A stretch of DNA of 64,000 bases, from positions 124,001 to 188,000 of the forward strand of contig NZ_RIAV01000003.1 of NCBI RefSeq assembly GCF_003852715.1, read 5' to 3'. The stretch is from Ectobacillus antri. GTDB taxonomy: Bacteria; Bacillota; Bacilli; Bacillales; Bacillaceae_G. Position numbers and translations under genes: made by a program. Shown here in pieces: positions 1 to 64,000 of the stretch; the stretch's first letter is position 1; each line of letters opens with the position of its first letter. The notes under the pieces are model-generated. The model saw nothing but the letters and a program-made list of their open reading frames with translations, was not told where the DNA came from and did not search any database.

Positions 1-434
1 CAGTAGAAATTCGCTCTGTAGCACGTGAAGCTGGAGACCGCTCCAAAATTTCCGTATACTCAGAGAATCCGGATGTAGATCCAGTTGGCTCCTGTGTTGG
101 ACCAAAAGGACAGCGTGTTCAAAGCATCGTCAACGAACTAAAAGGTGAAAAAATTGATATTGTTCGTTGGTCTAACGACCCTGTAGAATACGTAGCAAAC
201 GCACTTAGTCCTTCACAAGTGATAAAGGTATTAGTAAATGAAGATGATAAAGCTACAACAGTTATTGTGCCGGATCATCAACTGTCTTTGGCGATTGGAA
301 AAAGAGGACAAAATGCGCGTTTGGCAGCTAAGCTGACAGGTTGGAAAATTGACATTAAAAGCGAGTCTGACGCAAAAAAGGCTGGCATCTTAGAAGAATC
401 ATACCAATTTGAAGCAGATGCGTTTGAGGAGTGA
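1..434 (+). CDS. nusA: Transcription termination/antitermination factor NusA (3' part only)
   Basis: The reading frame is open from base 3 to the stop at 434, so the gene enters from the left edge and its N-terminus is missing. The translated part covers the RNA-binding KH domains: it has the [11 protein letters not shown] loop of KH1 and the [18 protein letters not shown] block of KH2. NusA binds RNA polymerase and nascent RNA and modulates pausing and termination. It is followed 6 bases later by ylxR, the usual Bacillus nusA-ylxR-ylxQ-infB order, so the genes are very likely one transcript. Identity is secure; only the length is unknown. Confidence 0.97.
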
Positions 435-440
435 TACGAA

Positions 441-707
441 GTGAACAATCGTAAAGTTCCCTTAAGAAAATGTGTAGCTACACAAGAAATGAAGCCAAAA
501 CGTGAGCTAGTGCGCATTGTTCGTTCCAAAGAGGGCGAAGTATCTATAGATTTAACGGGGAAAAAATCCGGAAGAGGTGCTTATTTATCTCGTAATAAAG
601 AAGCAATTTTACTGGCGCAGAAAAAAAACATCTTAGAGCATCAGTTAAAAACAAAAATTGATAGTTCTGTGTATGAGGAATTGCTTGCGCTTGTGGAGCA
701 GCCATGA
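441..707 (+). CDS. ylxR: YlxR family RNA-binding protein
   Basis: An 88-residue basic protein of the YlxR (DUF448) family, starting at GTG 441 behind a GAGGAGTGA ribosome site that overlaps the nusA end. The family signature is visible: [10 protein letters not shown] near the N-terminus and GRGAYLSR in the middle. Members are small nucleoid or RNA-associated proteins; in several bacteria YlxR binds the RnpA/RNase P system or influences transcription, but the role in this organism is not shown by the sequence. The 3' end overlaps the start of ylxQ by 4 bases, which points to translational coupling. Confidence 0.93.
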
Positions 708-1015
708 GCAACTGGAGTACGTTTTTGGGATTGGCAAATCGCGCGCGAAAGATTATATCGGGCGAAGAGCTTGTATTAAAAGAGATTAGAGGCGGCAGAG
801 CAAAGCTGGTTTTGCTGGCTGAAGATGCATCAAACAATACGGCAAAACGCATCAAGGATAAAGCGAACTACTATAAAATCCCGCTCAGAACAGTCGAAAC
901 CCGACAACAATTAGGGCATGCAATCGGGAGAGATGAACGGGTGGTTGTAGCTGTACTAGATGAAGGCTTTGCAAAGAAGCTGCAAAGCATGCTCGATACA
1001 ACTTATCGGGGGTGA
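704..1015 (+). CDS. ylxQ: L7Ae-family ribosomal protein-like YlxQ
   Basis: A 103-residue member of the L7Ae/L30e/S12e/Gadd45 fold, which binds kink-turn RNA. The ATG at 704 overlaps the ylxR stop (ATGA arrangement). Visible family features are the N-terminal [15 protein letters not shown] segment, the LVLLAEDAS strand followed by NTAKRI, and the [17 protein letters not shown] block near the end. In Bacillus this gene (also called rplGA) lies between ylxR and infB exactly as here. Its in vivo RNA target is not certain. It ends 4 bases before the infB start. Confidence 0.93.
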
Positions 1016-1019
1016 AGGT

Positions 1020-3110
1020 ATGAGTAAAATTCGAGTACACGAATATGCAAAACAACATAACATATCTAGCAAGGATGTTATTACAAAACTAAAAGAAATG
1101 AACATAGAGGTTTCCAATCATATGACAATGTTAGATGACGAAGTAGTTGAAAAATTAAATAACGATTATAATGCAGGCACAGCTAAGCGTTCTATCGTAG
1201 AAGAATTTGATGAAGAAGCAAACAAGGAAAATGTTGTGCGCAACAGCAAAAAGAACAGTAATAAGAAAAAGAAAAAAGACCAAGGCAAAAAGACGGATAC
1301 GCGTCAGGATCGTTTTGCTGCTGCGAAAAAGAGTGCACGTCCTGCAACTGAAACAACTGATAAGGTTGTCTTTTCAGGCTCTCTTACAGTAAGTGAATTA
1401 GCAAAGCAACTTGGCAAAGAGCCTTCTGAAATTATTAAAAAATTGTTCTTACTTGGTATTATGGCTACGATTAACCAAAGCCTGGATAAAGACACAATTG
1501 AACTCATTGCCGCGGAGTATGGCATAGAGGTTGAAGAAGAAGTTGTTATGGACGAAACGGATTTTGAAACGTTTATTGATGAAAGTGATGAAGAAGAGCA
1601 TTTGACTGAACGTCCTCCTGTTGTAACGATTATGGGGCACGTTGACCATGGTAAAACAACACTTTTGGATTCCATTCGAAATTCTAAGGTAACTGCAGGA
1701 GAAGCAGGTGGTATTACACAACATATTGGTGCGTACCAAGTCGAAGTAAACGATAAGAAAATTACGTTCCTTGATACACCAGGTCACGCTGCGTTTACAA
1801 CAATGCGCGCTCGCGGTGCACAGGTTACAGATATTACAATTCTTGTTGTTGCGGCGGATGATGGTGTAATGCCGCAGACAGTAGAAGCAATTAACCACGC
1901 CAAAGCGGCAGAAGTTCCAATCATCGTAGCGGTAAACAAAATGGATAAGCCGACAGCAAATCCTGACCGTGTGATGCAGGAATTGACTGAATATGGATTG
2001 GTTTCTGAAGCTTGGGGCGGAGATACAATTTTTGTGCCAATCTCTGCGTTAACAGGTGAGGGAATCGATAACTTACTTGAAATGATTTTGCTTGTAAGTG
2101 AGGTAGAAGAGTATAAAGCAAATGAAAATCGCCTTGCATTAGGTACGGTAATCGAGGCGCAACTGGATAAAGGAAAAGGACCTGTTGCGACACTTCTTGT
2201 CCAAAACGGAACAATGCGCATCGGTGATCCAATCGTTGTAGGTACAGCTTACGGTCGCGTACGTGCTATGGTGAATGATCAAGGTCGTCGTGTGAAAGAG
2301 GCTGGTCCTTCCACACCAGTTGAGATTACAGGTTTAAATGATGTTCCGCAAGCAGGCGATCGTTTTATGATTTTCGCCGATGAAAAACGTGCACGTCAAG
2401 TTGGTGAAACGAGAGCGCAACGAATGATTGTTGAACAACGTGGTGATAAAGCGAAACTGAGCCTTGAAGATTTGTTCCAACAAATTCAGCAAGGTGATGT
2501 GAAAGAAATTAACTTGATTGTAAAAGCTGACGTACAAGGTTCTGTAGAAGCATTGGCTGCTTCTTTACAGAAGATTGAAGTGGAAGGCGTTAAAGTAAAA
2601 ATTATTCATACAGGCGCTGGTGCTATTACAGAATCTGATATTATCCTAGCTTCTGCTTCCAATGCAATTGTAATTGGTTTTAATGTTCGCCCTGATGTGA
2701 ATGCAAAACGTACGGCAGAAGCAGAAAATGTTGATATTCGACTACACCGTATTATTTATAATGTAATTGAAGAAATTGAATCCGCAATGAAAGGTATGCT
2801 AGATCCTGAATTTGAGGAGAAAATCATCGGTCAAGCGGAAGTACGACAAGTATTCAAAGTTTCTAAAGTTGGTACAATTGCCGGTTCTTACGTTATTGAC
2901 GGGAAAATTACGCGCGACAGCAGTGTTCGTGTAATTCGTGATGGCATTGTCGTGTTTGAAGGCAAGTTGGATACATTGAAGCGTTTTAAAGATGACGTAA
3001 AAGAAGTAGCACAAAACTATGAGTGTGGTATAACGGTTGAGAAATTTAACGATATTAAAGAAGGCGACATTATTGAAGCCTATGTCATGGAGGAAATTGA
3101 GCGCAAGTGA
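1020..3110 (+). CDS. infB: Translation initiation factor IF-2
   Basis: A 696-residue GTPase that delivers fMet-tRNA to the 30S subunit and promotes subunit joining. I choose ATG 1020, preceded by GGGGGTGA; an upstream in-frame ATG at 960 lies inside ylxQ. An N-terminal IF2N domain (residues 1-50) is followed by a lysine-rich linker, a second IF2N domain, then the G domain with P-loop GHVDHGKT at residues 206-213, DTPGH near 252 and NKMD. Domains II, III and the C-terminal fMet-tRNA binding region follow. The length is normal for Bacillus. The stop overlaps the start of ylxP. Confidence 0.98.
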
Positions 3111-3385
3111 TTGGTGCACTCATCTGTGAATGCATGATTTATGATGCCGCTTCTTTAAAAGATAAGCGTGCTGTATTGCAACGTATTATAATGCGGCTTC
3201 GGCAACGGTACAATGTCTCTGTTGCTGAAACAAATTATCAAGATGCGTGGCAAAGAACTGAAATAACCATCGTTGCGGTGGCAGAAGAACGGATTGTATG
3301 TGAGCGTGAAATACAACGAGCGCTCACACTTATTGATTCATTTCCAGAAATAGAGCGTACAGTAACGATGTGGGAATGGTACTGA
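3107..3385 (+). CDS. ylxP: YlxP-like protein (DUF503)
   Basis: A 92-residue DUF503 protein starting at GTG 3107, overlapping the infB stop by 4 bases. The family pattern is present: a short hydrophobic strand at the N-terminus, then [26 protein letters not shown], and a C-terminal ERTVTMWEW. The predicted fold is a small ferredoxin-like alpha-beta domain. Function is unknown in the family; constant linkage to infB and rbfA suggests something to do with translation or ribosome assembly, which is inference from context only. Confidence 0.92.
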
Positions 3386-3398
3386 ATGAGGTGATTTT

Positions 3399-3755
3399 AT
3401 GAAGTTGCGTGCAAATCGTGTGGGTGAGCAAATGAAAAAAGAGCTCGGTGAGATTATTAGTCGCAAGATTAAAGATCCCCGTGTTGGATTTGTAACAGTA
3501 ACAGATGTGCAAGTCAGCGGAGACCTGCAACTTGCGAAAGTATACATTTCCGTACTTGGTGATGATGAACAAAGACAAAATACATTAAAGGGGTTAGCGA
3601 AAGCCAAGGGCTTTATTCGCTCAGAAATAGGACAACGAATTCGTTTGCGTAAAACCCCTGAAATTACGTTTGAATTTGATGAGTCCATCGATTACGGTCA
3701 TAGAATTGAAACGCTGTTGCATGAAATTAACAAAGATGAAAAGCACGAAGAATGA
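3399..3755 (+). CDS. rbfA: 30S ribosome-binding factor RbfA
   Basis: A 118-residue KH-fold protein needed for late maturation of the 30S subunit and 16S rRNA 5' end processing. It starts at ATG 3399 behind GAGGTGA. The family hallmarks are an N-terminal basic helix ([17 protein letters not shown]), the [20 protein letters not shown] strand block, and [17 protein letters not shown] near the C-terminus. The length fits Bacillus RbfA. A short T-rich palindrome (TAGACATTGTCTA, 3762-3774) follows the stop; with the TTTTTTCT behind it this may be a weak terminator before truB. Confidence 0.96.
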
Positions 3756-3806
3756 TGGATAGACATTGTCTATCCATTTTTTCTATCGTGAACATGAGGT
3801 GAAGGT

Positions 3807-4730
3807 ATGGAAGGTGTATTACTTTTAAACAAACCCAAAGGAATGACATCTCACGATTGTGTCTTTAAGCTGCGAAAACTGTTAAAAGAAAAGCGCATTG
3901 GTCACACAGGTACACTTGATCCGGATGTGACAGGTGTGCTACCAATTTGTATTGGAAGAGCAACAAAAATTGCACAGTTTTTAACGAGCGAAGTAAAAAC
4001 ATACGAGGGTGAAGTAACAATTGGTTGGTCGACTACAACTGAAGATTCATCTGGAGAAATGGTAGAACAAAGGAATGTAGACCGCGTAATTACACGCTCA
4101 GAGATTCAGGCGGTATTGCAGGAGATGACAGGAACAATTAAACAAATGCCCCCGATGTTTTCAGCGGTAAAAGTAAATGGAAAAAAACTATATGAATATG
4201 CAAGACAAGGTATTGAAGTTGAACGTCCAGTACGCACCATTACTATTCATTCTTTTAATTTATTAGATGACCGTGATGTGTTCGAAGGAACGTCTATTTC
4301 TTTTCGTTTTCAAGTGACTTGCAGCAAAGGTACGTATGTACGCACGCTTGCGGTTATGATAGGCGAAAAGCTGGGTTATCCAGCACATATGTCTGATCTC
4401 ATACGTACTGCATCTGGTAAGTTTACGTTAGAGCAATGTGTGACATTGGAGCAAGTAGAAGAAGAGGTAAGACAGGGTAAGATGCAAGGGATGTTACAAT
4501 CTATTGATGAGGCGTTAGCTACATTTTCAAAATTGGTTGTAGATGAAGAAACAGCCGAGAAGGTAAAAAACGGTGGTTTTTTGCCGAGACCAAGCATTTT
4601 TATGGATAAATACATTATGATATTTAATAAGAATAACCAGTGCTTAGCTATTTACGAGCCGCATCCCACTAAAGTAAGCCTATTAAAGCCGACAAAAGTT
4701 CTTGTGAATAATCAAGAATTAAAGCTATAA
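3807..4730 (+). CDS. truB: tRNA pseudouridine(55) synthase TruB
   Basis: A 307-residue enzyme that converts U55 of tRNA T-loops to pseudouridine. Start ATG 3807 follows GAGGTGAAGG. The catalytic motif GHTGTLDPDVTGVLP is present with the expected nucleophile Asp at about residue 38, and GRATKIAQFL follows. The KVNGKKLYEYAR loop and the CSKGTYVRTL segment are also typical, and a C-terminal PUA-like tail completes the protein. The stop is followed by an intergenic stretch of nearly 400 bases filled by two copies of a structured repeat, which separates truB from ribF; in B. subtilis the two genes are closer. Confidence 0.97.
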   Translation: MEGVLLLNKPKGMTSHDCVFKLRKLLKEKRIGHTGTLDPDVTGVLPICIGRATKIAQFLTSEVKTYEGEVTIGWSTTTEDSSGEMVEQRNVDRVITRSEIQAVLQEMTGTIKQMPPMFSAVKVNGKKLYEYARQGIEVERPVRTITIHSFNLLDDRDVFEGTSISFRFQVTCSKGTYVRTLAVMIGEKLGYPAHMSDLIRTASGKFTLEQCVTLEQVEEEVRQGKMQGMLQSIDEALATFSKLVVDEETAEKVKNGGFLPRPSIFMDKYIMIFNKNNQCLAIYEPHPTKVSLLKPTKVLVNNQELKL

Positions 4731-4739
4731 TAAAACAAG

Positions 4740-4924
4740 TATATAAGTACAACTAGAAAAACCGACATTCTTTTTGGGTGGGAAAGAAGAACGGGCAATG
4801 TATGGTTGTGGTCAGGGCCTAAGAGATACGCGTATCAAGTAAGAACATATACACATAGCGAGACGTTCTAGCGCTGTGATTTTCTTTCTGTTTCTATGTC
4901 GAAAAAACTATGTAAACTTATATA
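4740..4924 (+). repeat. Copy A of a dispersed ~185-bp element with inverted ends
   Basis: This noncoding stretch begins TATATAAGT and ends ACTTATATA. It is strongly similar (most positions identical by eye) to the reverse complement of 59611-59796. Shared blocks include ACATTCTTTTT, AAGAAGAACGGGCAATGTAT, CCTAAGAGATACG, CAAGTAAGAACATA, GTTCT, GCGCTGTGATTT and CTTTCTGTTTCTAT. Inside, GATACGCGTATC is a perfect hairpin-forming palindrome, and in the other copy the same positions read GATACGCTTGTC, which keeps pairing through a G-U. The 7-mer GCTATAA occurs just outside both ends (4724 and 4925), a possible target duplication. It may be a mobile palindromic repeat or a repeated structured RNA. No ORF is supported in it. 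Confidence 0.85.
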
Positions 4925-5078
4925 GCTATAAGTAGAAAAGATAACATTCTTGAGATGACAAAGAAGAACGATTGATATGCAGTTGCAATGAGAACCTGCG
5001 AGAAGTAAACATCTAGCAAGGTTAGTAGTTCTGGCGCGTTCATTTTGTCGTTGTAGTTACGTTAGTAAGGCTTATACG
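4925..5078 (+). repeat. Copy B, a diverged partial copy of the same element
   Basis: Directly after copy A, the sequence AAGTAGAAAAGATAACATTCTT, then AAAGAAGAACG, GTTGCAATGAGAACCTGCGAGA, AAGTAAACAT and AGTTCTGGCGCG follow the same order as the blocks of the 185-bp element, with many substitutions and small gaps. The right end is not clear; the similarity fades after about 5050. The two copies stand head to tail and fill the truB-ribF gap. The GTTCTGGCGC block matches the copy near miaA better than its neighbour, so this copy is probably old and independent rather than a recent duplication of copy A. Confidence 0.6.
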
Positions 5079-5083
5079 TGTTT

Positions 5084-5089
5084 TATAAT
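5084..5089 (+). promoter_or_regulatory. Possible -10 box of a ribF promoter
   Basis: TATAAT lies 32 bases before the preferred ribF start, after the repeat copies. The -35 position at the usual spacing reads GTTAGT, which is poor, so this is only a candidate sigma-A promoter that would separate ribF from truB transcription. Confidence 0.3.
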
Positions 5090-5120
5090 AAAAGTTAGTT
5101 GTAAGAAGGTGGACTTGAGC

Positions 5121-6077
5121 GTGAAACTCATTCATTTAACGCATCCTCATCAAGTAAATAGAGATGAAGCAGAGCCGGTTGTTATGGCTTTAGGATATTT
5201 TGATGGTGTTCATCTCGGCCATCAAAAGGTTATTCACACTGCAAAGAACTTGGCAAGAGAGCGAAAACTGAAAAGTGCGGTAATGACTTTTCACCCGCAT
5301 CCGTCAGTGGTTCTTAGAAAGGCTACATCGCATGTGGAATATATTACACCATTGCAAGAAAAAGCACGTCTCTTGGCAGCTATGGGTATTGATGTTTTAT
5401 ATGTGGTGGAGTTTAGTAAGGAATTTGCGGCACTCTTGCCGCAGCAATTTGTGGATGACTATATTATTGGTTTACATGTTAAGCATGCGGTAGCAGGCTT
5501 TGACTTCACGTACGGCCGGTTAGGGAAAGGTACGATGGAAACCCTGCCGTTTCATTCGAGAGGTGAATTTACACACACAGTTGTGGAAAAGGTTGCCCTG
5601 CAGGAGCAAAAAGTAAGCTCTACATTGTTAAGGGGTATGATTCGAGAAGGACGTATGGAAGACATAGAACCTGTACTTGGGAGACGCTATACTGTAACCG
5701 GGACCGTTGTGCACGGCGATAAGCGGGGAAGACAAATTGGCTTTCCCACTGCTAATGTAGAGATCAAGGATTATATTTTACCGGCTACTGGTGTATATGC
5801 AGTAAAATTGGGCATACATGATAGATGGTACGACGGTGTATGCAATGTAGGGTATAAACCAACTTTTAACGAGGAGCGCAAGTTGTCTGTTGAAGTGCAT
5901 ATGTTTGATTTTGCAGCCGAAATTTACGGTGAACAAGTCGTAATCGAATGGCATCGTCGTATTAGAGCGGAACAAAAGTTTAATGGAGTCACAGAACTGG
6001 TAGCACAAATCCAACGTGATAAAGAGCAGGCACAACAATATTTTCATGATGGGCAAGGTCAGACTTGCTTTTTATAA
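5121..6077 (+). CDS. ribF: Bifunctional riboflavin kinase / FAD synthetase
   Basis: A 318-residue two-domain enzyme (RibC in B. subtilis) that phosphorylates riboflavin to FMN and adenylates FMN to FAD. I prefer GTG 5121 because AGAAGGTGGA stands 9 bases upstream and KLIHLTHPHQ then aligns with known N-termini; GTG 5109 is possible. The FAD synthetase domain has the nucleotidyltransferase motif GYFDGVHLGHQKVI, and the C-terminal kinase domain shows GRQIGFPTANVE and GVYAVKLG. No FMN riboswitch is present, as expected since this gene is usually constitutive in Bacillus. FMN and FAD made here serve the riboflavin-dependent enzymes of the cell. Confidence 0.97.
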   Translation: MKLIHLTHPHQVNRDEAEPVVMALGYFDGVHLGHQKVIHTAKNLARERKLKSAVMTFHPHPSVVLRKATSHVEYITPLQEKARLLAAMGIDVLYVVEFSKEFAALLPQQFVDDYIIGLHVKHAVAGFDFTYGRLGKGTMETLPFHSRGEFTHTVVEKVALQEQKVSSTLLRGMIREGRMEDIEPVLGRRYTVTGTVVHGDKRGRQIGFPTANVEIKDYILPATGVYAVKLGIHDRWYDGVCNVGYKPTFNEERKLSVEVHMFDFAAEIYGEQVVIEWHRRIRAEQKFNGVTELVAQIQRDKEQAQQYFHDGQGQTCFL

Positions 6078-6185
6078 AAAACTGTAGTATTCTAATTTAC
6101 GTACTTTAATTGAACCATTTACTTGGCATGTCGATTCACCAACGCATGCTAGGAAATTGGGGATTGATATTAGGAGGTGAACAGG

Positions 6186-6455
6186 ATGGCTTTAACACAA
6201 GAGCGTAAAAACGAAATCATTGCTCAATACAAAACACATGATACGGACACTGGTTCTCCAGAGGTTCAAATCGCTGTCCTAACTGAGCAAATTAACACTT
6301 TGAATGATCACTTGCGTACTCACAAGAAAGATCACCATTCACGCCGCGGTCTTTTGAAAATGGTTGGTAAGCGTCGTAACTTACTTACTTATCTTCGTAA
6401 TAAGGACATCACGCGTTACCGTGAATTAATTAACAAGCTTGGCTTACGTCGATAG
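6186..6455 (+). CDS. rpsO: 30S ribosomal protein S15
   Basis: An 89-residue primary 16S rRNA binding protein of the 30S platform. The start is ATG 6186 with AGGAGGTGA nearby; an ATG-like start at 6177 would sit inside the ribosome site. The family pattern is intact: four helices, [40 protein letters not shown] and the C-terminal [12 protein letters not shown]. It is flanked by ribF and pnp, the conserved rpsO-pnp order of bacteria. A strong terminator follows at 6457. Confidence 0.98.
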
Positions 6456-6456
6456 T

Positions 6457-6487
6457 CAAAAAAGCGGGATGATTCCCGCTTTTTTGT
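6457..6487 (+). terminator. rpsO terminator
   Basis: AAAAAGCGGGA, a short loop, then TTCCCGCTTTTTT form an A/T-flanked hairpin immediately after the rpsO stop, a classic intrinsic terminator. The 216 bases from here to pnp are AT rich and hold no convincing ORF. Confidence 0.85.
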
Positions 6488-6703
6488 TAGGTAAAAATAT
6501 ATAGTCATTTATTATAGGTTCTTGCAGTTTCGGAGATACTACATAAAGAATGACATTTATTATGCAATTTTTATAAACAGTTTATCGTTTTTTGTATTAT
6601 AAGCAGGGAAGGCTTTATACAAAACGAATAGTCATATGTATACTGCTTTGCATGATACCATTTACATAGAATTTTTATATTTAGGAATGAGAGGGGTACT
6701 TAA

Positions 6704-8827
6704 ATGACTCAAGAAAAGCAAGTCTTCTCTATAGATTGGGCAGGACGAAAGTTAGTCGTTGAAACAGGACAACTAGCAAAACAAGCAAGTGGTGCTGTGT
6801 TAATTCGCTATGGAGATACAGCTGTACTTTCTACTGCCACAGCTTCTAAAGAAGCAAAAAATGTAGGTTTTTTTCCATTAACAGTAAACTATGAAGAGCG
6901 TCTATATGCAGTTGGAAAAATTCCAGGTGGCTTTATTAAACGCGAAGGACGACCAAGCGAAAAAGCAATTTTGGCTAGTCGTTTAATTGACCGACCAATT
7001 CGTCCTTTATTCGCAGATGGCTTCCGAAATGAAGTACAAGTAGTAAGTATCGTAATGAGTGTAGATCAGGATTGTTCTTCTGAAATGGCAGCTATGTTTG
7101 GGTCTTCCTTAGCGCTTTGTGTATCTGACATTCCATTTGAAGGTCCAATTGCAGGTGTAGTAGTAGGAAGAATTGATGGACAATTTATTATTAACCCAAC
7201 GGTAGCACAAACAGAGCAAAGCGATATTAACCTTGTTGTAGCAGGAACGAAAGATGCGATTAACATGGTTGAAGCTGGTGCACAGGAAGTACCTGAAGAA
7301 GTGATGCTCGAGGCAATTATGTTCGGTCATGAAGAGATTAAACGTTTAATTGCATTCCAAGAAGAGATTGTCCAAGCAATTGGGAAAGAAAAGCGTGAAA
7401 TCTCTTTATATGAAGTAGATCGTGAGCTTGAAAAAGAAATTCGTGAAATGGCTGAAGTAGACATGAAGAGTGCTATTCAAGTGCATGAAAAGCATGCTCG
7501 TGAAGAAGCAATTAGTGCTGTAAAAGAGCGTGTGATAGCGCATTATGAAGCACTGGAGTCGGATGCTACAGTAATGGGACAAGTTAATGAAATTTTATAC
7601 ATGATGGTGAAAGAAGAAGTACGTCGCTTAATCACTGTTGAAAAAATTCGTCCGGACGGTCGCCGCATTGATGAAATTCGTCCGCTTGCATCCGAAGTGG
7701 GACTTATGCCTCGCACGCATGGCTCTGGTTTGTTCACGCGTGGACAAACACAAGCGCTTAGTATTTGTACGCTGGGGGCACTAGGCGATGTACAAATCTT
7801 GGATGGTCTTGGGATTGAGGAGTCCAAGAGATTTATGCATCACTACAACTTCCCATTGTTTAGCGTAGGTGAAACAGGTCCGATGCGAGGACCGGGTCGT
7901 CGTGAAATTGGGCATGGCGCTCTTGGAGAAAGAGCGTTGGAGCCTGTAATTCCATCTGAAAAAGATTTCCCTTATACTGTTCGCTTAGTATCAGAGGTAT
8001 TGGAGTCTAATGGTTCCACTTCACAAGCGAGTATTTGTGCAAGCACACTTGCGATGATGGATGCGGGTGTACCAATCAAGGCACCTGTAGCTGGTATTGC
8101 AATGGGACTTGTAAAATCCGGCGAGCATTATACAGTTCTAACAGATATTCAGGGTATGGAAGACCATCTTGGTGATATGGATTTCAAAGTAGCGGGCACA
8201 GCAAAAGGTGTTACTGCACTTCAAATGGATATTAAAATTGAGGGACTTTCTCGAGAAATTTTGGAAGAAGCTTTACAACAAGCTAAAGTAGGTAGAATGC
8301 AAATTCTTCAGCATATGCTGTCTGTTATAAATGAACCACGTGCTGAATTGTCACCATATGCACCAAAAATTTTAACAATGACAATTAATCCGGACAAGAT
8401 TCGTGACGTAATCGGACCAAGTGGTAAACAAATTAATAAAATCATTGAAGAAACCGGCGTTAAGATTGATATTGAACAAGACGGCACAGTATTTATTTCT
8501 TCTATTAATCAAGAAATGAATCAAAAAGCTAAGAAAATCATTGAAGATATCGTACGCGAAGTAGAAGTTGGACAAGTATATCTCGGCAAAGTAAAGCGTA
8601 TTGAGAAATTTGGTGCTTTTGTGGAATTGTTCAGTGGAAAAGATGGTCTTGTTCATATATCTGAACTGGCGGAAGAGCGTATTCCAAAAGTAGAAGATGT
8701 GGTTAAAATTGGTGATGAAATCATGGTTAAAGTTATCGAGATTGATAAGCAAGGCCGTGTAAACTTATCTCGTAAAGTATTATTAAAAGAACAGAAAGAG
8801 CAAGCAGAAAAAGAAGTGCAGCAATAA
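6704..8827 (+). CDS. pnp: Polyribonucleotide nucleotidyltransferase (PNPase)
   Basis: A 707-residue phosphorolytic 3'-5' exoribonuclease, main partner of the Bacillus RNA degradation machinery. Start ATG 6704 follows GAGAGGGG. Two RNase PH domains are visible, the first beginning [26 protein letters not shown] and the second [18 protein letters not shown] with the [13 protein letters not shown] active-site block. A KH domain ([20 protein letters not shown]) and an S1 domain ([20 protein letters not shown]) complete the C-terminus. Length is standard. RNase Y, encoded at 37529 in the same window, is its known partner. Confidence 0.98.
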
Positions 8828-8856
8828 AGAGACGGTTTCCCGTCTCTTTTTTTTTA
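8828..8856 (+). terminator. pnp terminator
   Basis: AGAGACGG, loop TTTC, CCGTCTCT then a run of nine or more T; begins at the base after the pnp stop. Confidence 0.9.
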
Positions 8857-8956
8857 TAACTCCTTATATCAAGTAATGAAACATCATCATAAAGGGTAAG
8901 TTATGCATGTTCTGAAAATAAACATTTGTACATACTGTTTGATAAGGAGGAGTTAT

Positions 8957-9880
8957 ATGAACCGCATCGCTAGTTTTACTATCGTGAGTTTGCTTTTACT
9001 AATCATACAAAATACATATACGCAATACAGTGAATTGTTTAGAGTAGCTGCTGCAACAGAAGGTTTATATGAAGAAATTAAGAGTAAAGCAACTCAGTAT
9101 AGAAAAGCACCGCAAAACGCAGTTGTGGATAAAATTTGGAAGGCCATACCTGGCTATAATGGCCTAGAAGTAGATATAGAAGCATCGTATCTCAACATGA
9201 AAAAACAGCAACAATTTAATTCAGAAAGACTTGTATACAAGGAAATAGCACCAAGTATACATCTACAAGATTTACCTCCTGCTCCTGTATATCGTGGCCA
9301 TCCGGATAAAAAAATGATTGCTCTAACCATTAATGTAGCATGGGGAAATGAATATCTGCCTGTTATGTTAGAAACATTAAAAAAACATAATGTATTCGCA
9401 ACTTTTTTCTTGGAGGGACGCTGGGTAAAGGAAAACCCTTCTTTCGCAAAAATGATTGCAGAAGCAGGACAAGAAGTTGGCAATCATTCCTATACACATC
9501 CTGATATGAAGACATTATCAGCAGCAGCCATTCGCGAACAACTGAGTAAAACTAATGATATGATTGCAGTTACAACCGGAAAAAAAGTAAAATGGTTTGC
9601 GCCACCAAGTGGAAGCTATCGAGATGAGGTGGTAAAAATTGCTGATGAATTGCAATTAGGTACCATTATGTGGACTGTAGACACCATTGATTGGCAACGA
9701 CCTGCACCTTCTGTTTTAATTGGACGAGTAACGAGAAAAGCACATAATGGTGCAATTGTACTAATGCATCCAACTTCATCAACAGCACAGTCTTTAGATA
9801 CTCTTATTACGCTACTAAAAAAAGAAGGTTATAGGCTCGGTACTGTATCAGATTTATTGGATGAAAAAAGAATTGATTAA
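8957..9880 (+). CDS. ylxY: NodB-fold polysaccharide deacetylase-like protein YlxY
   Basis: A 307-residue protein with an N-terminal membrane anchor or signal segment (residues 5-18, hydrophobic) and a NodB-homology domain. ATG 8957 has AAGGAGGAG upstream; the longer frame from 8903 has no ribosome site. Known relatives remove acetyl groups from peptidoglycan or chitin-like polymers. The metal-binding HSYTHP motif is present, but the first motif, normally TFDDG with two Asp, reads LTINVAWGNEY and has no Asp, and the third motif reads FAPPSGSY. The same change is recalled in B. subtilis YlxY, so activity is doubtful. It lies in the conserved pnp-ylxY-mlpA order. Confidence 0.9.
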   Translation: MNRIASFTIVSLLLLIIQNTYTQYSELFRVAAATEGLYEEIKSKATQYRKAPQNAVVDKIWKAIPGYNGLEVDIEASYLNMKKQQQFNSERLVYKEIAPSIHLQDLPPAPVYRGHPDKKMIALTINVAWGNEYLPVMLETLKKHNVFATFFLEGRWVKENPSFAKMIAEAGQEVGNHSYTHPDMKTLSAAAIREQLSKTNDMIAVTTGKKVKWFAPPSGSYRDEVVKIADELQLGTIMWTVDTIDWQRPAPSVLIGRVTRKAHNGAIVLMHPTSSTAQSLDTLITLLKKEGYRLGTVSDLLDEKRID

Positions 9881-9903
9881 AGTAGAACAAATAGAATATA
9901 AAA

Positions 9904-9996
9904 CAAGTCATTCTGTATATGATGATTTGCATGACATGTGTTGTTGAAATTGTTATGATTGAGAAGCACATATTGTATGTGACATAGAATGACTTG
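9904..9996 (+). other. Long-range inverted repeat before mlpA
   Basis: CAAGTCATTCT (9904-9914) and its exact reverse complement AGAATGACTTG (9986-9996) bracket 71 bases immediately upstream of the mlpA ribosome site AGGAGG. The arms extend imperfectly inward (TGTATATG against TGTGACAT). No T run follows, so this is not a terminator. It could be a leader structure that holds the ribosome site near a stem base, or the ends of a small inserted element. Confidence 0.5.
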
Positions 9997-10013
9997 CAAT
10001 AGGAGGATGGCTT

Positions 10014-11252
10014 TTGATTACCAAACAAACATGCAAAAATGGAGTAAGAATCGTATTTGAACAAATCCCGACTGTTCGCTCTGTTGCAATCGGGGTATGG
10101 ATTCATACGGGCTCACGTCATGAAAATGCTAGTAATAATGGCATTTCACATTTTTTAGAGCATATGTTCTTTAAAGGAACAAAAACAAGGTCAGCTCGTG
10201 AGATTGCTGAATCTTTTGATAGCATTGGTGGACAAGTAAACGCATTTACATCAAAGGAATATACATGCTATTATGCAAAAGTGCTCGATGAGCATGCAGA
10301 ATATGCATTGGAAGTTCTAGCTGATATGTTCTTTAATTCTACATTTGTGGATGAAGAGCTAACCAAAGAAAAAAATGTTGTTTATGAAGAAATTAAAATG
10401 TACGAGGATACACCGGATGATATCGTGCACGACATGTTGACAAAGGCAGTATATGAAACACATCCGCTTGGCTATCCGATTTTGGGAACAGAGAGTACTC
10501 TCGCTACCTTTACTGGTGACACATTGCGTCAATATATGCAAGAGCGGTATACACCTGAAAATGTTGTAATCTCCATTGCTGGTAATGTTAGTGAAGCTTT
10601 TATGAAAACAGCAGAACAATATTTTGGAAGTTATGAGGGAAAGACAAAGCGTGAACAAGTACATAATCCTGTATTTCATACCAATAAGGTTGCACGTAAA
10701 AAAGAAACAGAGCAGGCGCATCTTTGCTTAGGGTACAAGGGATTACCTGTCGGAGATGATAAGGTATACAGTTTAATTGTGTTAAATAATATATTAGGCG
10801 GTAGTATGAGTAGCCGATTGTTCCAAGAGGTCCGTGAGCAGCGCGGTCTTGCATATTCTGTGTTTTCCTATCACTCTTCTTATGAAGATACAGGTATGAT
10901 GACAATCTATGCAGGTACAGGTAGTCAACAACTGGATACTTTATATGAAACCATTCAGCAGGCGCTTGCGCAACTAAAGCAAGAAGGTATTACAGAAAAA
11001 GAGCTTGCCAACAGCAAAGAGCAGCTCAAAGGTAGTTTAATGTTAAGTTTAGAAAGCACAAACAGTCGCATGAGTCGAAACGGAAAAAATGAAATGCTTC
11101 TTGGTATTCATCGTTCTCTTGATGAAATGATTGAAAGTATCAACAAAGTAAGCAAAGACGAAGTGGATGCATTAATTCATCAAACATTCACAAATGAGTT
11201 TGCTGTCTCACTTATTAGTCCAACCGGAGAATTACCACGCGGATTACAATAA
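10014..11252 (+). CDS. mlpA: M16-family zinc peptidase MlpA (YmxG)
   Basis: A 412-residue pitrilysin-family metallopeptidase starting at TTG 10014 behind AGGAGGATGG. The inverted zinc motif HFLEH is at residues 46-50 (His46, Glu49, His50), with the distal Glu expected in the EEIKMYED region. The second half carries the usual inactive M16 repeat with GGSMSSRLFQEVREQRGLAYSV. In B. subtilis the orthologue is processing-peptidase-like and affects protease expression; its physiological substrate is not clear. It precedes ymxH and the dipicolinate operon as in B. subtilis. Confidence 0.94.
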   Translation: MITKQTCKNGVRIVFEQIPTVRSVAIGVWIHTGSRHENASNNGISHFLEHMFFKGTKTRSAREIAESFDSIGGQVNAFTSKEYTCYYAKVLDEHAEYALEVLADMFFNSTFVDEELTKEKNVVYEEIKMYEDTPDDIVHDMLTKAVYETHPLGYPILGTESTLATFTGDTLRQYMQERYTPENVVISIAGNVSEAFMKTAEQYFGSYEGKTKREQVHNPVFHTNKVARKKETEQAHLCLGYKGLPVGDDKVYSLIVLNNILGGSMSSRLFQEVREQRGLAYSVFSYHSSYEDTGMMTIYAGTGSQQLDTLYETIQQALAQLKQEGITEKELANSKEQLKGSLMLSLESTNSRMSRNGKNEMLLGIHRSLDEMIESINKVSKDEVDALIHQTFTNEFAVSLISPTGELPRGLQ

Positions 11253-11275
11253 AAGTCGCCTAAGTGCGGCTTTTT
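11252..11275 (+). terminator. mlpA terminator
   Basis: AAAGTCGC, loop, GCGGCTTT followed by TT; one G-T pair in the stem. Moderately strong. Confidence 0.7.
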
Positions 11276-11338
11276 ATCTTTTAGGATAAAGTTCTTTTTG
11301 GGCATAGATTTACATACAAGTGAGTAGGGGGGATGAGC

Positions 11339-11587
11339 ATGCGCTTAAGTGAATTAAGTGGAAAAGAGATTGTAGATTTAGAGCGGGCAGAACGGATGGG
11401 AGTTCTTGGTCATGCAGATTTGGAAATTGATGAGAACGATGGTCGTATTCATAACCTAATTATTCCTACTGGTAAATGGAGTGCTTTCAAACGATCGCAG
11501 CAAGAAGTCCGGGTGTCGTGGAAACGAATTAAAAAAGTAGGTCAGGATATGATTATTTTTGATCTTTCTCATCATGATGATGAATAG
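11339..11587 (+). CDS. ymxH: YlmC/YmxH family PRC-barrel sporulation protein
   Basis: An 82-residue PRC-barrel protein. ATG 11339 is chosen since GGGGGG stands six bases upstream, whereas ATG 11333 touches it. The sequence RLSELSGKEIVDLERAERMGVLG followed by DGRIHNLIIP and a VSWKRIKKVGQDMIIFDL end is the family pattern. YlmC/YmxH proteins are short, often induced in sporulation, and of unknown biochemical role; PRC barrels elsewhere bind RNA or protein partners. The acidic His-Asp tail HHDDE is typical of the group. It sits just before dpaA. Confidence 0.9.
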   Translation: MRLSELSGKEIVDLERAERMGVLGHADLEIDENDGRIHNLIIPTGKWSAFKRSQQEVRVSWKRIKKVGQDMIIFDLSHHDDE

Positions 11588-11595
11588 CTAAAAAG

Positions 11596-11624
11596 AACCG
11601 TGCAATTGATGCACGGTTTTTTCT
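11596..11624 (+). terminator. ymxH terminator
   Basis: AACCGTGCA, loop ATTGA, TGCACGGTT then TTTTCTTTT; separates ymxH from the dipicolinate operon. Confidence 0.88.
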
Positions 11625-11653
11625 TTTCTTATATAAACTACTGAGGGATAATC

Positions 11654-11680
11654 ACTCAGTCCTTGTACAATACATATGAT
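11654..11680 (+). promoter_or_regulatory. Sigma-K-type promoter of dpaAB
   Basis: AC (11654-11655), 17 bases, then CATATGAT (11673-11680) fit the mother-cell sigma-K pattern AC-N16/17-CATANNNT. The spoVF operon of B. subtilis is known to be sigma-K dependent. The same arrangement, with the identical CATATGATG, is found before cotE at 49824. Confidence 0.55.
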
Positions 11681-11732
11681 GTTCTGTGAAAGATAGGCGT
11701 TAGAATACAAACAAAAGAAGGTGAATACGGGG

Positions 11733-12632
11733 ATGTTAACTGACATGCATATAGCTGTGATTGGAGGAGATGCAAGACAGCTTGAAGTGATTCGGAAATT
11801 AATCGAGCTGGATGCAAAACTTTCTTTAATCGGGTTTGATCAACTGGATCACGGGTTTACAGGAGCGACCAAAGGACAGATCGAAGAATTGGATTTTGCG
11901 TCTTTAGATGCTGTTATATTACCTGTAGCGGGTACAGATTCAGAAGGAAAAGTAGATACTATTTTTTCAAATAAAAAAGTTGTACTTACAAAAGAACAAA
12001 TTGAACAAACGCCACCGCACTTTACGGTGTATTCGGGTATTAGTAATGCGTATTTAAATGAAATTACCGCAACGTGCAGTCGTAATTTAGTAAAGCTTTT
12101 CGAACGTGATGATGTTGCAATCTACAATTCAATTCCCACGGTTGAAGGTACGTTAATGATGGTGATTCAGCATACTGACTATACCATCCATGGTTCTAAG
12201 GTAATGGTTTTAGGCTTTGGTAGAACTGGTATGAGTGTAGCTAGATCTTTTCAAGCATTAGGTGCGCATGTACGAGTTGGCGCAAGGCGTTCAGAGCATT
12301 TGGCGCGCATTACGGAAATGACCTTCACACCGTTTCACTTGAAAGATTTAGAGCAACAAGTCCAAGATGTAGATATTGTAATTAACACAATCCCTCATCC
12401 AATTGTTTCGGCGAATGTAATTGCTAAAATGCCGGCACACACCTTAATTATTGATTTAGCGTCAAAGCCGGGCGGGACAGATTTTCGATATGCAGAAAAA
12501 AGAGGTGTGAAGGCCTTTTTAGCACCAGGGCTGCCAGGCATTGTAGCACCTAAAACAGCTGGGCAAATTTTGGCAAATGTACTCACATCATTATTGATTG
12601 AGAACAAAGCAAGAAAGGAGAATGCAAGATGA
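11733..12632 (+). CDS. dpaA: Dipicolinate synthase subunit A
   Basis: A 299-residue NAD(P)-binding subunit of dipicolinate synthase (SpoVFA), which oxidises dihydrodipicolinate to dipicolinic acid in the mother cell during late sporulation. ATG 11733 has AGAAGGTGA 8 bases upstream; GTG 11721 overlaps that site. A Rossmann fold is visible twice: IAVIGGDARQLEVIRKL at the N-terminus and VMVLGFGRTGMSVARSFQALGA in the middle. IYNSIPTVEGT and LAPGLPGIVAPKTAGQILANVL are subunit A hallmarks. It overlaps dpaB by four bases. Calcium dipicolinate gives spores heat resistance. Confidence 0.97.
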   Translation: MLTDMHIAVIGGDARQLEVIRKLIELDAKLSLIGFDQLDHGFTGATKGQIEELDFASLDAVILPVAGTDSEGKVDTIFSNKKVVLTKEQIEQTPPHFTVYSGISNAYLNEITATCSRNLVKLFERDDVAIYNSIPTVEGTLMMVIQHTDYTIHGSKVMVLGFGRTGMSVARSFQALGAHVRVGARRSEHLARITEMTFTPFHLKDLEQQVQDVDIVINTIPHPIVSANVIAKMPAHTLIIDLASKPGGTDFRYAEKRGVKAFLAPGLPGIVAPKTAGQILANVLTSLLIENKARKENAR

Positions 12633-13231
12633 GTTTAAAGGGAAAACGTATTGGATTTGGTTTAACTGGTTCACATTGCACATATGCAGAGGTAATGCCC
12701 TTCTTGCAGCAGTTAGTTGACGAGGGAGCTGAGGTGCGTCCGGTAGTATCCTACACACTTCAAACAACCAATACCCGCTTTGGAGATGGGCAGGATTGGA
12801 TTAAAAAAATAGAAGAAATCACAGGATTTTCAGTCATTGATAGCATCGTGAAAGCTGAGCCACTTGGCCCCACAATTCCACTTGATTGCATGGTAATTGC
12901 ACCGCTTACAGGAAGTTCGATGAGTAAACTAGCAAATGCGCAAACAGATTCCCCAGTATTAATGGCCGCTAAAGCTACACTTCGAAATTGGAAGCCAGTT
13001 ATTTTAGCGATTTCCACAAATGATGCGTTAGGACTAAATGGTGTAAATTTAATGAGATTAATGGCTTCCCGTAATATGTATTTTGTTCCGTTTGGTCAAG
13101 ACGCACCTGAAAAGAAGCCGAGTTCCATGGTAGCGCGAATGGAATTGCTTCGTGATACAGTGGCATCAGCATTGGAAGGAAAACAGCTGCAGCCCGTTAT
13201 TGTGGAAAAATACAAATATATGAATGAATAA
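12629..13231 (+). CDS. dpaB: Dipicolinate synthase subunit B
   Basis: A 200-residue flavoprotein of the HFCD (Dfp/EpiD-like) fold and second subunit of dipicolinate synthase (SpoVFB). The ATG at 12629 overlaps the dpaA stop, which suggests coupled translation. The N-terminal GFGLTGSHCTYAEV and the PLTGSSMSKLANAQTDSPVLMAAKA block are typical of the family's flavin-binding region. The C-terminal MASRNMYFVPFGQDAPEKKPSSMVAR is also family-specific. The substrate, dihydrodipicolinate, is supplied by dapA, encoded 2.5 kb downstream. Confidence 0.97.
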   Translation: MSLKGKRIGFGLTGSHCTYAEVMPFLQQLVDEGAEVRPVVSYTLQTTNTRFGDGQDWIKKIEEITGFSVIDSIVKAEPLGPTIPLDCMVIAPLTGSSMSKLANAQTDSPVLMAAKATLRNWKPVILAISTNDALGLNGVNLMRLMASRNMYFVPFGQDAPEKKPSSMVARMELLRDTVASALEGKQLQPVIVEKYKYMNE

Positions 13232-13333
13232 TAGGAAAGCTAGAACTATTTTTTATAAAATACTCAATCCCGTGCAACAATGTGTTATTATGTTTCTATA
13301 TAAATTCAGATCAAAGAAATGAAATCATGAAAG

Positions 13334-13452
13334 CCTTCTTTCTAGATGGGATAGAGTGTCAAGCTCTCGTTATACTTATTACATCCGTTTGGATAGGGAA
13401 GGTAAAATGAATTTATATGGCGGAGATGGGGGACAGTGCCCCGTCTTTTTTA
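13334..13452 (+). promoter_or_regulatory. Structured leader with terminator before asd (unassigned attenuator)
   Basis: Between dpaB and asd there is a leader that can close on itself: CCTTC (13334-13338) with GAAGG (13398-13402), an internal ATCC-GTTT-GGAT hairpin, and AGAG/CTCT pairing. It is followed by an intrinsic terminator, AGATGGGG / CCCCGTCT and six T (13424-13452), which ends about 30 bases before the asd start codon. A terminator inside an untranslated leader suggests attenuation. I do not recognise a lysine riboswitch, T-box or SAM box here, so the ligand or factor is unknown. The alternative is a simple terminator of dpaB. Confidence 0.5.
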
Positions 13453-13481
13453 TAAGTACATTGTGAGAGAGGGGCATAGTG

Positions 13482-14528
13482 ATGGAAAAGAAACAATCTT
13501 TTCATGTCGCTGTAGTCGGAGCGACAGGTGCAGTTGGACAACAAATTTTAAATACATTGGAAAATAGAAATTTTCCAATCAGTAAATTGTCGTTATTATC
13601 TTCAAAACGTTCGGCTGGAACAACAGTGGTATTCAAAAATGAGAATGTAACCGTACAAGAAGCTACACCTGAAAGTTTTGAAGGTGTGGATATCGCATTG
13701 TTTAGCGCAGGAGGCTCAGTTTCTAAAGTATTGGCTCCTGAAGCAGCTGCGCGTGGCGCAATCGTTGTAGATAATACGAGTGCATTCCGAATGGAAACAG
13801 ATGTTCCACTAGTTGTTCCAGAGGTAAATGAGCAAGATTTGCTGGCTCACAAAGGAATTATTGCTAATCCAAATTGCTCTACTATTCAAATGGTTGTAGC
13901 ATTAGAGCCGATTCGCCAGGCTTATGGCTTAAAAAAAGTTATTGCTTCCACATACCAAGCTGTTTCAGGAGCAGGAGCATCAGCGATCGAAGAGCTTCAT
14001 GTACAAACAAAGACAGTACTTGAAGGTCAGCCAGTAGAGCCAAAGATGTTGCCAGTAAAAAGTGGCGAAAAGCACTATCAAATTGCATTCAATGCCATTC
14101 CGCAAATCGATGTATTTACTGAAAACGGCTTTACGTACGAAGAAATGAAAATGATCAATGAAACGAAAAAAATTATGCATATGCCAGAACTCGAGGTAGC
14201 TGCCACTTGTGTGCGTCTACCGGTTGTGACAGGACATTCTGAATCTGTTTATATTGAAGTAGAAAAAGAGGGTGTAACAGCCGAAGAAATTCGTGTGTTG
14301 CTTTCTGAGGCAGAAGGCATTATTGTACAGGATAATCCAGCTGAACAATTGTACCCGATGCCATTTTATGCAGCAGGACAAAATGAAGTATTTGTAGGTC
14401 GAATTCGTAAAGATTTAAATAATGACAAAGGGTTTCATCTCTGGATTGTGTCTGATAACTTGTTAAAGGGTGCAGCGTGGAACTCTGTACAAATCGCTGA
14501 AAGATTGATTAAACTAGGGTTAGTGTAA
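13482..14528 (+). CDS. asd: Aspartate-semialdehyde dehydrogenase
   Basis: A 348-residue NADP-dependent enzyme that reduces aspartyl phosphate to aspartate semialdehyde, the branch point to lysine, dipicolinate, threonine and methionine. ATG 13482 has GAGAGGGG at good spacing; GTG 13479 is less likely. The N-terminal [15 protein letters not shown] binds NADP. The catalytic cysteine lies in [16 protein letters not shown], and the substrate region includes [19 protein letters not shown]. It is followed by dapG and dapA, so the three genes form the classic asd-dapG-dapA operon. Confidence 0.97.
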
Positions 14529-14548
14529 CTTCTAAAGAGGGTGCAAAT

Positions 14549-15775
14549 ATGAAAATCATTGTACAAAAATTTGGTGGTACGTCTGTACGAGATGAGAAAG
14601 GTAGACAGCATGCTTTTAAGCACATCTCACAGGCATTACAAGATGGATATAAAGTGGTAGTGGTTGTTTCAGCTATGGGCCGTAAAGGTGAGCCGTATGC
14701 TACAGATACGCTTCTTAGTTTAGTAGGAGATAAACAGGCGCATCTTTCAAAACGTGAAAAAGACTTATTATTATCTTGCGGAGAACTTATTTCTGCTGTT
14801 GTATTTTCAAACATGTTAAATGAACTTGGAGTAGATGCGACAGCACTGACTGGTGCACAGGCAGGCTTCATAACAAATAATGATTTTACAAATGCGAAAA
14901 TCATTGAAATGAAGTGTGAGCGTGTATTACAAGAATTAGAAGACTATGATGTAGTTGTGGTAGCTGGATTTCAAGGAAGAACAAAAGACGGTGACACTAC
15001 AACGCTTGGCCGCGGCGGTAGTGATACCTCCGCAGCTGCTCTTGGGGTTGCACTGAATGCAGCATACATTGACATCTTCACAGATGTCGAAGGTATTATG
15101 ACTGCTGATCCACGTATTGTAAAAGATGCAAGACCACTTGATATTGTTACGTATAATGAAATTTGTAATATGGCATATCAAGGAGCAAAGGTTATTCATC
15201 CAAGGGCAGTAGAAATTGCTATGCATGCTAAAGTACCTTTACGTGTAAGGTCTACTTACTCAGAAGGAACTGGTACACTCGTGACTGCTTATGAAGGAGC
15301 AGTACAAGGGCAAGATGTACAAGAACGTCCCGTAACTGGTATCGCGCATGTATCCAATGTTACGCAAATTAAAGTAATGGCAAAGGATGCGCCATATGAT
15401 TTGCAAGCTCAAGTATTTAAGGAGATGGCAAAAGAAAAAATTAGCGTCGACTTAATTAATATTTCGCCGACAGGTGTAGCTTACACTGTAAGTGACGATG
15501 TAGCGGATCGAGCAATTGAGGTATTAGGTGAAATAGGCTATGAACCAATTGTTACAAGACACTGCGCTAAGGTGTCTATCGTAGGAGCTGGCATGACCGG
15601 TGTTCCTGGTGTAACGTCACGTATTGTTACAGCTCTTTCAGAAGCTGGTATTCAAATTCTGCAATCTGCGGACAGTCATACGACGATTTGGATGCTCGTA
15701 AAAGAAAGTGACTTGGTAAACGCAGTAAACGCGCTACACAGTGCATTTGAATTATCTAAAGAGGTGAAATTATGA
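14549..15775 (+). CDS. dapG: Aspartokinase I (diaminopimelate-sensitive type)
   Basis: A 408-residue aspartate kinase, first step of the aspartate pathway. Start ATG 14549 follows AAGAGGGTG. The kinase signature IVQKFGGTSV opens the protein, followed by LGRGGSDTSAAALGVAL and DVEGIMTADPRIV. Two C-terminal ACT domains (around VSNVTQIKVMAKDAPYDLQAQVFKEM and KVSIVGAGMTGVPGVTSRIV) are regulatory. By synteny with asd and dapA this is the DapG type rather than LysC, which in B. subtilis is inhibited by meso-diaminopimelate and feeds the spore and cell wall. The last four bases overlap dapA. Confidence 0.95.
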   Translation: MKIIVQKFGGTSVRDEKGRQHAFKHISQALQDGYKVVVVVSAMGRKGEPYATDTLLSLVGDKQAHLSKREKDLLLSCGELISAVVFSNMLNELGVDATALTGAQAGFITNNDFTNAKIIEMKCERVLQELEDYDVVVVAGFQGRTKDGDTTTLGRGGSDTSAAALGVALNAAYIDIFTDVEGIMTADPRIVKDARPLDIVTYNEICNMAYQGAKVIHPRAVEIAMHAKVPLRVRSTYSEGTGTLVTAYEGAVQGQDVQERPVTGIAHVSNVTQIKVMAKDAPYDLQAQVFKEMAKEKISVDLINISPTGVAYTVSDDVADRAIEVLGEIGYEPIVTRHCAKVSIVGAGMTGVPGVTSRIVTALSEAGIQILQSADSHTTIWMLVKESDLVNAVNALHSAFELSKEVKL

Positions 15776-16650
15776 TTGATTTCGGCACAATTGCAACAGC
15801 AATGATTACACCTTTTGACAACAAAGAAAACATCGATTTTGTCAAAACAACACAGTTGGTTAATTATTTAATTGAGAACGGTACAACTTCTTTAGTTGTA
15901 TGCGGAACGACTGGTGAGTCACCTACGTTGACAACACAAGAAAAAGTGGCCTTGTTTCGCCATGTAGTTGAGGTTGTAGACGGGAGAGTTCCGGTTGTAG
16001 CAGGAACAGGTAGCAATAATACTCGTGCATCAATTGAATTGACGGTACTTGCGGAAGAAGCGGGTGTAGATGCAATTATGCTGGTTGCACCATATTACAA
16101 TAAACCTAGTCAAGAAGGGTTATATCAGCATTTTAAAGAGATTGCGAACGCAACCAAACTACCTGTTATGCTGTATAACATTCCAGGCCGTTCTGTAGTA
16201 ACAATGTCTGTTGAGACAATTGTGCGTTTGTCTCAAATTCCAAACATTGTAGCACTTAAGGACGCCGGCGGTGATGTGTTGGCAATGACAGAAGTCATAG
16301 AGCAAACAGGAGACGATTTTGCCGTATATAGCGGAGATGATGGTTTGACATTACCAGCGCTGGCGATCGGCGCGCGTGGTGTAGTTTCAGTTGCATCTCA
16401 TATCATTGGTAATCAAATGCAGGCAATGATTAAAGCCTATGAAAACGGTGATATGAAAACAGCGCAAAGCTTGCATCAGCTTGTTTTACGTGTTACAAAA
16501 GCAGTATTTATGGCGCCGAGCCCAACACCTGTCAAAACGGCATTGCAAATGCTTGGTATGAATGTAGGGTCTGTTCGTTTGCCACTTGTACCTCTATCTG
16601 AGGGAGAAAGACAAACATTACAAGAAGTTATTCAATCTATTCCAAAATAA
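15772..16650 (+). CDS. dapA: 4-hydroxy-tetrahydrodipicolinate synthase
   Basis: A 292-residue class I aldolase-type lyase that condenses pyruvate with aspartate semialdehyde. Start ATG 15772 overlaps the dapG stop. The barrel begins GTIATAMITPFD. The GTTGESPTLTTQEK motif carries the threonine pair of the active site, MLYNIPGRSVV has the catalytic tyrosine, and IVALKDAGGD carries the Schiff-base lysine. Its product is the common precursor for diaminopimelate and, through dpaAB upstream, dipicolinate. A strong terminator ends the operon. Confidence 0.97.
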   Translation: MIDFGTIATAMITPFDNKENIDFVKTTQLVNYLIENGTTSLVVCGTTGESPTLTTQEKVALFRHVVEVVDGRVPVVAGTGSNNTRASIELTVLAEEAGVDAIMLVAPYYNKPSQEGLYQHFKEIANATKLPVMLYNIPGRSVVTMSVETIVRLSQIPNIVALKDAGGDVLAMTEVIEQTGDDFAVYSGDDGLTLPALAIGARGVVSVASHIIGNQMQAMIKAYENGDMKTAQSLHQLVLRVTKAVFMAPSPTPVKTALQMLGMNVGSVRLPLVPLSEGERQTLQEVIQSIPK

Positions 16651-16690
16651 AGGAAAGCCGCCCGTGTCCAACAGGCGGCTTTCCTCTTTT
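16651..16690 (+). terminator. dapA terminator
   Basis: AGGAAAGCCGCC and GGCGGCTTTCCT form a 12-bp stem followed by CTTTT; ends the asd-dapG-dapA operon. Confidence 0.9.
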
Positions 16691-16770
16691 AATTGTTCTT
16701 TTACATAGATTTCTCTTTGAAAAGAGCGTGGTTACTTGATTATGTATAAATATCGCTACTAGAAATTAGC

Positions 16771-16800
16771 TTGTATTCTAATTCTTTTATCAGGTATAAT
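16771..16800 (+). promoter_or_regulatory. Candidate sigma-A promoter of rnjB
   Basis: TTGTAT (16771-16776), an 18-base spacer and a perfect TATAAT (16795-16800) lie 54 bases before the rnjB start. A good -10 with an acceptable -35. Confidence 0.5.
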
Positions 16801-16853
16801 AATTTTAAGTGACTTAGTACGGGATTGTGCAGTAAATTTGGGAGGCAGGATAG

Positions 16854-18524
16854 GTGGAAATTAAAGAGACAGAATTAGTAAAAGTGTTTGCCCTCGGAGG
16901 AGTAGGGGAAATCGGTAAAAACATGTATTGCGTGGAAATTGATTCGGATATTTACATAGTGGATGCCGGGCTTATGTTTCCGGAAGAAGAAATGTTTGGA
17001 ATTGATATTGTCATTCCTGATATTACATATTTAGAAACAAATAAAGAACGAGTAAAAGCATTATTTTTAACGCACGGTCACGAAGATCATATTGGTGGAA
17101 TTGCATACGTACTAAGAAAACTGCATATTCCTGTATACGGAACTAAGCTTACACTAGGTCTTGTAGAAGCCAAACTTAGCGAGGCGGGGCTGCTCGGAAA
17201 GGTTACCTTAAAAACAATTGATGCAAATTCAGTTGTCAACTTCAGAACAACGACAGTTTCATTTTTCAGAACCAATCATAGTATTCCTGACTCTGTCGGA
17301 GTTGCATTTCACACATCTCAAGGGGCAATTGTATACACGGGTGATTTTAAGTTTGATCAAACACCAGTTGATAAGTACGGAGCAGATATTGGTAAAATGG
17401 CACAACTTGGTAACGAAGGTGTACTTTGCTTATTATCAGATAGTACAAATGCAGAAAGACCAGGATACACAGGATCTGAGAGTGCTGTAGGAGTTGAAAT
17501 ATCAAAAGAGTTTTATAAAGCAGAAGGTCGTATTCTCGTAGCTTCGTTTGCATCTAACGTACATCGTATTCAACAAGTATTTGATGCTGCATATGAACAT
17601 GGCCGTAAAGTGGCTGTTGTAGGCCGCAGTATGGTGAAGGTAGTTGATATTGCTCATAACCTAGGATATTTACATATTCCTGATGGAATGATGATTTCCT
17701 TACAGGATATTGACAACTATCCGGAACGGCAAGTGGCTGTTTTGACAACAGGAAGTCAGGGAGAGCCAATGGCAGCTCTTTCACGTATGGCAAAGAATGC
17801 ACATAAACAGATGGCTATACGAAAAGGTGACACAGTTATTATAGCTGCTTCACCAATTCCAGGAAACGAAACGTCTGTTTCTAAAACAATTGATTTGTTA
17901 TTCCGCGCGGGTGCCAATGTTGTGTACTATGGTGAAAAGAAAGTGCATGTATCCGGTCATGGTAGCCAAGAAGAGTTAAAACTTATGTTAAATTTGATGA
18001 AGCCAAAATACTTCTTTCCAGTACATGGAGAGTTTAGAATGCAAAAGGCGCATGCAAAGCTTGCACAAGAAATCGGTATGGATCAAAATGATATTTTTAT
18101 TGTAGACAAGGGAGACGTTATCTCGTTTAGTAACGGGGAGCCTAAAGCAAGTGGCAAAGTGCCAGCCGGAAATGTATTAATTGATGGACTAGGTATTGGA
18201 GATGTTGGAAACATTGTTTTGCGCGACCGGAAGTTATTGTCTCAGGATGGTATTCTTGTCGTTGTAGTTACTTTGAAAAAAGAAACAAAGGCAATTGTAT
18301 CTGGCCCTGAAATTATCTCTCGTGGCTTTGTATATGTAAGGGAATCAGAGAAACTTATTGACGATTCTGGAAAGATGGTAAAGGAAATCGTAGAAAAAGC
18401 GATTCGTGAATCTTCAGTTGAGTGGTCCACGCTAAAGCAAAGTGTTCGTGAGTCTTTAAGTCAATTCTTGTTTGACAAAACAAAACGTCGCCCGATGATT
18501 CTACCAATCATTATGGAAGTGTAA
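16854..18524 (+). CDS. rnjB: Ribonuclease J2
   Basis: A 556-residue metallo-beta-lactamase/beta-CASP ribonuclease. Start GTG 16854 follows GGGAGGCAGG. The zinc motif HGHEDH is at residues 74-79, with further metal ligands in FFRTNHSIPDSVG and YTGDFKFDQTP; the beta-CASP domain contains LSDSTNAERPGYTGSE and SGHGSQEELKLML. Position between dapA and tepA identifies it as the RNase J2 paralogue of B. subtilis rather than RNase J1, although J1 and J2 are difficult to separate by motif alone. It works with RNase J1 in mRNA decay and rRNA maturation. Confidence 0.93.
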   Translation: MEIKETELVKVFALGGVGEIGKNMYCVEIDSDIYIVDAGLMFPEEEMFGIDIVIPDITYLETNKERVKALFLTHGHEDHIGGIAYVLRKLHIPVYGTKLTLGLVEAKLSEAGLLGKVTLKTIDANSVVNFRTTTVSFFRTNHSIPDSVGVAFHTSQGAIVYTGDFKFDQTPVDKYGADIGKMAQLGNEGVLCLLSDSTNAERPGYTGSESAVGVEISKEFYKAEGRILVASFASNVHRIQQVFDAAYEHGRKVAVVGRSMVKVVDIAHNLGYLHIPDGMMISLQDIDNYPERQVAVLTTGSQGEPMAALSRMAKNAHKQMAIRKGDTVIIAASPIPGNETSVSKTIDLLFRAGANVVYYGEKKVHVSGHGSQEELKLMLNLMKPKYFFPVHGEFRMQKAHAKLAQEIGMDQNDIFIVDKGDVISFSNGEPKASGKVPAGNVLIDGLGIGDVGNIVLRDRKLLSQDGILVVVVTLKKETKAIVSGPEIISRGFVYVRESEKLIDDSGKMVKEIVEKAIRESSVEWSTLKQSVRESLSQFLFDKTKRRPMILPIIMEV

Positions 18525-18552
18525 GTGAATGAATTGCTTGCTGTTAAGTTTT

Positions 18553-18593
18553 ACAACATGTGCCGGGTGTTTTTAGCACCCGGCACATGTTGT
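18553..18593 (+). other. Perfect 17-bp hairpin without T tract
   Basis: ACAACATGTGCCGGGTG (18553-18569), loop TTTTTAG, and the exact reverse complement CACCCGGCACATGTTGT (18577-18593). It is stable, starts 29 bases after the rnjB stop, and is followed by GTGGAAA rather than T residues. It could still act as a Rho-type, bidirectional or RNA-stabilising structure. Confidence 0.75.
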
Positions 18594-18645
18594 GTGGAAA
18601 ATACATAGGCTGATATAGTTGAATAGTAAAAACAACAAGGAAACA

Positions 18646-18769
18646 ATGATACTTCTGATTCATACAGTTTTATGCTCAGTCTATATTCTTTATAGGCCTC
18701 ATTGTCGCTCGAGGTGTTGCTCGTTATGGTCTTCCATCTAAAAATATAGATTTCTATTTGGATTTATAA
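18646..18769 (+). pseudogene. Frameshifted 40-codon membrane-like small ORF
   Basis: From ATG 18646 (AAGGAAA just upstream) the frame reads MILLIHTV and then fails to a different short tail. The +1 frame from 18671 reads YAQSIFFIGLIVARGVARYG, then LPSKNIDFYLDL and a stop at 18767-18769. Removing one T from the TTTT run at 18668-18671 joins both parts into one 40-residue protein with an N-terminal hydrophobic helix of about 24 residues and a polar tail. It may be a recently broken gene, a phase-variable tract, or a sequencing error. I do not recognise the product. The rest of the 353-base rnjB-tepA gap shows nothing besides the hairpin at 18553. Confidence 0.45.
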
Positions 18770-18878
18770 GGTTGTATCGCTTAGTGTTACTAGAGAGACG
18801 GTGTTTTTTTTCTTTCCCTACATGAAAAAGCAAACATGACAAATACTATTGGTATCATCATGAAAGTGGGGTATTATC

Positions 18879-19595
18879 ATGTCAGAACATTACATAATGA
18901 ACGAAGAAGGGGAAAAAAAAGACCCAAGGGACTCACTTGTTGAAAAAATTCAACAGCTTGGACAAACAAATGTGCCGCAAATGAGTGAATCACGCATTCA
19001 TTGCTTAACCATCATTGGACAAATTGAAGGACATGTACAGCTTCCTCCGCAGAACAAAACGACAAAATATGAGCATCTAATTCCTCAAATTGTCGCAATT
19101 GAGCAAAATCCTAAAATAGAGGGACTACTTATTTTATTAAATACAGTAGGCGGAGACGTTGAAGCAGGTTTGGCTATTTCAGAAATGATTGCATCGCTGT
19201 CAAAACCCACTGTATCTATCGTACTTGGTGGTGGACATAGCATTGGTGTTCCAATTGCCGTGGCAACAGACTATTCGTATATCGTGGAAACTGCCACTAT
19301 GACGATTCACCCCATTCGATTAACAGGACTTGTAATTGGTGTTCCTCAAACCTTTGAGTATCTCGATAAAATGCAGGAGCGTGTCATTAAATTTGTGACA
19401 AAGCATTCTAAGATTACAGAAGACCGATTTAAGGAATTAATGTTTGCTAAAGGAAACTTGACGCGTGATATTGGTACAAATGTGGTTGGTGCAGATGCGG
19501 TTAAATATGGGCTAATAGACGAAGTGGGGGGAATTGGAGAAGCCATCCGCAAGTTAAATGAAATGATTGACATGCAAGGGAAGATGGTTCAATGA
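18879..19595 (+). CDS. tepA: ClpP-class serine protease TepA
   Basis: A 238-residue crotonase/ClpP-fold protein, translocation-enhancing protein TepA, start ATG 18879 behind AAAGTGGGG. The oxyanion region [17 protein letters not shown], the catalytic Ser121 in [15 protein letters not shown] and His144 in [11 protein letters not shown] keep the 23-residue spacing of ClpP-type proteases. In B. subtilis TepA was reported to help protein export; a spore role has also been proposed. No signal peptide or membrane helix is seen, so it is cytosolic. The stop overlaps ylzJ by 4 bases. Confidence 0.93.
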
Positions 19596-19798
19596 TCTTA
19601 TATACAATAGTACCGGAGCATTTTATTTATCCTGTTGATGAACATGTATTTCATAAACAACAGATTGTCAGCTGTAACGGGGTAGCAATGGTGGTAGAGT
19701 CAAATGGAGAACAAGGACATGCTATTGTAAGAGTGTTAAGTAGTGATCCGCAAGACTATTTGCGTTATCAACCGGGTCAGCAAATATGGATTGTGTGA
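19592..19798 (+). CDS. ylzJ: YlzJ-like small protein
   Basis: A 68-residue protein of the YlzJ family starting at ATG 19592, overlapping the tepA stop. It opens [14 protein letters not shown] and carries an Asn-Gly-Val-Ala-Met-Val strand and a closing [11 protein letters not shown]. The family consists of short, probably beta-rich proteins of unknown function found only next to tepA in endospore formers. The tight linkage suggests that it acts together with TepA, but this is context inference. Confidence 0.88.
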
Positions 19799-19893
19799 AA
19801 AAGAAGGAATTTACTCATGCAATATGGTATACTATAGAAAAAGAATGTAGCAGCCAATTATGGCTGCTTTCTTACGTTTGTAGAGGTGGCAAA

Positions 19894-22209
19894 ATGGCAA
19901 AACAAAAGCAGAGAGTACGAAAGAATAAAGAAAGAAAATCCGTACAACCTACGATGTATTATGAGATTGTTGGTTTAACTCTTTTTGCGCTCTCACTCAT
20001 CACAATATTGCACCTTGGTATGGTGGGAAAGGCACTTGTTTTATTTTTTCGTTTTTTCTTTGGAGAATGGTACATGGCAGGAGTGGGTGCGGCATTTGCG
20101 CTTTCAATTTATTTTGTAATGAAACGCAACTGGCCCAATTTATTACATAAACGTTTAGTAGGCACATATTTAATTGTTATTGCATTGTTGATGTTCAGTC
20201 ATATTGCTCTATTTAATATGTTAACGCAAAAAGGGCAGTTCCCAAGCCCTTCAGTTCTAGTAAGTACAAAGGAATTGTTTTTTATGGAAGTTAAAGGAAA
20301 GGTTGGCTCGCAAAAGCTGGGCGGTGGTATGATCGGAGCTGTTACTTTTGCGTGCTGTTATTTTTTATTCGATGAAGCGGGCGCATACATTGTAGGCATT
20401 ATTTTTGTACTTCTTGGCCTGCTTTGTATCACAAATAAACATATTGGTGAAATACTGGCACCGGTAGTGTATTTGATACGTGAGCAATTAAAGGCGTTCG
20501 GCCAAGATTATAAAGAATGGCGAGAAGGAAGAGCAGCTGTGCAAACTGAAAAAAAGAAAGTGCAGCGAAGTAAAACAATAGAGACTGCTGTAGAACATGA
20601 GATAGAGGATGAATTTGAAGAAGAATCAGAGGAAGAGTCAAGTGCTCCCCCCATTATTTCAAATTTTGCTGAACGTACCATTATAGAGCCCATAGTGACA
20701 AAAGAAAAGATCGTCAAAGAACAACGAATAGAAGCAGAAGATGTTGTAGATCCAGGACCTCCTATGCAGTTTACCAATATTGAGAATAAAGATTACTTGC
20801 TGCCCGCTTTGGATTTACTTCGCTTACCAGAGAATAGTCACGTGACTGATGAAAATGAATTAATTTATAAAAATGCAAGAAAGCTAGAGCAAACTTTTAA
20901 AAGTTTTGGGGTTAAGGCGAAAGTAACCAAGGTTCACAGAGGACCTGCTGTTACAAAATACGAAGTGTATCCTGATATGGGTGTTAAAGTGAGCAAAATT
21001 GTTAGCTTAAGTGATGACTTAGCACTGGCATTGGCGGCTAAAGATATTCGAATTGAAGCTCCTATTCCCGGCAAATCAGCAGTTGGTATTGAAGTGCCGA
21101 ACGCGGAAGTTGCGATGGTTACGTTGCGTGAGGTTTTGGAATCTAAAGGGGCAAGTCGAAACGAAGATCCGCTGCTGATTGGTTTAGGGCGTGACATTAC
21201 CGGAGAAGCCGTGATGGCACAGCTTAATAAAATGCCCCATTTATTAGTAGCCGGTGCTACAGGAAGTGGAAAAAGTGTTTGCATTAACGGTATTATTACA
21301 AGTATTTTAATGCGAGCTAAGCCTCATGAAGTCAAGCTTATGATGATTGATCCAAAAATGGTTGAACTGAATGTATATAATGGTGTACCCCACCTTCTGG
21401 CACCGGTGGTAACAGATCCGAAAAAAGCATCTATGGCATTAAAGAAAGTCGTAAGTGAGATGGAAAGGCGTTATGAGTTGTTCGCACATAGCAGTACGAG
21501 AAATATTGAGGGATATAATGAATATGTGCGTCAATATAATGAACAAGCAGAAGCAAAGCAACCAAGCTTGCCATATATTGTAGTAATTGTGGACGAGCTT
21601 GCAGATTTAATGATGGTAGCTTCATCAGATGTTGAAGATGCTATTATGCGCTTGGCACAAATGGCACGCGCAGCCGGTATTCATTTGATATTGGCAACTC
21701 AACGTCCTTCTGTAGATGTTATTACAGGGGTCATTAAAGCCAACATTCCATCACGTATTGCATTTGCGGTGTCTTCACAGACTGATTCAAGAACAATCTT
21801 GGATGCGGGGGGCGCAGAAAAGCTATTAGGACGTGGCGATATGCTCTTCTTACCAATAGGGGCATCTAAGCCTGTTCGAGTACAAGGTGCCTTTTTATCA
21901 GATGAGGAAGTAGAAAATGTAGTATCGTTCGTTATTTCTCAGCAAAAAGCACAATATCAAGAAGATATGATTTTACCAATCGCAGACGTTGTACAGGAAT
22001 CCGGTGACGATTTATATGAAGAAGCAGTTCAATTGGTTATTGATATGCAAACAGCATCTGTATCTATGCTGCAACGTCGCTTTCGAATTGGTTATGCAAG
22101 GGCAGCGCGTTTAATTGATGTGATGGAGGCGAACGGTGTAGTAGGTCCTTACGAAGGAAGTAAACCAAGAGAAGTACTTATTAAAGATAGAGAAGAGATG
22201 AGTTCGTAA
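19894..22209 (+). CDS. spoIIIE: DNA translocase SpoIIIE (FtsK family)
   Basis: A 771-residue septal DNA pump that moves the chromosome into the forespore. ATG 19894 follows GAGGTGGC; a longer frame from 19786 has no ribosome site and includes part of ylzJ. The N-terminus has a basic segment then about four membrane helices (roughly residues 27-190), followed by an acidic linker and the motor with Walker A GATGSGKS at 454-461 and the [12 protein letters not shown] Walker B. The C-terminal gamma winged helix ([29 protein letters not shown]) reads polarity sequences. Full length and intact. Confidence 0.97.
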
Positions 22210-22235
22210 TATACGAAGATTTTTGTCGAATGCCG

Positions 22236-22264
22236 TTGACGATGTACGGATATTATGATACTAT
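22236..22264 (+). promoter_or_regulatory. Sigma-A promoter of the purine riboswitch transcript
   Basis: TTGACG (22236-22241), a 17-base spacer and TACTAT (22259-22264). A transcript would begin near 22271, about 15 bases before the riboswitch, so the order promoter, aptamer, terminator, genes is correct. Confidence 0.65.
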
Positions 22265-22284
22265 TTACCTCAGAATGAATTAGA

Positions 22285-22426
22285 TACCTCATATAATCAT
22301 GGAGATATGGTCCAGAAGTTTCTACCTAGCAGCCTTAAATTGCTAGACTATGAGGAGAGCGGTGACGCACATTCCTGTGCTCCAGTTTTCTCATGACGTA
22401 GAGATACTGTTGCACAGGTTTTTTTT
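22285..22426 (+). promoter_or_regulatory. Purine riboswitch, guanine type, with terminator
   Basis: The aptamer spans P1 CCTCATA (22287-22293) to TATGAGG (22349-22355). It has the conserved ATATAATC and GATATGG of J1/2 and P2, GTTTCTACC in L2-J2/3, GCAGCC-TTAAAT-TGC in P3/L3, and GACTATG. The specificity base before the P1 strand is C (22348, GACTATG), as in guanine/hypoxanthine binders; adenine binders have T. An expression platform follows: CCTGTGC (22374) to GCACAGG with a T8 run ending at 22426. The 3' P1 strand can alternatively pair with CTCAT in the terminator, so ligand should turn the operon off. A weak extra promoter may lie at 22499-22525. Confidence 0.93.
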
Positions 22427-22592
22427 ATGCATAAATATATAAAAATTTGTGCTAGAAAAATTATTAACATTTATTCGACAAATTACAACTTTTATATTTT
22501 GATTTTTATAATTTCATGATATAGTAAGGTTGAAAAAGACGAAAAGATGTCTTACATCAGAGGTCGAATAAGTGGAACACTGGGGGAGTAAC

Positions 22593-23318
22593 ATGTCAAT
22601 CAGGTCAGATAACCGGCATCTTTACTTACGAGTGATAGACCGGATTAAAGATGACATTAAAGAGGGCGTATACAAAGAAAAGCAGAAATTGCCTTCAGAA
22701 TTTGATTTGGCAAAGGAACTTGGGGTTTCTCGAGCGACCTTGCGAGAGGCGTTGCGCATTTTAGAAGAGGAAAATGTCGTGATTCGCCGTCATGGTGTTG
22801 GTACTTTTGTAAACGCTACACCGCTCTTCTCATCTGGGATTGAGCAGCTTTACAGCATCACTGATATGATTGCGGATGCCAAAAAAGTACCAGGTACTAT
22901 CTTTCTATCATCTTCGCTTACAAGTTTGACGGAAGAAGAGAAAGAGAAGTTTCGTTGTACAGAGAATGTGGAAGCGCTTGCAATAGAGCGGGTGAGAACG
23001 GCAGATGGGGAACCGGTCGTATATTGTGTTGATAAAATGCCGCATAATATCTTACCGGATTTGTCAGACTATAAAGAAGAGTCATTGCTGAGTATTATTC
23101 ACAGAAAAACAAACAAACGTGTGACATATGCAGTGGCTCATATTGAACCGCTGGGCTATCATTCGAAGGTGTCACCAATTTTAGAATGTGACCCTGAGAC
23201 AGCACTGCTCGTTTTAAAGCAAATGCACTATGATCAAAATGATGAGCCTATTTTGTATTCTGTAAACTATTTCAGAGCTGATAAATTCAGCTTCCACGTA
23301 CTACGAAAACGGATGTAA
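22593..23318 (+). CDS. ymfC: GntR-family regulator YmfC (HutC/UTRA type)
   Basis: A 241-residue regulator. ATG 22593 is preceded by GGGGGAG; GTG 22572 is less likely. The N-terminal winged helix reads [20 protein letters not shown] then [17 protein letters not shown] and the wing [10 protein letters not shown]; the C-terminal UTRA ligand domain runs from about residue 90 to the end and includes [21 protein letters not shown] and [11 protein letters not shown]. In B. subtilis ymfC occupies the same place after spoIIIE. Here it heads the riboswitch-controlled transcript with a nucleoside transporter, so it may respond to a nucleoside or sugar, which is inference. Confidence 0.9.
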
Positions 23319-23362
23319 TGTCCCTCATCCTTTTGAGGAGGTGACACCTTTCAGAAGGGACA
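23319..23362 (+). other. Predicted three-way RNA structure in the ymfC-lipoprotein gap
   Basis: TGTCCCT (23319-23325) and AGGGACA (23356-23362) form a 7-bp closing stem around two small hairpins, CTCA..TGAG and AGGT..ACCT. It begins one base after the ymfC stop and lies upstream of the lipoprotein ribosome site GGAGGGG. It could be an RNase processing or stability element. Confidence 0.4.
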
Positions 23363-23416
23363 GTAAGTAGCAAGAGATACAAAAACTGCAACAGCATATT
23401 ATGGAGGGGTTCTAGT

Positions 23417-24487
23417 ATGAAGAAAAAAGCAGGTCTTTTATTATCCTTAACATTGGCAGCAAGCACGGTATTAGGTGCTTGCGGAACAGACAAGGCAGAA
23501 GAAAAAGGCGGCGACAAAAAAGCGTCTAACTTTAAAGTAGGTATGGTTACTGATACTGGCGGTGTTAATGACAAATCGTTTAACCAATCAGCTTGGGAAG
23601 GTTTAACTAAATTTGGTAAAGAGAACGGCTTGAAAGAAAACGAAGGCTATCGTTACTTGCAGTCCGAAAAAGAATCTGACTACTTGAACAATCTAAACAA
23701 ATTTAGCGAAGCAAAATTTAACCTCACTTTTGGTATCGGCTTTTTAATGGCAGATGCAATTGGTAAGGCTGCTGATCAAGCGAAAGATAGTCAGTTTGCA
23801 ATCGTTGATATGGTTGTAGACAAGCCAAACGTGACAAGCATCGTATTCAAAGAGAACGAAGGTTCTTTCCTTGTAGGCGCGGTAGCTGCTATGACGACAA
23901 AGTCCAATAAAATTGGCTTTATCGGCGGCGTAGAGAGCGATTTGATTAAAAAGTTCCAATACGGCTTCATCGCGGGTGCAAAAGCAGTAAATCCGAATAT
24001 TGAGGTTGTATCTCAATATGCAGGTGATTTTAACAACATTGCAAAAGGTACACAATTGGCTTCTACAATGTATGGACAAGGTGTTGATGTAATCTACCAT
24101 GCTGCGGGCGGTACAGGAAACGGTGTGTTCACTGAAGCGAAAAACCGCAAGAAAAAAGGCGAGAAGGTATGGGTAATCGGTGTTGACCGTGACCAGCATC
24201 AAGAAGGTATGCCTGAAAATGTTACATTAACTTCCATGGTTAAACGTGTAGACGTTGCAGTTGAAGAGGTTGCTAAAGAAGCAAAAGAAGGTACGCTTAA
24301 AGGCGGCGCTATTAAAGAATTTGGTTTAAAAGACAAAGGTATTGATATTGCAGAAACAACTGAAAATGTGAGCAAAGAAGCATTGGCTAAAGTAGAAGAG
24401 TTCAAAAAGCAAATCCTTGAAGGTAATTTAAAAGTTCCTGCAACTGAAGCAGAATATAAAACATATGAAGCTTCTCTGAAAAAATAG
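23417..24487 (+). CDS. BMP-family nucleoside-binding lipoprotein
   Basis: A 356-residue secreted solute-binding lipoprotein. ATG 23417 follows GGAGGGG. A type II signal peptide is visible: KKKAGLLLSLTLAASTVLGAC, with the lipobox LGAC and the lipid-modified Cys at about residue 21. The mature part matches the BMP/Med family: VGMVTDTGGVNDKSFNQSAWEG, TFGIGFLMADAI, and VIGVDRDQHQEGMPENV. Relatives such as NupN (YufN) of B. subtilis and PnrA bind purine nucleosides. With the guanine riboswitch upstream, guanosine or a related purine nucleoside is the likely ligand; specificity is inferred. Confidence 0.92.
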   Translation: MKKKAGLLLSLTLAASTVLGACGTDKAEEKGGDKKASNFKVGMVTDTGGVNDKSFNQSAWEGLTKFGKENGLKENEGYRYLQSEKESDYLNNLNKFSEAKFNLTFGIGFLMADAIGKAADQAKDSQFAIVDMVVDKPNVTSIVFKENEGSFLVGAVAAMTTKSNKIGFIGGVESDLIKKFQYGFIAGAKAVNPNIEVVSQYAGDFNNIAKGTQLASTMYGQGVDVIYHAAGGTGNGVFTEAKNRKKKGEKVWVIGVDRDQHQEGMPENVTLTSMVKRVDVAVEEVAKEAKEGTLKGGAIKEFGLKDKGIDIAETTENVSKEALAKVEEFKKQILEGNLKVPATEAEYKTYEASLKK

Positions 24488-24502
24488 GACACAGAGGAAT
24501 AG

Positions 24503-24531
24503 CAAAGGTTAGTTCTTGGAACTAACCTTTG
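24503..24531 (+). other. 13-bp perfect hairpin between binding protein and ATPase genes
   Basis: CAAAGGTTAGTTC (24503-24515), loop TTG, GAACTAACCTTTG (24519-24531). No T run follows (TATGTATAG). In such operons a hairpin of this kind often stabilises the upstream binding-protein mRNA or partly terminates transcription, giving more binding protein than transporter. Confidence 0.7.
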
Positions 24532-24551
24532 TATGTATAGGGGGTTAATTC

Positions 24552-26084
24552 ATGGAATATGTAATCGAGATGAACCATATTACAAAGGTTTTCCCTGGCA
24601 TCAAAGCAAATGACGATATTACCCTACAAGTAAAGAAGGGTGAAATCCATGCATTGCTTGGGGAAAACGGTGCCGGAAAATCGACACTAATGAACATCCT
24701 TTTCGGTTTATACCAGCCGGAAGAGGGTGAAATCAAAATTAAAGGTCAAGCTGTTAAAATTACAAGTCCTAATGTTGCAAATGATTTAGGAATCGGTATG
24801 GTGCATCAGCACTTTATGCTGGTACACAATTTTACTGTTACAGAAAATATTATTTTAGGAAATGAGCCGAAAAAGGGCGGCAAAATTAACATTGAAGACG
24901 CGGCAGCTGAAATTAAGAAACTGTCTGAGCAATATGGACTGGCGGTAGATCCATATGCAAAAATTGAGGATATTTCTGTAGGGATGCAACAACGTGTTGA
25001 AATTTTGAAAACATTGTACCGCGGCGCTGAAATCTTAATTTTCGATGAACCAACAGCTGTATTGACACCTCAAGAGATCCATGAGCTTATGAACATTATG
25101 AAGCGTCTTGTACAAGAAGGTAAGTCCATTGTTCTCATCACACATAAATTAAAAGAAATCATGGAAGTGTGTGATCGTTGTACAATTATTCGTAAAGGTA
25201 AAGGTATTGGAACAGTTGAGATTCAGAACTCTAGTGAGCAGGAATTAGCAGAATTAATGGTAGGAAGAGAAGTTAATTTTAAGACTGAAAAGTCAGACGC
25301 CCAACCACAACAGGATGTATTAAAAATTTCTAATTTGGTTGTACATGATGCCCGCAATTTACCTGCTGTAAAAGGCCTTGACTTAACTGTTCGTGCAGGA
25401 GAAATTGTCGGAGTTGCAGGGGTAGATGGTAACGGTCAAAGTGAACTGATTGAAGCAATCACAGGGTTACGAAAAGTTGAGTCAGGTTCTATTACATTAA
25501 ATCAAAAAGATGTTACGAACTGGCCTACGCGCCGTATTACAGAAGAAGGGGTCGGACATATTCCCCAGGACCGCCATAAGCATGGATTGGTTCTAGACTT
25601 TTCTATTGGCGATAATATGGTGCTTCAAACCTATTATAAAGAACCAATTTCTAGAAATGGTATATTAAATTTCGGTAAAGTATACGAAAAAGCAAAAGCA
25701 TTAATTGAGCAATTTGATGTGCGCACACCAAGTGAACATACGCCTGCACGTGCGCTATCCGGTGGAAACCAGCAAAAAGCGATTATCGCTCGCGAAGTGG
25801 ACCGTAATCCGGATTTGTTAATTGCAGCACAACCTACACGTGGTCTGGATGTAGGCGCAATCGAGTTTATTCATAAAAAGCTTGTTGAGCAACGTGATAA
25901 AGGAAAGGCGGTTTTACTTTTATCACTTGAATTGGATGAAATTTTAAATGTAAGTGATCGTATTGCTGTTATTTACGAAGGGCGCATTGTAGGTATTGTG
26001 AATGCAAAAGAAACAAACGAGCAAGAGTTAGGCCTGTTGATGGCGGGCGGAACGCAAGGGGAGAAGGTGGAGAACCATGCATAA
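24552..26084 (+). CDS. Nucleoside ABC importer, duplicated ATPase
   Basis: A 510-residue ATPase of the simple-sugar/nucleoside (RbsA/NupO-like) type with two nucleotide-binding domains. ATG 24552 follows TAGGGGGT. Domain 1 has Walker A GENGAGKST, the signature SVGMQQRVEILK and Walker B ILIFDEPTAVLTP. Domain 2 has GVDGNGQSELIE in place of the usual Walker A, the signature LSGGNQQKAIIARE and the variant end AAQPTRGLDVGAIE. This asymmetry is normal for the group. It energises the two permeases that follow; the stop overlaps the first permease by 8 bases. Confidence 0.94.
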   Translation: MEYVIEMNHITKVFPGIKANDDITLQVKKGEIHALLGENGAGKSTLMNILFGLYQPEEGEIKIKGQAVKITSPNVANDLGIGMVHQHFMLVHNFTVTENIILGNEPKKGGKINIEDAAAEIKKLSEQYGLAVDPYAKIEDISVGMQQRVEILKTLYRGAEILIFDEPTAVLTPQEIHELMNIMKRLVQEGKSIVLITHKLKEIMEVCDRCTIIRKGKGIGTVEIQNSSEQELAELMVGREVNFKTEKSDAQPQQDVLKISNLVVHDARNLPAVKGLDLTVRAGEIVGVAGVDGNGQSELIEAITGLRKVESGSITLNQKDVTNWPTRRITEEGVGHIPQDRHKHGLVLDFSIGDNMVLQTYYKEPISRNGILNFGKVYEKAKALIEQFDVRTPSEHTPARALSGGNQQKAIIAREVDRNPDLLIAAQPTRGLDVGAIEFIHKKLVEQRDKGKAVLLLSLELDEILNVSDRIAVIYEGRIVGIVNAKETNEQELGLLMAGGTQGEKVENHA

Positions 26085-27135
26085 AGGATTTTTATCATCA
26101 CGCACAATTAATATATTGGTTCCTGTATTATCAGCATTATTTGGTCTTCTAATGGGAGCAATTGTTATGCTTGTGAGTGGCTATGACCCAGTTGTAGGAT
26201 ATACGGCCCTTATTGAAGGTATGTTCGGTAACCCACGTGCTGTCGGAGAAACAATTCGTACGATGCTACCTCTTGTGTTAGCCGGTTTGTCTGTTGCATT
26301 TGCTTTCCGTACGGGGTTATTTAATATTGGAGTAGAAGGTCAATTGCTTGTTGGTTGGCTTGCTGCAGTATGGGTTGGTTATGCTTTTGAACTACCGAAA
26401 GTTATTCATTTACCATTGTCTATCCTAGTTGCTGCAGTAGCCGGAGGATTGTGGGGTTTTGTTCCTGGTTACTTAAAAGGCAAGTTTAAAGTAAATGAAG
26501 TTATTGTAACGATTATGATGAACTACGTAGCATTGTATGTGACGTATGACTTAATTAAACGTTTCCTACATGCTGGAAATGAAAAAACATATGATGTAAA
26601 AGCAAGTGCTTCTCTTGCATCACCATGGTTATCATCCATTACAGATGGCTCTCGCTTACACTGGGGAATTATCATCGTAGCGCTTGCTGCAATTGTGATG
26701 TGGTTTTTATTAGACCGTACGACTATGGGGTATGAATTAAAAGCAGTAGGATACAATCAGCATGCTTCTCATTATGCTGGTATGCAAGTGTCTCGTAACG
26801 TTATTCTTTCTATGACAATTGCTGGTGCGTTCGCCGGAATTGCCGGTTCTATGGAAGCTTTAGGTACATTCCAGTACATGACGGCAATGACAGCCTTTAC
26901 GGGGGTTGGATTTGACGGAATTGCGGTTGCACTTCTTGGCATGAACAATCCATTCGGTATTATTTTATCAGCATTATTATTCGGTGGATTAAAGAGCGCA
27001 GCTCCACAAATGAACTTCACAGCAAACGTGCCGTCTGAACTAATCAACGTTATTGTTGCGTGTATTATTTTCTTTGTCGCGTGTAGCTACGTAATTCGTT
27101 GGGCTTTAAATCGCTTTAGCAAGGAGGGCAAATAA
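26077..27135 (+). CDS. Nucleoside ABC importer permease, NupP-like
   Basis: A 352-residue integral membrane protein of the branched-chain/BPD_transp_2 family, ATG 26077 overlapping the ATPase stop. About nine hydrophobic segments are apparent, starting with ILVPVLSALFGLLMGAIVMLV. The family loop TGLFNIGVEGQLLVG lies near residue 88 and the ABC-contacting region near AGAFAGIAGSMEALG. It pairs with the following permease to form the channel. The next gene starts immediately after its stop, so the two are translated together. Equivalent to NupP (YufP). Confidence 0.92.
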   Translation: MHKGFLSSRTINILVPVLSALFGLLMGAIVMLVSGYDPVVGYTALIEGMFGNPRAVGETIRTMLPLVLAGLSVAFAFRTGLFNIGVEGQLLVGWLAAVWVGYAFELPKVIHLPLSILVAAVAGGLWGFVPGYLKGKFKVNEVIVTIMMNYVALYVTYDLIKRFLHAGNEKTYDVKASASLASPWLSSITDGSRLHWGIIIVALAAIVMWFLLDRTTMGYELKAVGYNQHASHYAGMQVSRNVILSMTIAGAFAGIAGSMEALGTFQYMTAMTAFTGVGFDGIAVALLGMNNPFGIILSALLFGGLKSAAPQMNFTANVPSELINVIVACIIFFVACSYVIRWALNRFSKEGK

Positions 27136-28095
27136 ATGAGCTTCTTGGATATTCTCGCTATTATCATACAAGGAACGTTGTATACAGCAGCCCCTCTTAT
27201 TTTCACGGCTTTAGGCGGTGTATTTAGTGAAAGATCCGGTGTTGTAAATATTGCACTGGAAGGTTTAATGCTGTTTGGTGCGTTTATTGGGATTGTAACA
27301 ACATTATTAATGTCTGATACGTGGGGCGCTGCTACGCCTTGGATTTCACTTGTAATTGCGGCTGTGGGTTGTGGTTTGTTTGCATTGCTTCATGCAGTTG
27401 CTTCTATTACTTTTAAAGCTGATCAAGTTGTTAGTGGCGTGGCAATTAACTTCTTGGCGCTTGGATTAACAGTATTTGCTATTAAAAAGATATTTGGAAA
27501 AGGACAAACGGACGTAATTCAATATCGTGTTGATAAAATGGATATACCTGTTCTTTCTGATATTCCGGTAATTGGAAAGTTGTTCTTTACGTCAATTCCA
27601 TTAACATCATATATTGCCATTGCTATGGTATTTTTAGTATGGTATATCATCTATAAAACGCCATTTGGTCTACGTCTTCGTGCGGTGGGAGAGCATCCGA
27701 TGGCGGCAGATACAATGGGTATCAACGTATATAAAATGCGTTACACTGCCGTTGTTATTTCTGGTATGTTTGCGGGTCTTGGTGGTGCAGTGTTCGCAAC
27801 ATCTATTTCTAACAACTTTTCAGGTGGTACAATTGCAGGCCAAGGCTTCCTTGCGCTGGCAGCTATGATTTTTGGTAAATGGCATCCGATTGGTGCACTC
27901 GGAGCAGCATTGTTCTTCGGGTTTGCACAGTCTCTGGGAGTAACAGGTGGTACACTGCCACTGCTACAAAATATTCCACCAGTAATTTTAATTATTCTTC
28001 CCTATGTGTTAACCATTTTTGCGCTGGTAGGTTTTGTAGGACGCTCTGAAGCTCCTAAAGCATTAGGTGCACCGTACGAAAAAGGAAAACGCTAA
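27136..28095 (+). CDS. Nucleoside ABC importer permease, NupQ-like
   Basis: A 319-residue partner permease of the same family, ATG 27136 directly after the previous stop with AAGGAGGGC inside the upstream gene. The motif RSGVVNIALEGLMLFGA matches the permease loop, and PFGLRLRAVGEHPMAADTMGI the coupling helix segment. Around eight membrane helices are likely. It completes a binding protein, ATPase, two-permease importer (NupNOPQ-like) that brings purine nucleosides into the cell. A terminator follows. Confidence 0.92.
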   Translation: MSFLDILAIIIQGTLYTAAPLIFTALGGVFSERSGVVNIALEGLMLFGAFIGIVTTLLMSDTWGAATPWISLVIAAVGCGLFALLHAVASITFKADQVVSGVAINFLALGLTVFAIKKIFGKGQTDVIQYRVDKMDIPVLSDIPVIGKLFFTSIPLTSYIAIAMVFLVWYIIYKTPFGLRLRAVGEHPMAADTMGINVYKMRYTAVVISGMFAGLGGAVFATSISNNFSGGTIAGQGFLALAAMIFGKWHPIGALGAALFFGFAQSLGVTGGTLPLLQNIPPVILIILPYVLTIFALVGFVGRSEAPKALGAPYEKGKR

Positions 28096-28126
28096 AAACT
28101 CGCACTTTGTGCGAGTTTTTTCTTTT
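28095..28126 (+). terminator. Nucleoside transporter operon terminator
   Basis: AAAACTCGCAC, loop TTT, GTGCGAGTTTTTTC form an intrinsic terminator starting at the stop codon of the last permease. Confidence 0.92.
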
Positions 28127-28216
28127 TTCACATATACTAAAAATACGTTAGAAATTTGCCAAGTTCATGCAAGGAAATGTATATTGAAGAAGAATATGTA
28201 TATAAGGAGGAGTAAG

Positions 28217-29479
28217 ATGGAACAGCAAACACAAATAGCTGGTTTACGTGTACATACAGTTGCTACTACGAAATACAAAACGAATACACTTGTACTGCGA
28301 ATGAAGGCCCCCTTATCGGAGGAAACAGTTACACAGCGTGCCTTATTGCCATATGTATTACAAAGTGGTACAAAAACGTTTCCAACCGTGAAGCTCATTA
28401 GACAGCATCTTGAAGATTTATATGGTGCTTCTTTAGGAGTAGATGTCAGTAAAAAGGGTGAATATCACATTATTTCTTTTTATATGGACGTTGCAAACGA
28501 AGTGTATTTACAAGATGCCCCTCTTCTTCTAGAAAAGGCGATTGAAATGCTAGCTGAATTAATTTTACACCCGATAACGGAAGGTGACGTGTTTGTCCCA
28601 TCCATTGTTGAAAGTGAAAAGCGGTCTTTATTACAGCGTTTGGAATCCGTGTATGATGATAAAATGCGTTATGCGAATGATCGATTGCTAGAGGAAATGT
28701 GTCAAAATGAGGTATATCGATTTAACGCAAACGGTATAAAAGAAAAAATTGCCGAGATTACACCGGCTTCTTTATTTTCGTATTATCAGCAAGTGTTGAG
28801 AGAGGACTGCTTAGATTTGTATGTGATTGGTGATGTTAATGAATCTGTGACAACTTTAATTCAAAAATATTTCACACTACCTGCACAACGAAAGCAGCAT
28901 TGTAGAGTTACTATATCACCTTCTAAACAAGTATCAGAACGAGAAGTAATTGAGAAGCAGGATTTAAAACAAAGCAAATTGCATATAGGCTATCGTACCC
29001 ATGTTACATATAAAGATAAAGACTACTTCCCGCTTCAAGTATTCAACGGTCTATTTGGAGGATTCTCTCACTCTAAACTATTTATCAATGTGCGGGAAAA
29101 AAATAGCCTTGCATATTACGCCGCATCTCGTTATGAAAGCCATAAAGGACTTTTGTTTGTTATGTCAGGCATTGAAGCTAAAAATTATCAAAAAGCTGTT
29201 TCCATTATCAATGAGCAACTAGAAGCAATGCGAAACGGAGATTTTACAGAGCAAGAACTGCAGCAAACCAAAGCAGTAATTAATAATCAAATTCTTGAAA
29301 CGATTGATACACCGAGGGGACTAGTTGAAATGCTATACCATAATGTTGTAGCGGATTACGAACGCCCAATTGCCAAATGGGAGGAAGCAATTCATAATGT
29401 AACAAAAGAGGAAGTAATTGCAGTAGCAAAAAAGATAGAGATTGACACGGTTTACTTGCTGCAAGGGGAGGATGTGTAA
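28217..29479 (+). CDS. ymfF: M16 peptidase-like protein YmfF (no zinc motif)
   Basis: A 420-residue M16-fold protein, ATG 28217 behind AAGGAGGAG; the frame open from 28067 has no signals. The two M16 lobes are recognisable (SLGVDVSKKGEYHIISF, LDLYVIGDV, YFPLQVFNGLFGGFSHSKLFINVREKNSLAYYA), but the HxxEH zinc motif that should occur in the first 80 residues is absent, so it is likely the non-catalytic partner of YmfH. The two genes are two bases apart. In B. subtilis the pair is known from albFE-like and ymf peptidases; a substrate is not known. Confidence 0.92.
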   Translation: MEQQTQIAGLRVHTVATTKYKTNTLVLRMKAPLSEETVTQRALLPYVLQSGTKTFPTVKLIRQHLEDLYGASLGVDVSKKGEYHIISFYMDVANEVYLQDAPLLLEKAIEMLAELILHPITEGDVFVPSIVESEKRSLLQRLESVYDDKMRYANDRLLEEMCQNEVYRFNANGIKEKIAEITPASLFSYYQQVLREDCLDLYVIGDVNESVTTLIQKYFTLPAQRKQHCRVTISPSKQVSEREVIEKQDLKQSKLHIGYRTHVTYKDKDYFPLQVFNGLFGGFSHSKLFINVREKNSLAYYAASRYESHKGLLFVMSGIEAKNYQKAVSIINEQLEAMRNGDFTEQELQQTKAVINNQILETIDTPRGLVEMLYHNVVADYERPIAKWEEAIHNVTKEEVIAVAKKIEIDTVYLLQGEDV

Positions 29480-29480
29480 G

Positions 29481-30767
29481 GTGGAGAAAATTTCATTTGA
29501 ACAACTTAAAGAAGAATTATTTTACGAAAAGCTACCAAATGGCTTAGATGTATATATTCTGCCAAAGCAAGGATTTAATAAAACGTTTGCTACATTTACA
29601 ACAAAATACGGTTCCATTGATAACGTGTTTGTTCCAATAGATGGAACAGAAAAGGTACAAGTGCCGGACGGCATTGCGCATTTTTTAGAGCACAAGTTAT
29701 TTGAAAAAGAAGACCATGATGCATTTCAGCTTTTCAGCAAACAAGGTGCTTCATCGAATGCCTTTACATCGTTTACAAGAACAGCCTACTTATTTTCGTG
29801 TACATCAAATGTTGATGTCAACTTAAATACATTGCTGGATTTTGTGCAAGCACCATATTTTACGGAAGAAACTGTAGAAAAAGAAAAGGGTATTATCGGA
29901 CAGGAAATTCAAATGTATCAAGACAATGCAGACTGGCGCTTGTATTTTGGATTAATTGATGCTTTGTATCAAAAACATCCTGTTAAAATAGACATAGCAG
30001 GTACAATCGACTCTATAAGCAAAATTACAAAAGATTCTTTATATGAATGCTATCACACATTTTATCACCCAAGTAATATGTTGTTATTTGTTGTTGGTCC
30101 GGTCGATGTAGAAGATACAATGGAGTTGGTACGCCGTAATCAAGCTGCTAAGAAATATGAAGATCAACCCCCAATTCAACGTTTTTTTGAGAGTGAACCT
30201 GAAGAAGTAAATGAAAAGAAAAAAGTTATTCCCATGACTGTACAAACGCCTAAATGTTTGGTAGGTTTAAAAGCGAAGAAGTCAAATAAAACAGGTCGAG
30301 CTTTATTAAAGCAAGAAATTACGTTGACGCTCTTAATGGATTGTTTATTCGGTAAAGGTTCTAATAATTATGAGGACCTTTATAATAATGGTTTAATTGA
30401 CGATACATTTTCTTATGATTATACAGAAGAGAGTAACTTTGGTTTTGCAATGGTGGGAGGCGATACAAAGTATCCTAATGAATTGGCTGAAAAGCTAACA
30501 TCCATTCTATTGCACACAGATTATAATAGCTTATCGGAACAGACGCTCGAACGGGCAAAGAAAAAGAAAATAGGCGGCTTTTTACGTTCTTTAAATTCTC
30601 CGGAATATATCGCAAATCAATTTACACGTTATGCGTTTAACGAATCAAGTTTATTTGATGCGTTAGCAGTTTTGGAGGAAATTTCAAGTTCGGATCTAAA
30701 GCAAGCTGCCAAGGAATTTGTTGATGAAAAAAGATTGAGTGTTTGTCAGGTCGTACCTAAGGCATAA
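29481..30767 (+). CDS. ymfH: M16 zinc peptidase YmfH
   Basis: A 428-residue metallopeptidase starting at GTG 29481, with GGGGAGGA in the end of ymfF 8 bases upstream. The zinc motif HFLEH is at residues 67-71 in VPDGIAHFLEHKLFEKED, and EKGIIGQEIQMY supplies the distal Glu. The C-terminal lobe holds LLMDCLFGKGSNNYEDLYNNGLIDDTFSYDY, typical of the family. With catalytically empty YmfF it should form an M16 heterodimer, like the two-subunit processing peptidases. Downstream is an SDR gene behind a terminator-like hairpin. Confidence 0.94.
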   Translation: MEKISFEQLKEELFYEKLPNGLDVYILPKQGFNKTFATFTTKYGSIDNVFVPIDGTEKVQVPDGIAHFLEHKLFEKEDHDAFQLFSKQGASSNAFTSFTRTAYLFSCTSNVDVNLNTLLDFVQAPYFTEETVEKEKGIIGQEIQMYQDNADWRLYFGLIDALYQKHPVKIDIAGTIDSISKITKDSLYECYHTFYHPSNMLLFVVGPVDVEDTMELVRRNQAAKKYEDQPPIQRFFESEPEEVNEKKKVIPMTVQTPKCLVGLKAKKSNKTGRALLKQEITLTLLMDCLFGKGSNNYEDLYNNGLIDDTFSYDYTEESNFGFAMVGGDTKYPNELAEKLTSILLHTDYNSLSEQTLERAKKKKIGGFLRSLNSPEYIANQFTRYAFNESSLFDALAVLEEISSSDLKQAAKEFVDEKRLSVCQVVPKA

Positions 30768-30790
30768 GCATCCATTACGGATGCTTTTTA
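30766..30790 (+). terminator. ymfH terminator or attenuator
   Basis: AAGCATCC (30766-30773) and GGATGCTT (30779-30786) with TTTA after it. Only 17 bases before the ymfI ATG, so partial read-through is likely. Confidence 0.65.
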
Positions 30791-30807
30791 CATGTAAGGA
30801 GGCATAT

Positions 30808-31518
30808 ATGAAGTACGCACTTATTACAGGGGCAAGTGGAGGAATCGGAGGAGCAATTGCCAGACAGCTAGCTGCTGAAGGATATCAACTATATCTACAT
30901 TACCATACAGGAAAAGAAAAAGCGGAGAAACTATTACAGGAATTGGGGCAGGGGCATATCTTAATTAACGGTGATTTATCGCACCCAGATGGTGCAAAGC
31001 ACATACAATTGCAATTGCACCATCCACTAGATATCATTGTATACGCGGCTGGTAAAAGCGTATTTGGATTGGTTCAAGATATTTCAAACAATGAATTAGA
31101 TGCGATGGTGCGCATGCAGGTTACCAATTTATATCAGTTGGTGACAATTTTATTACCTGATATGATTTCTAAAAAACAAGGGCAAATTATTGTTATCTCT
31201 TCCATTTGGGGACAGGTAGGAGCTTCTTGTGAAGTACTGTATTCTACTGTCAAAGGAGCGCAAAATACATTTGTAAAAGCATTAGCCAAAGAGGTTGCAC
31301 CCAGTGGGATACGAGTAAACGCAGTTGCTCCAGGTGCTATAGAAACCGAGATGCTACATATATTTTCCGAAGATGAAAAAAATGAAATTGCCGAGGAAAT
31401 ACCAATGGGCCGCCTAGGGCAAGCAGAAGAGGTAGCGAATGTGGTTTCATTTTTATTGTCTCCTAAGGCTTCTTATATCACAGGGCAGATTATCGCTGTA
31501 AATGGTGGATGGTATTAA
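30808..31518 (+). CDS. ymfI: Short-chain dehydrogenase/reductase YmfI
   Basis: A 236-residue classical SDR oxidoreductase. ATG 30808 has AAGGAGGC upstream; the longer frame from 30739 lacks one. The NAD(P) motif ALITGASGGIGGAIARQL opens the protein. The structural NNAG-type segment reads IVYAAGKSVFG. The catalytic set is Ser in ISSIWGQVG, then Tyr-x3-Lys as YSTVKGAQ. The end (SYITGQIIAVNGGWY) is typical of FabG-like enzymes. Its real substrate is unknown; synteny with B. subtilis ymfI is complete. Confidence 0.93.
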   Translation: MKYALITGASGGIGGAIARQLAAEGYQLYLHYHTGKEKAEKLLQELGQGHILINGDLSHPDGAKHIQLQLHHPLDIIVYAAGKSVFGLVQDISNNELDAMVRMQVTNLYQLVTILLPDMISKKQGQIIVISSIWGQVGASCEVLYSTVKGAQNTFVKALAKEVAPSGIRVNAVAPGAIETEMLHIFSEDEKNEIAEEIPMGRLGQAEEVANVVSFLLSPKASYITGQIIAVNGGWY

Positions 31519-31583
31519 TACATAATATCGGTTAGAAATGTGCATAGTAGTATTGAATCTATTTGAAAGGTGAGGTGTTACCT

Positions 31584-31835
31584 GTGTCTGTATTAGATAA
31601 TTTTGACCAATGGAAATCATTTTTGGGTGAGCGTTTGGATCAAGCCGAAGGTAAAGGATTAGATCATAATTATGTATCTGAAATGGCTTATCGAATTGGC
31701 GATTATTTAGCAAACGAAGTAGAGCCGCGCAACGATGAAGAACGCGTGTTGGCCGAACTTTGGAAAGTGGCGGATGAGCAAGAGCAGCATACTATTGCGA
31801 ATCTAATGATTAAGCTTGTACAGCATCAACGTTAA
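31584..31835 (+). CDS. ymfJ: DUF3243 protein YmfJ
   Basis: An 83-residue, acidic, probably helical protein. I choose GTG 31584 since AAAGGTGAGGTG lies just upstream; TTG 31563 would fall on that site. SVLDNFDQWKSFLGERLDQAEG opens the protein and VLAELWKVADEQEQHTIANLMIKLV ends it, the DUF3243 pattern. Members are found in Bacillales only, and function is unknown. No membrane segment or signal peptide is visible. A terminator follows. Confidence 0.9.
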   Translation: MSVLDNFDQWKSFLGERLDQAEGKGLDHNYVSEMAYRIGDYLANEVEPRNDEERVLAELWKVADEQEQHTIANLMIKLVQHQR

Positions 31836-31860
31836 AAGAGGGGGGGAGCCTCCTCTTTTC
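31833..31860 (+). terminator. ymfJ terminator
   Basis: AAAAGAGG and CCTCTTTT pair around a G-rich loop and CTTTG follows; it overlaps the ymfJ stop. Confidence 0.75.
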
Positions 31861-31999
31861 TTTGTTTTGAACACAAAAATGATAATGCTTACATGAATAA
31901 TGCTTTGTATTTGGAATATCGGATTTGTAATTTCACTTTTCTATTCAGGAAAAATCATATAAGATAGTAGATAGTTAGTAGGCAAGGGGAGTGTTTGAG

Positions 32000-32785
32000 A
32001 TGATCGAATGGTACTTTGAGTATGAGATACATAAGAATCGACCCGGCTTGCTTGGCGATGTCTCTTCGCTAATCGGGATGCTTGGCATTAATATTGTGAC
32101 AATTAATGGTGTAGATAACTCTAGACGGGGTTTATTGCTTCGAGGAGAAAACCGTGAGCAAATTGCGCGTCTTGAATCAATTCTGAATACGATGGATAAT
32201 ATAACGGTAACGAAGTACCGCGAACCGAAACTTAGAGATCGGTTGGCGGTGCGACATGGTAGATACATACAAAGAGATGCTGATGATAAGAAAACATTTC
32301 GATTTGTTCGTGATGAATTAGGATTATTGGTTGATTTTATGGCTGAGTTAATGAAAAAGGAGGGGCATAAATTAATTGGCATACGTGGCATGCCGCGAGT
32401 CGGCAAAACGGAATCCATTGTAGCAGCAAGCGTTTGCGCAAACAAAAGATGGCTTTTTGTATCTTCTACATTAATCAAGCAAACGATTCGAAGTCAACTT
32501 ATTCAAGATGAATATAGCGAAAATAACATTTTTATTTTAGATGGCATTGTCTCAACAAAGCGAGCAAACGAAAGACATTGGCAGCTTGTACGAGAGATTA
32601 TGCGCATCCCAGCAACAAAAGTGGTGGAGCACCCAGATATCTTTGTAGCCCAGTCTGAATATACATTGGACGACTTTGATTACATTATTGAGTTACGTAA
32701 CGACGATGATGAAGAGATTACATATCATTTGGTGGATGATATTGAGCTAAATACAAGGAATAATTTTTCCATGTTCGATTTTTAA
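32000..32785 (+). CDS. ymfK: DUF3388 protein YmfK (ACT-like domain plus P-loop)
   Basis: A 261-residue protein; ATG 32000 has AGGGGAG 8 bases upstream, unlike GTG 31991. Residues 1-70 look like an ACT-type domain (HKNRPGLLGDVSSLIGMLGINIVTING), and GIRGMPRVGKTESI at about 127-140 fits a P-loop NTPase Walker A with Gly130 and Lys136-Thr137. DNIFILDGIV may be the Walker B strand. The C-terminal acidic segment is NDDDEEITYHLVDDIE. Function is unknown; regulation of the neighbouring morphogenesis genes by a small ligand is only speculation. Confidence 0.88.
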   Translation: MIEWYFEYEIHKNRPGLLGDVSSLIGMLGINIVTINGVDNSRRGLLLRGENREQIARLESILNTMDNITVTKYREPKLRDRLAVRHGRYIQRDADDKKTFRFVRDELGLLVDFMAELMKKEGHKLIGIRGMPRVGKTESIVAASVCANKRWLFVSSTLIKQTIRSQLIQDEYSENNIFILDGIVSTKRANERHWQLVREIMRIPATKVVEHPDIFVAQSEYTLDDFDYIIELRNDDDEEITYHLVDDIELNTRNNFSMFDF

Positions 32786-32806
32786 GGAAGTATCGAGGTG
32801 TTTGTA

Positions 32807-33682
32807 TTGGAACTAGGACAAAAATTACAGGAAGCCAGACAAACAAAGGGTTTGTCATTAGATGAATTGCAAGAGATTACGAAGATTCAAAAGCGATATC
32901 TCACCAGTATAGAAGAAGGAAAGTTGCATATCTTGCCGGGAGAGTTTTACGTAAGAGCGTTTATTAAGCAATATGCAGAAGCTGTTGGACTAGATGCGGA
33001 AATGTTGCTAGAAGAGCATAAGAATGAATTACCCCTCCCTCCTGCTTCACACGATATAACGCAATTGTCACGTGTTCGTAAGTCGAGGGAGGCGGTTTCT
33101 ACAGCCGCTTCAAATAAGTTTATGGATTATATGCCAAAAGTATTTATCACTCTTATTGTACTTGCGGTATGTGTAGGTGTTTGGCTTGTATTTCAGGCTT
33201 TAGCGAATAAAGAGGAAAGTACAGCTATACCTGAGGTAACAAAAGCACAGGTAGAGAAAGCGGAAAATTCACCGTTAGATAAAAAAGAAGAGCCTAAAGA
33301 AGAGGTAAAGAAGGAAGAAGCTCCTGTTGCACCTCCACAGCCAGTACAAGAGCTAAAGGTAATCGAAACATCCGGTAAAATAGCTACGATGGAACTTCGC
33401 AACAATACGGCAATGATTGTTGAGTTAACAGCTAAAGGACGCGCATACATCGATATAAAAGATGGTTCAGGAAAACTGATTATAAGCAAAACGTTACAAC
33501 CTGGAGAAACATTGCAACAGGATTTGTCCGCACAAGATACGATGCGCTTAAATGTTGGAAGTACACCGAATACTGACATTAAAATTAACGGTCAGGCAGT
33601 TTCGTATCCGCAAGATCCTACAAAATATTATCATCAAATTTTACTGATTAAAAATTTGCGGACAGCGCAATCTGCACAATAG
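32807..33682 (+). CDS. rodZ: Cell-shape protein RodZ (YmfM)
   Basis: A 291-residue membrane protein. TTG 32807 has GAGGTG 7 bases upstream; GTG 32798 overlaps that site. Residues 1-70 form a helix-turn-helix (HTH_25): GQKLQEARQTKGLSLDELQE then TKIQKRYLTSIEEGKLHILPG. A transmembrane helix VFITLIVLAVCVGVWLVFQAL lies near residue 115. A Pro/Lys/Glu-rich linker and a C-terminal DUF4115 domain follow. RodZ connects MreB cytoskeleton to the elongation machinery. Next comes pgsA, as in B. subtilis ymfM-pgsA. Confidence 0.93.
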   Translation: MELGQKLQEARQTKGLSLDELQEITKIQKRYLTSIEEGKLHILPGEFYVRAFIKQYAEAVGLDAEMLLEEHKNELPLPPASHDITQLSRVRKSREAVSTAASNKFMDYMPKVFITLIVLAVCVGVWLVFQALANKEESTAIPEVTKAQVEKAENSPLDKKEEPKEEVKKEEAPVAPPQPVQELKVIETSGKIATMELRNNTAMIVELTAKGRAYIDIKDGSGKLIISKTLQPGETLQQDLSAQDTMRLNVGSTPNTDIKINGQAVSYPQDPTKYYHQILLIKNLRTAQSAQ

Positions 33683-33705
33683 TCATCGCATGCGATGACT
33701 ATTTT
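33680..33705 (+). terminator. rodZ terminator-like palindrome
   Basis: TAGTCATCGCATGCGATGACTA is a perfect 22-base palindrome followed by TTTTC, overlapping the rodZ stop; partial termination before pgsA is likely. Confidence 0.65.
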
Positions 33706-33741
33706 CAATGAAATTGGTTTTGAAACAATGGAGGAGTAATC

Positions 33742-34329
33742 GTGAATATACCTAATAAAATCACCTTATCAAGAATTTTTTTAATTCCTTTGTTTATGCT
33801 TGTTATGTTGGTTCCGTTTGAATGGTCAAATCGTATTATAGGTCCGAATGATTTAACACTAAGTCATCTTATTGGAGCGTTAATTTTCATTTTTGCATCA
33901 GCCACAGATTGGGTAGACGGCTATTATGCACGTAAATATAATTTGGTGACTAATTTCGGGAAGTTTTTAGATCCGTTAGCCGATAAATTGCTAGTAGCCG
34001 CTGCTCTTATTATACTTGTAGAATTGCCGGAGCCCTTTCATGCTCCTTCGTGGATGGTCATTATTATCATAAGCCGTGAGTTTGCTATTACAGGGTTACG
34101 TTTAATCTTAGCAGGAACAGGAGAAGTTGTGGCCGCTAACATGCTCGGTAAAATTAAAACATGGACGCAGATTGTAGCTATCTCAGCATACCTATTACAT
34201 GATGTGCCTCTTCATTGGCTACCGTTTTCTGTAGCTAATATATCTATGTGGATTGCTGTTGTCTTTACTGTGATATCCGGATGGGATTACTTTTGGAAGA
34301 ATCGCGCTGTTTTTGTTAATTCCAAATAG
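33742..34329 (+). CDS. pgsA: CDP-diacylglycerol--glycerol-3-phosphate 3-phosphatidyltransferase
   Basis: A 195-residue integral membrane enzyme of phosphatidylglycerol synthesis, starting at GTG 33742 behind GGAGGAG. The CDP-alcohol phosphotransferase motif is complete: DWVDGYYARKYNLVTNFGKF then LDPLADKL, with the conserved Asp residues. Four or more membrane segments are apparent. NIPNKITLSRI at the start is typical of PgsA. It lies 12 bases from cinA, and both may share the rodZ promoter. Confidence 0.97.
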   Translation: MNIPNKITLSRIFLIPLFMLVMLVPFEWSNRIIGPNDLTLSHLIGALIFIFASATDWVDGYYARKYNLVTNFGKFLDPLADKLLVAAALIILVELPEPFHAPSWMVIIIISREFAITGLRLILAGTGEVVAANMLGKIKTWTQIVAISAYLLHDVPLHWLPFSVANISMWIAVVFTVISGWDYFWKNRAVFVNSK

Positions 34330-34341
34330 GGGGAATGTATT

Positions 34342-35568
34342 GTGAACGCCGAGATTATCGCGGTTGGCACCGAATTATTATTAGGACAAATCTTAAACAC
34401 AAATGCAAAGTTTCTTTCGCAAAAATTAGCATCTATTGGTGTTAATGTTTATTTCCAAACTGTTGTAGGAGATAATGCTGAACGACTTTCTTCAGCTATT
34501 GCCGTTGCACAGCAACGAGCGGATGTTTTAATTTTTACGGGGGGATTAGGACCGACCAAAGATGATTTAACAAAAGAAACTATCGCCAATGCTGCAGGAG
34601 TCAAGCTGGTATATGATGAACCAGCTATGGATGCAATTGCTGCTTATTTCACCAAAACGGGCCGAGCTTTTACAGAAAACAATAAAAAACAGGCACTTGT
34701 ACTAGAAGGGGCGGTTGTTTTTCCGAACGATTTTGGTATGGCGCCCGGTATGGCATTGGCTGCAGGTGGCAAATTATATGTTTTGTTACCAGGACCGCCG
34801 AAAGAAATGATTCCTATGTATGAACGATATGTAGAACCATATCTAATCCAATTAGGATCTACAGGGAATTTGTACTCACGTGTATTACGTTTTTTTGGCA
34901 TTGGGGAATCACAGCTAGAAGATGTATTACAAGATATTATTGATGCCCAAACCAATCCCACCATTGCTCCCCTTGCTGCTGAAGGAGAAGTAACGCTTCG
35001 ATTGACGGCTAAGGCTACAACTGAAATAGAAGCACATGAGCTACTTAATAAAACTGAGCAGCAAATTTTAGAAAGGGTAGGGTCTTTTTTCTACGGTTAT
35101 GATAATGAATCCCTGCATACTAAGGTTATTGATTTACTACAGGCAAAAGGATATACGCTTTCGTGTGCAGAAAGTTTAACTGGCGGTATGTTTGCTGCCA
35201 AGATAACAGACGTACCGGGTGTTTCCTCTTGTTTTAAAGGCGGTGTACAGTGCTATGACAGGTCTGTAAAAGAAAAGCTACTTGGTATTCCGGCTGATAT
35301 GCAAGTAGTCAGTTCACAATGTGCAGGTTTACTTGCTACAAATGTCCTTACACTTTTGCAAAGTGATGTGGGCATCAGTTTTACAGGTGTGGCAGGACCA
35401 GAACCGTTAGAAAACCAAGCGCCTGGAACCGTACATATTGGTGTAGCAATCAAAGGGAAACATACAGAAACATTTTCGTTAAAGCTTGGAGGCAACAGAA
35501 TTCTTGTAAGAGAAAGAGCTGTCAAATATGGTTTATACTATCTATTAAAACGACTGGAAGAGTGCTAA
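34342..35568 (+). CDS. cinA: CinA family protein (competence/damage-inducible)
   Basis: A 408-residue protein, GTG 34342 behind AGGGGGAATG. The N-terminal molybdopterin-binding-like domain begins [20 protein letters not shown], and includes [15 protein letters not shown] and LLPGPPKEM. The C-terminal CinA domain, related to NMN deamidases, reads [21 protein letters not shown] and ISFTGVAGP. Catalytic activity in Bacillus is not proven. It is upstream of recA; here 567 bases with their own LexA-type site separate the two, so cinA-recA cotranscription is unlikely. Confidence 0.95.
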
Positions 35569-35582
35569 ACTCTTCCTTTTTT
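35556..35582 (+). terminator. cinA terminator
   Basis: GGAAGAGT (35556-35563), loop, ACTCTTCC then TTTTTT, overlapping the cinA stop codon. Confidence 0.88.
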
Positions 35583-36052
35583 CATGAATAGGGCTCTGTT
35601 AAAACCGTATTATTAATTTCCGATATAATGCTTCACTCTTTGCGGCAGTCAGTATATCTTCAGGCTAAGCTCCTAAACGGTCTCTTGTTGACTCACTTCT
35701 TTTATCAGAATTTTTACCTATCCATACCAATCAACAAGTGCTAATTATTAACACTAGGCGCTAACACTGTCTATTATAAATAAAGAGGCTCTCCTGCTTC
35801 AGGCTATGCGTTAGAAACGGAGTAAACACACTGTAAGCATATGAACTTTTGGAGTTCACGCTACTTACATGGATTGGTGAGAAAATGAGATGATGAGGAG
35901 TTCACAAGTTAGGAAAGTGTAAGTTTTATTTTGTGTTGCTTGTCTAAACATTGTTGTTAATTGGCTAAATACAGTATTCGTATTTTGATATGAAAATTTT
36001 GAAATTATATTTATAGCTAAAGTAGAGATGTAGAACAGTAAAAACTAAAATA
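35583..36052. other. Gene-free region between cinA and recA
   Basis: About 470 AT-rich bases without a convincing ORF on either strand. The 10-mer CTTCAGGCTA occurs at 35658 and again at 35797, and GGGCTCTGTTAAAA near 35590 resembles the ends of some insertion sequences, so decayed mobile DNA is possible. B. subtilis has pbpX on the other side of recA; no trace of it is seen here. Confidence 0.5.
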
Positions 36053-36066
36053 CGAATAGGTGTTCG
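36053..36066 (+). promoter_or_regulatory. LexA (DinR) operator of recA
   Basis: CGAATAGGTGTTCG matches the Bacillus SOS box CGAACN4GTTCG with one change (T for C at position 5). It lies 8 bases upstream of the recA -35 box, as expected for SOS repression. Confidence 0.85.
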
Positions 36067-36073
36067 ATTTTTG

Positions 36074-36102
36074 TTGGCTTTTTACGGAAAAGCGGTTATA
36101 AT
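36074..36102 (+). promoter_or_regulatory. recA sigma-A promoter
   Basis: TTGGCT (36074-36079), 17 bases, TATAAT (36097-36102); 34 bases before the recA ATG. Confidence 0.75.
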
Positions 36103-36135
36103 AATGATAAGGTTAACATAAAAGGAGGAAATATA

Positions 36136-37176
36136 ATGAGCGATCGTCAAGCAGCGCTAGAAATGGCGTTAAAACAAATAGAAAAGCAGTTCGGTAAAGG
36201 ATCTATCATGAAGCTAGGAGAGCAATCTGAACGTCAGATTTCTACAGTTTCCAGTGGATCTCTAGCATTGGATGTTGCTTTAGGTGTAGGTGGTTACCCA
36301 CGCGGACGAATTATTGAAACATATGGACCTGAGTCTTCTGGTAAAACTACAGTCGCTCTTCATGCAATTGCAGAGGTACAAGCACGCGGTGGGCAAGCTG
36401 CATTTATTGACGCAGAACATGCTCTTGATCCTGTGTATGCACAAAAGCTCGGTGTAAATATAGATTCTTTATTGTTATCGCAGCCCGATACAGGTGAGCA
36501 AGGGTTGGAAATTGCAGAAGCGTTGGTACGCAGCGGCGCAGTAGATATTATTGTTATTGATTCTGTAGCAGCTCTTGTTCCAAAAGCTGAAATTGAAGGA
36601 GAAATGGGAGATTCTCATGTCGGGTTGCAAGCGCGTCTTATGTCACAAGCTCTTCGCAAGCTTTCCGGTGCAATTAATAAATCCAAAACAATTGCTATCT
36701 TCATTAATCAAATTCGTGAAAAAGTAGGTGTTATGTTCGGTAGTCCTGAGACAACACCAGGTGGCCGTGCATTAAAGTTTTATTCAACAGTGCGTTTAGA
36801 AGTACGCCGTGCCGAGCAGTTAAAACAAGGCAACGATATGGTTGGTAATAAAACAAAGATTAAGGTAGTAAAAAATAAAGTGGCACCTCCATTCCGTGTA
36901 GCGGAAGTAGATATTATGTATGGAGAGGGAATTTCTAAAGAAGGTGAAATTCTTGATATGGCAACAGAACTTGATATTGTACAAAAGAGTGGTGCATGGT
37001 ATTCCTACCAAGACGAGCGTCTTGGTCAAGGTCGAGAAAATGCAAAGATCTTTTTGCGTGAAAATCCACATGTTCGAGACGATATTGCTTTAAAAGTACG
37101 TGCTCACTACGGTATTGATTCTGATGGACCTCGCACGGTTATTGAAGAAGACGAGCCAACTTTATTAGATGAATAA
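36136..37176 (+). CDS. recA: Recombinase RecA
   Basis: A 346-residue recombinase that loads on single-stranded DNA, exchanges strands and triggers LexA cleavage. ATG 36136 follows AAAGGAGGA. Walker [10 protein letters not shown] begins at residue 64, Walker B is [12 protein letters not shown], and the L1/L2 loops are [22 protein letters not shown] and [20 protein letters not shown]. The C-terminus is acidic ([10 protein letters not shown]), as usual. The reading frame is uninterrupted, so the group I intron known in recA of some B. cereus group strains is absent. Confidence 0.99.
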
Positions 37177-37178
37177 GA

Positions 37179-37208
37179 TAAAAAACACCCAATTGGGTGT
37201 TTTTTATT
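37179..37208 (+). terminator. recA terminator
   Basis: AAAAAACACCC, loop AATT, GGGTGTTTTTT just after the recA stop. Confidence 0.92.
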
Positions 37209-37465
37209 TCAACAAAAAAGATAACTCTTATTCGATTTTATTCTAGTTAAAACTCAGCAAATAGATACCGCTCTTGACAATGGAAATATCGACCTATAAA
37301 ATGAGAATGTATATTCTTTTTTTACCATTGTGTCATATCTTTCGGTTTGAAAATGTATGACATTCGAAGGGAACTTTTTGTTCCAAATTCGAAGAATTGT
37401 GTAAATAATAAAGCGAATGTAAACATGTCCCATGCACATAGTTCAAAGGGACGAGGGGGCAGTGG

Positions 37466-37484
37466 TGTGCATCTTAAATGCACA
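37466..37484 (+). other. Small hairpin in the rny leader
   Basis: TGTGCAT, loop CTTAA, ATGCACA. It lies 29 bases upstream of the rny ribosome site. The remainder of the 352-base recA-rny gap is AT rich and shows nothing I can name; a 65-codon frame from 37432 overlaps rny and has no good ribosome site. Confidence 0.4.
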
Positions 37485-37528
37485 TGCCGACAGTCTTATT
37501 TTATTAATAGCAAAAGGAGGTGAAAGTT

Positions 37529-39091
37529 ATGAACTTAGTTGTTGCAATCATCTCCATTTTGCTTGCCACGATCGTCGGTGCCGTTGTTGGCTTTTTTGTT
37601 CGAAAATCCATCGCCGAAGCAAAGATTAACGGTGCTACCTACGCTGCTAATCAAATTCTTGAAGATGCGAAGCGCCAAGCGGAAGCATTAAAAAAGGAAG
37701 CATTGCTTGAGGCTAAGGACGAAATTCATACACTTCGTACAGAAGCAGAATCAGAAGTTCGTGATCGAAGAAGTGAGTTACAGAAACAAGAAAATCGTTT
37801 AATGCAAAAAGAGGAGAATCTTGATCGTAAGAACGAATCTTTAGAAAAGCGTGAATATGCGCTTGAGAAAAAAGAAGATTCTCTTGTTTTAAAACAACAG
37901 CAGATTGAAGAGTTGGAAAGCAAAGTAGGAGAACTGGTTCAAAAACAACAGGACGAACTAGAACGTGTTTCAGGCTTGACACGTGAAGAAGCAAAATCTA
38001 TCATTCTTTCCAAAATGGAAGGCGAACTTTCACATGAGATCGCGATGATGATTAAAGAAAGTGAAGTTCGTGCAAAAGAAGAAGCGGATAAAAAAGCGAA
38101 GGAAATTTTATCCCTAGCAATTCAGCGCTGTGCAGCTGATCATGTTGCAGAAACGACTGTTTCAGTCGTAAATCTTCCAAACGATGAGATGAAAGGCCGA
38201 ATTATAGGTCGAGAAGGTCGAAATATTCGAACATTAGAAACATTAACCGGTATTGATTTAATTATTGATGATACACCGGAAGCAGTTATTTTATCAGGAT
38301 TTGATCCAATTCGTCGTGAAACAGCTCGTATTGCATTAGATAAACTTGTACAAGATGGACGTATTCATCCGGCTCGTATTGAAGAAATGGTTGAAAAATC
38401 CAGACGTGAAGTGGATGAGTATATCAGGGAAATTGGTGAACAAACCACATTTGAAGTCGGTGTTCATGGCTTACATCCAGATCTCATTAAAATTTTGGGT
38501 CGTTTAAAGTTCCGTACAAGTTATGGTCAAAACGTACTAAAGCACTCAATGGAAGTATCATATTTGGCGGGCTTAATGGCTGCTGAACTTGGTGAAGATG
38601 AAAAACTAGCGCGCCGAGCAGGCTTGTTGCATGATATTGGAAAAGCAATCGATCATGAAGTTGAGGGTAGTCACGTTGAAATTGGTGTGGAACTTGCTAC
38701 AAAATATAAAGAACATCCTGTGGTTATTAATGCAATTGCATCCCACCATGGTGATACAGATCCAACTTCTATTATTTCTGTGCTTGTTGCTGCTGCGGAT
38801 GCATTATCAGCAGCAAGACCAGGAGCAAGAAGTGAAACGTTGGAAAACTACATTCGTCGCTTAGAAAAGCTTGAGGAGATTTCTGAGTCCTATGAGGGTG
38901 TAGAGAAATCATTTGCAATTCAGGCAGGTCGTGAAGTTCGTATCTTGGTCAAACCTGATGCAATCGATGATTTAGAAGCACATCGTTTAGCCAGAGATAT
39001 TCGCAAACGTATTGAAAGCGAGCTTGATTACCCAGGACATATCAAAGTTACGGTTATTCGAGAAACACGTGCTGTTGAATATGCAAAATAA
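37529..39091 (+). CDS. rny: Ribonuclease Y
   Basis: A 520-residue membrane-anchored endoribonuclease that starts decay of many Bacillus mRNAs. ATG 37529 has AAAGGAGG at 8 bases; GTG 37520 overlaps it. Residues 1-23 form the membrane anchor ([21 protein letters not shown]). A long charged coiled coil follows to about 200, then a KH domain ([21 protein letters not shown]) and an HD domain with [16 protein letters not shown]. The last part is the family-specific C-terminal domain. Strong match to B. subtilis YmdA. It works with PNPase and RNase J, both encoded in this window. Confidence 0.98.
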
Positions 39092-39118
39092 AGTGGTCTC
39101 TGACCACTTTATTTTTTT
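39090..39118 (+). terminator. rny terminator
   Basis: AAAGTGGTC, loop TCT, GACCACTTT then ATTTTTTT, overlapping the rny stop. Confidence 0.9.
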
Positions 39119-39270
39119 ATCATACATCGGTAGATCATTACACTATATGCAAAAATGTGACAGAGCTAAGTTGTCAATGGCTTGCTTACTGTATATTTGA
39201 TGAAAAAGATTGAATAAGTACCCATTTAGAATTTGTATGAGAATGTAGGATTAGAAAGGAAGCAATAGTG

Positions 39271-40065
39271 ATGCGAATTTTATTTATTGGAGATGTTGTC
39301 GGAGCGCCTGGGAGGGAAATGATTGATGAGTACATGCCAAAATTAAAGAAAAAATACAGTCCAACGCTTACCATCATTAATGGAGAAAATGCGGCAGCGG
39401 GCAGGGGAATTACTGAAAAAATTTATCGTCGTTTTTTAGAGGTAGGTGCACAAGCTGTTACACTTGGCAATCATGCATGGGATAATAAAGATTTATTTTC
39501 CTTTATTGATGATGCTAAATATTTGGTTCGTCCTGGTAATTTCCCTGAAGGTGCACCAGGAAAAGGAATGATTTTTGTAAATTGTAATGGAACAGAAGTA
39601 GCAATTATCAATTTACAAGGACGCACATTTTTACCTCCTCTAGAATGTCCTTTTAAGCAAGCAGATGCGTACATAGAAGAAGCAAGAAAGCGTACCAATG
39701 TAATTTTTATAGACTTTCATGCGGAAGCAACAAGTGAAAAACAGGCGCTTGGATGGTACGTAGATGGTAGAGTCACTGCTGTTGTGGGTACACATACACA
39801 TGTTCCTACTGCTGATAAGCGTATTTTGCCTAACGGGACAGCTTATATAACAGATGTTGGTATGACTGGTCCGTATGATGGAATTTTAGGAATGAGTCGT
39901 GATGCGGTTCTTAAAAAGTTTTTAACTGGCTTGCCTGTGCGATTTGAAGTAACGGAAGGGCGTAGGCAACTAAGTGCCGTATATATTGATGTAGATCCGG
40001 CTACGGGTAAAGCACGGAAAGTGGAACAAATTTTAATCAACGATGATCAATCTATTTTTGATTAA
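39271..40065 (+). CDS. ymdB: Phosphodiesterase YmdB
   Basis: A 264-residue metallophosphoesterase with activity on 2',3'-cyclic nucleotides in B. subtilis, where it affects biofilm and motility choices. ATG 39271 follows AAAGGA at normal spacing. Metal-binding residues appear in RILFIGDVVGAPGREM, INGENAAAGRG, TLGNHAWDN, FIDFHAEATSEK and VVGTHTHVPTAD, all conserved. No membrane segment. The rny-ymdB-spoVS order is that of B. subtilis, although a terminator stands between rny and ymdB. Confidence 0.96.
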   Translation: MRILFIGDVVGAPGREMIDEYMPKLKKKYSPTLTIINGENAAAGRGITEKIYRRFLEVGAQAVTLGNHAWDNKDLFSFIDDAKYLVRPGNFPEGAPGKGMIFVNCNGTEVAIINLQGRTFLPPLECPFKQADAYIEEARKRTNVIFIDFHAEATSEKQALGWYVDGRVTAVVGTHTHVPTADKRILPNGTAYITDVGMTGPYDGILGMSRDAVLKKFLTGLPVRFEVTEGRRQLSAVYIDVDPATGKARKVEQILINDDQSIFD

Positions 40066-40120
40066 AAGGTATGTTCTATTCGACTATATATAAATTTTTG
40101 TGAAAATTAAGACTTTTTAA

Positions 40121-40150
40121 GAAGGAATACATGCTTTGCCTCGTGAATAT
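40121..40150 (+). promoter_or_regulatory. Sigma-H promoter of spoVS
   Basis: GAAGGAATA (40121-40129), 12 bases, then CGTGAATAT (40142-40150). This matches the sigma-H pattern RNAGGAWWW-N11/12-RNNGAATWW except for one base. spoVS is known to use sigma-H in B. subtilis. Confidence 0.75.
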
Positions 40151-40201
40151 ATGTAGAGTGAATTTAATCGCTCATTTAATGAAACGAGGAGGAAACAAGC
40201 A

Positions 40202-40462
40202 ATGGAAATATTAAAAGTTAAAGCAACGTCTGTCCCTAACTCTGTAGCAGGCGCACTTGCAGGAGTCATCCGTGAGCGAGGTACCGCGGAAATTCAAGCG
40301 ATTGGAGCAGGTGCGTTAAATCAAGCTGTTAAGGCAGTTGCAATTGCAAGAGGATTTGTGGCACCAAGTGGCTTAGATTTAATTTGCGTACCGGCGTTTA
40401 CAGATATAACCATTGATGGAGAAGAGCGAACAGCAATTAAACTGATTGTAGAGCCTCGTTGA
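40202..40462 (+). CDS. spoVS: Stage V sporulation protein S
   Basis: An 86-residue Alba-like protein. ATG 40202 follows GAGGAGGAAAC. It matches SpoVS across its whole length, with SVAGALAGVIRERGTAEIQA, IGAGALNQAVKAVAIARGFV and FTDITIDGEERTAIKLIVEPR. SpoVS acts in the timing of sporulation septation and coat assembly in B. subtilis, and the fold may bind nucleic acid. It is among the most conserved spore proteins. Confidence 0.98.
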   Translation: MEILKVKATSVPNSVAGALAGVIRERGTAEIQAIGAGALNQAVKAVAIARGFVAPSGLDLICVPAFTDITIDGEERTAIKLIVEPR

Positions 40463-40467
40463 AGTTA

Positions 40468-40499
40468 AACCTGTTTGCGTTGCAAACAGGTTATTTTTG
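40468..40499 (+). terminator. spoVS terminator
   Basis: AACCTGTTTGC (40468-40478), loop GTT, GCAAACAGGTT (40482-40492) then ATTTTTG. Confidence 0.9.
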
Positions 40500-40515
40500 T
40501 TTGAAGGGTGATTAT

Positions 40516-41436
40516 ATGCAGATTTTTGATGCACATTGTGATGTGCTATGGCAATTGTGGTCTGATCGAAAGAGGCAGTTTATAAATGACCCGCACCTTC
40601 ACATTACTATGGAAAATTTATTGCGCAATGATGCCAAAATTCAGTGTTTCGCTATATATGTGCCAGAGAATGTGTCGCAGGAGCAACGTTTCCTAGTAGC
40701 ACTAGAAATGGTCGATATATTCTACAAGGAGATAATAGAAAAGCATCCGCATATGAAAGTTCTGTTATCTAAGGCAGATGTAGATAATTTGAAAGATGGA
40801 GAAATAGGGGCATTGCTGACATTAGAAGGTTGTGATGCCATTGATAAAAACATTGTAAAGCTTGAAACACTATACCGCTTAGGTGTACGCTCTGTGGGGT
40901 TAACTTGGAATTACAGCAATGCAGTGGCCGATGGTGTTTTAGAACCGCGTGGTGCTGGTTTAAGTTCATTTGGTTTCCAGGTTGTCGAACATCTTAATGC
41001 GCATGGGTTATGGACAGACGTATCTCATTTATCTGTAAAGGGCTTTTGGGATGTAATTGGGCATGCAACATATCCGGTTGCATCTCATTCCAATTGCCGG
41101 TCTTTATGCGACCATCCACGTAACCTTACTGATGAGCAAATTCGTGCATTGCTACAGAAAGATGGTGTGATAGGTATCACTTTTGTACCTTCGTTTATAA
41201 CGGAAGGGCCAGCTCATATTTCTCATATTCTGAAGCATATAGAGCATATTTGTATGCTCGGTGGAGAGAAGCAACTTGGTTTTGGATCTGACTTCGATGG
41301 CATAACAGAAACAGTAGAAGGACTTTCTTCATATGCGGATTATCCAAATTTAATCAATATACTGCAAAAACATTATTCAGAACGTCAAGTAGAAGGGTTT
41401 TTATATAAGAATTTCACGTCTTATATAAATTTTTAA
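40516..41436 (+). CDS. M19-family membrane dipeptidase-like metallopeptidase
   Basis: A 306-residue renal-dipeptidase (M19) amidohydrolase-fold enzyme. ATG 40516 follows GAAGGGTG; a longer frame from 40459 lies within the spoVS terminator. Zinc ligands are visible as HxD in FDAHCDVLWQLW, the bridging Glu in LTLEGCDAI, His residues in WTDVSHLS and ASHSNCRSLCDHPRNL, and the substrate Asp in GSDFDGI. These enzymes hydrolyse dipeptides, often containing D-residues. The exact substrate is not known. It stands alone between terminators. Confidence 0.9.
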   Translation: MQIFDAHCDVLWQLWSDRKRQFINDPHLHITMENLLRNDAKIQCFAIYVPENVSQEQRFLVALEMVDIFYKEIIEKHPHMKVLLSKADVDNLKDGEIGALLTLEGCDAIDKNIVKLETLYRLGVRSVGLTWNYSNAVADGVLEPRGAGLSSFGFQVVEHLNAHGLWTDVSHLSVKGFWDVIGHATYPVASHSNCRSLCDHPRNLTDEQIRALLQKDGVIGITFVPSFITEGPAHISHILKHIEHICMLGGEKQLGFGSDFDGITETVEGLSSYADYPNLINILQKHYSERQVEGFLYKNFTSYINF

Positions 41437-41535
41437 AATGTATGACCAGAGTTTGTAGTTTCCTAGGGTAGAAGATGATAAAATGATAGTGTAAAAAAAT
41501 GCACTATAATGTATGAGGCCAAAGGGGTGTAGTAA

Positions 41536-43290
41536 ATGATGAATCAACTTTCTTGGAAAGTTGGGGGGCAACAAGGTGAAGGGATTGAAAGTACCGGCGA
41601 AATCTTTTGTATGGCTTTAAATAGGCTTGGATATTACCTGTATGGCTATCGCCACTTTTCTTCCCGTATTAAAGGCGGACACACCAACAATAAAATTCGC
41701 GTCAGCACAACTGAAGTTCGCTCTGTATCCGATGACTTGGATATTCTTGTTGCATTTGATCAGGAAACAATTGACTTAAATTTCCATGAACTTCGAGATG
41801 GCGGAATTGTAATTGCAGATGCAAAATTCTCTCCAACAATTCCAGATAGTACAAGCGTGCAACTGTATGCGGTACCATTTACAGAAATTGCAACAGAACT
41901 CGGTACATCTTTAATGAAAAACATGGTGGCTGTAGGTGCGTCTTGTTCAGTGCTTGGATTAGATGAATCAGTCTATTTAGAAGTTGTGGAAGAAATTTTT
42001 GGAAGAAAAGGGCAACAAATTGTAGAAAAAAACATGGAGGCAATTCGCCGCGGTTCACAACATATGAAAGATTTGCTTGGCTCGCAAGTAAATATGATGC
42101 AGCTTGAGCCAGCAAGTGGCCAAAAACGCTTATTTATGATTGGTAACGATGCGATTGCTTTTGGTGCAGTGGCGGGCGGTGCTCGTTTTATGGCAGCTTA
42201 TCCAATCACACCAGCATCGGAAATCATGGAATATTTAATTAAAAAATTGCCAAAGGTCGGCGGTACTGTTATTCAAACTGAAGATGAAATTGCTGCGTGT
42301 ACAATGGCAATTGGTGCTAACTACGGAGGCGTGCGTTCCTTGACTGCATCAGCTGGACCTGGTTTGTCTCTTATGATGGAAGCGATCGGTTTATCCGGTA
42401 TTACCGAAACACCGCTTGTCATTGTCGACACACAACGTGGTGGCCCAAGTACAGGACTTCCGACAAAGCAAGAACAATCAGATTTAATGGCTATGATATA
42501 CGGTACACATGGTGAGATTCCTAAGGTTGTTATGGCGCCTAGTACGGTCGAAGAAGCTTTTTATGATACAATTGAGGCGTTTAACATTGCCGAGGAATAT
42601 CAAGTGCCTGTTATTCTAATGACAGACTTGCAGCTTTCACTAGGAAAGCAAACTGTACAACCGCTAGACTTTAATAAAGTGGAAATTCGTCGCGGTAAAC
42701 TCTTGTTGGATGAGCAGCCGCCTATCGAAAATAAGGAGTATTTCCAACGTTATGCAGTAACAGATGATGGTGTTTCTCCTCGTGTTGTACCTGGTGTGAA
42801 AAATGGCATTCATCACGTAACAGGTGTAGAGCATGCCGAAACAGGAAAGCCGTCTGAATCACCTGAAAATCGCATTGCGCAAATGGATAAGCGCATGCGC
42901 AAGATTGAAGGAATGAAGTTTAATACACCTGTTCATATTGTTGCAAAGCATGAAAATCCAGATGTGCTTCTTGTTGGCTTTAACTCAACAAGAGGAGCAA
43001 TTGAAGAAGCAATGATTCGTTTAGAAAAAGATGGTCTGAAGGTGAATCATGCTCATGTTCGTTTGCTTCATCCGTTCCCAACAGCTGTAATGCAGCCACT
43101 TGTGAAGGAAGCAAAGCGCGTTGTAGTGGTAGAAAATAATGCAACGGGGCAACTAGCAAACATTATAAAAATGAACGTGGGCTATGGTGAAAAAATTTCC
43201 AGCCTATTGAAATATGATGGCAACCCGTTTTTACCAAAAGAAGTTTACAACGAATGCAAAAAAGGAGTTGTATTAAATGGCAACGTTTAA
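41536..43290 (+). CDS. korA: 2-oxoacid:ferredoxin oxidoreductase, fused gamma-alpha subunit
   Basis: A 584-residue subunit. ATG 41536 follows AAGGGGTG. Residues 1-190 form the gamma-type domain (GGQQGEGIESTGEIFC...). From about 195 on is the alpha domain, with the FMAAYPITPASEIMEYL motif and TASAGPGLSLMMEAIGLSGITETPLVIVDTQRGGPSTGLPTKQEQ, and a C-terminal domain II. It oxidises 2-oxoglutarate or a related 2-oxoacid to the acyl-CoA and passes electrons to ferredoxin. The stop overlaps korB by 14 bases. B. cereus group genomes carry this pair; the substrate is inferred. Confidence 0.9.
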   Translation: MMNQLSWKVGGQQGEGIESTGEIFCMALNRLGYYLYGYRHFSSRIKGGHTNNKIRVSTTEVRSVSDDLDILVAFDQETIDLNFHELRDGGIVIADAKFSPTIPDSTSVQLYAVPFTEIATELGTSLMKNMVAVGASCSVLGLDESVYLEVVEEIFGRKGQQIVEKNMEAIRRGSQHMKDLLGSQVNMMQLEPASGQKRLFMIGNDAIAFGAVAGGARFMAAYPITPASEIMEYLIKKLPKVGGTVIQTEDEIAACTMAIGANYGGVRSLTASAGPGLSLMMEAIGLSGITETPLVIVDTQRGGPSTGLPTKQEQSDLMAMIYGTHGEIPKVVMAPSTVEEAFYDTIEAFNIAEEYQVPVILMTDLQLSLGKQTVQPLDFNKVEIRRGKLLLDEQPPIENKEYFQRYAVTDDGVSPRVVPGVKNGIHHVTGVEHAETGKPSESPENRIAQMDKRMRKIEGMKFNTPVHIVAKHENPDVLLVGFNSTRGAIEEAMIRLEKDGLKVNHAHVRLLHPFPTAVMQPLVKEAKRVVVVENNATGQLANIIKMNVGYGEKISSLLKYDGNPFLPKEVYNECKKGVVLNGNV

Positions 43291-44143
43291 GGATTTCCGA
43301 AATAATGTGAAGCCGAACTGGTGCCCGGGTTGCGGTGATTTCTCCGTACAAGCTGCAATTCAGCGTGCCGCTGCAAATGTTGGTTTAGAACCGGAAGGAA
43401 TGGCGGTTGTATCAGGAATCGGTTGTTCTGGTCGTATTTCCGGCTATATTAACACATATGGCTTCCATGGAATTCATGGCCGTGCATTGCCAATTGCACA
43501 AGGTGTAAAGATGGCGAATCGTGATTTAACAGTTATTGCTTCAGGCGGTGACGGAGACGGATTCGCAATTGGTATGGGGCATACAATCCATGCAATTCGA
43601 CGCAATATTGACATTACATACATTGTAATGGATAACCAGATTTACGGGTTAACAAAAGGACAAACTTCACCGCGAAGCGAAGTAGGTTTTAAAACAAAGA
43701 GTACGCCGCAAGGATCGGTTGAACCGGCATTGTCTGTCATGGAAATGGCATTAACAGCCGGTGCGACGTTTGTTGCACAAAGCTTTTCAAGCGATCTTAA
43801 AGAGCTCACACAATTAATTGAAGAGGGGATTAAGCATAAAGGTTTTTCTCTTATTAATGTGTTTAGTCCATGTGTAACGTACAATAAAGTGAATACGTAT
43901 GATTGGTTTAAAGAAAACCTAAAGAAGCTTAGCGAAGTAGAAGGATACGATCCTTCTAATCGTATGCAGGCGATGCAGACATTAATTGAAAATAATAGCC
44001 TTGTAACAGGCTTAATTTATCAAAATAAACAACAGCCTTCCTATCAGGAGCTGATTAAAGGTTACAGTGACAAGCCACTTGTACATGCTGATCTAAAAAT
44101 GGACCAAAGCATGTTTGATGAATTGATGGCAGAATTTATGTAA
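43277..44143 (+). CDS. korB: 2-oxoacid:ferredoxin oxidoreductase, beta subunit
   Basis: A 288-residue thiamine diphosphate-binding subunit, ATG 43277 behind AAAAGGAG within korA. NWCPGCGDFSVQAAIQRA supplies cysteines for the iron-sulfur cluster, GIGCSGRI supports binding, and GDGDGFAIGMGHTIHAIRRN with VMDNQIYGLTKGQTSP is the ThDP/Mg site. No separate 8-Fe ferredoxin-like subunit is encoded nearby, typical of two-subunit KorAB enzymes. A terminator follows. Energy coupling partner and regulation are not visible here. Confidence 0.91.
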   Translation: MATFKDFRNNVKPNWCPGCGDFSVQAAIQRAAANVGLEPEGMAVVSGIGCSGRISGYINTYGFHGIHGRALPIAQGVKMANRDLTVIASGGDGDGFAIGMGHTIHAIRRNIDITYIVMDNQIYGLTKGQTSPRSEVGFKTKSTPQGSVEPALSVMEMALTAGATFVAQSFSSDLKELTQLIEEGIKHKGFSLINVFSPCVTYNKVNTYDWFKENLKKLSEVEGYDPSNRMQAMQTLIENNSLVTGLIYQNKQQPSYQELIKGYSDKPLVHADLKMDQSMFDELMAEFM

Positions 44144-44149
44144 CAGAAG

Positions 44150-44180
44150 AAGTCCTTTCTATGTGAAAGGGCTTTTTTAT
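44150..44180 (+). terminator. korB terminator
   Basis: AAGTCCTTTC, loop TATGT, GAAAGGGCTT and TTTT, 6 bases after the stop; one G-T pair. Confidence 0.88.
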
Positions 44181-44488
44181 TGCTGATTATCGCGAGTTGT
44201 ATGGATCTTTTTCTATGGTGGTGTTGCATAAGAACTCATAATATAAACCTTATAGAGAATACCTTCGTTAAACGTCAAATCCGCGTTGTTGCTGGTGTTA
44301 ACGGCCTTTTATTTCGTACAATAACAAATTGTCTGAAGAACTTGTACACTATGCATATAATTTTGTGCATTGTTTCATAAATATTTAACGATTACAGGCG
44401 TAGCCAAAGTCAAAACAGTGTTACTCTTATACCAGAACCTGTTATACAAAATTATCACATCCTGTATTAATAAATGGGAAATTTCATT

Positions 44489-44642
44489 ATGAAGCAAGCT
44501 CTTGAAAAGGTAGCATATGCATGGAAAGGTTTTAAAGGGGAAAAGTGGAAAAATGAAATTGATGTACGAGATTTTATAGTGAACTACTCACCACTTAGCT
44601 TCGCTTGAAGAGGGAGACTTTTTTCAAAATTATGTTAAATAA
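44489..44642 (+). pseudogene. N-terminal fragment of a pyruvate formate-lyase-like gene
   Basis: ATG 44489 opens a 39-codon frame whose residues AYAWKGFKGEKWKNEIDVRD then FIVNYSP match the start of pyruvate formate-lyase family proteins (WxGFKxGxW...VRDFIxxNYTPYEGD). Right after NYSP the frame is lost to a stop at 44606; another frame continues as LEEGDFFQNYVK to 44642, resembling the YEGDxSFL that should come next. The remaining roughly 700 codons of a lyase are missing. It is best read as a decayed remnant. The rest of the 753-base korB-kbl gap shows only the candidate promoter and cre site below. Confidence 0.6.
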
Positions 44643-44717
44643 AACAGGATTATTCAGAAACGAAAGTACGTTTGTATGTAATGCAAATGTTTTTTATCCT
44701 TTTTCGTGAAAAATATG

Positions 44718-44745
44718 TTAAGCTAATACGTGAAAAAAGTATAAT
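44718..44745 (+). promoter_or_regulatory. Candidate kbl promoter
   Basis: TTAAGC (44718-44723), 16 bases, TATAAT (44740-44745), 152 bases before kbl. The -35 is weak. Confidence 0.35.
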
Positions 44746-44833
44746 GATTTACCGGCATTGAAAGTGATAACATAAAAGAGATTGCAAGTGAAGAAAAGTA
44801 GATCTCAACCCGTTTGCGATACGAGTTTAATAG

Positions 44834-44847
44834 AGAAAGCGCTTTCG
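44834..44847 (+). promoter_or_regulatory. cre-like site (CcpA) before kbl-tdh
   Basis: The palindrome GAAAGCGCTTTC with G before and G after fits the CcpA catabolite response element pattern (WTGNAANCGNWNNCW-like core AAAGCGCTTT). It lies 50 bases before the kbl start and downstream of the candidate promoter, a position that would block transcription when glucose is present. Confidence 0.5.
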
Positions 44848-44896
44848 TGGTCACTGTGGTTGCTGTAGACGCCGGCATGAGGAGGGGCTTAACGAT

Positions 44897-46084
44897 ATGT
44901 CTAGTAAAGCATTGGAATCATTTTTAACTGAAAATTTAGCGGAATTAAAAGATAAAGGCATGTATAATGTCATCGACCCGCTGGAAAGTCCGAACGGCCC
45001 AATCATTACAATTGGTGGCAAAGAATATATTAATCTGTCTTCCAATAACTATCTTGGTTTAGCTACAGATGAACGCTTAAAAGAAGCAGCCACAAAAGCG
45101 ATTAAGACGTACGGGGTAGGTGCAGGAGCTGTTCGTACCATTAATGGTACGCTTGATGTACACGTTAAGCTTGAAGAAGCAATCGCAGCATTTAAGCATA
45201 CGGAAGCAGCTGTTGCATATCAATCTGGATTCAATTGTAACATGGCCGCTATTTCAGCCATTATGGATAAAAATGATGCCATTTTATCTGATGAACTAAA
45301 CCATGCATCCATTATTGATGGTTGTCGTTTATCGAGAGCTAAAATCATTGTCTATAAACACTCTGACATGGAAGATTTACGTCAAAAAGCAAAAGAAGCA
45401 ACGCAAGGTCAATACGGAAAAGTTATGGTGATTACAGACGGTGTATTCTCCATGGATGGTGATATTGCAAAACTACCTGAAATTGTAGAAATTGCAGAGG
45501 AATTTGATTTAATCACGTATGTAGATGATGCGCATGGTTCTGGTGTGCTTGGGAAAGGCGCAGGTACAGTAAAACATTTTGGATTGTCTGATAAGATAGA
45601 TTTTCAAATCGGTACACTGTCAAAAGCAATCGGTGTTGTCGGTGGATATGTGGCAGGAAAACAAAACCTCATCGATTGGTTAAAGGTTCGTTCTCGTCCA
45701 TTTCTATTTTCTACTTCGTTAACACCTGCGGATGTGGCGGCTTGTATTGAATCGTTATCTATTATCACAGAAAGTACAGAGCTTCACGATCGTTTATGGG
45801 AAAATGGTCGCTACTTGAAGCAAGGATTGAAAAAGCTTGGCTTCAATATTGGTAATAGTGAAACACCAATCACACCATGTATTATTGGTGACGAAGTCCT
45901 AACACAGCAATTTAGCAAACGTTTAAACGAAGAGGGCGTATATGCAAAAGCAATTGTGTTTCCAACTGTTGCAAAGGGTATGGGACGTGTACGTAATATG
46001 CCGACTGCTGCACATACAAAGGAAATGCTAGATGAAGCAATCCGTATTTATGAAAAGGTCGGCAAGGAAATGGATATCATTTAA
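44897..46084 (+). CDS. kbl: Glycine C-acetyltransferase (2-amino-3-ketobutyrate CoA ligase)
   Basis: A 395-residue PLP enzyme of the alpha-oxoamine synthase family, ATG 44897 behind GAGGAGGGG. It cleaves 2-amino-3-oxobutyrate with CoA to glycine and acetyl-CoA. [15 protein letters not shown] and [11 protein letters not shown] are family hallmarks. [11 protein letters not shown] binds PLP, and the Schiff-base lysine is K243 in [12 protein letters not shown]. The downstream tdh makes its substrate from threonine. In B. subtilis kbl and tdh are in the reverse order (tdh-kbl). Confidence 0.95.
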
Positions 46085-46117
46085 GACATCATGAGCATGC
46101 AATAGGAGTGAGCAAAC

Positions 46118-47080
46118 ATGAAGAAAATATTGGTAACAGGTTCTCTAGGACAAATCGGTTCTGAACTTGTCATGATGCTTCGTAATTTATACGGAGCAGA
46201 GCAAGTAATTGCTTCGGATATTCGCGCAACGGACAATCCAGCTGTCACATCAGGTCCGTTTGAATTGCTTGATGTAACGGACGGTCAGCGTTTATATACT
46301 GTAGCAAAAGAGCATCAAGTAGATACGATTATTCATTTGGCAGCTTTACTTTCTGCAACCGCAGAAAAAAATCCTGTGTTTGCATGGAATTTAAATATGG
46401 GTGGATTGGTAAATGCACTTGAGGCTGCGAAAGAGTTAAATTGTAAATTCTTTACGCCAAGTTCTATCGGAGCGTTTGGTCCTTCTACACCAAAAGACAA
46501 TACACCACAAGATACAATTCAAAGGCCAACAACCATGTATGGTGTAAACAAGGTGGCAGGGGAATTGCTTTGTGATTATTACTATCATAAGTTTGGTGTA
46601 GATACGCGCGGCGTCCGCTTTCCAGGTCTCATCTCTTACGTGGCACCCCCTGGCGGTGGCACAACAGATTATGCTGTGGAAATCTACTATAAAGCAATTG
46701 AAGATGGTGCATATACATCGTATATTGCGCCGGGTACGTACATGGATATGATGTATATGCCGGATGCACTTCAGGCTATTGTACAGTTAATGGAAGCGGA
46801 TTCTGCGAAGCTGAAGCATCGCAATGCTTTTAATATTACAGCAATGAGCTTTGAACCGGAACAAATTGCAGCATCCATCCGTAAACACATTCCTGATTTC
46901 AAGATGTCCTACGCAGTTGACCCGGTTCGACAAGGCATAGCAGATAGCTGGCCAAACTCAATTGATTGCACGGCAGCAGAAGAAGAGTGGGGTTTTAAAG
47001 CGCAGTATGACCTTGATAATATGACAGCTGATATGCTTATGCAACTGCGCATGAAGTTGAAAAAAAAAGTCTTTAACTAA
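46118..47080 (+). CDS. tdh: NAD-dependent L-threonine 3-dehydrogenase (SDR epimerase type)
   Basis: A 320-residue extended short-chain dehydrogenase, ATG 46118 behind AGGAGTGAG. It begins [19 protein letters not shown], the NAD-binding glycine motif. The catalytic tyrosine-lysine appears in [12 protein letters not shown], and [23 protein letters not shown] residues near 180 are typical of short-chain TDH. It is not the zinc-dependent type found in E. coli or as tdh in B. subtilis, so the gene name refers to activity. Coupled to kbl, it degrades threonine to glycine and acetyl-CoA. The call rests on synteny and the GGG loop. Confidence 0.88.
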
Positions 47081-47331
47081 TGAGAGTATACGTTCATAAA
47101 ATCTAAGTCTCTTATATTGTTTAATAGGTCTAAACACTTTATACTATATAAGTCTAATATATAAACCGAAGATAAAGGTTTTATGCTTTTTTGCAAGCCA
47201 TTTGAGTACATTTCGGTGTTTATATAACCGCTGTACGAATACGTATATCGGACATAGTGATTTATATATGGTGCATGTTTAAAAGTGTGCGCGCTGTTTA
47301 GACTGATAGCTACCTGAAAGGAGATAGAGTT

Positions 47332-48861
47332 ATGAACGAACAACAAAGACTAGAAAGTCAAAAAATACTTTCATCTGAAAAAAAATCCGAAAAGGATTAT
47401 AGTCAATACTTTGATAGAACGTATCAGCCGCCTTCTTTAAAGGATGCAAAAAAACGTGGTAAAGAAGAAGTAAGTATTCAGCGTGATTTTGAGATTCCTG
47501 AGGATATGCTTAATATTGGAAACGGTCGTAAGTTCTTTATTCGCACATATGGTTGCCAAATGAATGAGCACGATACAGAGGTCATGGCGGGGATTTTAAG
47601 CGCAATGGGCTTTGAACCGACAAATACGGTTGAAGATGCTACGGTTATTCTATTAAACACATGTGCAATACGTGAAAACGCGGAAAATAAGGTGTTTGGT
47701 GAGATTGGGCATTTAAAAGCCTTAAAGCGCCGAAATCCGGACGTGCTTTTGGGGATTTGTGGATGTATGTCACAGGAAGAGTCTGTAGTGAACAAAATCA
47801 TGAAAACTCATCCACATATGGATATGATCTTCGGTACGCATAATATTCATCGTCTGCCATTTATTTTAAAAGAAGCGATGTTCTCTAAAGAAATGGTTGT
47901 TGAAGTATGGTCGAAGGAAGGTGACGTTATTGAAAATCTTCCACGTGTACGTCGCGGTGATATTAAAGCTTGGGTAAATATCATGTACGGCTGCGATAAA
48001 TTCTGTACGTACTGCATTGTTCCTTATACACGCGGTAAAGAAAGAAGCCGTCGCCCGGAAGATATTATTCAAGAGGTACGCCAATTAGCAGCACAGGGTT
48101 ATAAAGAAATCACACTTCTTGGTCAAAACGTAAATGCTTATGGTAAAGACTTCAAAGATATGAAGTACGGTTTAGGTGATTTAATGGATGAGCTGCGTAA
48201 AATTGACATTCCACGCATTCGTTTTACAACAAGTCATCCACGTGATTTTGATGATCATTTAATTGAAGTATTGGCAAAGGGCGGCAACCTTGTTGAACAT
48301 ATTCATTTACCAGTTCAATCTGGTAGTACGGATATATTAAAGATTATGGCTCGTAAGTATACGCGTGAGCAGTATTTAGAGCTTGTTCGTAAAATGAAGA
48401 CAGCCATTCCAAATGCTTCATTTACAACAGATATTATCGTCGGCTTCCCAAATGAAACAGAGGAACAGTTTGAAGAAACGCTTTCTTTGTATCGCGAGGT
48501 TGAATTTGATAGCGCATATACCTTTATTTACTCACCGCGTGAAGGTACACCGGCGGCAAAAATGCAGGATAATGTACCGATGGAAGTGAAGAAAGATCGT
48601 TTACAACGCTTAAATGCTGTTGTCAATGAGATTTCTGCAAAGAAGAACTTGGCTTATCAAGATCAAATTGTGGAAGTATTGGTAGAAGGTGAAAGTAAAA
48701 ACAATCCAGATGTATTAGCTGGATATACACGTAAAAATAAGCTTGTGAACTTTAAAGGACCAAAATCGGCAATTGGTCAAATTGTTTTGGTGAAAATTAC
48801 AGAAGCTAAAACATGGTCATTAAATGGGGTAATGGTAGAAGAACAAATTGAGGTGAAGTGA
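47332..48861 (+). CDS. miaB: tRNA-2-methylthio-N6-dimethylallyladenosine synthase
   Basis: A 509-residue radical-SAM methylthiotransferase, ATG 47332 behind AAAGGAG. It adds a methylthio group to i6A37, so it works after MiaA, encoded at 60008. The N-terminal extension is Bacillus-like; the UPF0004 domain has [29 protein letters not shown] and GICGCMSQE cysteines, and the radical-SAM cluster is CDKFCTYC with Cys221, Cys225 and Cys228. A TRAM domain ends the protein. One base separates it from ricA. Confidence 0.97.
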
Positions 48862-48862
48862 A

Positions 48863-49294
48863 GTGACGTACACTAAAGAAGATATTGTAATGCGAGCAAA
48901 AGAATTAGCAAAAATGATTGCTAATACAGAAGAAGTGGATTTATTCAAGCGTGCGGAAGCACAAATTCATAAAAATGAAAATGTGCGAACTCGTATCGAT
49001 AAAATTAAAGCATTGCAAAAACATGCGGTTAACTTGCAGCACTACGGTAAAACAGAAGCCTTGAAAAAGGTAGAAGCTCAAATCGACGCATTACAAGCTG
49101 AACTGGAAGCTATTCCAGTCGTACAAGAATTTCAATCTTCACAAACATATGTTAACGACTTGTTGCAGTTAGTAGCAAGTACAATCTCCAACACTGTAAC
49201 AGATGATATTTTAATCTCTACCGGCGGCAATGTATTAAAAGGGGAAACCGGCGCGGAAATAGCAAGTAAAGGCGCTTGCGGCACTTGTATGTAA
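48863..49294 (+). CDS. ricA: RicA (YmcA), RNase Y complex and regulatory factor
   Basis: A 143-residue, mostly helical protein of the YlbF/YmcA family starting at GTG 48863, with AGGTGA inside miaB. RicA with RicF and RicT forms the Y-complex, which carries iron-sulfur clusters and directs RNase Y and Spo0A phosphorelay effects in B. subtilis. The protein has a long helix with AKMIANTEEVDLFKRAEAQI and ends GACGTCM, whose Cys139 and Cys142 are the expected cluster ligands. The stop TAA merges with the first base of a repeat element, so the repeat is inserted directly at the gene end. Confidence 0.92.
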   Translation: MTYTKEDIVMRAKELAKMIANTEEVDLFKRAEAQIHKNENVRTRIDKIKALQKHAVNLQHYGKTEALKKVEAQIDALQAELEAIPVVQEFQSSQTYVNDLLQLVASTISNTVTDDILISTGGNVLKGETGAEIASKGACGTCM

Positions 49295-49349
49295 GAAAAG
49301 CGGAGCCGACCGATTAGGCACAGAAGCTAAGGTTCTTGGTCCTAAAAGG
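49294..49349 (+). repeat. 56-bp repeat unit, copy 1
   Basis: Starts with AGAAAAGCGGAGCCGACC and ends CCTAAAAGG. It is identical to 49415-49470. Copy 1 is followed by sequence that pairs back: AAAAGGC/GCCTTTT with a GCTTTTT loop, GGTC/GACC, CTAAG/CTTAG and AGGCAC/GTGCCT, so 49294 to about 49413 folds as one long imperfect hairpin. Elements opening AGAAAAGCGGAG are familiar between genes in Bacillaceae. Confidence 0.85.
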
Positions 49350-49414
49350 CGCTTTTTGCCTTTTTGAGACCGAGGTTCTTAGGTGGAAGTGCCTGGGAGG
49401 TGCAGCTGGACAGT

Positions 49415-49470
49415 AGAAAAGCGGAGCCGACCGATTAGGCACAGAAGCTAAGGTTCTTGGTCCTAAAAGG
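49415..49470 (+). repeat. 56-bp repeat unit, copy 2 (half element)
   Basis: Exact copy of 49294-49349, starting AGAAAAGCGG and ending CCTAAAAGG. The 3' half that makes the long hairpin in copy 1 is missing; the sequence changes to TTCTTTTCTAAAAG after it, so this copy is truncated, probably by arrival of the GC-rich element that follows. Confidence 0.8.
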
Positions 49471-49516
49471 TTCTTTTCTAAAAGATTGTTGTTTTTAGAT
49501 AGGTTTCTTTGTTTCA

Positions 49517-49645
49517 GGTTGGTTGGAGCGGAAGGTGCGAGACTTCTGCGGGAGTAGCGGGTAAGGTGAGACCTCACAGGCTGTAAGCCGAGGAGGCTCA
49601 CCGCACGCCCTGCGGAAAGCGAGCAACCCCGAGCGGAAATCAACC
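49517..49645 (+). repeat. GC-rich Bacillaceae-type repeat
   Basis: The sequence runs GGTTGGTTGGAGCGGAAGG, GAGACTTCTGCGGGAGTAGC, ACCTCACAGGC, GCCGAGGAGGCTCACC, CCCTGCGGAAAGCGAG, and GAGCGGAAATCAACC. The block GGTGAG..CCTC..GGC pairs with GCCGAGGAGGCTCACC, and the ends GGTTG/CAACC pair. I recall near-identical intergenic elements (GGAGCGGAAGG, CTCCTGCGGGA, CGCGGAAAGCG, GGAGCGGAAATCAAC) scattered in many Bacillaceae genomes. It is clearly more GC rich than its surroundings. An ORF across it on the minus strand is an artefact. Confidence 0.8.
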
Positions 49646-49694
49646 ACTCCCCACTATTTGTTACATAGCAACAAAGTTTGCGAAAACACCCTTA

Positions 49695-49725
49695 TAAAAA
49701 AGATGCCTGTTTGGGCATCTTTTTC
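49695..49725 (+). terminator. Terminator after the repeat island
   Basis: AAAAAGATGCC, loop TGTTT, GGGCATCTTTTTC. It probably ends the miaB-ricA transcript after reading through the repeats. Confidence 0.88.
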
Positions 49726-49823
49726 TTTATGTACAAGCACATATCCGAATTTTCGTGCATAAAATGGACTATGCAGATTCTATGCACGCAATCATCTGTA
49801 GGCTTTTTTTTGTAGGCGATGGC

Positions 49824-49850
49824 ACATTCCGCAATTGTCTCGCATATGAT
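49824..49850 (+). promoter_or_regulatory. Sigma-K (or sigma-E) type promoter of cotE
   Basis: AC (49824-49825), 17 bases, CATATGAT (49843-49850) as in the dpaAB promoter; CATANNNT also fits the sigma-E -10. B. subtilis cotE uses both sigma-E and sigma-K. It lies 31 bases before the cotE ATG. Confidence 0.5.
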
Positions 49851-49880
49851 GAATTGAATATTGATTGAGGAGGGTTAGGA

Positions 49881-50426
49881 ATGTCCGAATATAGAGAGAT
49901 TATTACGAAAGCGGTTGTGGGAAAAGGCCGCCAATATATGAAGTCGACCCATACTGTCGACCCCAATCATACACCTACAAGTATTCTCGGGTGCTGGGTC
50001 ATCAACCATGCGTACGAAGCAAAAAAATGTGGTAAGTATGTAGAGATTGATGGATATTACGATATTAACACATGGTATTCCTATGATGACAACACAAAAA
50101 CAGAAGTTGTGACAGAACGCGTACACTACAAAGAAGAAGTAAAGATTCGTTATCGTGATAAAAACTTTACCGGTGATGATTATGAAATCATTGCTCGCGT
50201 CATCCAGCATCCGAATTGTTTGGAAGCTATCATTTCTCCAAATGGTAACAAAATTATTGTAACGGTGGAGCGTGAGTTTCTGGTGGAAGTAATTGGCGAA
50301 ACAAAAGTGTGTGTTCGCGTGAATCCAGAAGGCTGCCGTGACGATGATGATGCATACTGTGAAGTAGATGACGAAGAATTTGAAGACTTAGATCCGAACT
50401 TTATGTTAGATGCAGAAGAAGAGTAA
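49881..50426 (+). CDS. cotE: Spore outer-coat morphogenetic protein CotE
   Basis: A 181-residue protein that assembles the outer coat in B. subtilis; in B. cereus it also anchors the exosporium. ATG 49881 follows [29 protein letters not shown] is the family N-terminus, followed by [15 protein letters not shown] and [21 protein letters not shown]. The acidic C-terminal tail ([21 protein letters not shown]) is a CotE hallmark. It is expressed in the mother cell and followed by a terminator. Confidence 0.97.
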
Positions 50427-50431
50427 GAATT

Positions 50432-50461
50432 GCTAGGAAGAATTTCTTCCTAGCTTTTTTG
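50432..50461 (+). terminator. cotE terminator
   Basis: GCTAGGAAGAA and TTTCTTCCTAGC with TTTTTTG; six bases after the stop. Confidence 0.92.
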
Positions 50462-50682
50462 TTATATAAGTACAGACGGTGTTTTGCATAAAGCAGCCAC
50501 AGTCAAAACTGCGTTCATCATGCTTTTTCTTACCGGTACGCACTTTTCTCTCGTCTAAAAAAGAATGCTTTTGCACGATATACCCAAAATCTGTTTTTTC
50601 TTTTAAAAGTAAATGTACTGCGTAAAAATTCTATCATGTTATAATGGAGTATTATGAGATATTTACGTGTTGGAGGACTACC

Positions 50683-53271
50683 ATGACATATACCCCGATG
50701 ATGCAGCAATATTTAAAGATAAAAGAAAATTATCAAGATGCTTTTTTGTTTTTCAGATTAGGTGATTTTTATGAAATGTTCTTTAATGATGCTATTAAAG
50801 CAGCACATGAATTGGAGATTACACTAACGAGCCGTGATGCGGGTGGAAGTGAGCGCATTCCAATGTGCGGTGTACCTCACCATGCAGCTAAAGGTTATAT
50901 TGAGCAACTTGTAGAAAAGGGCTATAAAGTGGCTCTTTGTGAACAAGTGGAGGATCCGAAAACGGCTAAAGGTGTCGTACGACGTGAAGTTGTACAGTTA
51001 ATTACACCAGGTACGATGATGGAAGGGCGCAATCTTGATGAAAAAGAAAACAACTTTCTTGTAGCACTCACAGAGTTTCAGGGAAGCTATGTGCTTGCGT
51101 GCAATGATTTGTCAACAGGTGAGAACACAGTGACGATGTTGAATGGATCTATGGAGGATGTATTACTTGAGGTACATGCGCTTGGAGCAAGAGAGATTGT
51201 AGTTAGTAGTACATTTCCAACAGATGAGCTTCACAAATTAACGAGTCAACTGAAGATTACCATTTCTCATGAAGATGAAACAGATGTACCGGAAGAACTC
51301 CGCCAACTTGTTTCCCATTTGCAAGATGAGAAATTAATGATGGCCGTTGGTCGTCTGTTTTGTTATGTGTTGCGTACACAAAAACGATCTCTAGATCATT
51401 TACAACCTGTGCGTATGTACTACAGCAATCAGTTTATGAAAATAGATGTGCACTCTAAGCGAAACTTGGAATTAACAGAAACAATCCGAACTAAAGAGAA
51501 AACAGGATCATTACTGTGGTTGCTTGATAAAACAAAAACCGCAATGGGTGGTCGCATGCTGAAACAATGGGTGGAGAGGCCGCTTGTGAATGCAATGCAA
51601 ATTGAAGAGCGGCATAACATGGTTGAAACATTCATGACGCATTATTTTGTACGAGAAGATTTAAAAGAGAAACTCCGTGATGTCTATGACTTAGAAAGAT
51701 TGGCTGGAAAGGTGGCATACGGAAACGTTAATGCAAAAGATTTATTACAACTTAAACGTTCTGTTCAGCAAATTCCCGCTATTTTAGAATTAACGAAGCA
51801 GCTGGAAAGTCCATACGCGGATGCGCTTGTTTCCGAGGCAGATCCGTGCGAGAGCTTAGCGGAGCTGCTGGAACGTAGCATTTTGGACAACCCTTCTTTG
51901 TCTATAAAAGAAGGAAATATTATAAAAGATGGCTATAACAGCACACTTGATGAATATCGCTATGTGAGTAAAAATGGGAAGACGTGGATTTCTGAAATGG
52001 AGCAGCGTGAGCGGCAACTGACGGGCATTAAGTCTCTAAAAATTGGCTACAACCGTATTTTTGGTTACTATATTGAAGTGACAAAAGCCAACCTTGGAGC
52101 GTTACAAGAAGGAAGATATGAGCGCAAGCAAACACTGGCAAACGCTGAACGCTTTGTAACGCAGGAGCTAAAAGAAAAGGAAGCGCTCATTTTAGGTGCA
52201 GAAGAAAAAATTGTACAGCTGGAATATGATTTGTTTGTCGAACTTCGCGAGCAGGTAAAAGCTTATATTCCAAAGCTTCAGCTCCTTGCAAAAATTGTGA
52301 GCGAGCTTGATGTATTCCAAAGCTTTGCGACAGTCAGCGAAGAAGAACAGTTTGTGAAGCCACAGCTATCAGCTAAGCGTGAAATTTTTATAAAAGATGG
52401 CCGTCATCCGGTCGTGGAAAAGGTGCTTAACACAAAAACATATGTACCAAATGATGTATGGATGCCACAAGAAACAGATATGTTTTTAATTACAGGTCCG
52501 AATATGTCCGGTAAAAGTACGTATATGAGGCAATTGGCGTTACATGCTATAATGGCGCAAATCGGATGTTTCGTACCGGCAAACGAAGCGGTGCTGCCAG
52601 TATTTGATCAAATCTTTACCCGTATTGGTGCTGCTGATGATTTAATCTCAGGTCAAAGTACGTTCATGGTGGAAATGCTGGAAGCCAAAAATGCCATCAC
52701 AAACGCTACAAAGAATAGTTTAATTTTATTTGATGAAATTGGGCGCGGTACATCCACATACGATGGTATGGCACTTGCACAGGCCATTATTGAACACATT
52801 CATCACCATATTGGTGCCAAAACGTTATTTTCAACGCATTACCATGAGTTAACAGCACTTTCCGGTCAGCTAGACAAGTTGAAGAATGTGCATGTATCCG
52901 CGATTGAGGAAAATGGAAAGGTCGTATTTCTTCATAAAGTAAAAGAAGGTGCGGCAGATCAAAGTTATGGGATTCATGTTGCGGAGCTGGCCGAATTGCC
53001 AAGTAGTTTAATTAACCGTGCGAAAGAGGTCCTTGCAGCACTAGAGGGACAAGAGATAAAAAAGGTCCCAGAGCCTCAGAAGGAAGCATCCACGCTACAT
53101 GACGACCAGCTTTCTTTCTTTACGATGGCAGAGCCCCCGGTAGAACCAAAACAAACATCGCAGGAGAAAAAAGCGCTAGAACAAATTAAGAAGCTAGAAA
53201 TTTTAGATATGACGCCACTTGAGGCGCTAAACGAATTGTATCGTTTACAAAAACTGCTGAAGAAAGGATGA
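50683..53271 (+). CDS. mutS: DNA mismatch repair protein MutS
   Basis: An 862-residue mismatch-recognition ATPase. ATG 50683 follows TGGAGGAC; the frame from 50644 has no ribosome site. The N-terminal domain has [24 protein letters not shown] with the mismatch-contacting Phe and Glu. Walker [10 protein letters not shown] begins near residue 605; [18 protein letters not shown] is Walker B with the signature. The C-terminus has the helix-turn-helix and a variable Pro/Gln linker. Five bases separate it from mutL, so they form one operon. Confidence 0.98.
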
Positions 53272-53275
53272 GAGA

Positions 53276-55120
53276 ATGGGGAAAATTCGTAAGCTTGACG
53301 ACCAGCTCTCAAACTTAATCGCGGCGGGGGAGGTAGTTGAGAGACCAGCTTCCGTTGTAAAAGAGCTACTTGAAAACGCAATCGATGCAAACAGTACAAG
53401 CATTGAAATTCATTTGGAGGAAGCCGGTCTTTCCAAAATTCGTATTATTGATAATGGAGATGGTATGGAAGAAGATGACTGCTTTGTGGCGTTTGAGCGT
53501 CATGCCACAAGCAAGATTCAAGATGAAAAAGATTTGTTCCGTATTCGTACGCTTGGTTTTCGCGGTGAGGCTTTGCCGAGCATCGCTTCTGTTAGTGAGC
53601 TAACGCTGCTTACGAGCACGGGAGAAGGACCGGGAACAAAGGTGACGATTAAAGGCGGGGAACTGGTTTTGCACGAAAAAACTACGAGCCGCAAAGGTAC
53701 AGATATTACGGTTGAACATTTGTTTTTTAACACCCCTGCTCGCTTAAAATATATGAAAACAATTAATACGGAGCTCGGAAATATTACTGATCTTGTATAT
53801 CGTATTGCGATGGCGCATCCAGACGTATCCATTCGTCTTTTGCATAATGGTAAAAAGCTGCTCCACACGACTGGAAACGGTGATGTACGTCAAGTGTTAG
53901 CTGCAATATACGGCGTACCGATTGCGAAAAAAATGATTCCAATTGAAGTGCAGTCTCTCGATTTTATCATAAAAGGCTATGTAGCACTTCCAGAAGTAAC
54001 AAGGGCTTCTAGACATTATATTTCAACGATTGTAAATGGGCGCTATATTCGTAACTATTCGCTTGTTAAAGCCATTCAACAAGGCTATCATACATTGCTA
54101 CCAATCGGCAGATATCCAGTTGCCTTTTTTTCTATTGAAATGGATCCGATGCTAGTTGATGTAAATGTTCACCCCGCAAAACTCGAGGTTCGTTTTAGTA
54201 AAGAGAATGAATTGCTTGAGCTAGTGTCTGCTGCTGTAAAAGAAGCCTTTCAAAAGGTCCAACTCATTCCCTCTGCTACGGTGAAAAAGCCTGTACAGCA
54301 GGAGAGCACACAAGGTGCTTTCCGATTTGAGCACACTATTACACCAGATATTAAGTTGCCGACTGATATGCTCGAGAAAAAGGTTGAAACGCCTGTTATA
54401 ATGGAATCACCAATATCACCTCCAGCTATTGAGCCAGAACCACGACCGGAGCGCGAGAAGTTTCTATACGAGCCGGAAGAAGAGTTGGTGTTAACATCGC
54501 CTACAGAGATAGTTTGTGAGGTGGAAATGAACGGCAACGACTTGCCGCCGCTCTATCCAATTGGACAAATGCACGGGACGTATATTTTGGCGCAAAATGA
54601 TCAAGGATTATATCTTATTGACCAACATGCGGCGCAGGAGCGTATTAACTACGAATATTTTCGAGAAAAGGTTGGTCGTGTTGCACCTGATGTACAGGAA
54701 TTGTTAATTCCGTATCGCATTGATTTATCGCTGCAAGAGTTTCTGAGGGTTGAGGAGCAACTATCAGAGCTTGAGAAGGTCGGATTGTTTCTCGAACCGT
54801 TCGGTCAGCAAAGTTTTATTGTACGCTCCCACCCGACATGGTTTCCAAAAGGAGACGAAGTAGAAATCATTGAGGAGATGATGGAGCAGGTGCGTAAAGA
54901 GAAGAAGGTCGACATAAGTAAACTGCGTGAAGAGGCTGCAATAATGATGAGTTGTAAGGCATCCATTAAAGCAAATCAACATCTAAAGAACGAGGAAATT
55001 TTTGCGTTGTTAGAGGATTTGCGTAAAACAACAAATCCCTATACGTGTCCACATGGTAGACCGATAGTAATTCATTATTCCACGTATGAGCTGGAGAAAA
55101 TGTTTAAACGGGTAATGTAA
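53276..55120 (+). CDS. mutL: DNA mismatch repair protein MutL
   Basis: A 614-residue GHKL ATPase and latent nicking endonuclease. ATG 53276 follows AAAGGATG in the end of mutS. N-terminal motifs are [25 protein letters not shown] and [14 protein letters not shown]. The C-terminal endonuclease motif [12 protein letters not shown] starts near residue 449, followed by [12 protein letters not shown] and CPHGRPIVI for zinc. These residues indicate a methyl-independent (nicking) MutL, as in B. subtilis. Length is normal. Confidence 0.98.
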
Positions 55121-55178
55121 GTCGCTTTAGGGAAAATGAATAAAGTGGAGCGAAAAAATTGCATGAACTGAAAAAGGG

Positions 55179-55212
55179 CAACCAGTCTATAGACGCTGGT
55201 TGTTCTTTTTTA
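55179..55212 (+). terminator. mutL terminator
   Basis: CAACCAG, a 10-base loop, CTGGTTG and then a T-rich tail TTCTTTTTTATTTTT. The 230 bases to the ger operon hold no gene; I see no clear sigma-G promoter. Confidence 0.82.
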
Positions 55213-55443
55213 TTTTTGTATAAAGAGATTATTAATGGTGTGGAGGGAACAGGCGAAAAAAGGTGATAAAGATATCTGACTTTCATAAAAGTTTGGACTA
55301 GTAATTGTGGGAAATTAAGGTTTATTGTAAAGTATTTGTGCTTAAGTGTGACTTCAGAGTCGTAATAAAATACCTTATAAAAAAAGCAGAAATGGAAAAC
55401 ACTATCTAATATAAATTCAAAGAGGTAGTGGGGTATATAGAAT

Positions 55444-56916
55444 ATGGAAACTTCAAGCCAGTGGTCAGAAATTCAAGGTATGAAGAAAAAGTTAAGCCGA
55501 TCATATGATTTTGTGAATTATCGTAATAAGGAGGCGATTTTACCTTATTCTATTTCTTACTTTTCTTCTTTAATTAATATTGATACACTTCATCGAGAGA
55601 TGTTACCTGCAATGAATCAACAAGGTCTTTTATCTATACAAGATTTAAAAGGTGCTATTCCAATTGAAGATAGTATTATCACAACAGATAAAACAATAAT
55701 TGAAGAAAGGCTTCTTAATGGATATGTTCTTATTGAGTTGTTACATGATAAAACAAATGTCTTGTTAATCAAAGCTACAGTTAGAAAGTCCAGAAATATT
55801 AGTGCCCCAGAGAACGAATTTACTGTTATGGGGCCAAAAGAAGCTTTAATTGAAGACTTAGATACTAATATTCATTTAATAAGAAAGCGTCTCCCTATAC
55901 CGGGATTTATCACTATAGAAATGAAAATTGGAACCATGAGCCAAACGAGGGTATCTATTCTATATATTGAACATGTTACGGATGATGATAATATAAATAC
56001 AATTTTAAAACGCATTCAAGATATTCAATATGATGCGATTTCTGATGTGGCAGTTTTAAATCAAATGATAGTGGATGATTCGTTATCTATATTTCCTCAA
56101 ACTGTTGATACAGAGAGGGTAGATCGGATTGTTGGCGCTTTAAGCGATGGTTATGTAGTAATTATGTGTGATGGTTCTTCTTCTGCTATTATCGCACCAG
56201 CTACGCTTGGAATTTTGTTGACTTCATTTGAGGATTATTATCTAAATTGGATATTGGCTTCCTTTTTTAGAATTGTTCGTGTTATTTCGATTTTTTTGTC
56301 AGTGATTGTCACGCCACTATATGTTGCTATTCTTACGTATCATTATGAAATATTTCCGTCTAAATTATTAGGTACATTAATTTCATCAAGAAGTAGTATT
56401 CCGTTTCCCCCTATTATAGAGGCCCTATTTTTAGAAATCACTATCGAGTTATTAAGGGAAGCAGGTGCTAGAATGCCCTCAAAAATTGGTCAAACTTTGG
56501 GCATAGTTGGAGGAATTGTAATTGGGACTGCATCTGTACAAGCTTCGCTTACTAGCAATGTGTTATTGATTATAGTGGCATTAGCTGCTCTTGCTTCATT
56601 TACCACACCCGTGTATCAAGTAACAAATACCATACGTTTTTTGAGGTATCCATTTTTGCTATTTGCACAATTCCTAGGCTTATTTGGAATTGCTCTCTTT
56701 GGTATTTTTGTGTTAACTCATCTAATCAAGTTAACCTCTTTTAATCGACCATATCTTTCGCCTATTTATCCACCAAGAATACCAGATATGAAAGATTTCT
56801 TAATTCGTCTGCCGTTTGGCATGCAAAAATACAGACCAACCTTTTTACGTGCAAAGGATAAAACTCGTTTTTCTTTCTTTGAGGGATTTCATTTTAGAGA
56901 TTTTGATGACGATTAA
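55444..56916 (+). CDS. Spore germination receptor subunit A (GerA family)
   Basis: A 490-residue GerAA-type protein, ATG 55444 behind AGAGGTAGTGGGG. The N-terminal soluble half and a membrane half (from about 270) with five hydrophobic stretches are visible. The family block RIVRVISIFLSVIVTPLYVAI and the PPIIEALFLEITIELLREAGARMP then KIGQTLGIVGGIVIG block are diagnostic. The A subunit acts in the spore inner membrane, with B and C, as nutrient sensor. Orthologue name within the Bacillus germinant receptors cannot be decided by eye. AT rich compared with mutL, though not sharply. Confidence 0.92.
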   Translation: METSSQWSEIQGMKKKLSRSYDFVNYRNKEAILPYSISYFSSLINIDTLHREMLPAMNQQGLLSIQDLKGAIPIEDSIITTDKTIIEERLLNGYVLIELLHDKTNVLLIKATVRKSRNISAPENEFTVMGPKEALIEDLDTNIHLIRKRLPIPGFITIEMKIGTMSQTRVSILYIEHVTDDDNINTILKRIQDIQYDAISDVAVLNQMIVDDSLSIFPQTVDTERVDRIVGALSDGYVVIMCDGSSSAIIAPATLGILLTSFEDYYLNWILASFFRIVRVISIFLSVIVTPLYVAILTYHYEIFPSKLLGTLISSRSSIPFPPIIEALFLEITIELLREAGARMPSKIGQTLGIVGGIVIGTASVQASLTSNVLLIIVALAALASFTTPVYQVTNTIRFLRYPFLLFAQFLGLFGIALFGIFVLTHLIKLTSFNRPYLSPIYPPRIPDMKDFLIRLPFGMQKYRPTFLRAKDKTRFSFFEGFHFRDFDDD

Positions 56917-56931
56917 AAGGGAGGAGATTTG

Positions 56932-58014
56932 TTGCAGTCAAAAATAAAGGAAAATATGGTGATTTCCGCTTTTTTAGTTCCGTTTATCGTCCACAGTGCA
57001 CAAGTAGGGGTTGGAGTACTTGGATTTCAAGCAGAAATCTCAAAGTTGGTCGGACAGGATGCTTGGATTGTAGTTGGTTTAACAGGAATTCTTTTTCATA
57101 TTATTGTGTACATGATCTATGGCATATTTAATGGTGATTCAGTCGAATTTGTGCATATTATGCAAAAAACTTTCGGTAGCATCTTATCTTCTATATTAAA
57201 CGTTGTAATTATGGGGTATTTTATTTTGTTATCTATCGTTTTAATACGCACATATATATCTGTGGTACAGCTATGGATGTTTCCTGATTTGGCAACATGG
57301 ATTCCAGGATTCTTATATATGTTAATGATATATTATGTTCTTTCTGGCGGATTTCGAACTGTAACAGGAATTTGTTTCTTTGGCGTTATTATTCCAATGG
57401 GATTATTTTTAACGTTAGCTGTACCTTTAAAATTGGAGTTTTACTTTTTCAGGAATTTATCACCTATTATGGATCATTCTGCTTTCGAATTTATAAAAGC
57501 AACTAAAGAAATAACTTTTAGTTATCTCGGAATTGAAGCGTTATTAGTGTTCTATCCGTTTATCAAAGGTAAGTCGCAAAAATGGGCTCATTTAGGCGTG
57601 GCAATGACAACTTGTTTATATTTATATGTCGTCATAATAACAACGGTATTATTTAATGTGAATCAGTTGGATAATACACCTTGGGCTACATTGACAATAT
57701 GGAAATTTGTTGAGTTTCCTTTTGTTGAAAGGTTTGAATATATAGGTGTTGTTATGTGGAGTCTAGTGATGTTTCCTAATGTTTGTCTCTATATTTGGTC
57801 TGCAACTCGTATGGGAAAACAGCTTTTTCATATAAAACAACAAAAACTTTTAATAGGTATTCTAGCAATTGCTTTCATTTCTGTTTGTATTATACAATCA
57901 CCACCTCAAATAAAATGGTTACAAACAAATGTTAGTCTGGTCGGACTAGGAATAACATATATGCTAATTCCATTGTTATATATGATTGGTTTATTAAAGA
58001 AAAAGATGGGATGA
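56932..58014 (+). CDS. Spore germination receptor subunit B (GerB family permease)
   Basis: A 360-residue, ten-helix APC-superfamily membrane protein. TTG 56932 is preferred because GGGAGGAG lies 6 bases upstream; TTG 56929 is too close. The N-terminal SAFLVPFIVHSAQVGVGVLG then FQAEISKLVGQDAW matches GerAB proteins, followed by helices typical of the family with YVLSGGFRTVTGICFF. It is thought to bind the amino acid or nucleoside germinant. The gerA and gerC neighbours are 15 and 5 bases away, so one operon is clear. Confidence 0.92.
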   Translation: MQSKIKENMVISAFLVPFIVHSAQVGVGVLGFQAEISKLVGQDAWIVVGLTGILFHIIVYMIYGIFNGDSVEFVHIMQKTFGSILSSILNVVIMGYFILLSIVLIRTYISVVQLWMFPDLATWIPGFLYMLMIYYVLSGGFRTVTGICFFGVIIPMGLFLTLAVPLKLEFYFFRNLSPIMDHSAFEFIKATKEITFSYLGIEALLVFYPFIKGKSQKWAHLGVAMTTCLYLYVVIITTVLFNVNQLDNTPWATLTIWKFVEFPFVERFEYIGVVMWSLVMFPNVCLYIWSATRMGKQLFHIKQQKLLIGILAIAFISVCIIQSPPQIKWLQTNVSLVGLGITYMLIPLLYMIGLLKKKMG

Positions 58015-58019
58015 AATAA

Positions 58020-59093
58020 GTGAAAGTGAAAATATTTGTATTGATGTGTATATTGTTAATTACAGGTTGTGTATCACCTAAAGTAATTGATGAACTTCCT
58101 GTAGTTTTTGTTGTCGGATATGATTCAGGAGAAAATAAAAAGATGAAGGCAACCGTTGCTTCACAAGTATTTAATAGAGACCAATCCAGTTCCATATATA
58201 CGTACACAGCTAGTAGTCATACAAGTAAAGGATTACGTAATCAATTAAGTGCAATTCAAAAGCCCATTACAATTGGAAAGATAGCGGTCATTTTATTTAG
58301 TGAAGAAATGGCTTCTGAGGATAAGGGGATTACGCGCATTTTAGATAGTTATTTGCGGGATGCTACTGTCGGTAGATTAGTTACTATAGCAATTGTTGAG
58401 GGAGGGAGTGCTCACGATTTAGTTAAATACGACTATGGGTATCCTGAGGGATTAGGACCACATATTAAGAATTTAATTAATAAATCAGTTGAATTTTCTA
58501 ATTTCCCTCGCACAAATTTACATCTATACGATTATATGTATAAAGGAGCAGGAATGGATCCTTATGTACCCATTATAAATAAGAAAGGAAATAAGATACA
58601 ATTAACAGGCCTTGCTTTATTTAAAAACGATAAAATGGTTGAGAAGTTAAACCTTGAGGAGACATTTGTGTTTAATTTAATGAATGAAAAAGCAAATATT
58701 GGTGTTCATGAGCTTAAAGTGAATCATAGTGGTTATGCAAGCTTGCAGCAAGTTTCTTCTAATGTTAAATACAGGATTGAAAATCATAAAAGTGTTCCGA
58801 CAATTTATATTAATATAAGTGTAAAAGGCTCCATTAGTGAATATTCTGGTTTGCAAATTAATACTAAAGTGGAACACATGATCCAAAAAGCTCTAGAAAG
58901 AAAAATAGAATCTAAAGGGAGAAAGTTAGTGGGGAAATTTCAGAACTTAAAAATAGATCCATTATGTATTGGTGATAGAGTGAGAAGTCAAACAAGACAA
59001 TTTAATGTAGCAAATTGGAATCAAATATATCCCACAACCAAGATTGTAGTAAAGGCAAATGTTCATATATCTGGAAGTGGGGTTGTTAGATAA
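58020..59093 (+). CDS. Spore germination receptor lipoprotein subunit C (GerC family)
   Basis: A 357-residue lipoprotein, GTG 58020. The N-terminal KIFVLMCILLITGC carries the lipobox ITGC, with Cys at residue 17; diacylglycerol modification anchors it to the inner membrane. The GerAC-type core includes NYLRDA-like SYLRDATVGRLVTIAIVEGG and PYVPIINKKGNKIQLTGLALFKNDK, followed by the C-terminal domain ending with NVHISGSGVV. The ribosome site is weak (GGGATGA). It completes the A-B-C receptor. Confidence 0.92.
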   Translation: MKVKIFVLMCILLITGCVSPKVIDELPVVFVVGYDSGENKKMKATVASQVFNRDQSSSIYTYTASSHTSKGLRNQLSAIQKPITIGKIAVILFSEEMASEDKGITRILDSYLRDATVGRLVTIAIVEGGSAHDLVKYDYGYPEGLGPHIKNLINKSVEFSNFPRTNLHLYDYMYKGAGMDPYVPIINKKGNKIQLTGLALFKNDKMVEKLNLEETFVFNLMNEKANIGVHELKVNHSGYASLQQVSSNVKYRIENHKSVPTIYINISVKGSISEYSGLQINTKVEHMIQKALERKIESKGRKLVGKFQNLKIDPLCIGDRVRSQTRQFNVANWNQIYPTTKIVVKANVHISGSGVVR

Positions 59094-59235
59094 TTTACTT
59101 AAACTAAAATTATGTTAGAGTACAATTGAATGTAGTATGCACCAAGGTAATCACTACATCTATATAATTAAGATGTTATAGTGCAAGCAGGATCTTTGCA
59201 AGTGTAAAGGTAATGCTTTTAAATAAAATATATGG

Positions 59236-59268
59236 AACAAGCAGACTAAAAGTCGTCTGCTTGTTTTG
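59236..59268. terminator. Bidirectional terminator after the ger operon
   Basis: AACAAGCAGAC (59236-59246) and GTCTGCTTGTT (59255-59265) followed by TT on + strand; on the minus strand it also serves the small gene at 59285-59515. Confidence 0.85.
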
Positions 59269-59284
59269 GGTACAAAAATATTTA

Positions 59285-59515
59285 CTAAAATGGATATACA
59301 GCTCGGCCAGTTAACAGGTTATATGCTGCATTAAATTTACTTTCAATATAATCCCAGTTTTGCTCTTCATCTAGTATGCCTTGACATGCACGCATGAGGC
59401 ACAGTAATGAAAAGTCGAGCTCTTCTTTTGAAACATGAGGTGAATTTGTAGAAATGTCTACAATCATTTCATCTAATAATGCTTGTACACGTTCGTGTCT
59501 CAGTTCGGTTTTCAT
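59285..59515 (-). CDS. Small conserved-looking protein of unknown function
   Basis: A 76-residue, acidic, helical protein on the minus strand. Its start codon has a strong ribosome site, AAAAAAGGAGGG, about 6 bases upstream, which is better than most spurious ORFs have. The sequence MKTELRHERVQALLDEMIVD then ISTNSPHVSKEELDFSLLCL and ends LLTGRAVYPF; no domain or signal peptide is recognised. It is an orphan reading against ger and flanked by the inverted repeat copy C. Function is not known. Confidence 0.7.
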   Translation of the reverse strand: MKTELRHERVQALLDEMIVDISTNSPHVSKEELDFSLLCLMRACQGILDEEQNWDYIESKFNAAYNLLTGRAVYPF

Positions 59516-59610
59516 ACAATCCCTCCTTTTTTATCAAGCTATGTACAATATGGACAAACTATGTCAAATAAGCTACAATTTTATGCATGCAAGGTTGCAA
59601 TTTCTATTTT

Positions 59611-59796
59611 ATATAAGTCTACATAGCTTTTTCGATATAGAAACAGAAAGCAAATCACAGCGCCAGAACACCTCGATACATGTGTATGTTCTTACTTGAC
59701 AAGCGTATCTCTTAGGTCCTGACCGCAACTATACATTGCCCGTTCTTCTTTTCCACCCAAAAAAAGAATGTTGTTTTTTCTAGTCGTACTTATATA
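59611..59796 (-). repeat. Copy C of the dispersed ~185-bp element (inverted)
   Basis: The reverse complement begins TATATAAGTACGACTAG and ends ACTTATAT, matching copy A (4740-4924) over the full length in the same block order: ACATTCTTTTTTT, AGAAGAACGGGCAATGTAT, GGTCAGG, CCTAAGAGATACG, CAAGTAAGAACATA, GTTCTGGCGCTGTGATTTGCTTTC and TTTCTATATCGAAAAA. It lies between the small minus-strand gene and miaA. The surrounding 59516-60007 region otherwise shows no gene. No clear target duplication is visible here. Confidence 0.85.
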
Positions 59797-60007
59797 GATA
59801 AAAGAGAAGAATAGGTGATATGTAGGAGTGTTTACGATCTATGAATGATTTTAAGTAAGCGTTGTATAGTAGTTGTCCTGTGTTTGTATGTAGATTATGC
59901 AATATAAGTTTTTGTGAAATTTCATTTACTATAACAATTAGGTTTACTTGGAATGAAACTGGATATACTGTCCAAATGGACGACTTTATATAAAGAGAGT
60001 GAACGAA

Positions 60008-60943
60008 ATGAGTGCAGCAGCAAAACAAAAAGTTATCGTCATTGTGGGACCAACGGCGGTCGGCAAAACAAAACTGAGTATTGAGCTTGCTAAAATGTTT
60101 AATGGTGAAATTATTAGTGGCGATTCTATGCAGGTATATAAAGGAATGGATATTGGTACAGCAAAAGTCACTAAAGAAGAACAAGAAGGAATCCCACATT
60201 ATATGCTCGATATAAAGAAACCTCAAGAATCATTCTCAGTAGCTGAATTTCAGACGAGGGTGAGAGAACATATTGCCGACATCGCAGGAAGAGGTAAATT
60301 ACCCATTATTGTGGGTGGGACAGGATTATACATACAAGCAGCCCTGTATGATTATCAATTTACCAAAAATCGGGGCGATCAAGAGTATCGTGAAAAAATG
60401 GAGGCATTTGTGGCCAGTGAAGGCGGCGATGCTTTATTTGAAAGATTAAAGCAGGTGGACCCAGAGAGTGCGTCTCGCATCCATCCCAATAATATAAGAC
60501 GTGTAATCCGAGCTCTTGAAATCTTTGAAACAACTGGAAGGACAATGAGCGAGTCCTTAGAAGCACAGGCTCACGAGCTGTTATATGATGCACTTTTCAT
60601 TGGCCTTACGATGGAGCGGGAGAAATTGTATAAGCGTATTGATATGCGTGTGGATATGATGATGAAGCAAGGGCTTTTAGAGGAAGTAAGTCATTTGTAT
60701 GAAACAGGAATTCGAGACTGTCAGTCTATTCAAGCAATTGGCTACAAAGAGCTGTATGCTTATTTAGAAAATAGAATAAGCCTAAAAGAGGCGGTGAATG
60801 TGTTAAAAACTAATTCAAGAAGATATGCAAAGCGGCAGCTGACATGGTTCCGTAACAAAGAACACGTTATGTGGTTTGACGTGACAGAAGGACCGAAAAT
60901 ACAAGAAATTTCACATAAAGTGGAAGGATTGCTGAAACTTTAG
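60008..60943 (+). CDS. miaA: tRNA dimethylallyltransferase
   Basis: A 311-residue P-loop enzyme that isopentenylates A37 of tRNAs reading UNN codons. I choose ATG 60008, with AGAGAGTGA 6 bases upstream; GTG 59999 falls on that site. The P-loop IVGPTAVGKTKLSIELA is at the start, then GDSMQVYKGMDIGTAKVTKEE and GIPHYMLDIKKPQESFSVAEF. GGTGLYIQAALYDY follows, and the C-terminal RRYAKRQLTWFRNK is also diagnostic. Its product is modified further by MiaB (47332). It is followed by hfq, as in many bacteria. Confidence 0.97.
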   Translation: MSAAAKQKVIVIVGPTAVGKTKLSIELAKMFNGEIISGDSMQVYKGMDIGTAKVTKEEQEGIPHYMLDIKKPQESFSVAEFQTRVREHIADIAGRGKLPIIVGGTGLYIQAALYDYQFTKNRGDQEYREKMEAFVASEGGDALFERLKQVDPESASRIHPNNIRRVIRALEIFETTGRTMSESLEAQAHELLYDALFIGLTMEREKLYKRIDMRVDMMMKQGLLEEVSHLYETGIRDCQSIQAIGYKELYAYLENRISLKEAVNVLKTNSRRYAKRQLTWFRNKEHVMWFDVTEGPKIQEISHKVEGLLKL

Positions 60944-60982
60944 TAGAATAGAGGTAAGTAGAGAAAAAGAGGAGGATTTTAC

Positions 60983-61207
60983 ATGAAGCAGTCAATTAAT
61001 ATTCAAGATCAATTTTTAAACCAACTTCGCAAGGATAATACATACGTGACGCTGTATTTGCTAAACGGTTTTCAACTAAGAGGACTTATTAAAGGTTTTG
61101 ATAATTTTACAGTTCTTTTGGAAACTGATGGCAAGCAACAGCTTATTTATAAACACGCCATCTCCACATTCGTTCCACAAAAAAATGTAAGTATTGAATT
61201 AGAATAG
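60983..61207 (+). CDS. hfq: RNA chaperone Hfq
   Basis: A 74-residue Sm-like hexameric RNA chaperone. ATG 60983 follows GAGGAGG. The Sm1 motif reads [26 protein letters not shown] and the Sm2 motif [12 protein letters not shown] (the YKHAIS variant is standard in Bacillus). Residues at the start, [16 protein letters not shown], are canonical. In Bacillus its phenotypic role is smaller than in enteric bacteria. It shares the miaA-hfq order. Confidence 0.98.
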
Positions 61208-61209
61208 TA

Positions 61210-61240
61210 AAAAACCTCTGTAAAGAGGTTTTTTTTTATT
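61210..61240. terminator. Bidirectional terminator between hfq and the recombinase-like gene
   Basis: AAAACCTCT, loop GTA, AAGAGGTTTT and an eight-base T run. The genes on both sides converge on it. Confidence 0.92.
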
Positions 61241-62219
61241 CTTTATTCCTCATATAGTCGTAGTAGCGCTTTAATGAGAGCTTTGTTTTAAATCCCATTT
61301 GCTTTACGATTTCTGGTTCGCTTACCTTTTCCTGAATAAGACGCAGAATATATGTGTTGCGCAAATGTTGAGCGGATATACCTTTTCGCAGTCCAGCCCT
61401 CGCTACCTCTTGCCGAATCATTTTTTGTACAGCTATTTCCGTCAAACTCTTTGGCGCATCGTTATCATACACCCACCGATATGTGTTTCGATTGAAATCA
61501 AATGCGACAAATACAGGGTCGTTTGTATGGTATTTCGGCCTAACAGCTTCTGGAATGATTTTATAGTAACTATATAATCTTTGTTTATCCTCTAATGTTA
61601 GACAAATAGTACGAGCAATTCCCGAAACTGGTGGAATAGTGATGGTGTTGTTTTCAAAGTGGATATGATGCATGTTCAATGAAACAAGCTCTTGTAAGGA
61701 TAAACCATAATCCACTAACAGCATGACAATGCAAAAATTGCGATCCATTAAAAGGGGACGTACTGGTAACTGTTTATCAGATAAACCTTCTAACGACATG
61801 ATGATGTTCTTTAGACGAACTTCTTCTTGTTCGGAAATAAAATCTTCGTCCCGTAAAGCGCGGTCAGGTTGAATGATGAAATCCATATGCTTGACTGGAT
61901 TGACTAAAGTGGGATTATCAAGCTGTAAAAAGCGGTACATTCTGTTTAAAACAATAAAAATGCGATGCATTGTTTTTTCAGAATAGTGACGAGTAGCTTT
62001 TAAGTCAGAAAAGTAATTTTCATAGTCTTTTGTGGTTAATGTAGACCATATACTATTAGAAGAAATGTCCAGTTGCTTGCGAGTCCAATGAATAAAATCT
62101 TCCAAATCATATATATAGCGTTTTATAGTTGATTGTTTTCTTCCCTTGCTTGTTAAATATGCGGCGAATTCCCGTACAGATTCGTGTAAGCTTGTATCTT
62201 CATCTTTTTTGACTTGCAT
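61236..62219 (-). CDS. Tyrosine recombinase-like protein, active site degraded
   Basis: A 327-residue phage-integrase-family protein on the minus strand. ATG 62219 has GGTGA just upstream; ATG 62234 is possible. Residues 10-100 resemble an N-terminal SAM-like DNA-binding domain (FAAYLTSKGRKQSTIKRYIYDL), and residues 120-320 the catalytic domain. Of the catalytic set, the first Arg is Ser174 (YGLSLQEL instead of GLRxxEL), the His of HxLR is Gln284 while Arg287 remains, the third His is Phe310 (MGF for LGH) and Tyr319/320 remains. It is therefore probably not a recombinase, maybe a DNA-binding protein. Convergent with hfq. Confidence 0.85.
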   Translation of the reverse strand: MQVKKDEDTSLHESVREFAAYLTSKGRKQSTIKRYIYDLEDFIHWTRKQLDISSNSIWSTLTTKDYENYFSDLKATRHYSEKTMHRIFIVLNRMYRFLQLDNPTLVNPVKHMDFIIQPDRALRDEDFISEQEEVRLKNIIMSLEGLSDKQLPVRPLLMDRNFCIVMLLVDYGLSLQELVSLNMHHIHFENNTITIPPVSGIARTICLTLEDKQRLYSYYKIIPEAVRPKYHTNDPVFVAFDFNRNTYRWVYDNDAPKSLTEIAVQKMIRQEVARAGLRKGISAQHLRNTYILRLIQEKVSEPEIVKQMGFKTKLSLKRYYDYMRNKE

Positions 62220-62355
62220 ACATTCACCATCCATTCATTTTCATAAATTATAACAGAAAATGGTGGTAAGTGTGTATTCATTAGGTAAGGAAGTCTGCGC
62301 TGAAAGCAGCTAATTAATGCATACACATCCGTGTTCTGCTAATTGGAGGTGGCTT

Positions 62356-63309
62356 ATGGACCAGTCCATACGCAAAAACAATAAAAACCAAATTAATATT
62401 GTATTAAACCATAGAAAAAAAGAAAGTGTTCCTCTTCCGCCACAGAAAATATTAACGGAAAACGTGGCTACCAAGCATGACATGCTTAGGCAAGTAGAGG
62501 AAGAAATGGGACGATTGGTCGGTATGGAGGACTTGAAAAAGATCATTAAAGAAATATACGCTTGGATTTACGTGAATAAAAAAAGGCAAGAAATGGGCTT
62601 GAAAGCGGAAAAGCAGGTTCTTCATATGTTGTTTAAAGGAAATCCGGGTACAGGAAAGACGACAGTTGCACGTATTATCGGCAAATTATTATTTCAAATG
62701 AATGTATTGTCTAAGGGACACTTAATTGAAGCGGAACGTGCAGATTTGGTGGGAGAATATATTGGTCATACAGCTCAAAAAACGCGTGAGCTTATAAAAA
62801 AGGCAATGGGTGGCATTTTATTTGTGGATGAAGCATATTCATTGGCGAGAGGTGGGGAAAAAGATTTTGGAAAAGAAGCAATAGATACTTTGGTGAAGCA
62901 TATGGAAGATAAGCAACATGACTTTGTTTTAATATTGGCTGGGTACTCCAGAGAAATGAATCATTTTCTATCCTTAAACCCGGGTCTGCAATCACGCTTT
63001 CCTTTCATTGTCGAGTTTCCCGATTATACGGTCAATCAACTGATTGAGATTGGTAGACGCATGTACGAAGAGCGGGAGTATCAACTCTCGAGAGAAGCGG
63101 AATGGAAGTTGCGCGACCATTTAAATGCAGTCAAGTACTCTTCTGGTCTTACCTCCTTCAGCAACGGGCGCTATGTACGGAATATCGTTGAAAAATCCGT
63201 ACGCTCACAAGCGATGAGATTGCTATCGCAGGATTCTTACGATAAATTCGATTTACTTACAATTTCAGGAAGTGATTTAGAGTGTGATGAAGAGCCGCCT
63301 ATTTTATAA
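62356..63309 (+). CDS. spoVK: Stage V sporulation protein K (AAA+ ATPase)
   Basis: A 317-residue CbbX/SpoVK-type AAA+ ATPase needed for spore maturation in B. subtilis. ATG 62356 follows TTGGAGGTGG. Walker A GNPGTGKTT begins at about residue 95, and Walker B is GGILFVDEAYSLARGGEKDFG. VGEYIGHTAQKTRELIKKA and LSLNPGLQSRFPF are typical pore and sensor segments. Nearly whole-length agreement with remembered SpoVK. The stop lies within the terminator hairpin. Expression is expected to depend on sigma-E, but I cannot name the promoter. Confidence 0.97.
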   Translation: MDQSIRKNNKNQINIVLNHRKKESVPLPPQKILTENVATKHDMLRQVEEEMGRLVGMEDLKKIIKEIYAWIYVNKKRQEMGLKAEKQVLHMLFKGNPGTGKTTVARIIGKLLFQMNVLSKGHLIEAERADLVGEYIGHTAQKTRELIKKAMGGILFVDEAYSLARGGEKDFGKEAIDTLVKHMEDKQHDFVLILAGYSREMNHFLSLNPGLQSRFPFIVEFPDYTVNQLIEIGRRMYEEREYQLSREAEWKLRDHLNAVKYSSGLTSFSNGRYVRNIVEKSVRSQAMRLLSQDSYDKFDLLTISGSDLECDEEPPIL

Positions 63310-63325
63310 GTTAGGCGGTTTTTTT
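63294..63325 (+). terminator. spoVK terminator
   Basis: CCGCCTA and TAGGCGG with TTTTTTT, overlapping the stop codon. Confidence 0.88.
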
Positions 63326-63350
63326 ACATACTACAAAAGGGAGGTGTGCT

Positions 63351-63923
63351 ATGCATACATACGAAAACTTTGCAAAGCTGGCGCAGTGCGAGGTAGAGCA
63401 TGTAGATTATCAAATCTTATGTGTAAGAAGAAATGCTGAAATAACGGTGCTTGCTATTCACGGTGGGACGATTGAGTCTGGAACCTCAGAGTTAGCCAGT
63501 GATATTGCAGAGGCTTTACATGCAAGCTTTTATACATTTCAAGGATTAAAAAATAATCCAAAACTTCATATTACATCAGCTCAATTTGACGAACCGAGAG
63601 CGGTAGAGCTTGTACAAACATCATCGTATGTAGTTTCTGTACATGGAGCGTATGGTGACACGGCCGTAACTTATATAGGAGGAAATGATGGGGAGTTAAA
63701 GCGAATTGCCACAGCACACTTATTAGATGCCGGCTTTTTAGTAAAGGAGGCGCCTGGTAGAATTAATGGTGACAGTCCTACTAATATTGTGAATCGCAGT
63801 AAAAACGGAAGAGGTCTGCAGCTTGAGTTGACCAAAGCGCAGCGCAAATTATTACAAATGAGTGTCAATGCCTACGACGCTTATGTACAAGCAATTGTAC
63901 AAGCAGTAAAAAAAGTAATGTGA
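63351..63923 (+). CDS. Poly-gamma-glutamate hydrolase family protein
   Basis: A 190-residue protein of the zinc peptidase-like PghP/YjqB family (DUF867), ATG 63351 behind GGGAGGTG. The zinc-binding region is AIHGGTIESGTSELASDIA, followed by SVHGAYGD and GRGLQLELTKAQRK. Phage and Bacillus relatives cut poly-gamma-glutamate; others have unknown function. No signal peptide is present, so it should be cytosolic unless released by lysis. The C-terminus is complete (KKVM). Confidence 0.88.
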   Translation: MHTYENFAKLAQCEVEHVDYQILCVRRNAEITVLAIHGGTIESGTSELASDIAEALHASFYTFQGLKNNPKLHITSAQFDEPRAVELVQTSSYVVSVHGAYGDTAVTYIGGNDGELKRIATAHLLDAGFLVKEAPGRINGDSPTNIVNRSKNGRGLQLELTKAQRKLLQMSVNAYDAYVQAIVQAVKKVM

Positions 63924-64000
63924 GGAGGCCGGGACATAACTGAATCATATAACGCTAAAGCCGAAAGAATACATAACACTAAAAAAGAAAAAATCCGAAC
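63924..64000 (+). other. Right edge of the window, no complete gene
   Basis: After the last stop there is a GAGGAGG sequence without a start codon behind it at normal spacing, then AT-rich sequence with no ORF. It may be the start of an intergenic repeat or a leader that continues outside. Confidence 0.4.

Follow-up and report, generated by a model that had tools for sequence, protein, structure and literature searches.

The insertion sequence IS630-Spn1 has been proposed to mobilise RUP, a repeat of S. pneumoniae, at TA sites (PMC2229807), and the mobility of the bcr repeats of the Bacillus cereus group has been linked to a TTTAT motif (PMC6542083). By analogy, RUP is the closest precedent for the element described here, found in Ectobacillus antri and two of its congeners. 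This is very probably a non-autonomous MITE of the IS630 type, moved in trans by an IS630-family transposase with matching ends. Its exact ends, its target and the lineage of its parent transposon can now be given.

The window (the whole stretch of 64,000 nucleotides of E. antri DNA that was analysed, with a G+C content of 39%) comes from a genome of 3.49 Mb, here called G000. It holds two full-length copies of the element, both intergenic and in opposite orientation, which are 88% identical and have the same ends, TATATAAGT and ACTTATATA. This confirms the first-pass annotation of this DNA, which had described two distant full-length copies with conserved ends and had proposed a genome-wide search for more. 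BLASTN with copy 1 against its own genome does find more, well beyond what chance would give: there are 42 matches at 40 places (E < 1e-27), the majority of them full length, and the full-length matches have identities of 76-95%. The sample of the genus consisted of four species (G000, G001, G002 and G003). A profile was built from 39 of the G000 copies (model R1, of sequence only, since RNAalifold gave no consensus structure), and it has 119 matches to the approximately 188-bp element in G000 at E <= 1. At E <= 0.1 it has 91 matches in G002 and 97 in G003, and there are none in G001. Among the 60 relatives searched, matches are restricted to genomes of the same genus, and the element was not detected in 15 genomes from other genera of the family. 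Plasmid records searched with two subfamilies gave no match to the MITE. A pattern scan of the genome collection gave 21 single matches, mostly in unrelated organisms, where about 30 are expected by chance (an estimate, for a 17-base-equivalent pattern). No description of the family was found in the open-access literature; the family is new, and belongs to a well-known kind.

The family consensus runs from CTATATAAGTACAACTAGAAAAACCGACAT to ATGTCGAAAAAACTATGTAGACTTATATAG and is 188 bp long, including the two outermost bases, which are less conserved; its conserved part is TATATAAGT...ACTTATATA. The terminal inverted repeats consist of 9-10 near-perfect base pairs inside an imperfect repeat of about 30 bp. 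The length is below the limit of about 300 bp for a bacterial MITE, there are 40 clear dispersed copies, and the element has no transposase. The consensus-like copy L002 contains no convincing ORF of its own, which bears out what had been said of the two copies in the window. The features of the window are listed in Table 1. A direct repeat at 4919-4951 is further evidence for the decayed copy downstream of copy 1, in a region that is common to G002.

Table 1. Features of the element in the window, with places in the genome where well-preserved copies adjoin older ones.
Feature	Position	Strand	Evidence or remark
MITE copy 1, full length, including the TA duplications 4740-4741 and 4923-4924	4740..4924	+	BLASTN family, profile
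MITE copy 1, element proper	4742-4922	+	
Left terminal inverted repeat of copy 1: TATATAAGT, 13 bases, CCGACAT (CGACAT at 4763-4768)	4740..4769	+	alignment; IS630 ends with the same layout
Right terminal inverted repeat of copy 1: ATGTCG (4896-4901), A-rich stretch, ACTTATATA (4916-4924)	4895..4924	+	alignment; IS 3' ends ATGTCGAAAAATTAAATCACTTATATATA
Genes on either side of copy 1	truB 3807-4730; ribF 5109-6077		copy 1 lies between them
Decayed older family copy, directly downstream of copy 1	4927..5064	+	profile, E 4.2e-7 at C23:128927-129064
MITE copy 2, full length, including the TA duplications at both ends	59610..59796	-	BLASTN; exact empty site in G002
Places where well-preserved copies abut older ones	window 4927-5064; C73:13744; C4:34069; C34:164651; C1:345218; C1:155266; C1:34829		

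Both G002 and G003 hold subfamilies of their own. In G003 there is a subfamily of about 195-200 bp that keeps the ends and the CGACAT/ATGTCG inner repeat but has a largely different core, and a second subfamily that starts TATATACAAGTGAATAA, nearly identical to the 5' end of the insertion sequence described below. The cores thus differ between G000/G002, G003a and G003b, while the ends are unchanged. Some of the G003 copies lie at contig ends (L122 and L125, on C48 and C65) and copies there are up to 99% alike, so that recent amplification in this species is likely, and its assembly seems to be broken at copies of the MITE.

G002 is about 92% identical to G000 where the two were compared, and sites that are empty in G002 can therefore be read directly, a check that had been proposed earlier. 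At L002, G000 has CTTC[TA]TATAAGT...ACTTATA[TA]GTTATAAC where G002 has CTTT[TA]GTTATAAC. At L020, CTAC[TA]...[TA]CATATCGCC in G000 corresponds to CTAC[TA]CATGTCGCC in G002, and at L031 the two genomes likewise differ by the element plus TA. When copy 2 of the window is removed and one TA is kept, the sequence aligns without a step through the G002 site TATC[TA]AAA. Because all four sites differ from G002 by the element and a TA, the target duplication is TA only. The element is also absent from G002 at L009, L018 and L022, where the flanks are less clean. Such insertions can serve as presence/absence markers between close species. The flanks show a preference for C[TA]G, with C at -1 in 14 of 23 copies and G at +1 in 15 of 23; this is partly compatible with an alternative explanation, namely conserved outer bases of the element itself.

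The first-pass annotation had taken GCTATAA, which stands outside both ends of copy 1, as a possible target duplication. The upstream instance proves to be the conserved end of truB, present also at the element-free site of G003, and the downstream instance opens the decayed copy that extends over about 4927-5064. What is actually duplicated is TA. Copy 1 has an orthologue in G002 at 1118212-1118397, and the truB-ribF gap of G003 lacks the element, so copy 1 is an older insertion.

It had also been asked whether the repeat might belong to the bcr families of the B. cereus group, which it resembles in size, copy number and intergenic placement (PMC6542083). However, bcr mobility goes with a TTTAT motif (PMC6542083). 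The flanks, ends and empty sites read here have instead TA duplications and TATATAAGT ends, with no TTTAT motif at the ends of the MITE; the lack of matches in the 15 genomes from other genera of the family also speaks against this. On these published features the assignment fails, and that the element is a bcr-type repeat is hardly credible.

The copies lie in intergenic DNA: simple ORF calling around 40 of them gave no clear case of a long gene being interrupted. An older copy is found within 40 bp of 7 of the 41 well-preserved copies, where 0.3 such cases are expected for uniform placement, or about 2 if 15% of the DNA is assumed to be intergenic. Since these copies adjoin older ones, the TA-rich ends of the MITE may be favoured targets, leading to nested insertion. 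At L012 (1497-1685), compared with L165, the G002 counterpart has only an older, partial-looking copy, and the G000 copy has the 5' end of the old copy. This looks as if an element had inserted into the older copy and the two had then recombined or undergone conversion. We also note that the window contains a purine riboswitch (RF00167, 78 bits, 22269-22370), upstream of apparent genes for a BMP-family lipoprotein and an ABC transporter (23417-28095), which look like an ordinary nucleoside uptake operon.

A transposase with matching ends is found within the genus. In all four genus genomes a transposase locus scores above the PF13358 (DDE_3) cut-off. With NCBIfam NF033545 (IS630 family), the ORF B parts of G002 and G001 exceed the 100-bit cut-off, and the ORF A parts score 98.2 and 95.6, just under it. 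The insertion sequence of G002 has two ORFs in 1180 bp, the second of which contains an in-frame TAG; the insertion sequence starts with TATATATAAGTGAATAATTTTTTC and ends with ATGTCGAAAAATTAAATCACTTATATATA. The transposase loci of G002 and G003 share the 3' end ATGTCGAAAA...TTATATATA, the 5' end in G002 being TATATATAAGTGAATAA, and two G003 fragments have the ends ATGTCGAAAAACTAAATCACTTATATATA and ATGTCGAAAAGACAAGTCAGTTATATATA. These copies with matching ends in G002 and G003 are decayed. G001 has an insertion sequence with two long ORFs and also with TATATAAGT ends, yet no MITE was detected in that genome. Outside the genus, plasmid NZ_CP040366.1 of Priestia flexa (L242) carries an annotated IS630 with two intact-looking ORFs and the end TATATAAGTTTGATTTTAATTTCCGACGTG, with the same spacing as the MITE. 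Its ends read TATATAAGT-13 bases-CCGACGT and TATATAAGT-13 bases-CCGGCAT, which is the layout of the MITE. The element is assigned to the IS630 type because it duplicates TA and because its ends are common to the IS630 elements of the congeners and of the Priestia plasmid. As a separate observation, one G003 copy (L239, 1244-1441) lies beside the end of a truncated IS630 transposase gene, which recalls the insertions of RUP into IS elements.

The shared ends would also fit internally deleted IS630 insertion sequences, in which case the family would not be a separate MITE lineage with its own core. However, apart from its ends the element has no similarity to the insertion sequence; in G002 the similarity is limited to the last 30 bp or so, and the transposase gene is not the source of the interior. 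About 100 copies have one inside sequence in common. Internal deletion is thus a highly improbable origin.

In E. antri itself, the single PF13358 match is decayed: its 5' end has diverged (TATATATAACTGACTCG), and a 3' end can no longer be recognised. No intact transposase with ends of the MITE type was found in this assembly of 74 contigs, from which a copy could be missing, and no pairs of perfect CTATATAAGT ends lie 0.5-3 kb apart flanking a transposase. An intact transposase in the same genome is usual for young MITE families, and is not required of old ones. We infer the role of the transposase, rather than observe it, because the G000 copy is broken and retains only a diverged 5' end. 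In the mechanism that we propose from these sequences, the IS630-family transposase would come, in trans, from an insertion sequence that has two ORFs and shares the ends of the MITE. This transposase would recognise the TATATAAGT...CCGACAT terminal repeats and would insert the element at TA dinucleotides, with a preference for C[TA]G and duplication of the TA. After insertion, copies would decay with no detectable constraint on RNA pairing. This one mechanism would account for about 100 intergenic repeats per species in three species of one genus.

The first-pass annotation had pointed to a central palindrome, GATACGCGTATC, held by G-U pairing in the other copy, as a hint of selection on RNA structure. 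In fact, only two of the 39 aligned copies carry GATACGCGTATC; the family consensus in this region is GATACGCGTGTC, and its bases pair elsewhere in the predicted fold. More generally, the element could act as RNA, either as a structured noncoding RNA or as a regulatory element, that was secondarily dispersed and is retained for its fold. The consensus does fold better than shuffled sequences (z -2.2 for the top strand and -3.2 for the bottom), and its top strand is paired along its whole length in a long closed foldback, which is partly owed to the element's own terminal repeats. The terminal stem closes all three subfamily consensuses, and with the consensus fold imposed the proportion of paired cells is 88.1%, against 87.5% in shuffles. 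However, RNAalifold on 39 copies gives no consensus structure, and covariation is weak: changes on both sides of a pair number 17 against 12.3 in shuffles for all helices, and 11 against 8.9 for the core. A strand-asymmetry test was used as well, in which single changes in Watson-Crick pairs were counted as events on a tree. Selection on RNA should give more G.U than A.C, and without it the two should be equal by DNA strand symmetry. The core stems of G000 and G002 have 55 G.U against 47 A.C events on the top strand (p 0.49), and G003 has 20 against 24 (p 0.65), so that the test is flat. Orientation relative to neighbouring genes is random (13/9/8/7), and an Rfam search gave no match to the element, with nothing near the gathering score. 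Retention for an RNA fold is therefore very unlikely, and the hint drawn from two copies, though persuasive, fails once the family is assembled. The earlier suggestion of a mobile palindromic element stands, in the form of an IS630-type MITE; that of a new noncoding RNA is not supported.

For the IS630-type MITE, then, no constraint on RNA can be detected in the decay of inserted copies, although the few master copies may be under one. The core of about 125 bp differs between species while the ends are constant and a closed foldback is kept. It may on this account be under selection, either to be mobilised efficiently or because its transcript affects mRNAs nearby, as has been proposed for NEMIS, although we regard this as unlikely. 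Processing of NEMIS transcripts by RNase III has been described; the present element is not known to be processed in this way.

Among known systems, the P. flexa insertion sequence (NZ_CP040366.1) has the same end layout of TATATAAGT, 13 bases and CCGACGT, and differs in having a two-ORF transposase, whose ORFs both look intact; this insertion sequence represents the type of parent, not the MITE itself. The bcr1 repeat is similar in size, copy number and presence/absence differences between related genomes, but is set apart by its published description, having the TTTAT motif (PMC6542083) and no TA duplication with TATATAAGT repeats. The Correia or NEMIS elements of Neisseria are likened to the MITE by description: they are 100-200 bp long, with terminal inverted repeats, TA termini and predicted folded transcripts (PMC2229807). 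RUP, again likened by description, has about 100 intergenic copies, IS630-like terminal repeats, insertion at TA and no transposase of its own (PMC2229807), and differs in its length of 107 bp and in its genus. Besides RUP, the element described here is another bacterial MITE for which a link to an IS630 element is well supported.
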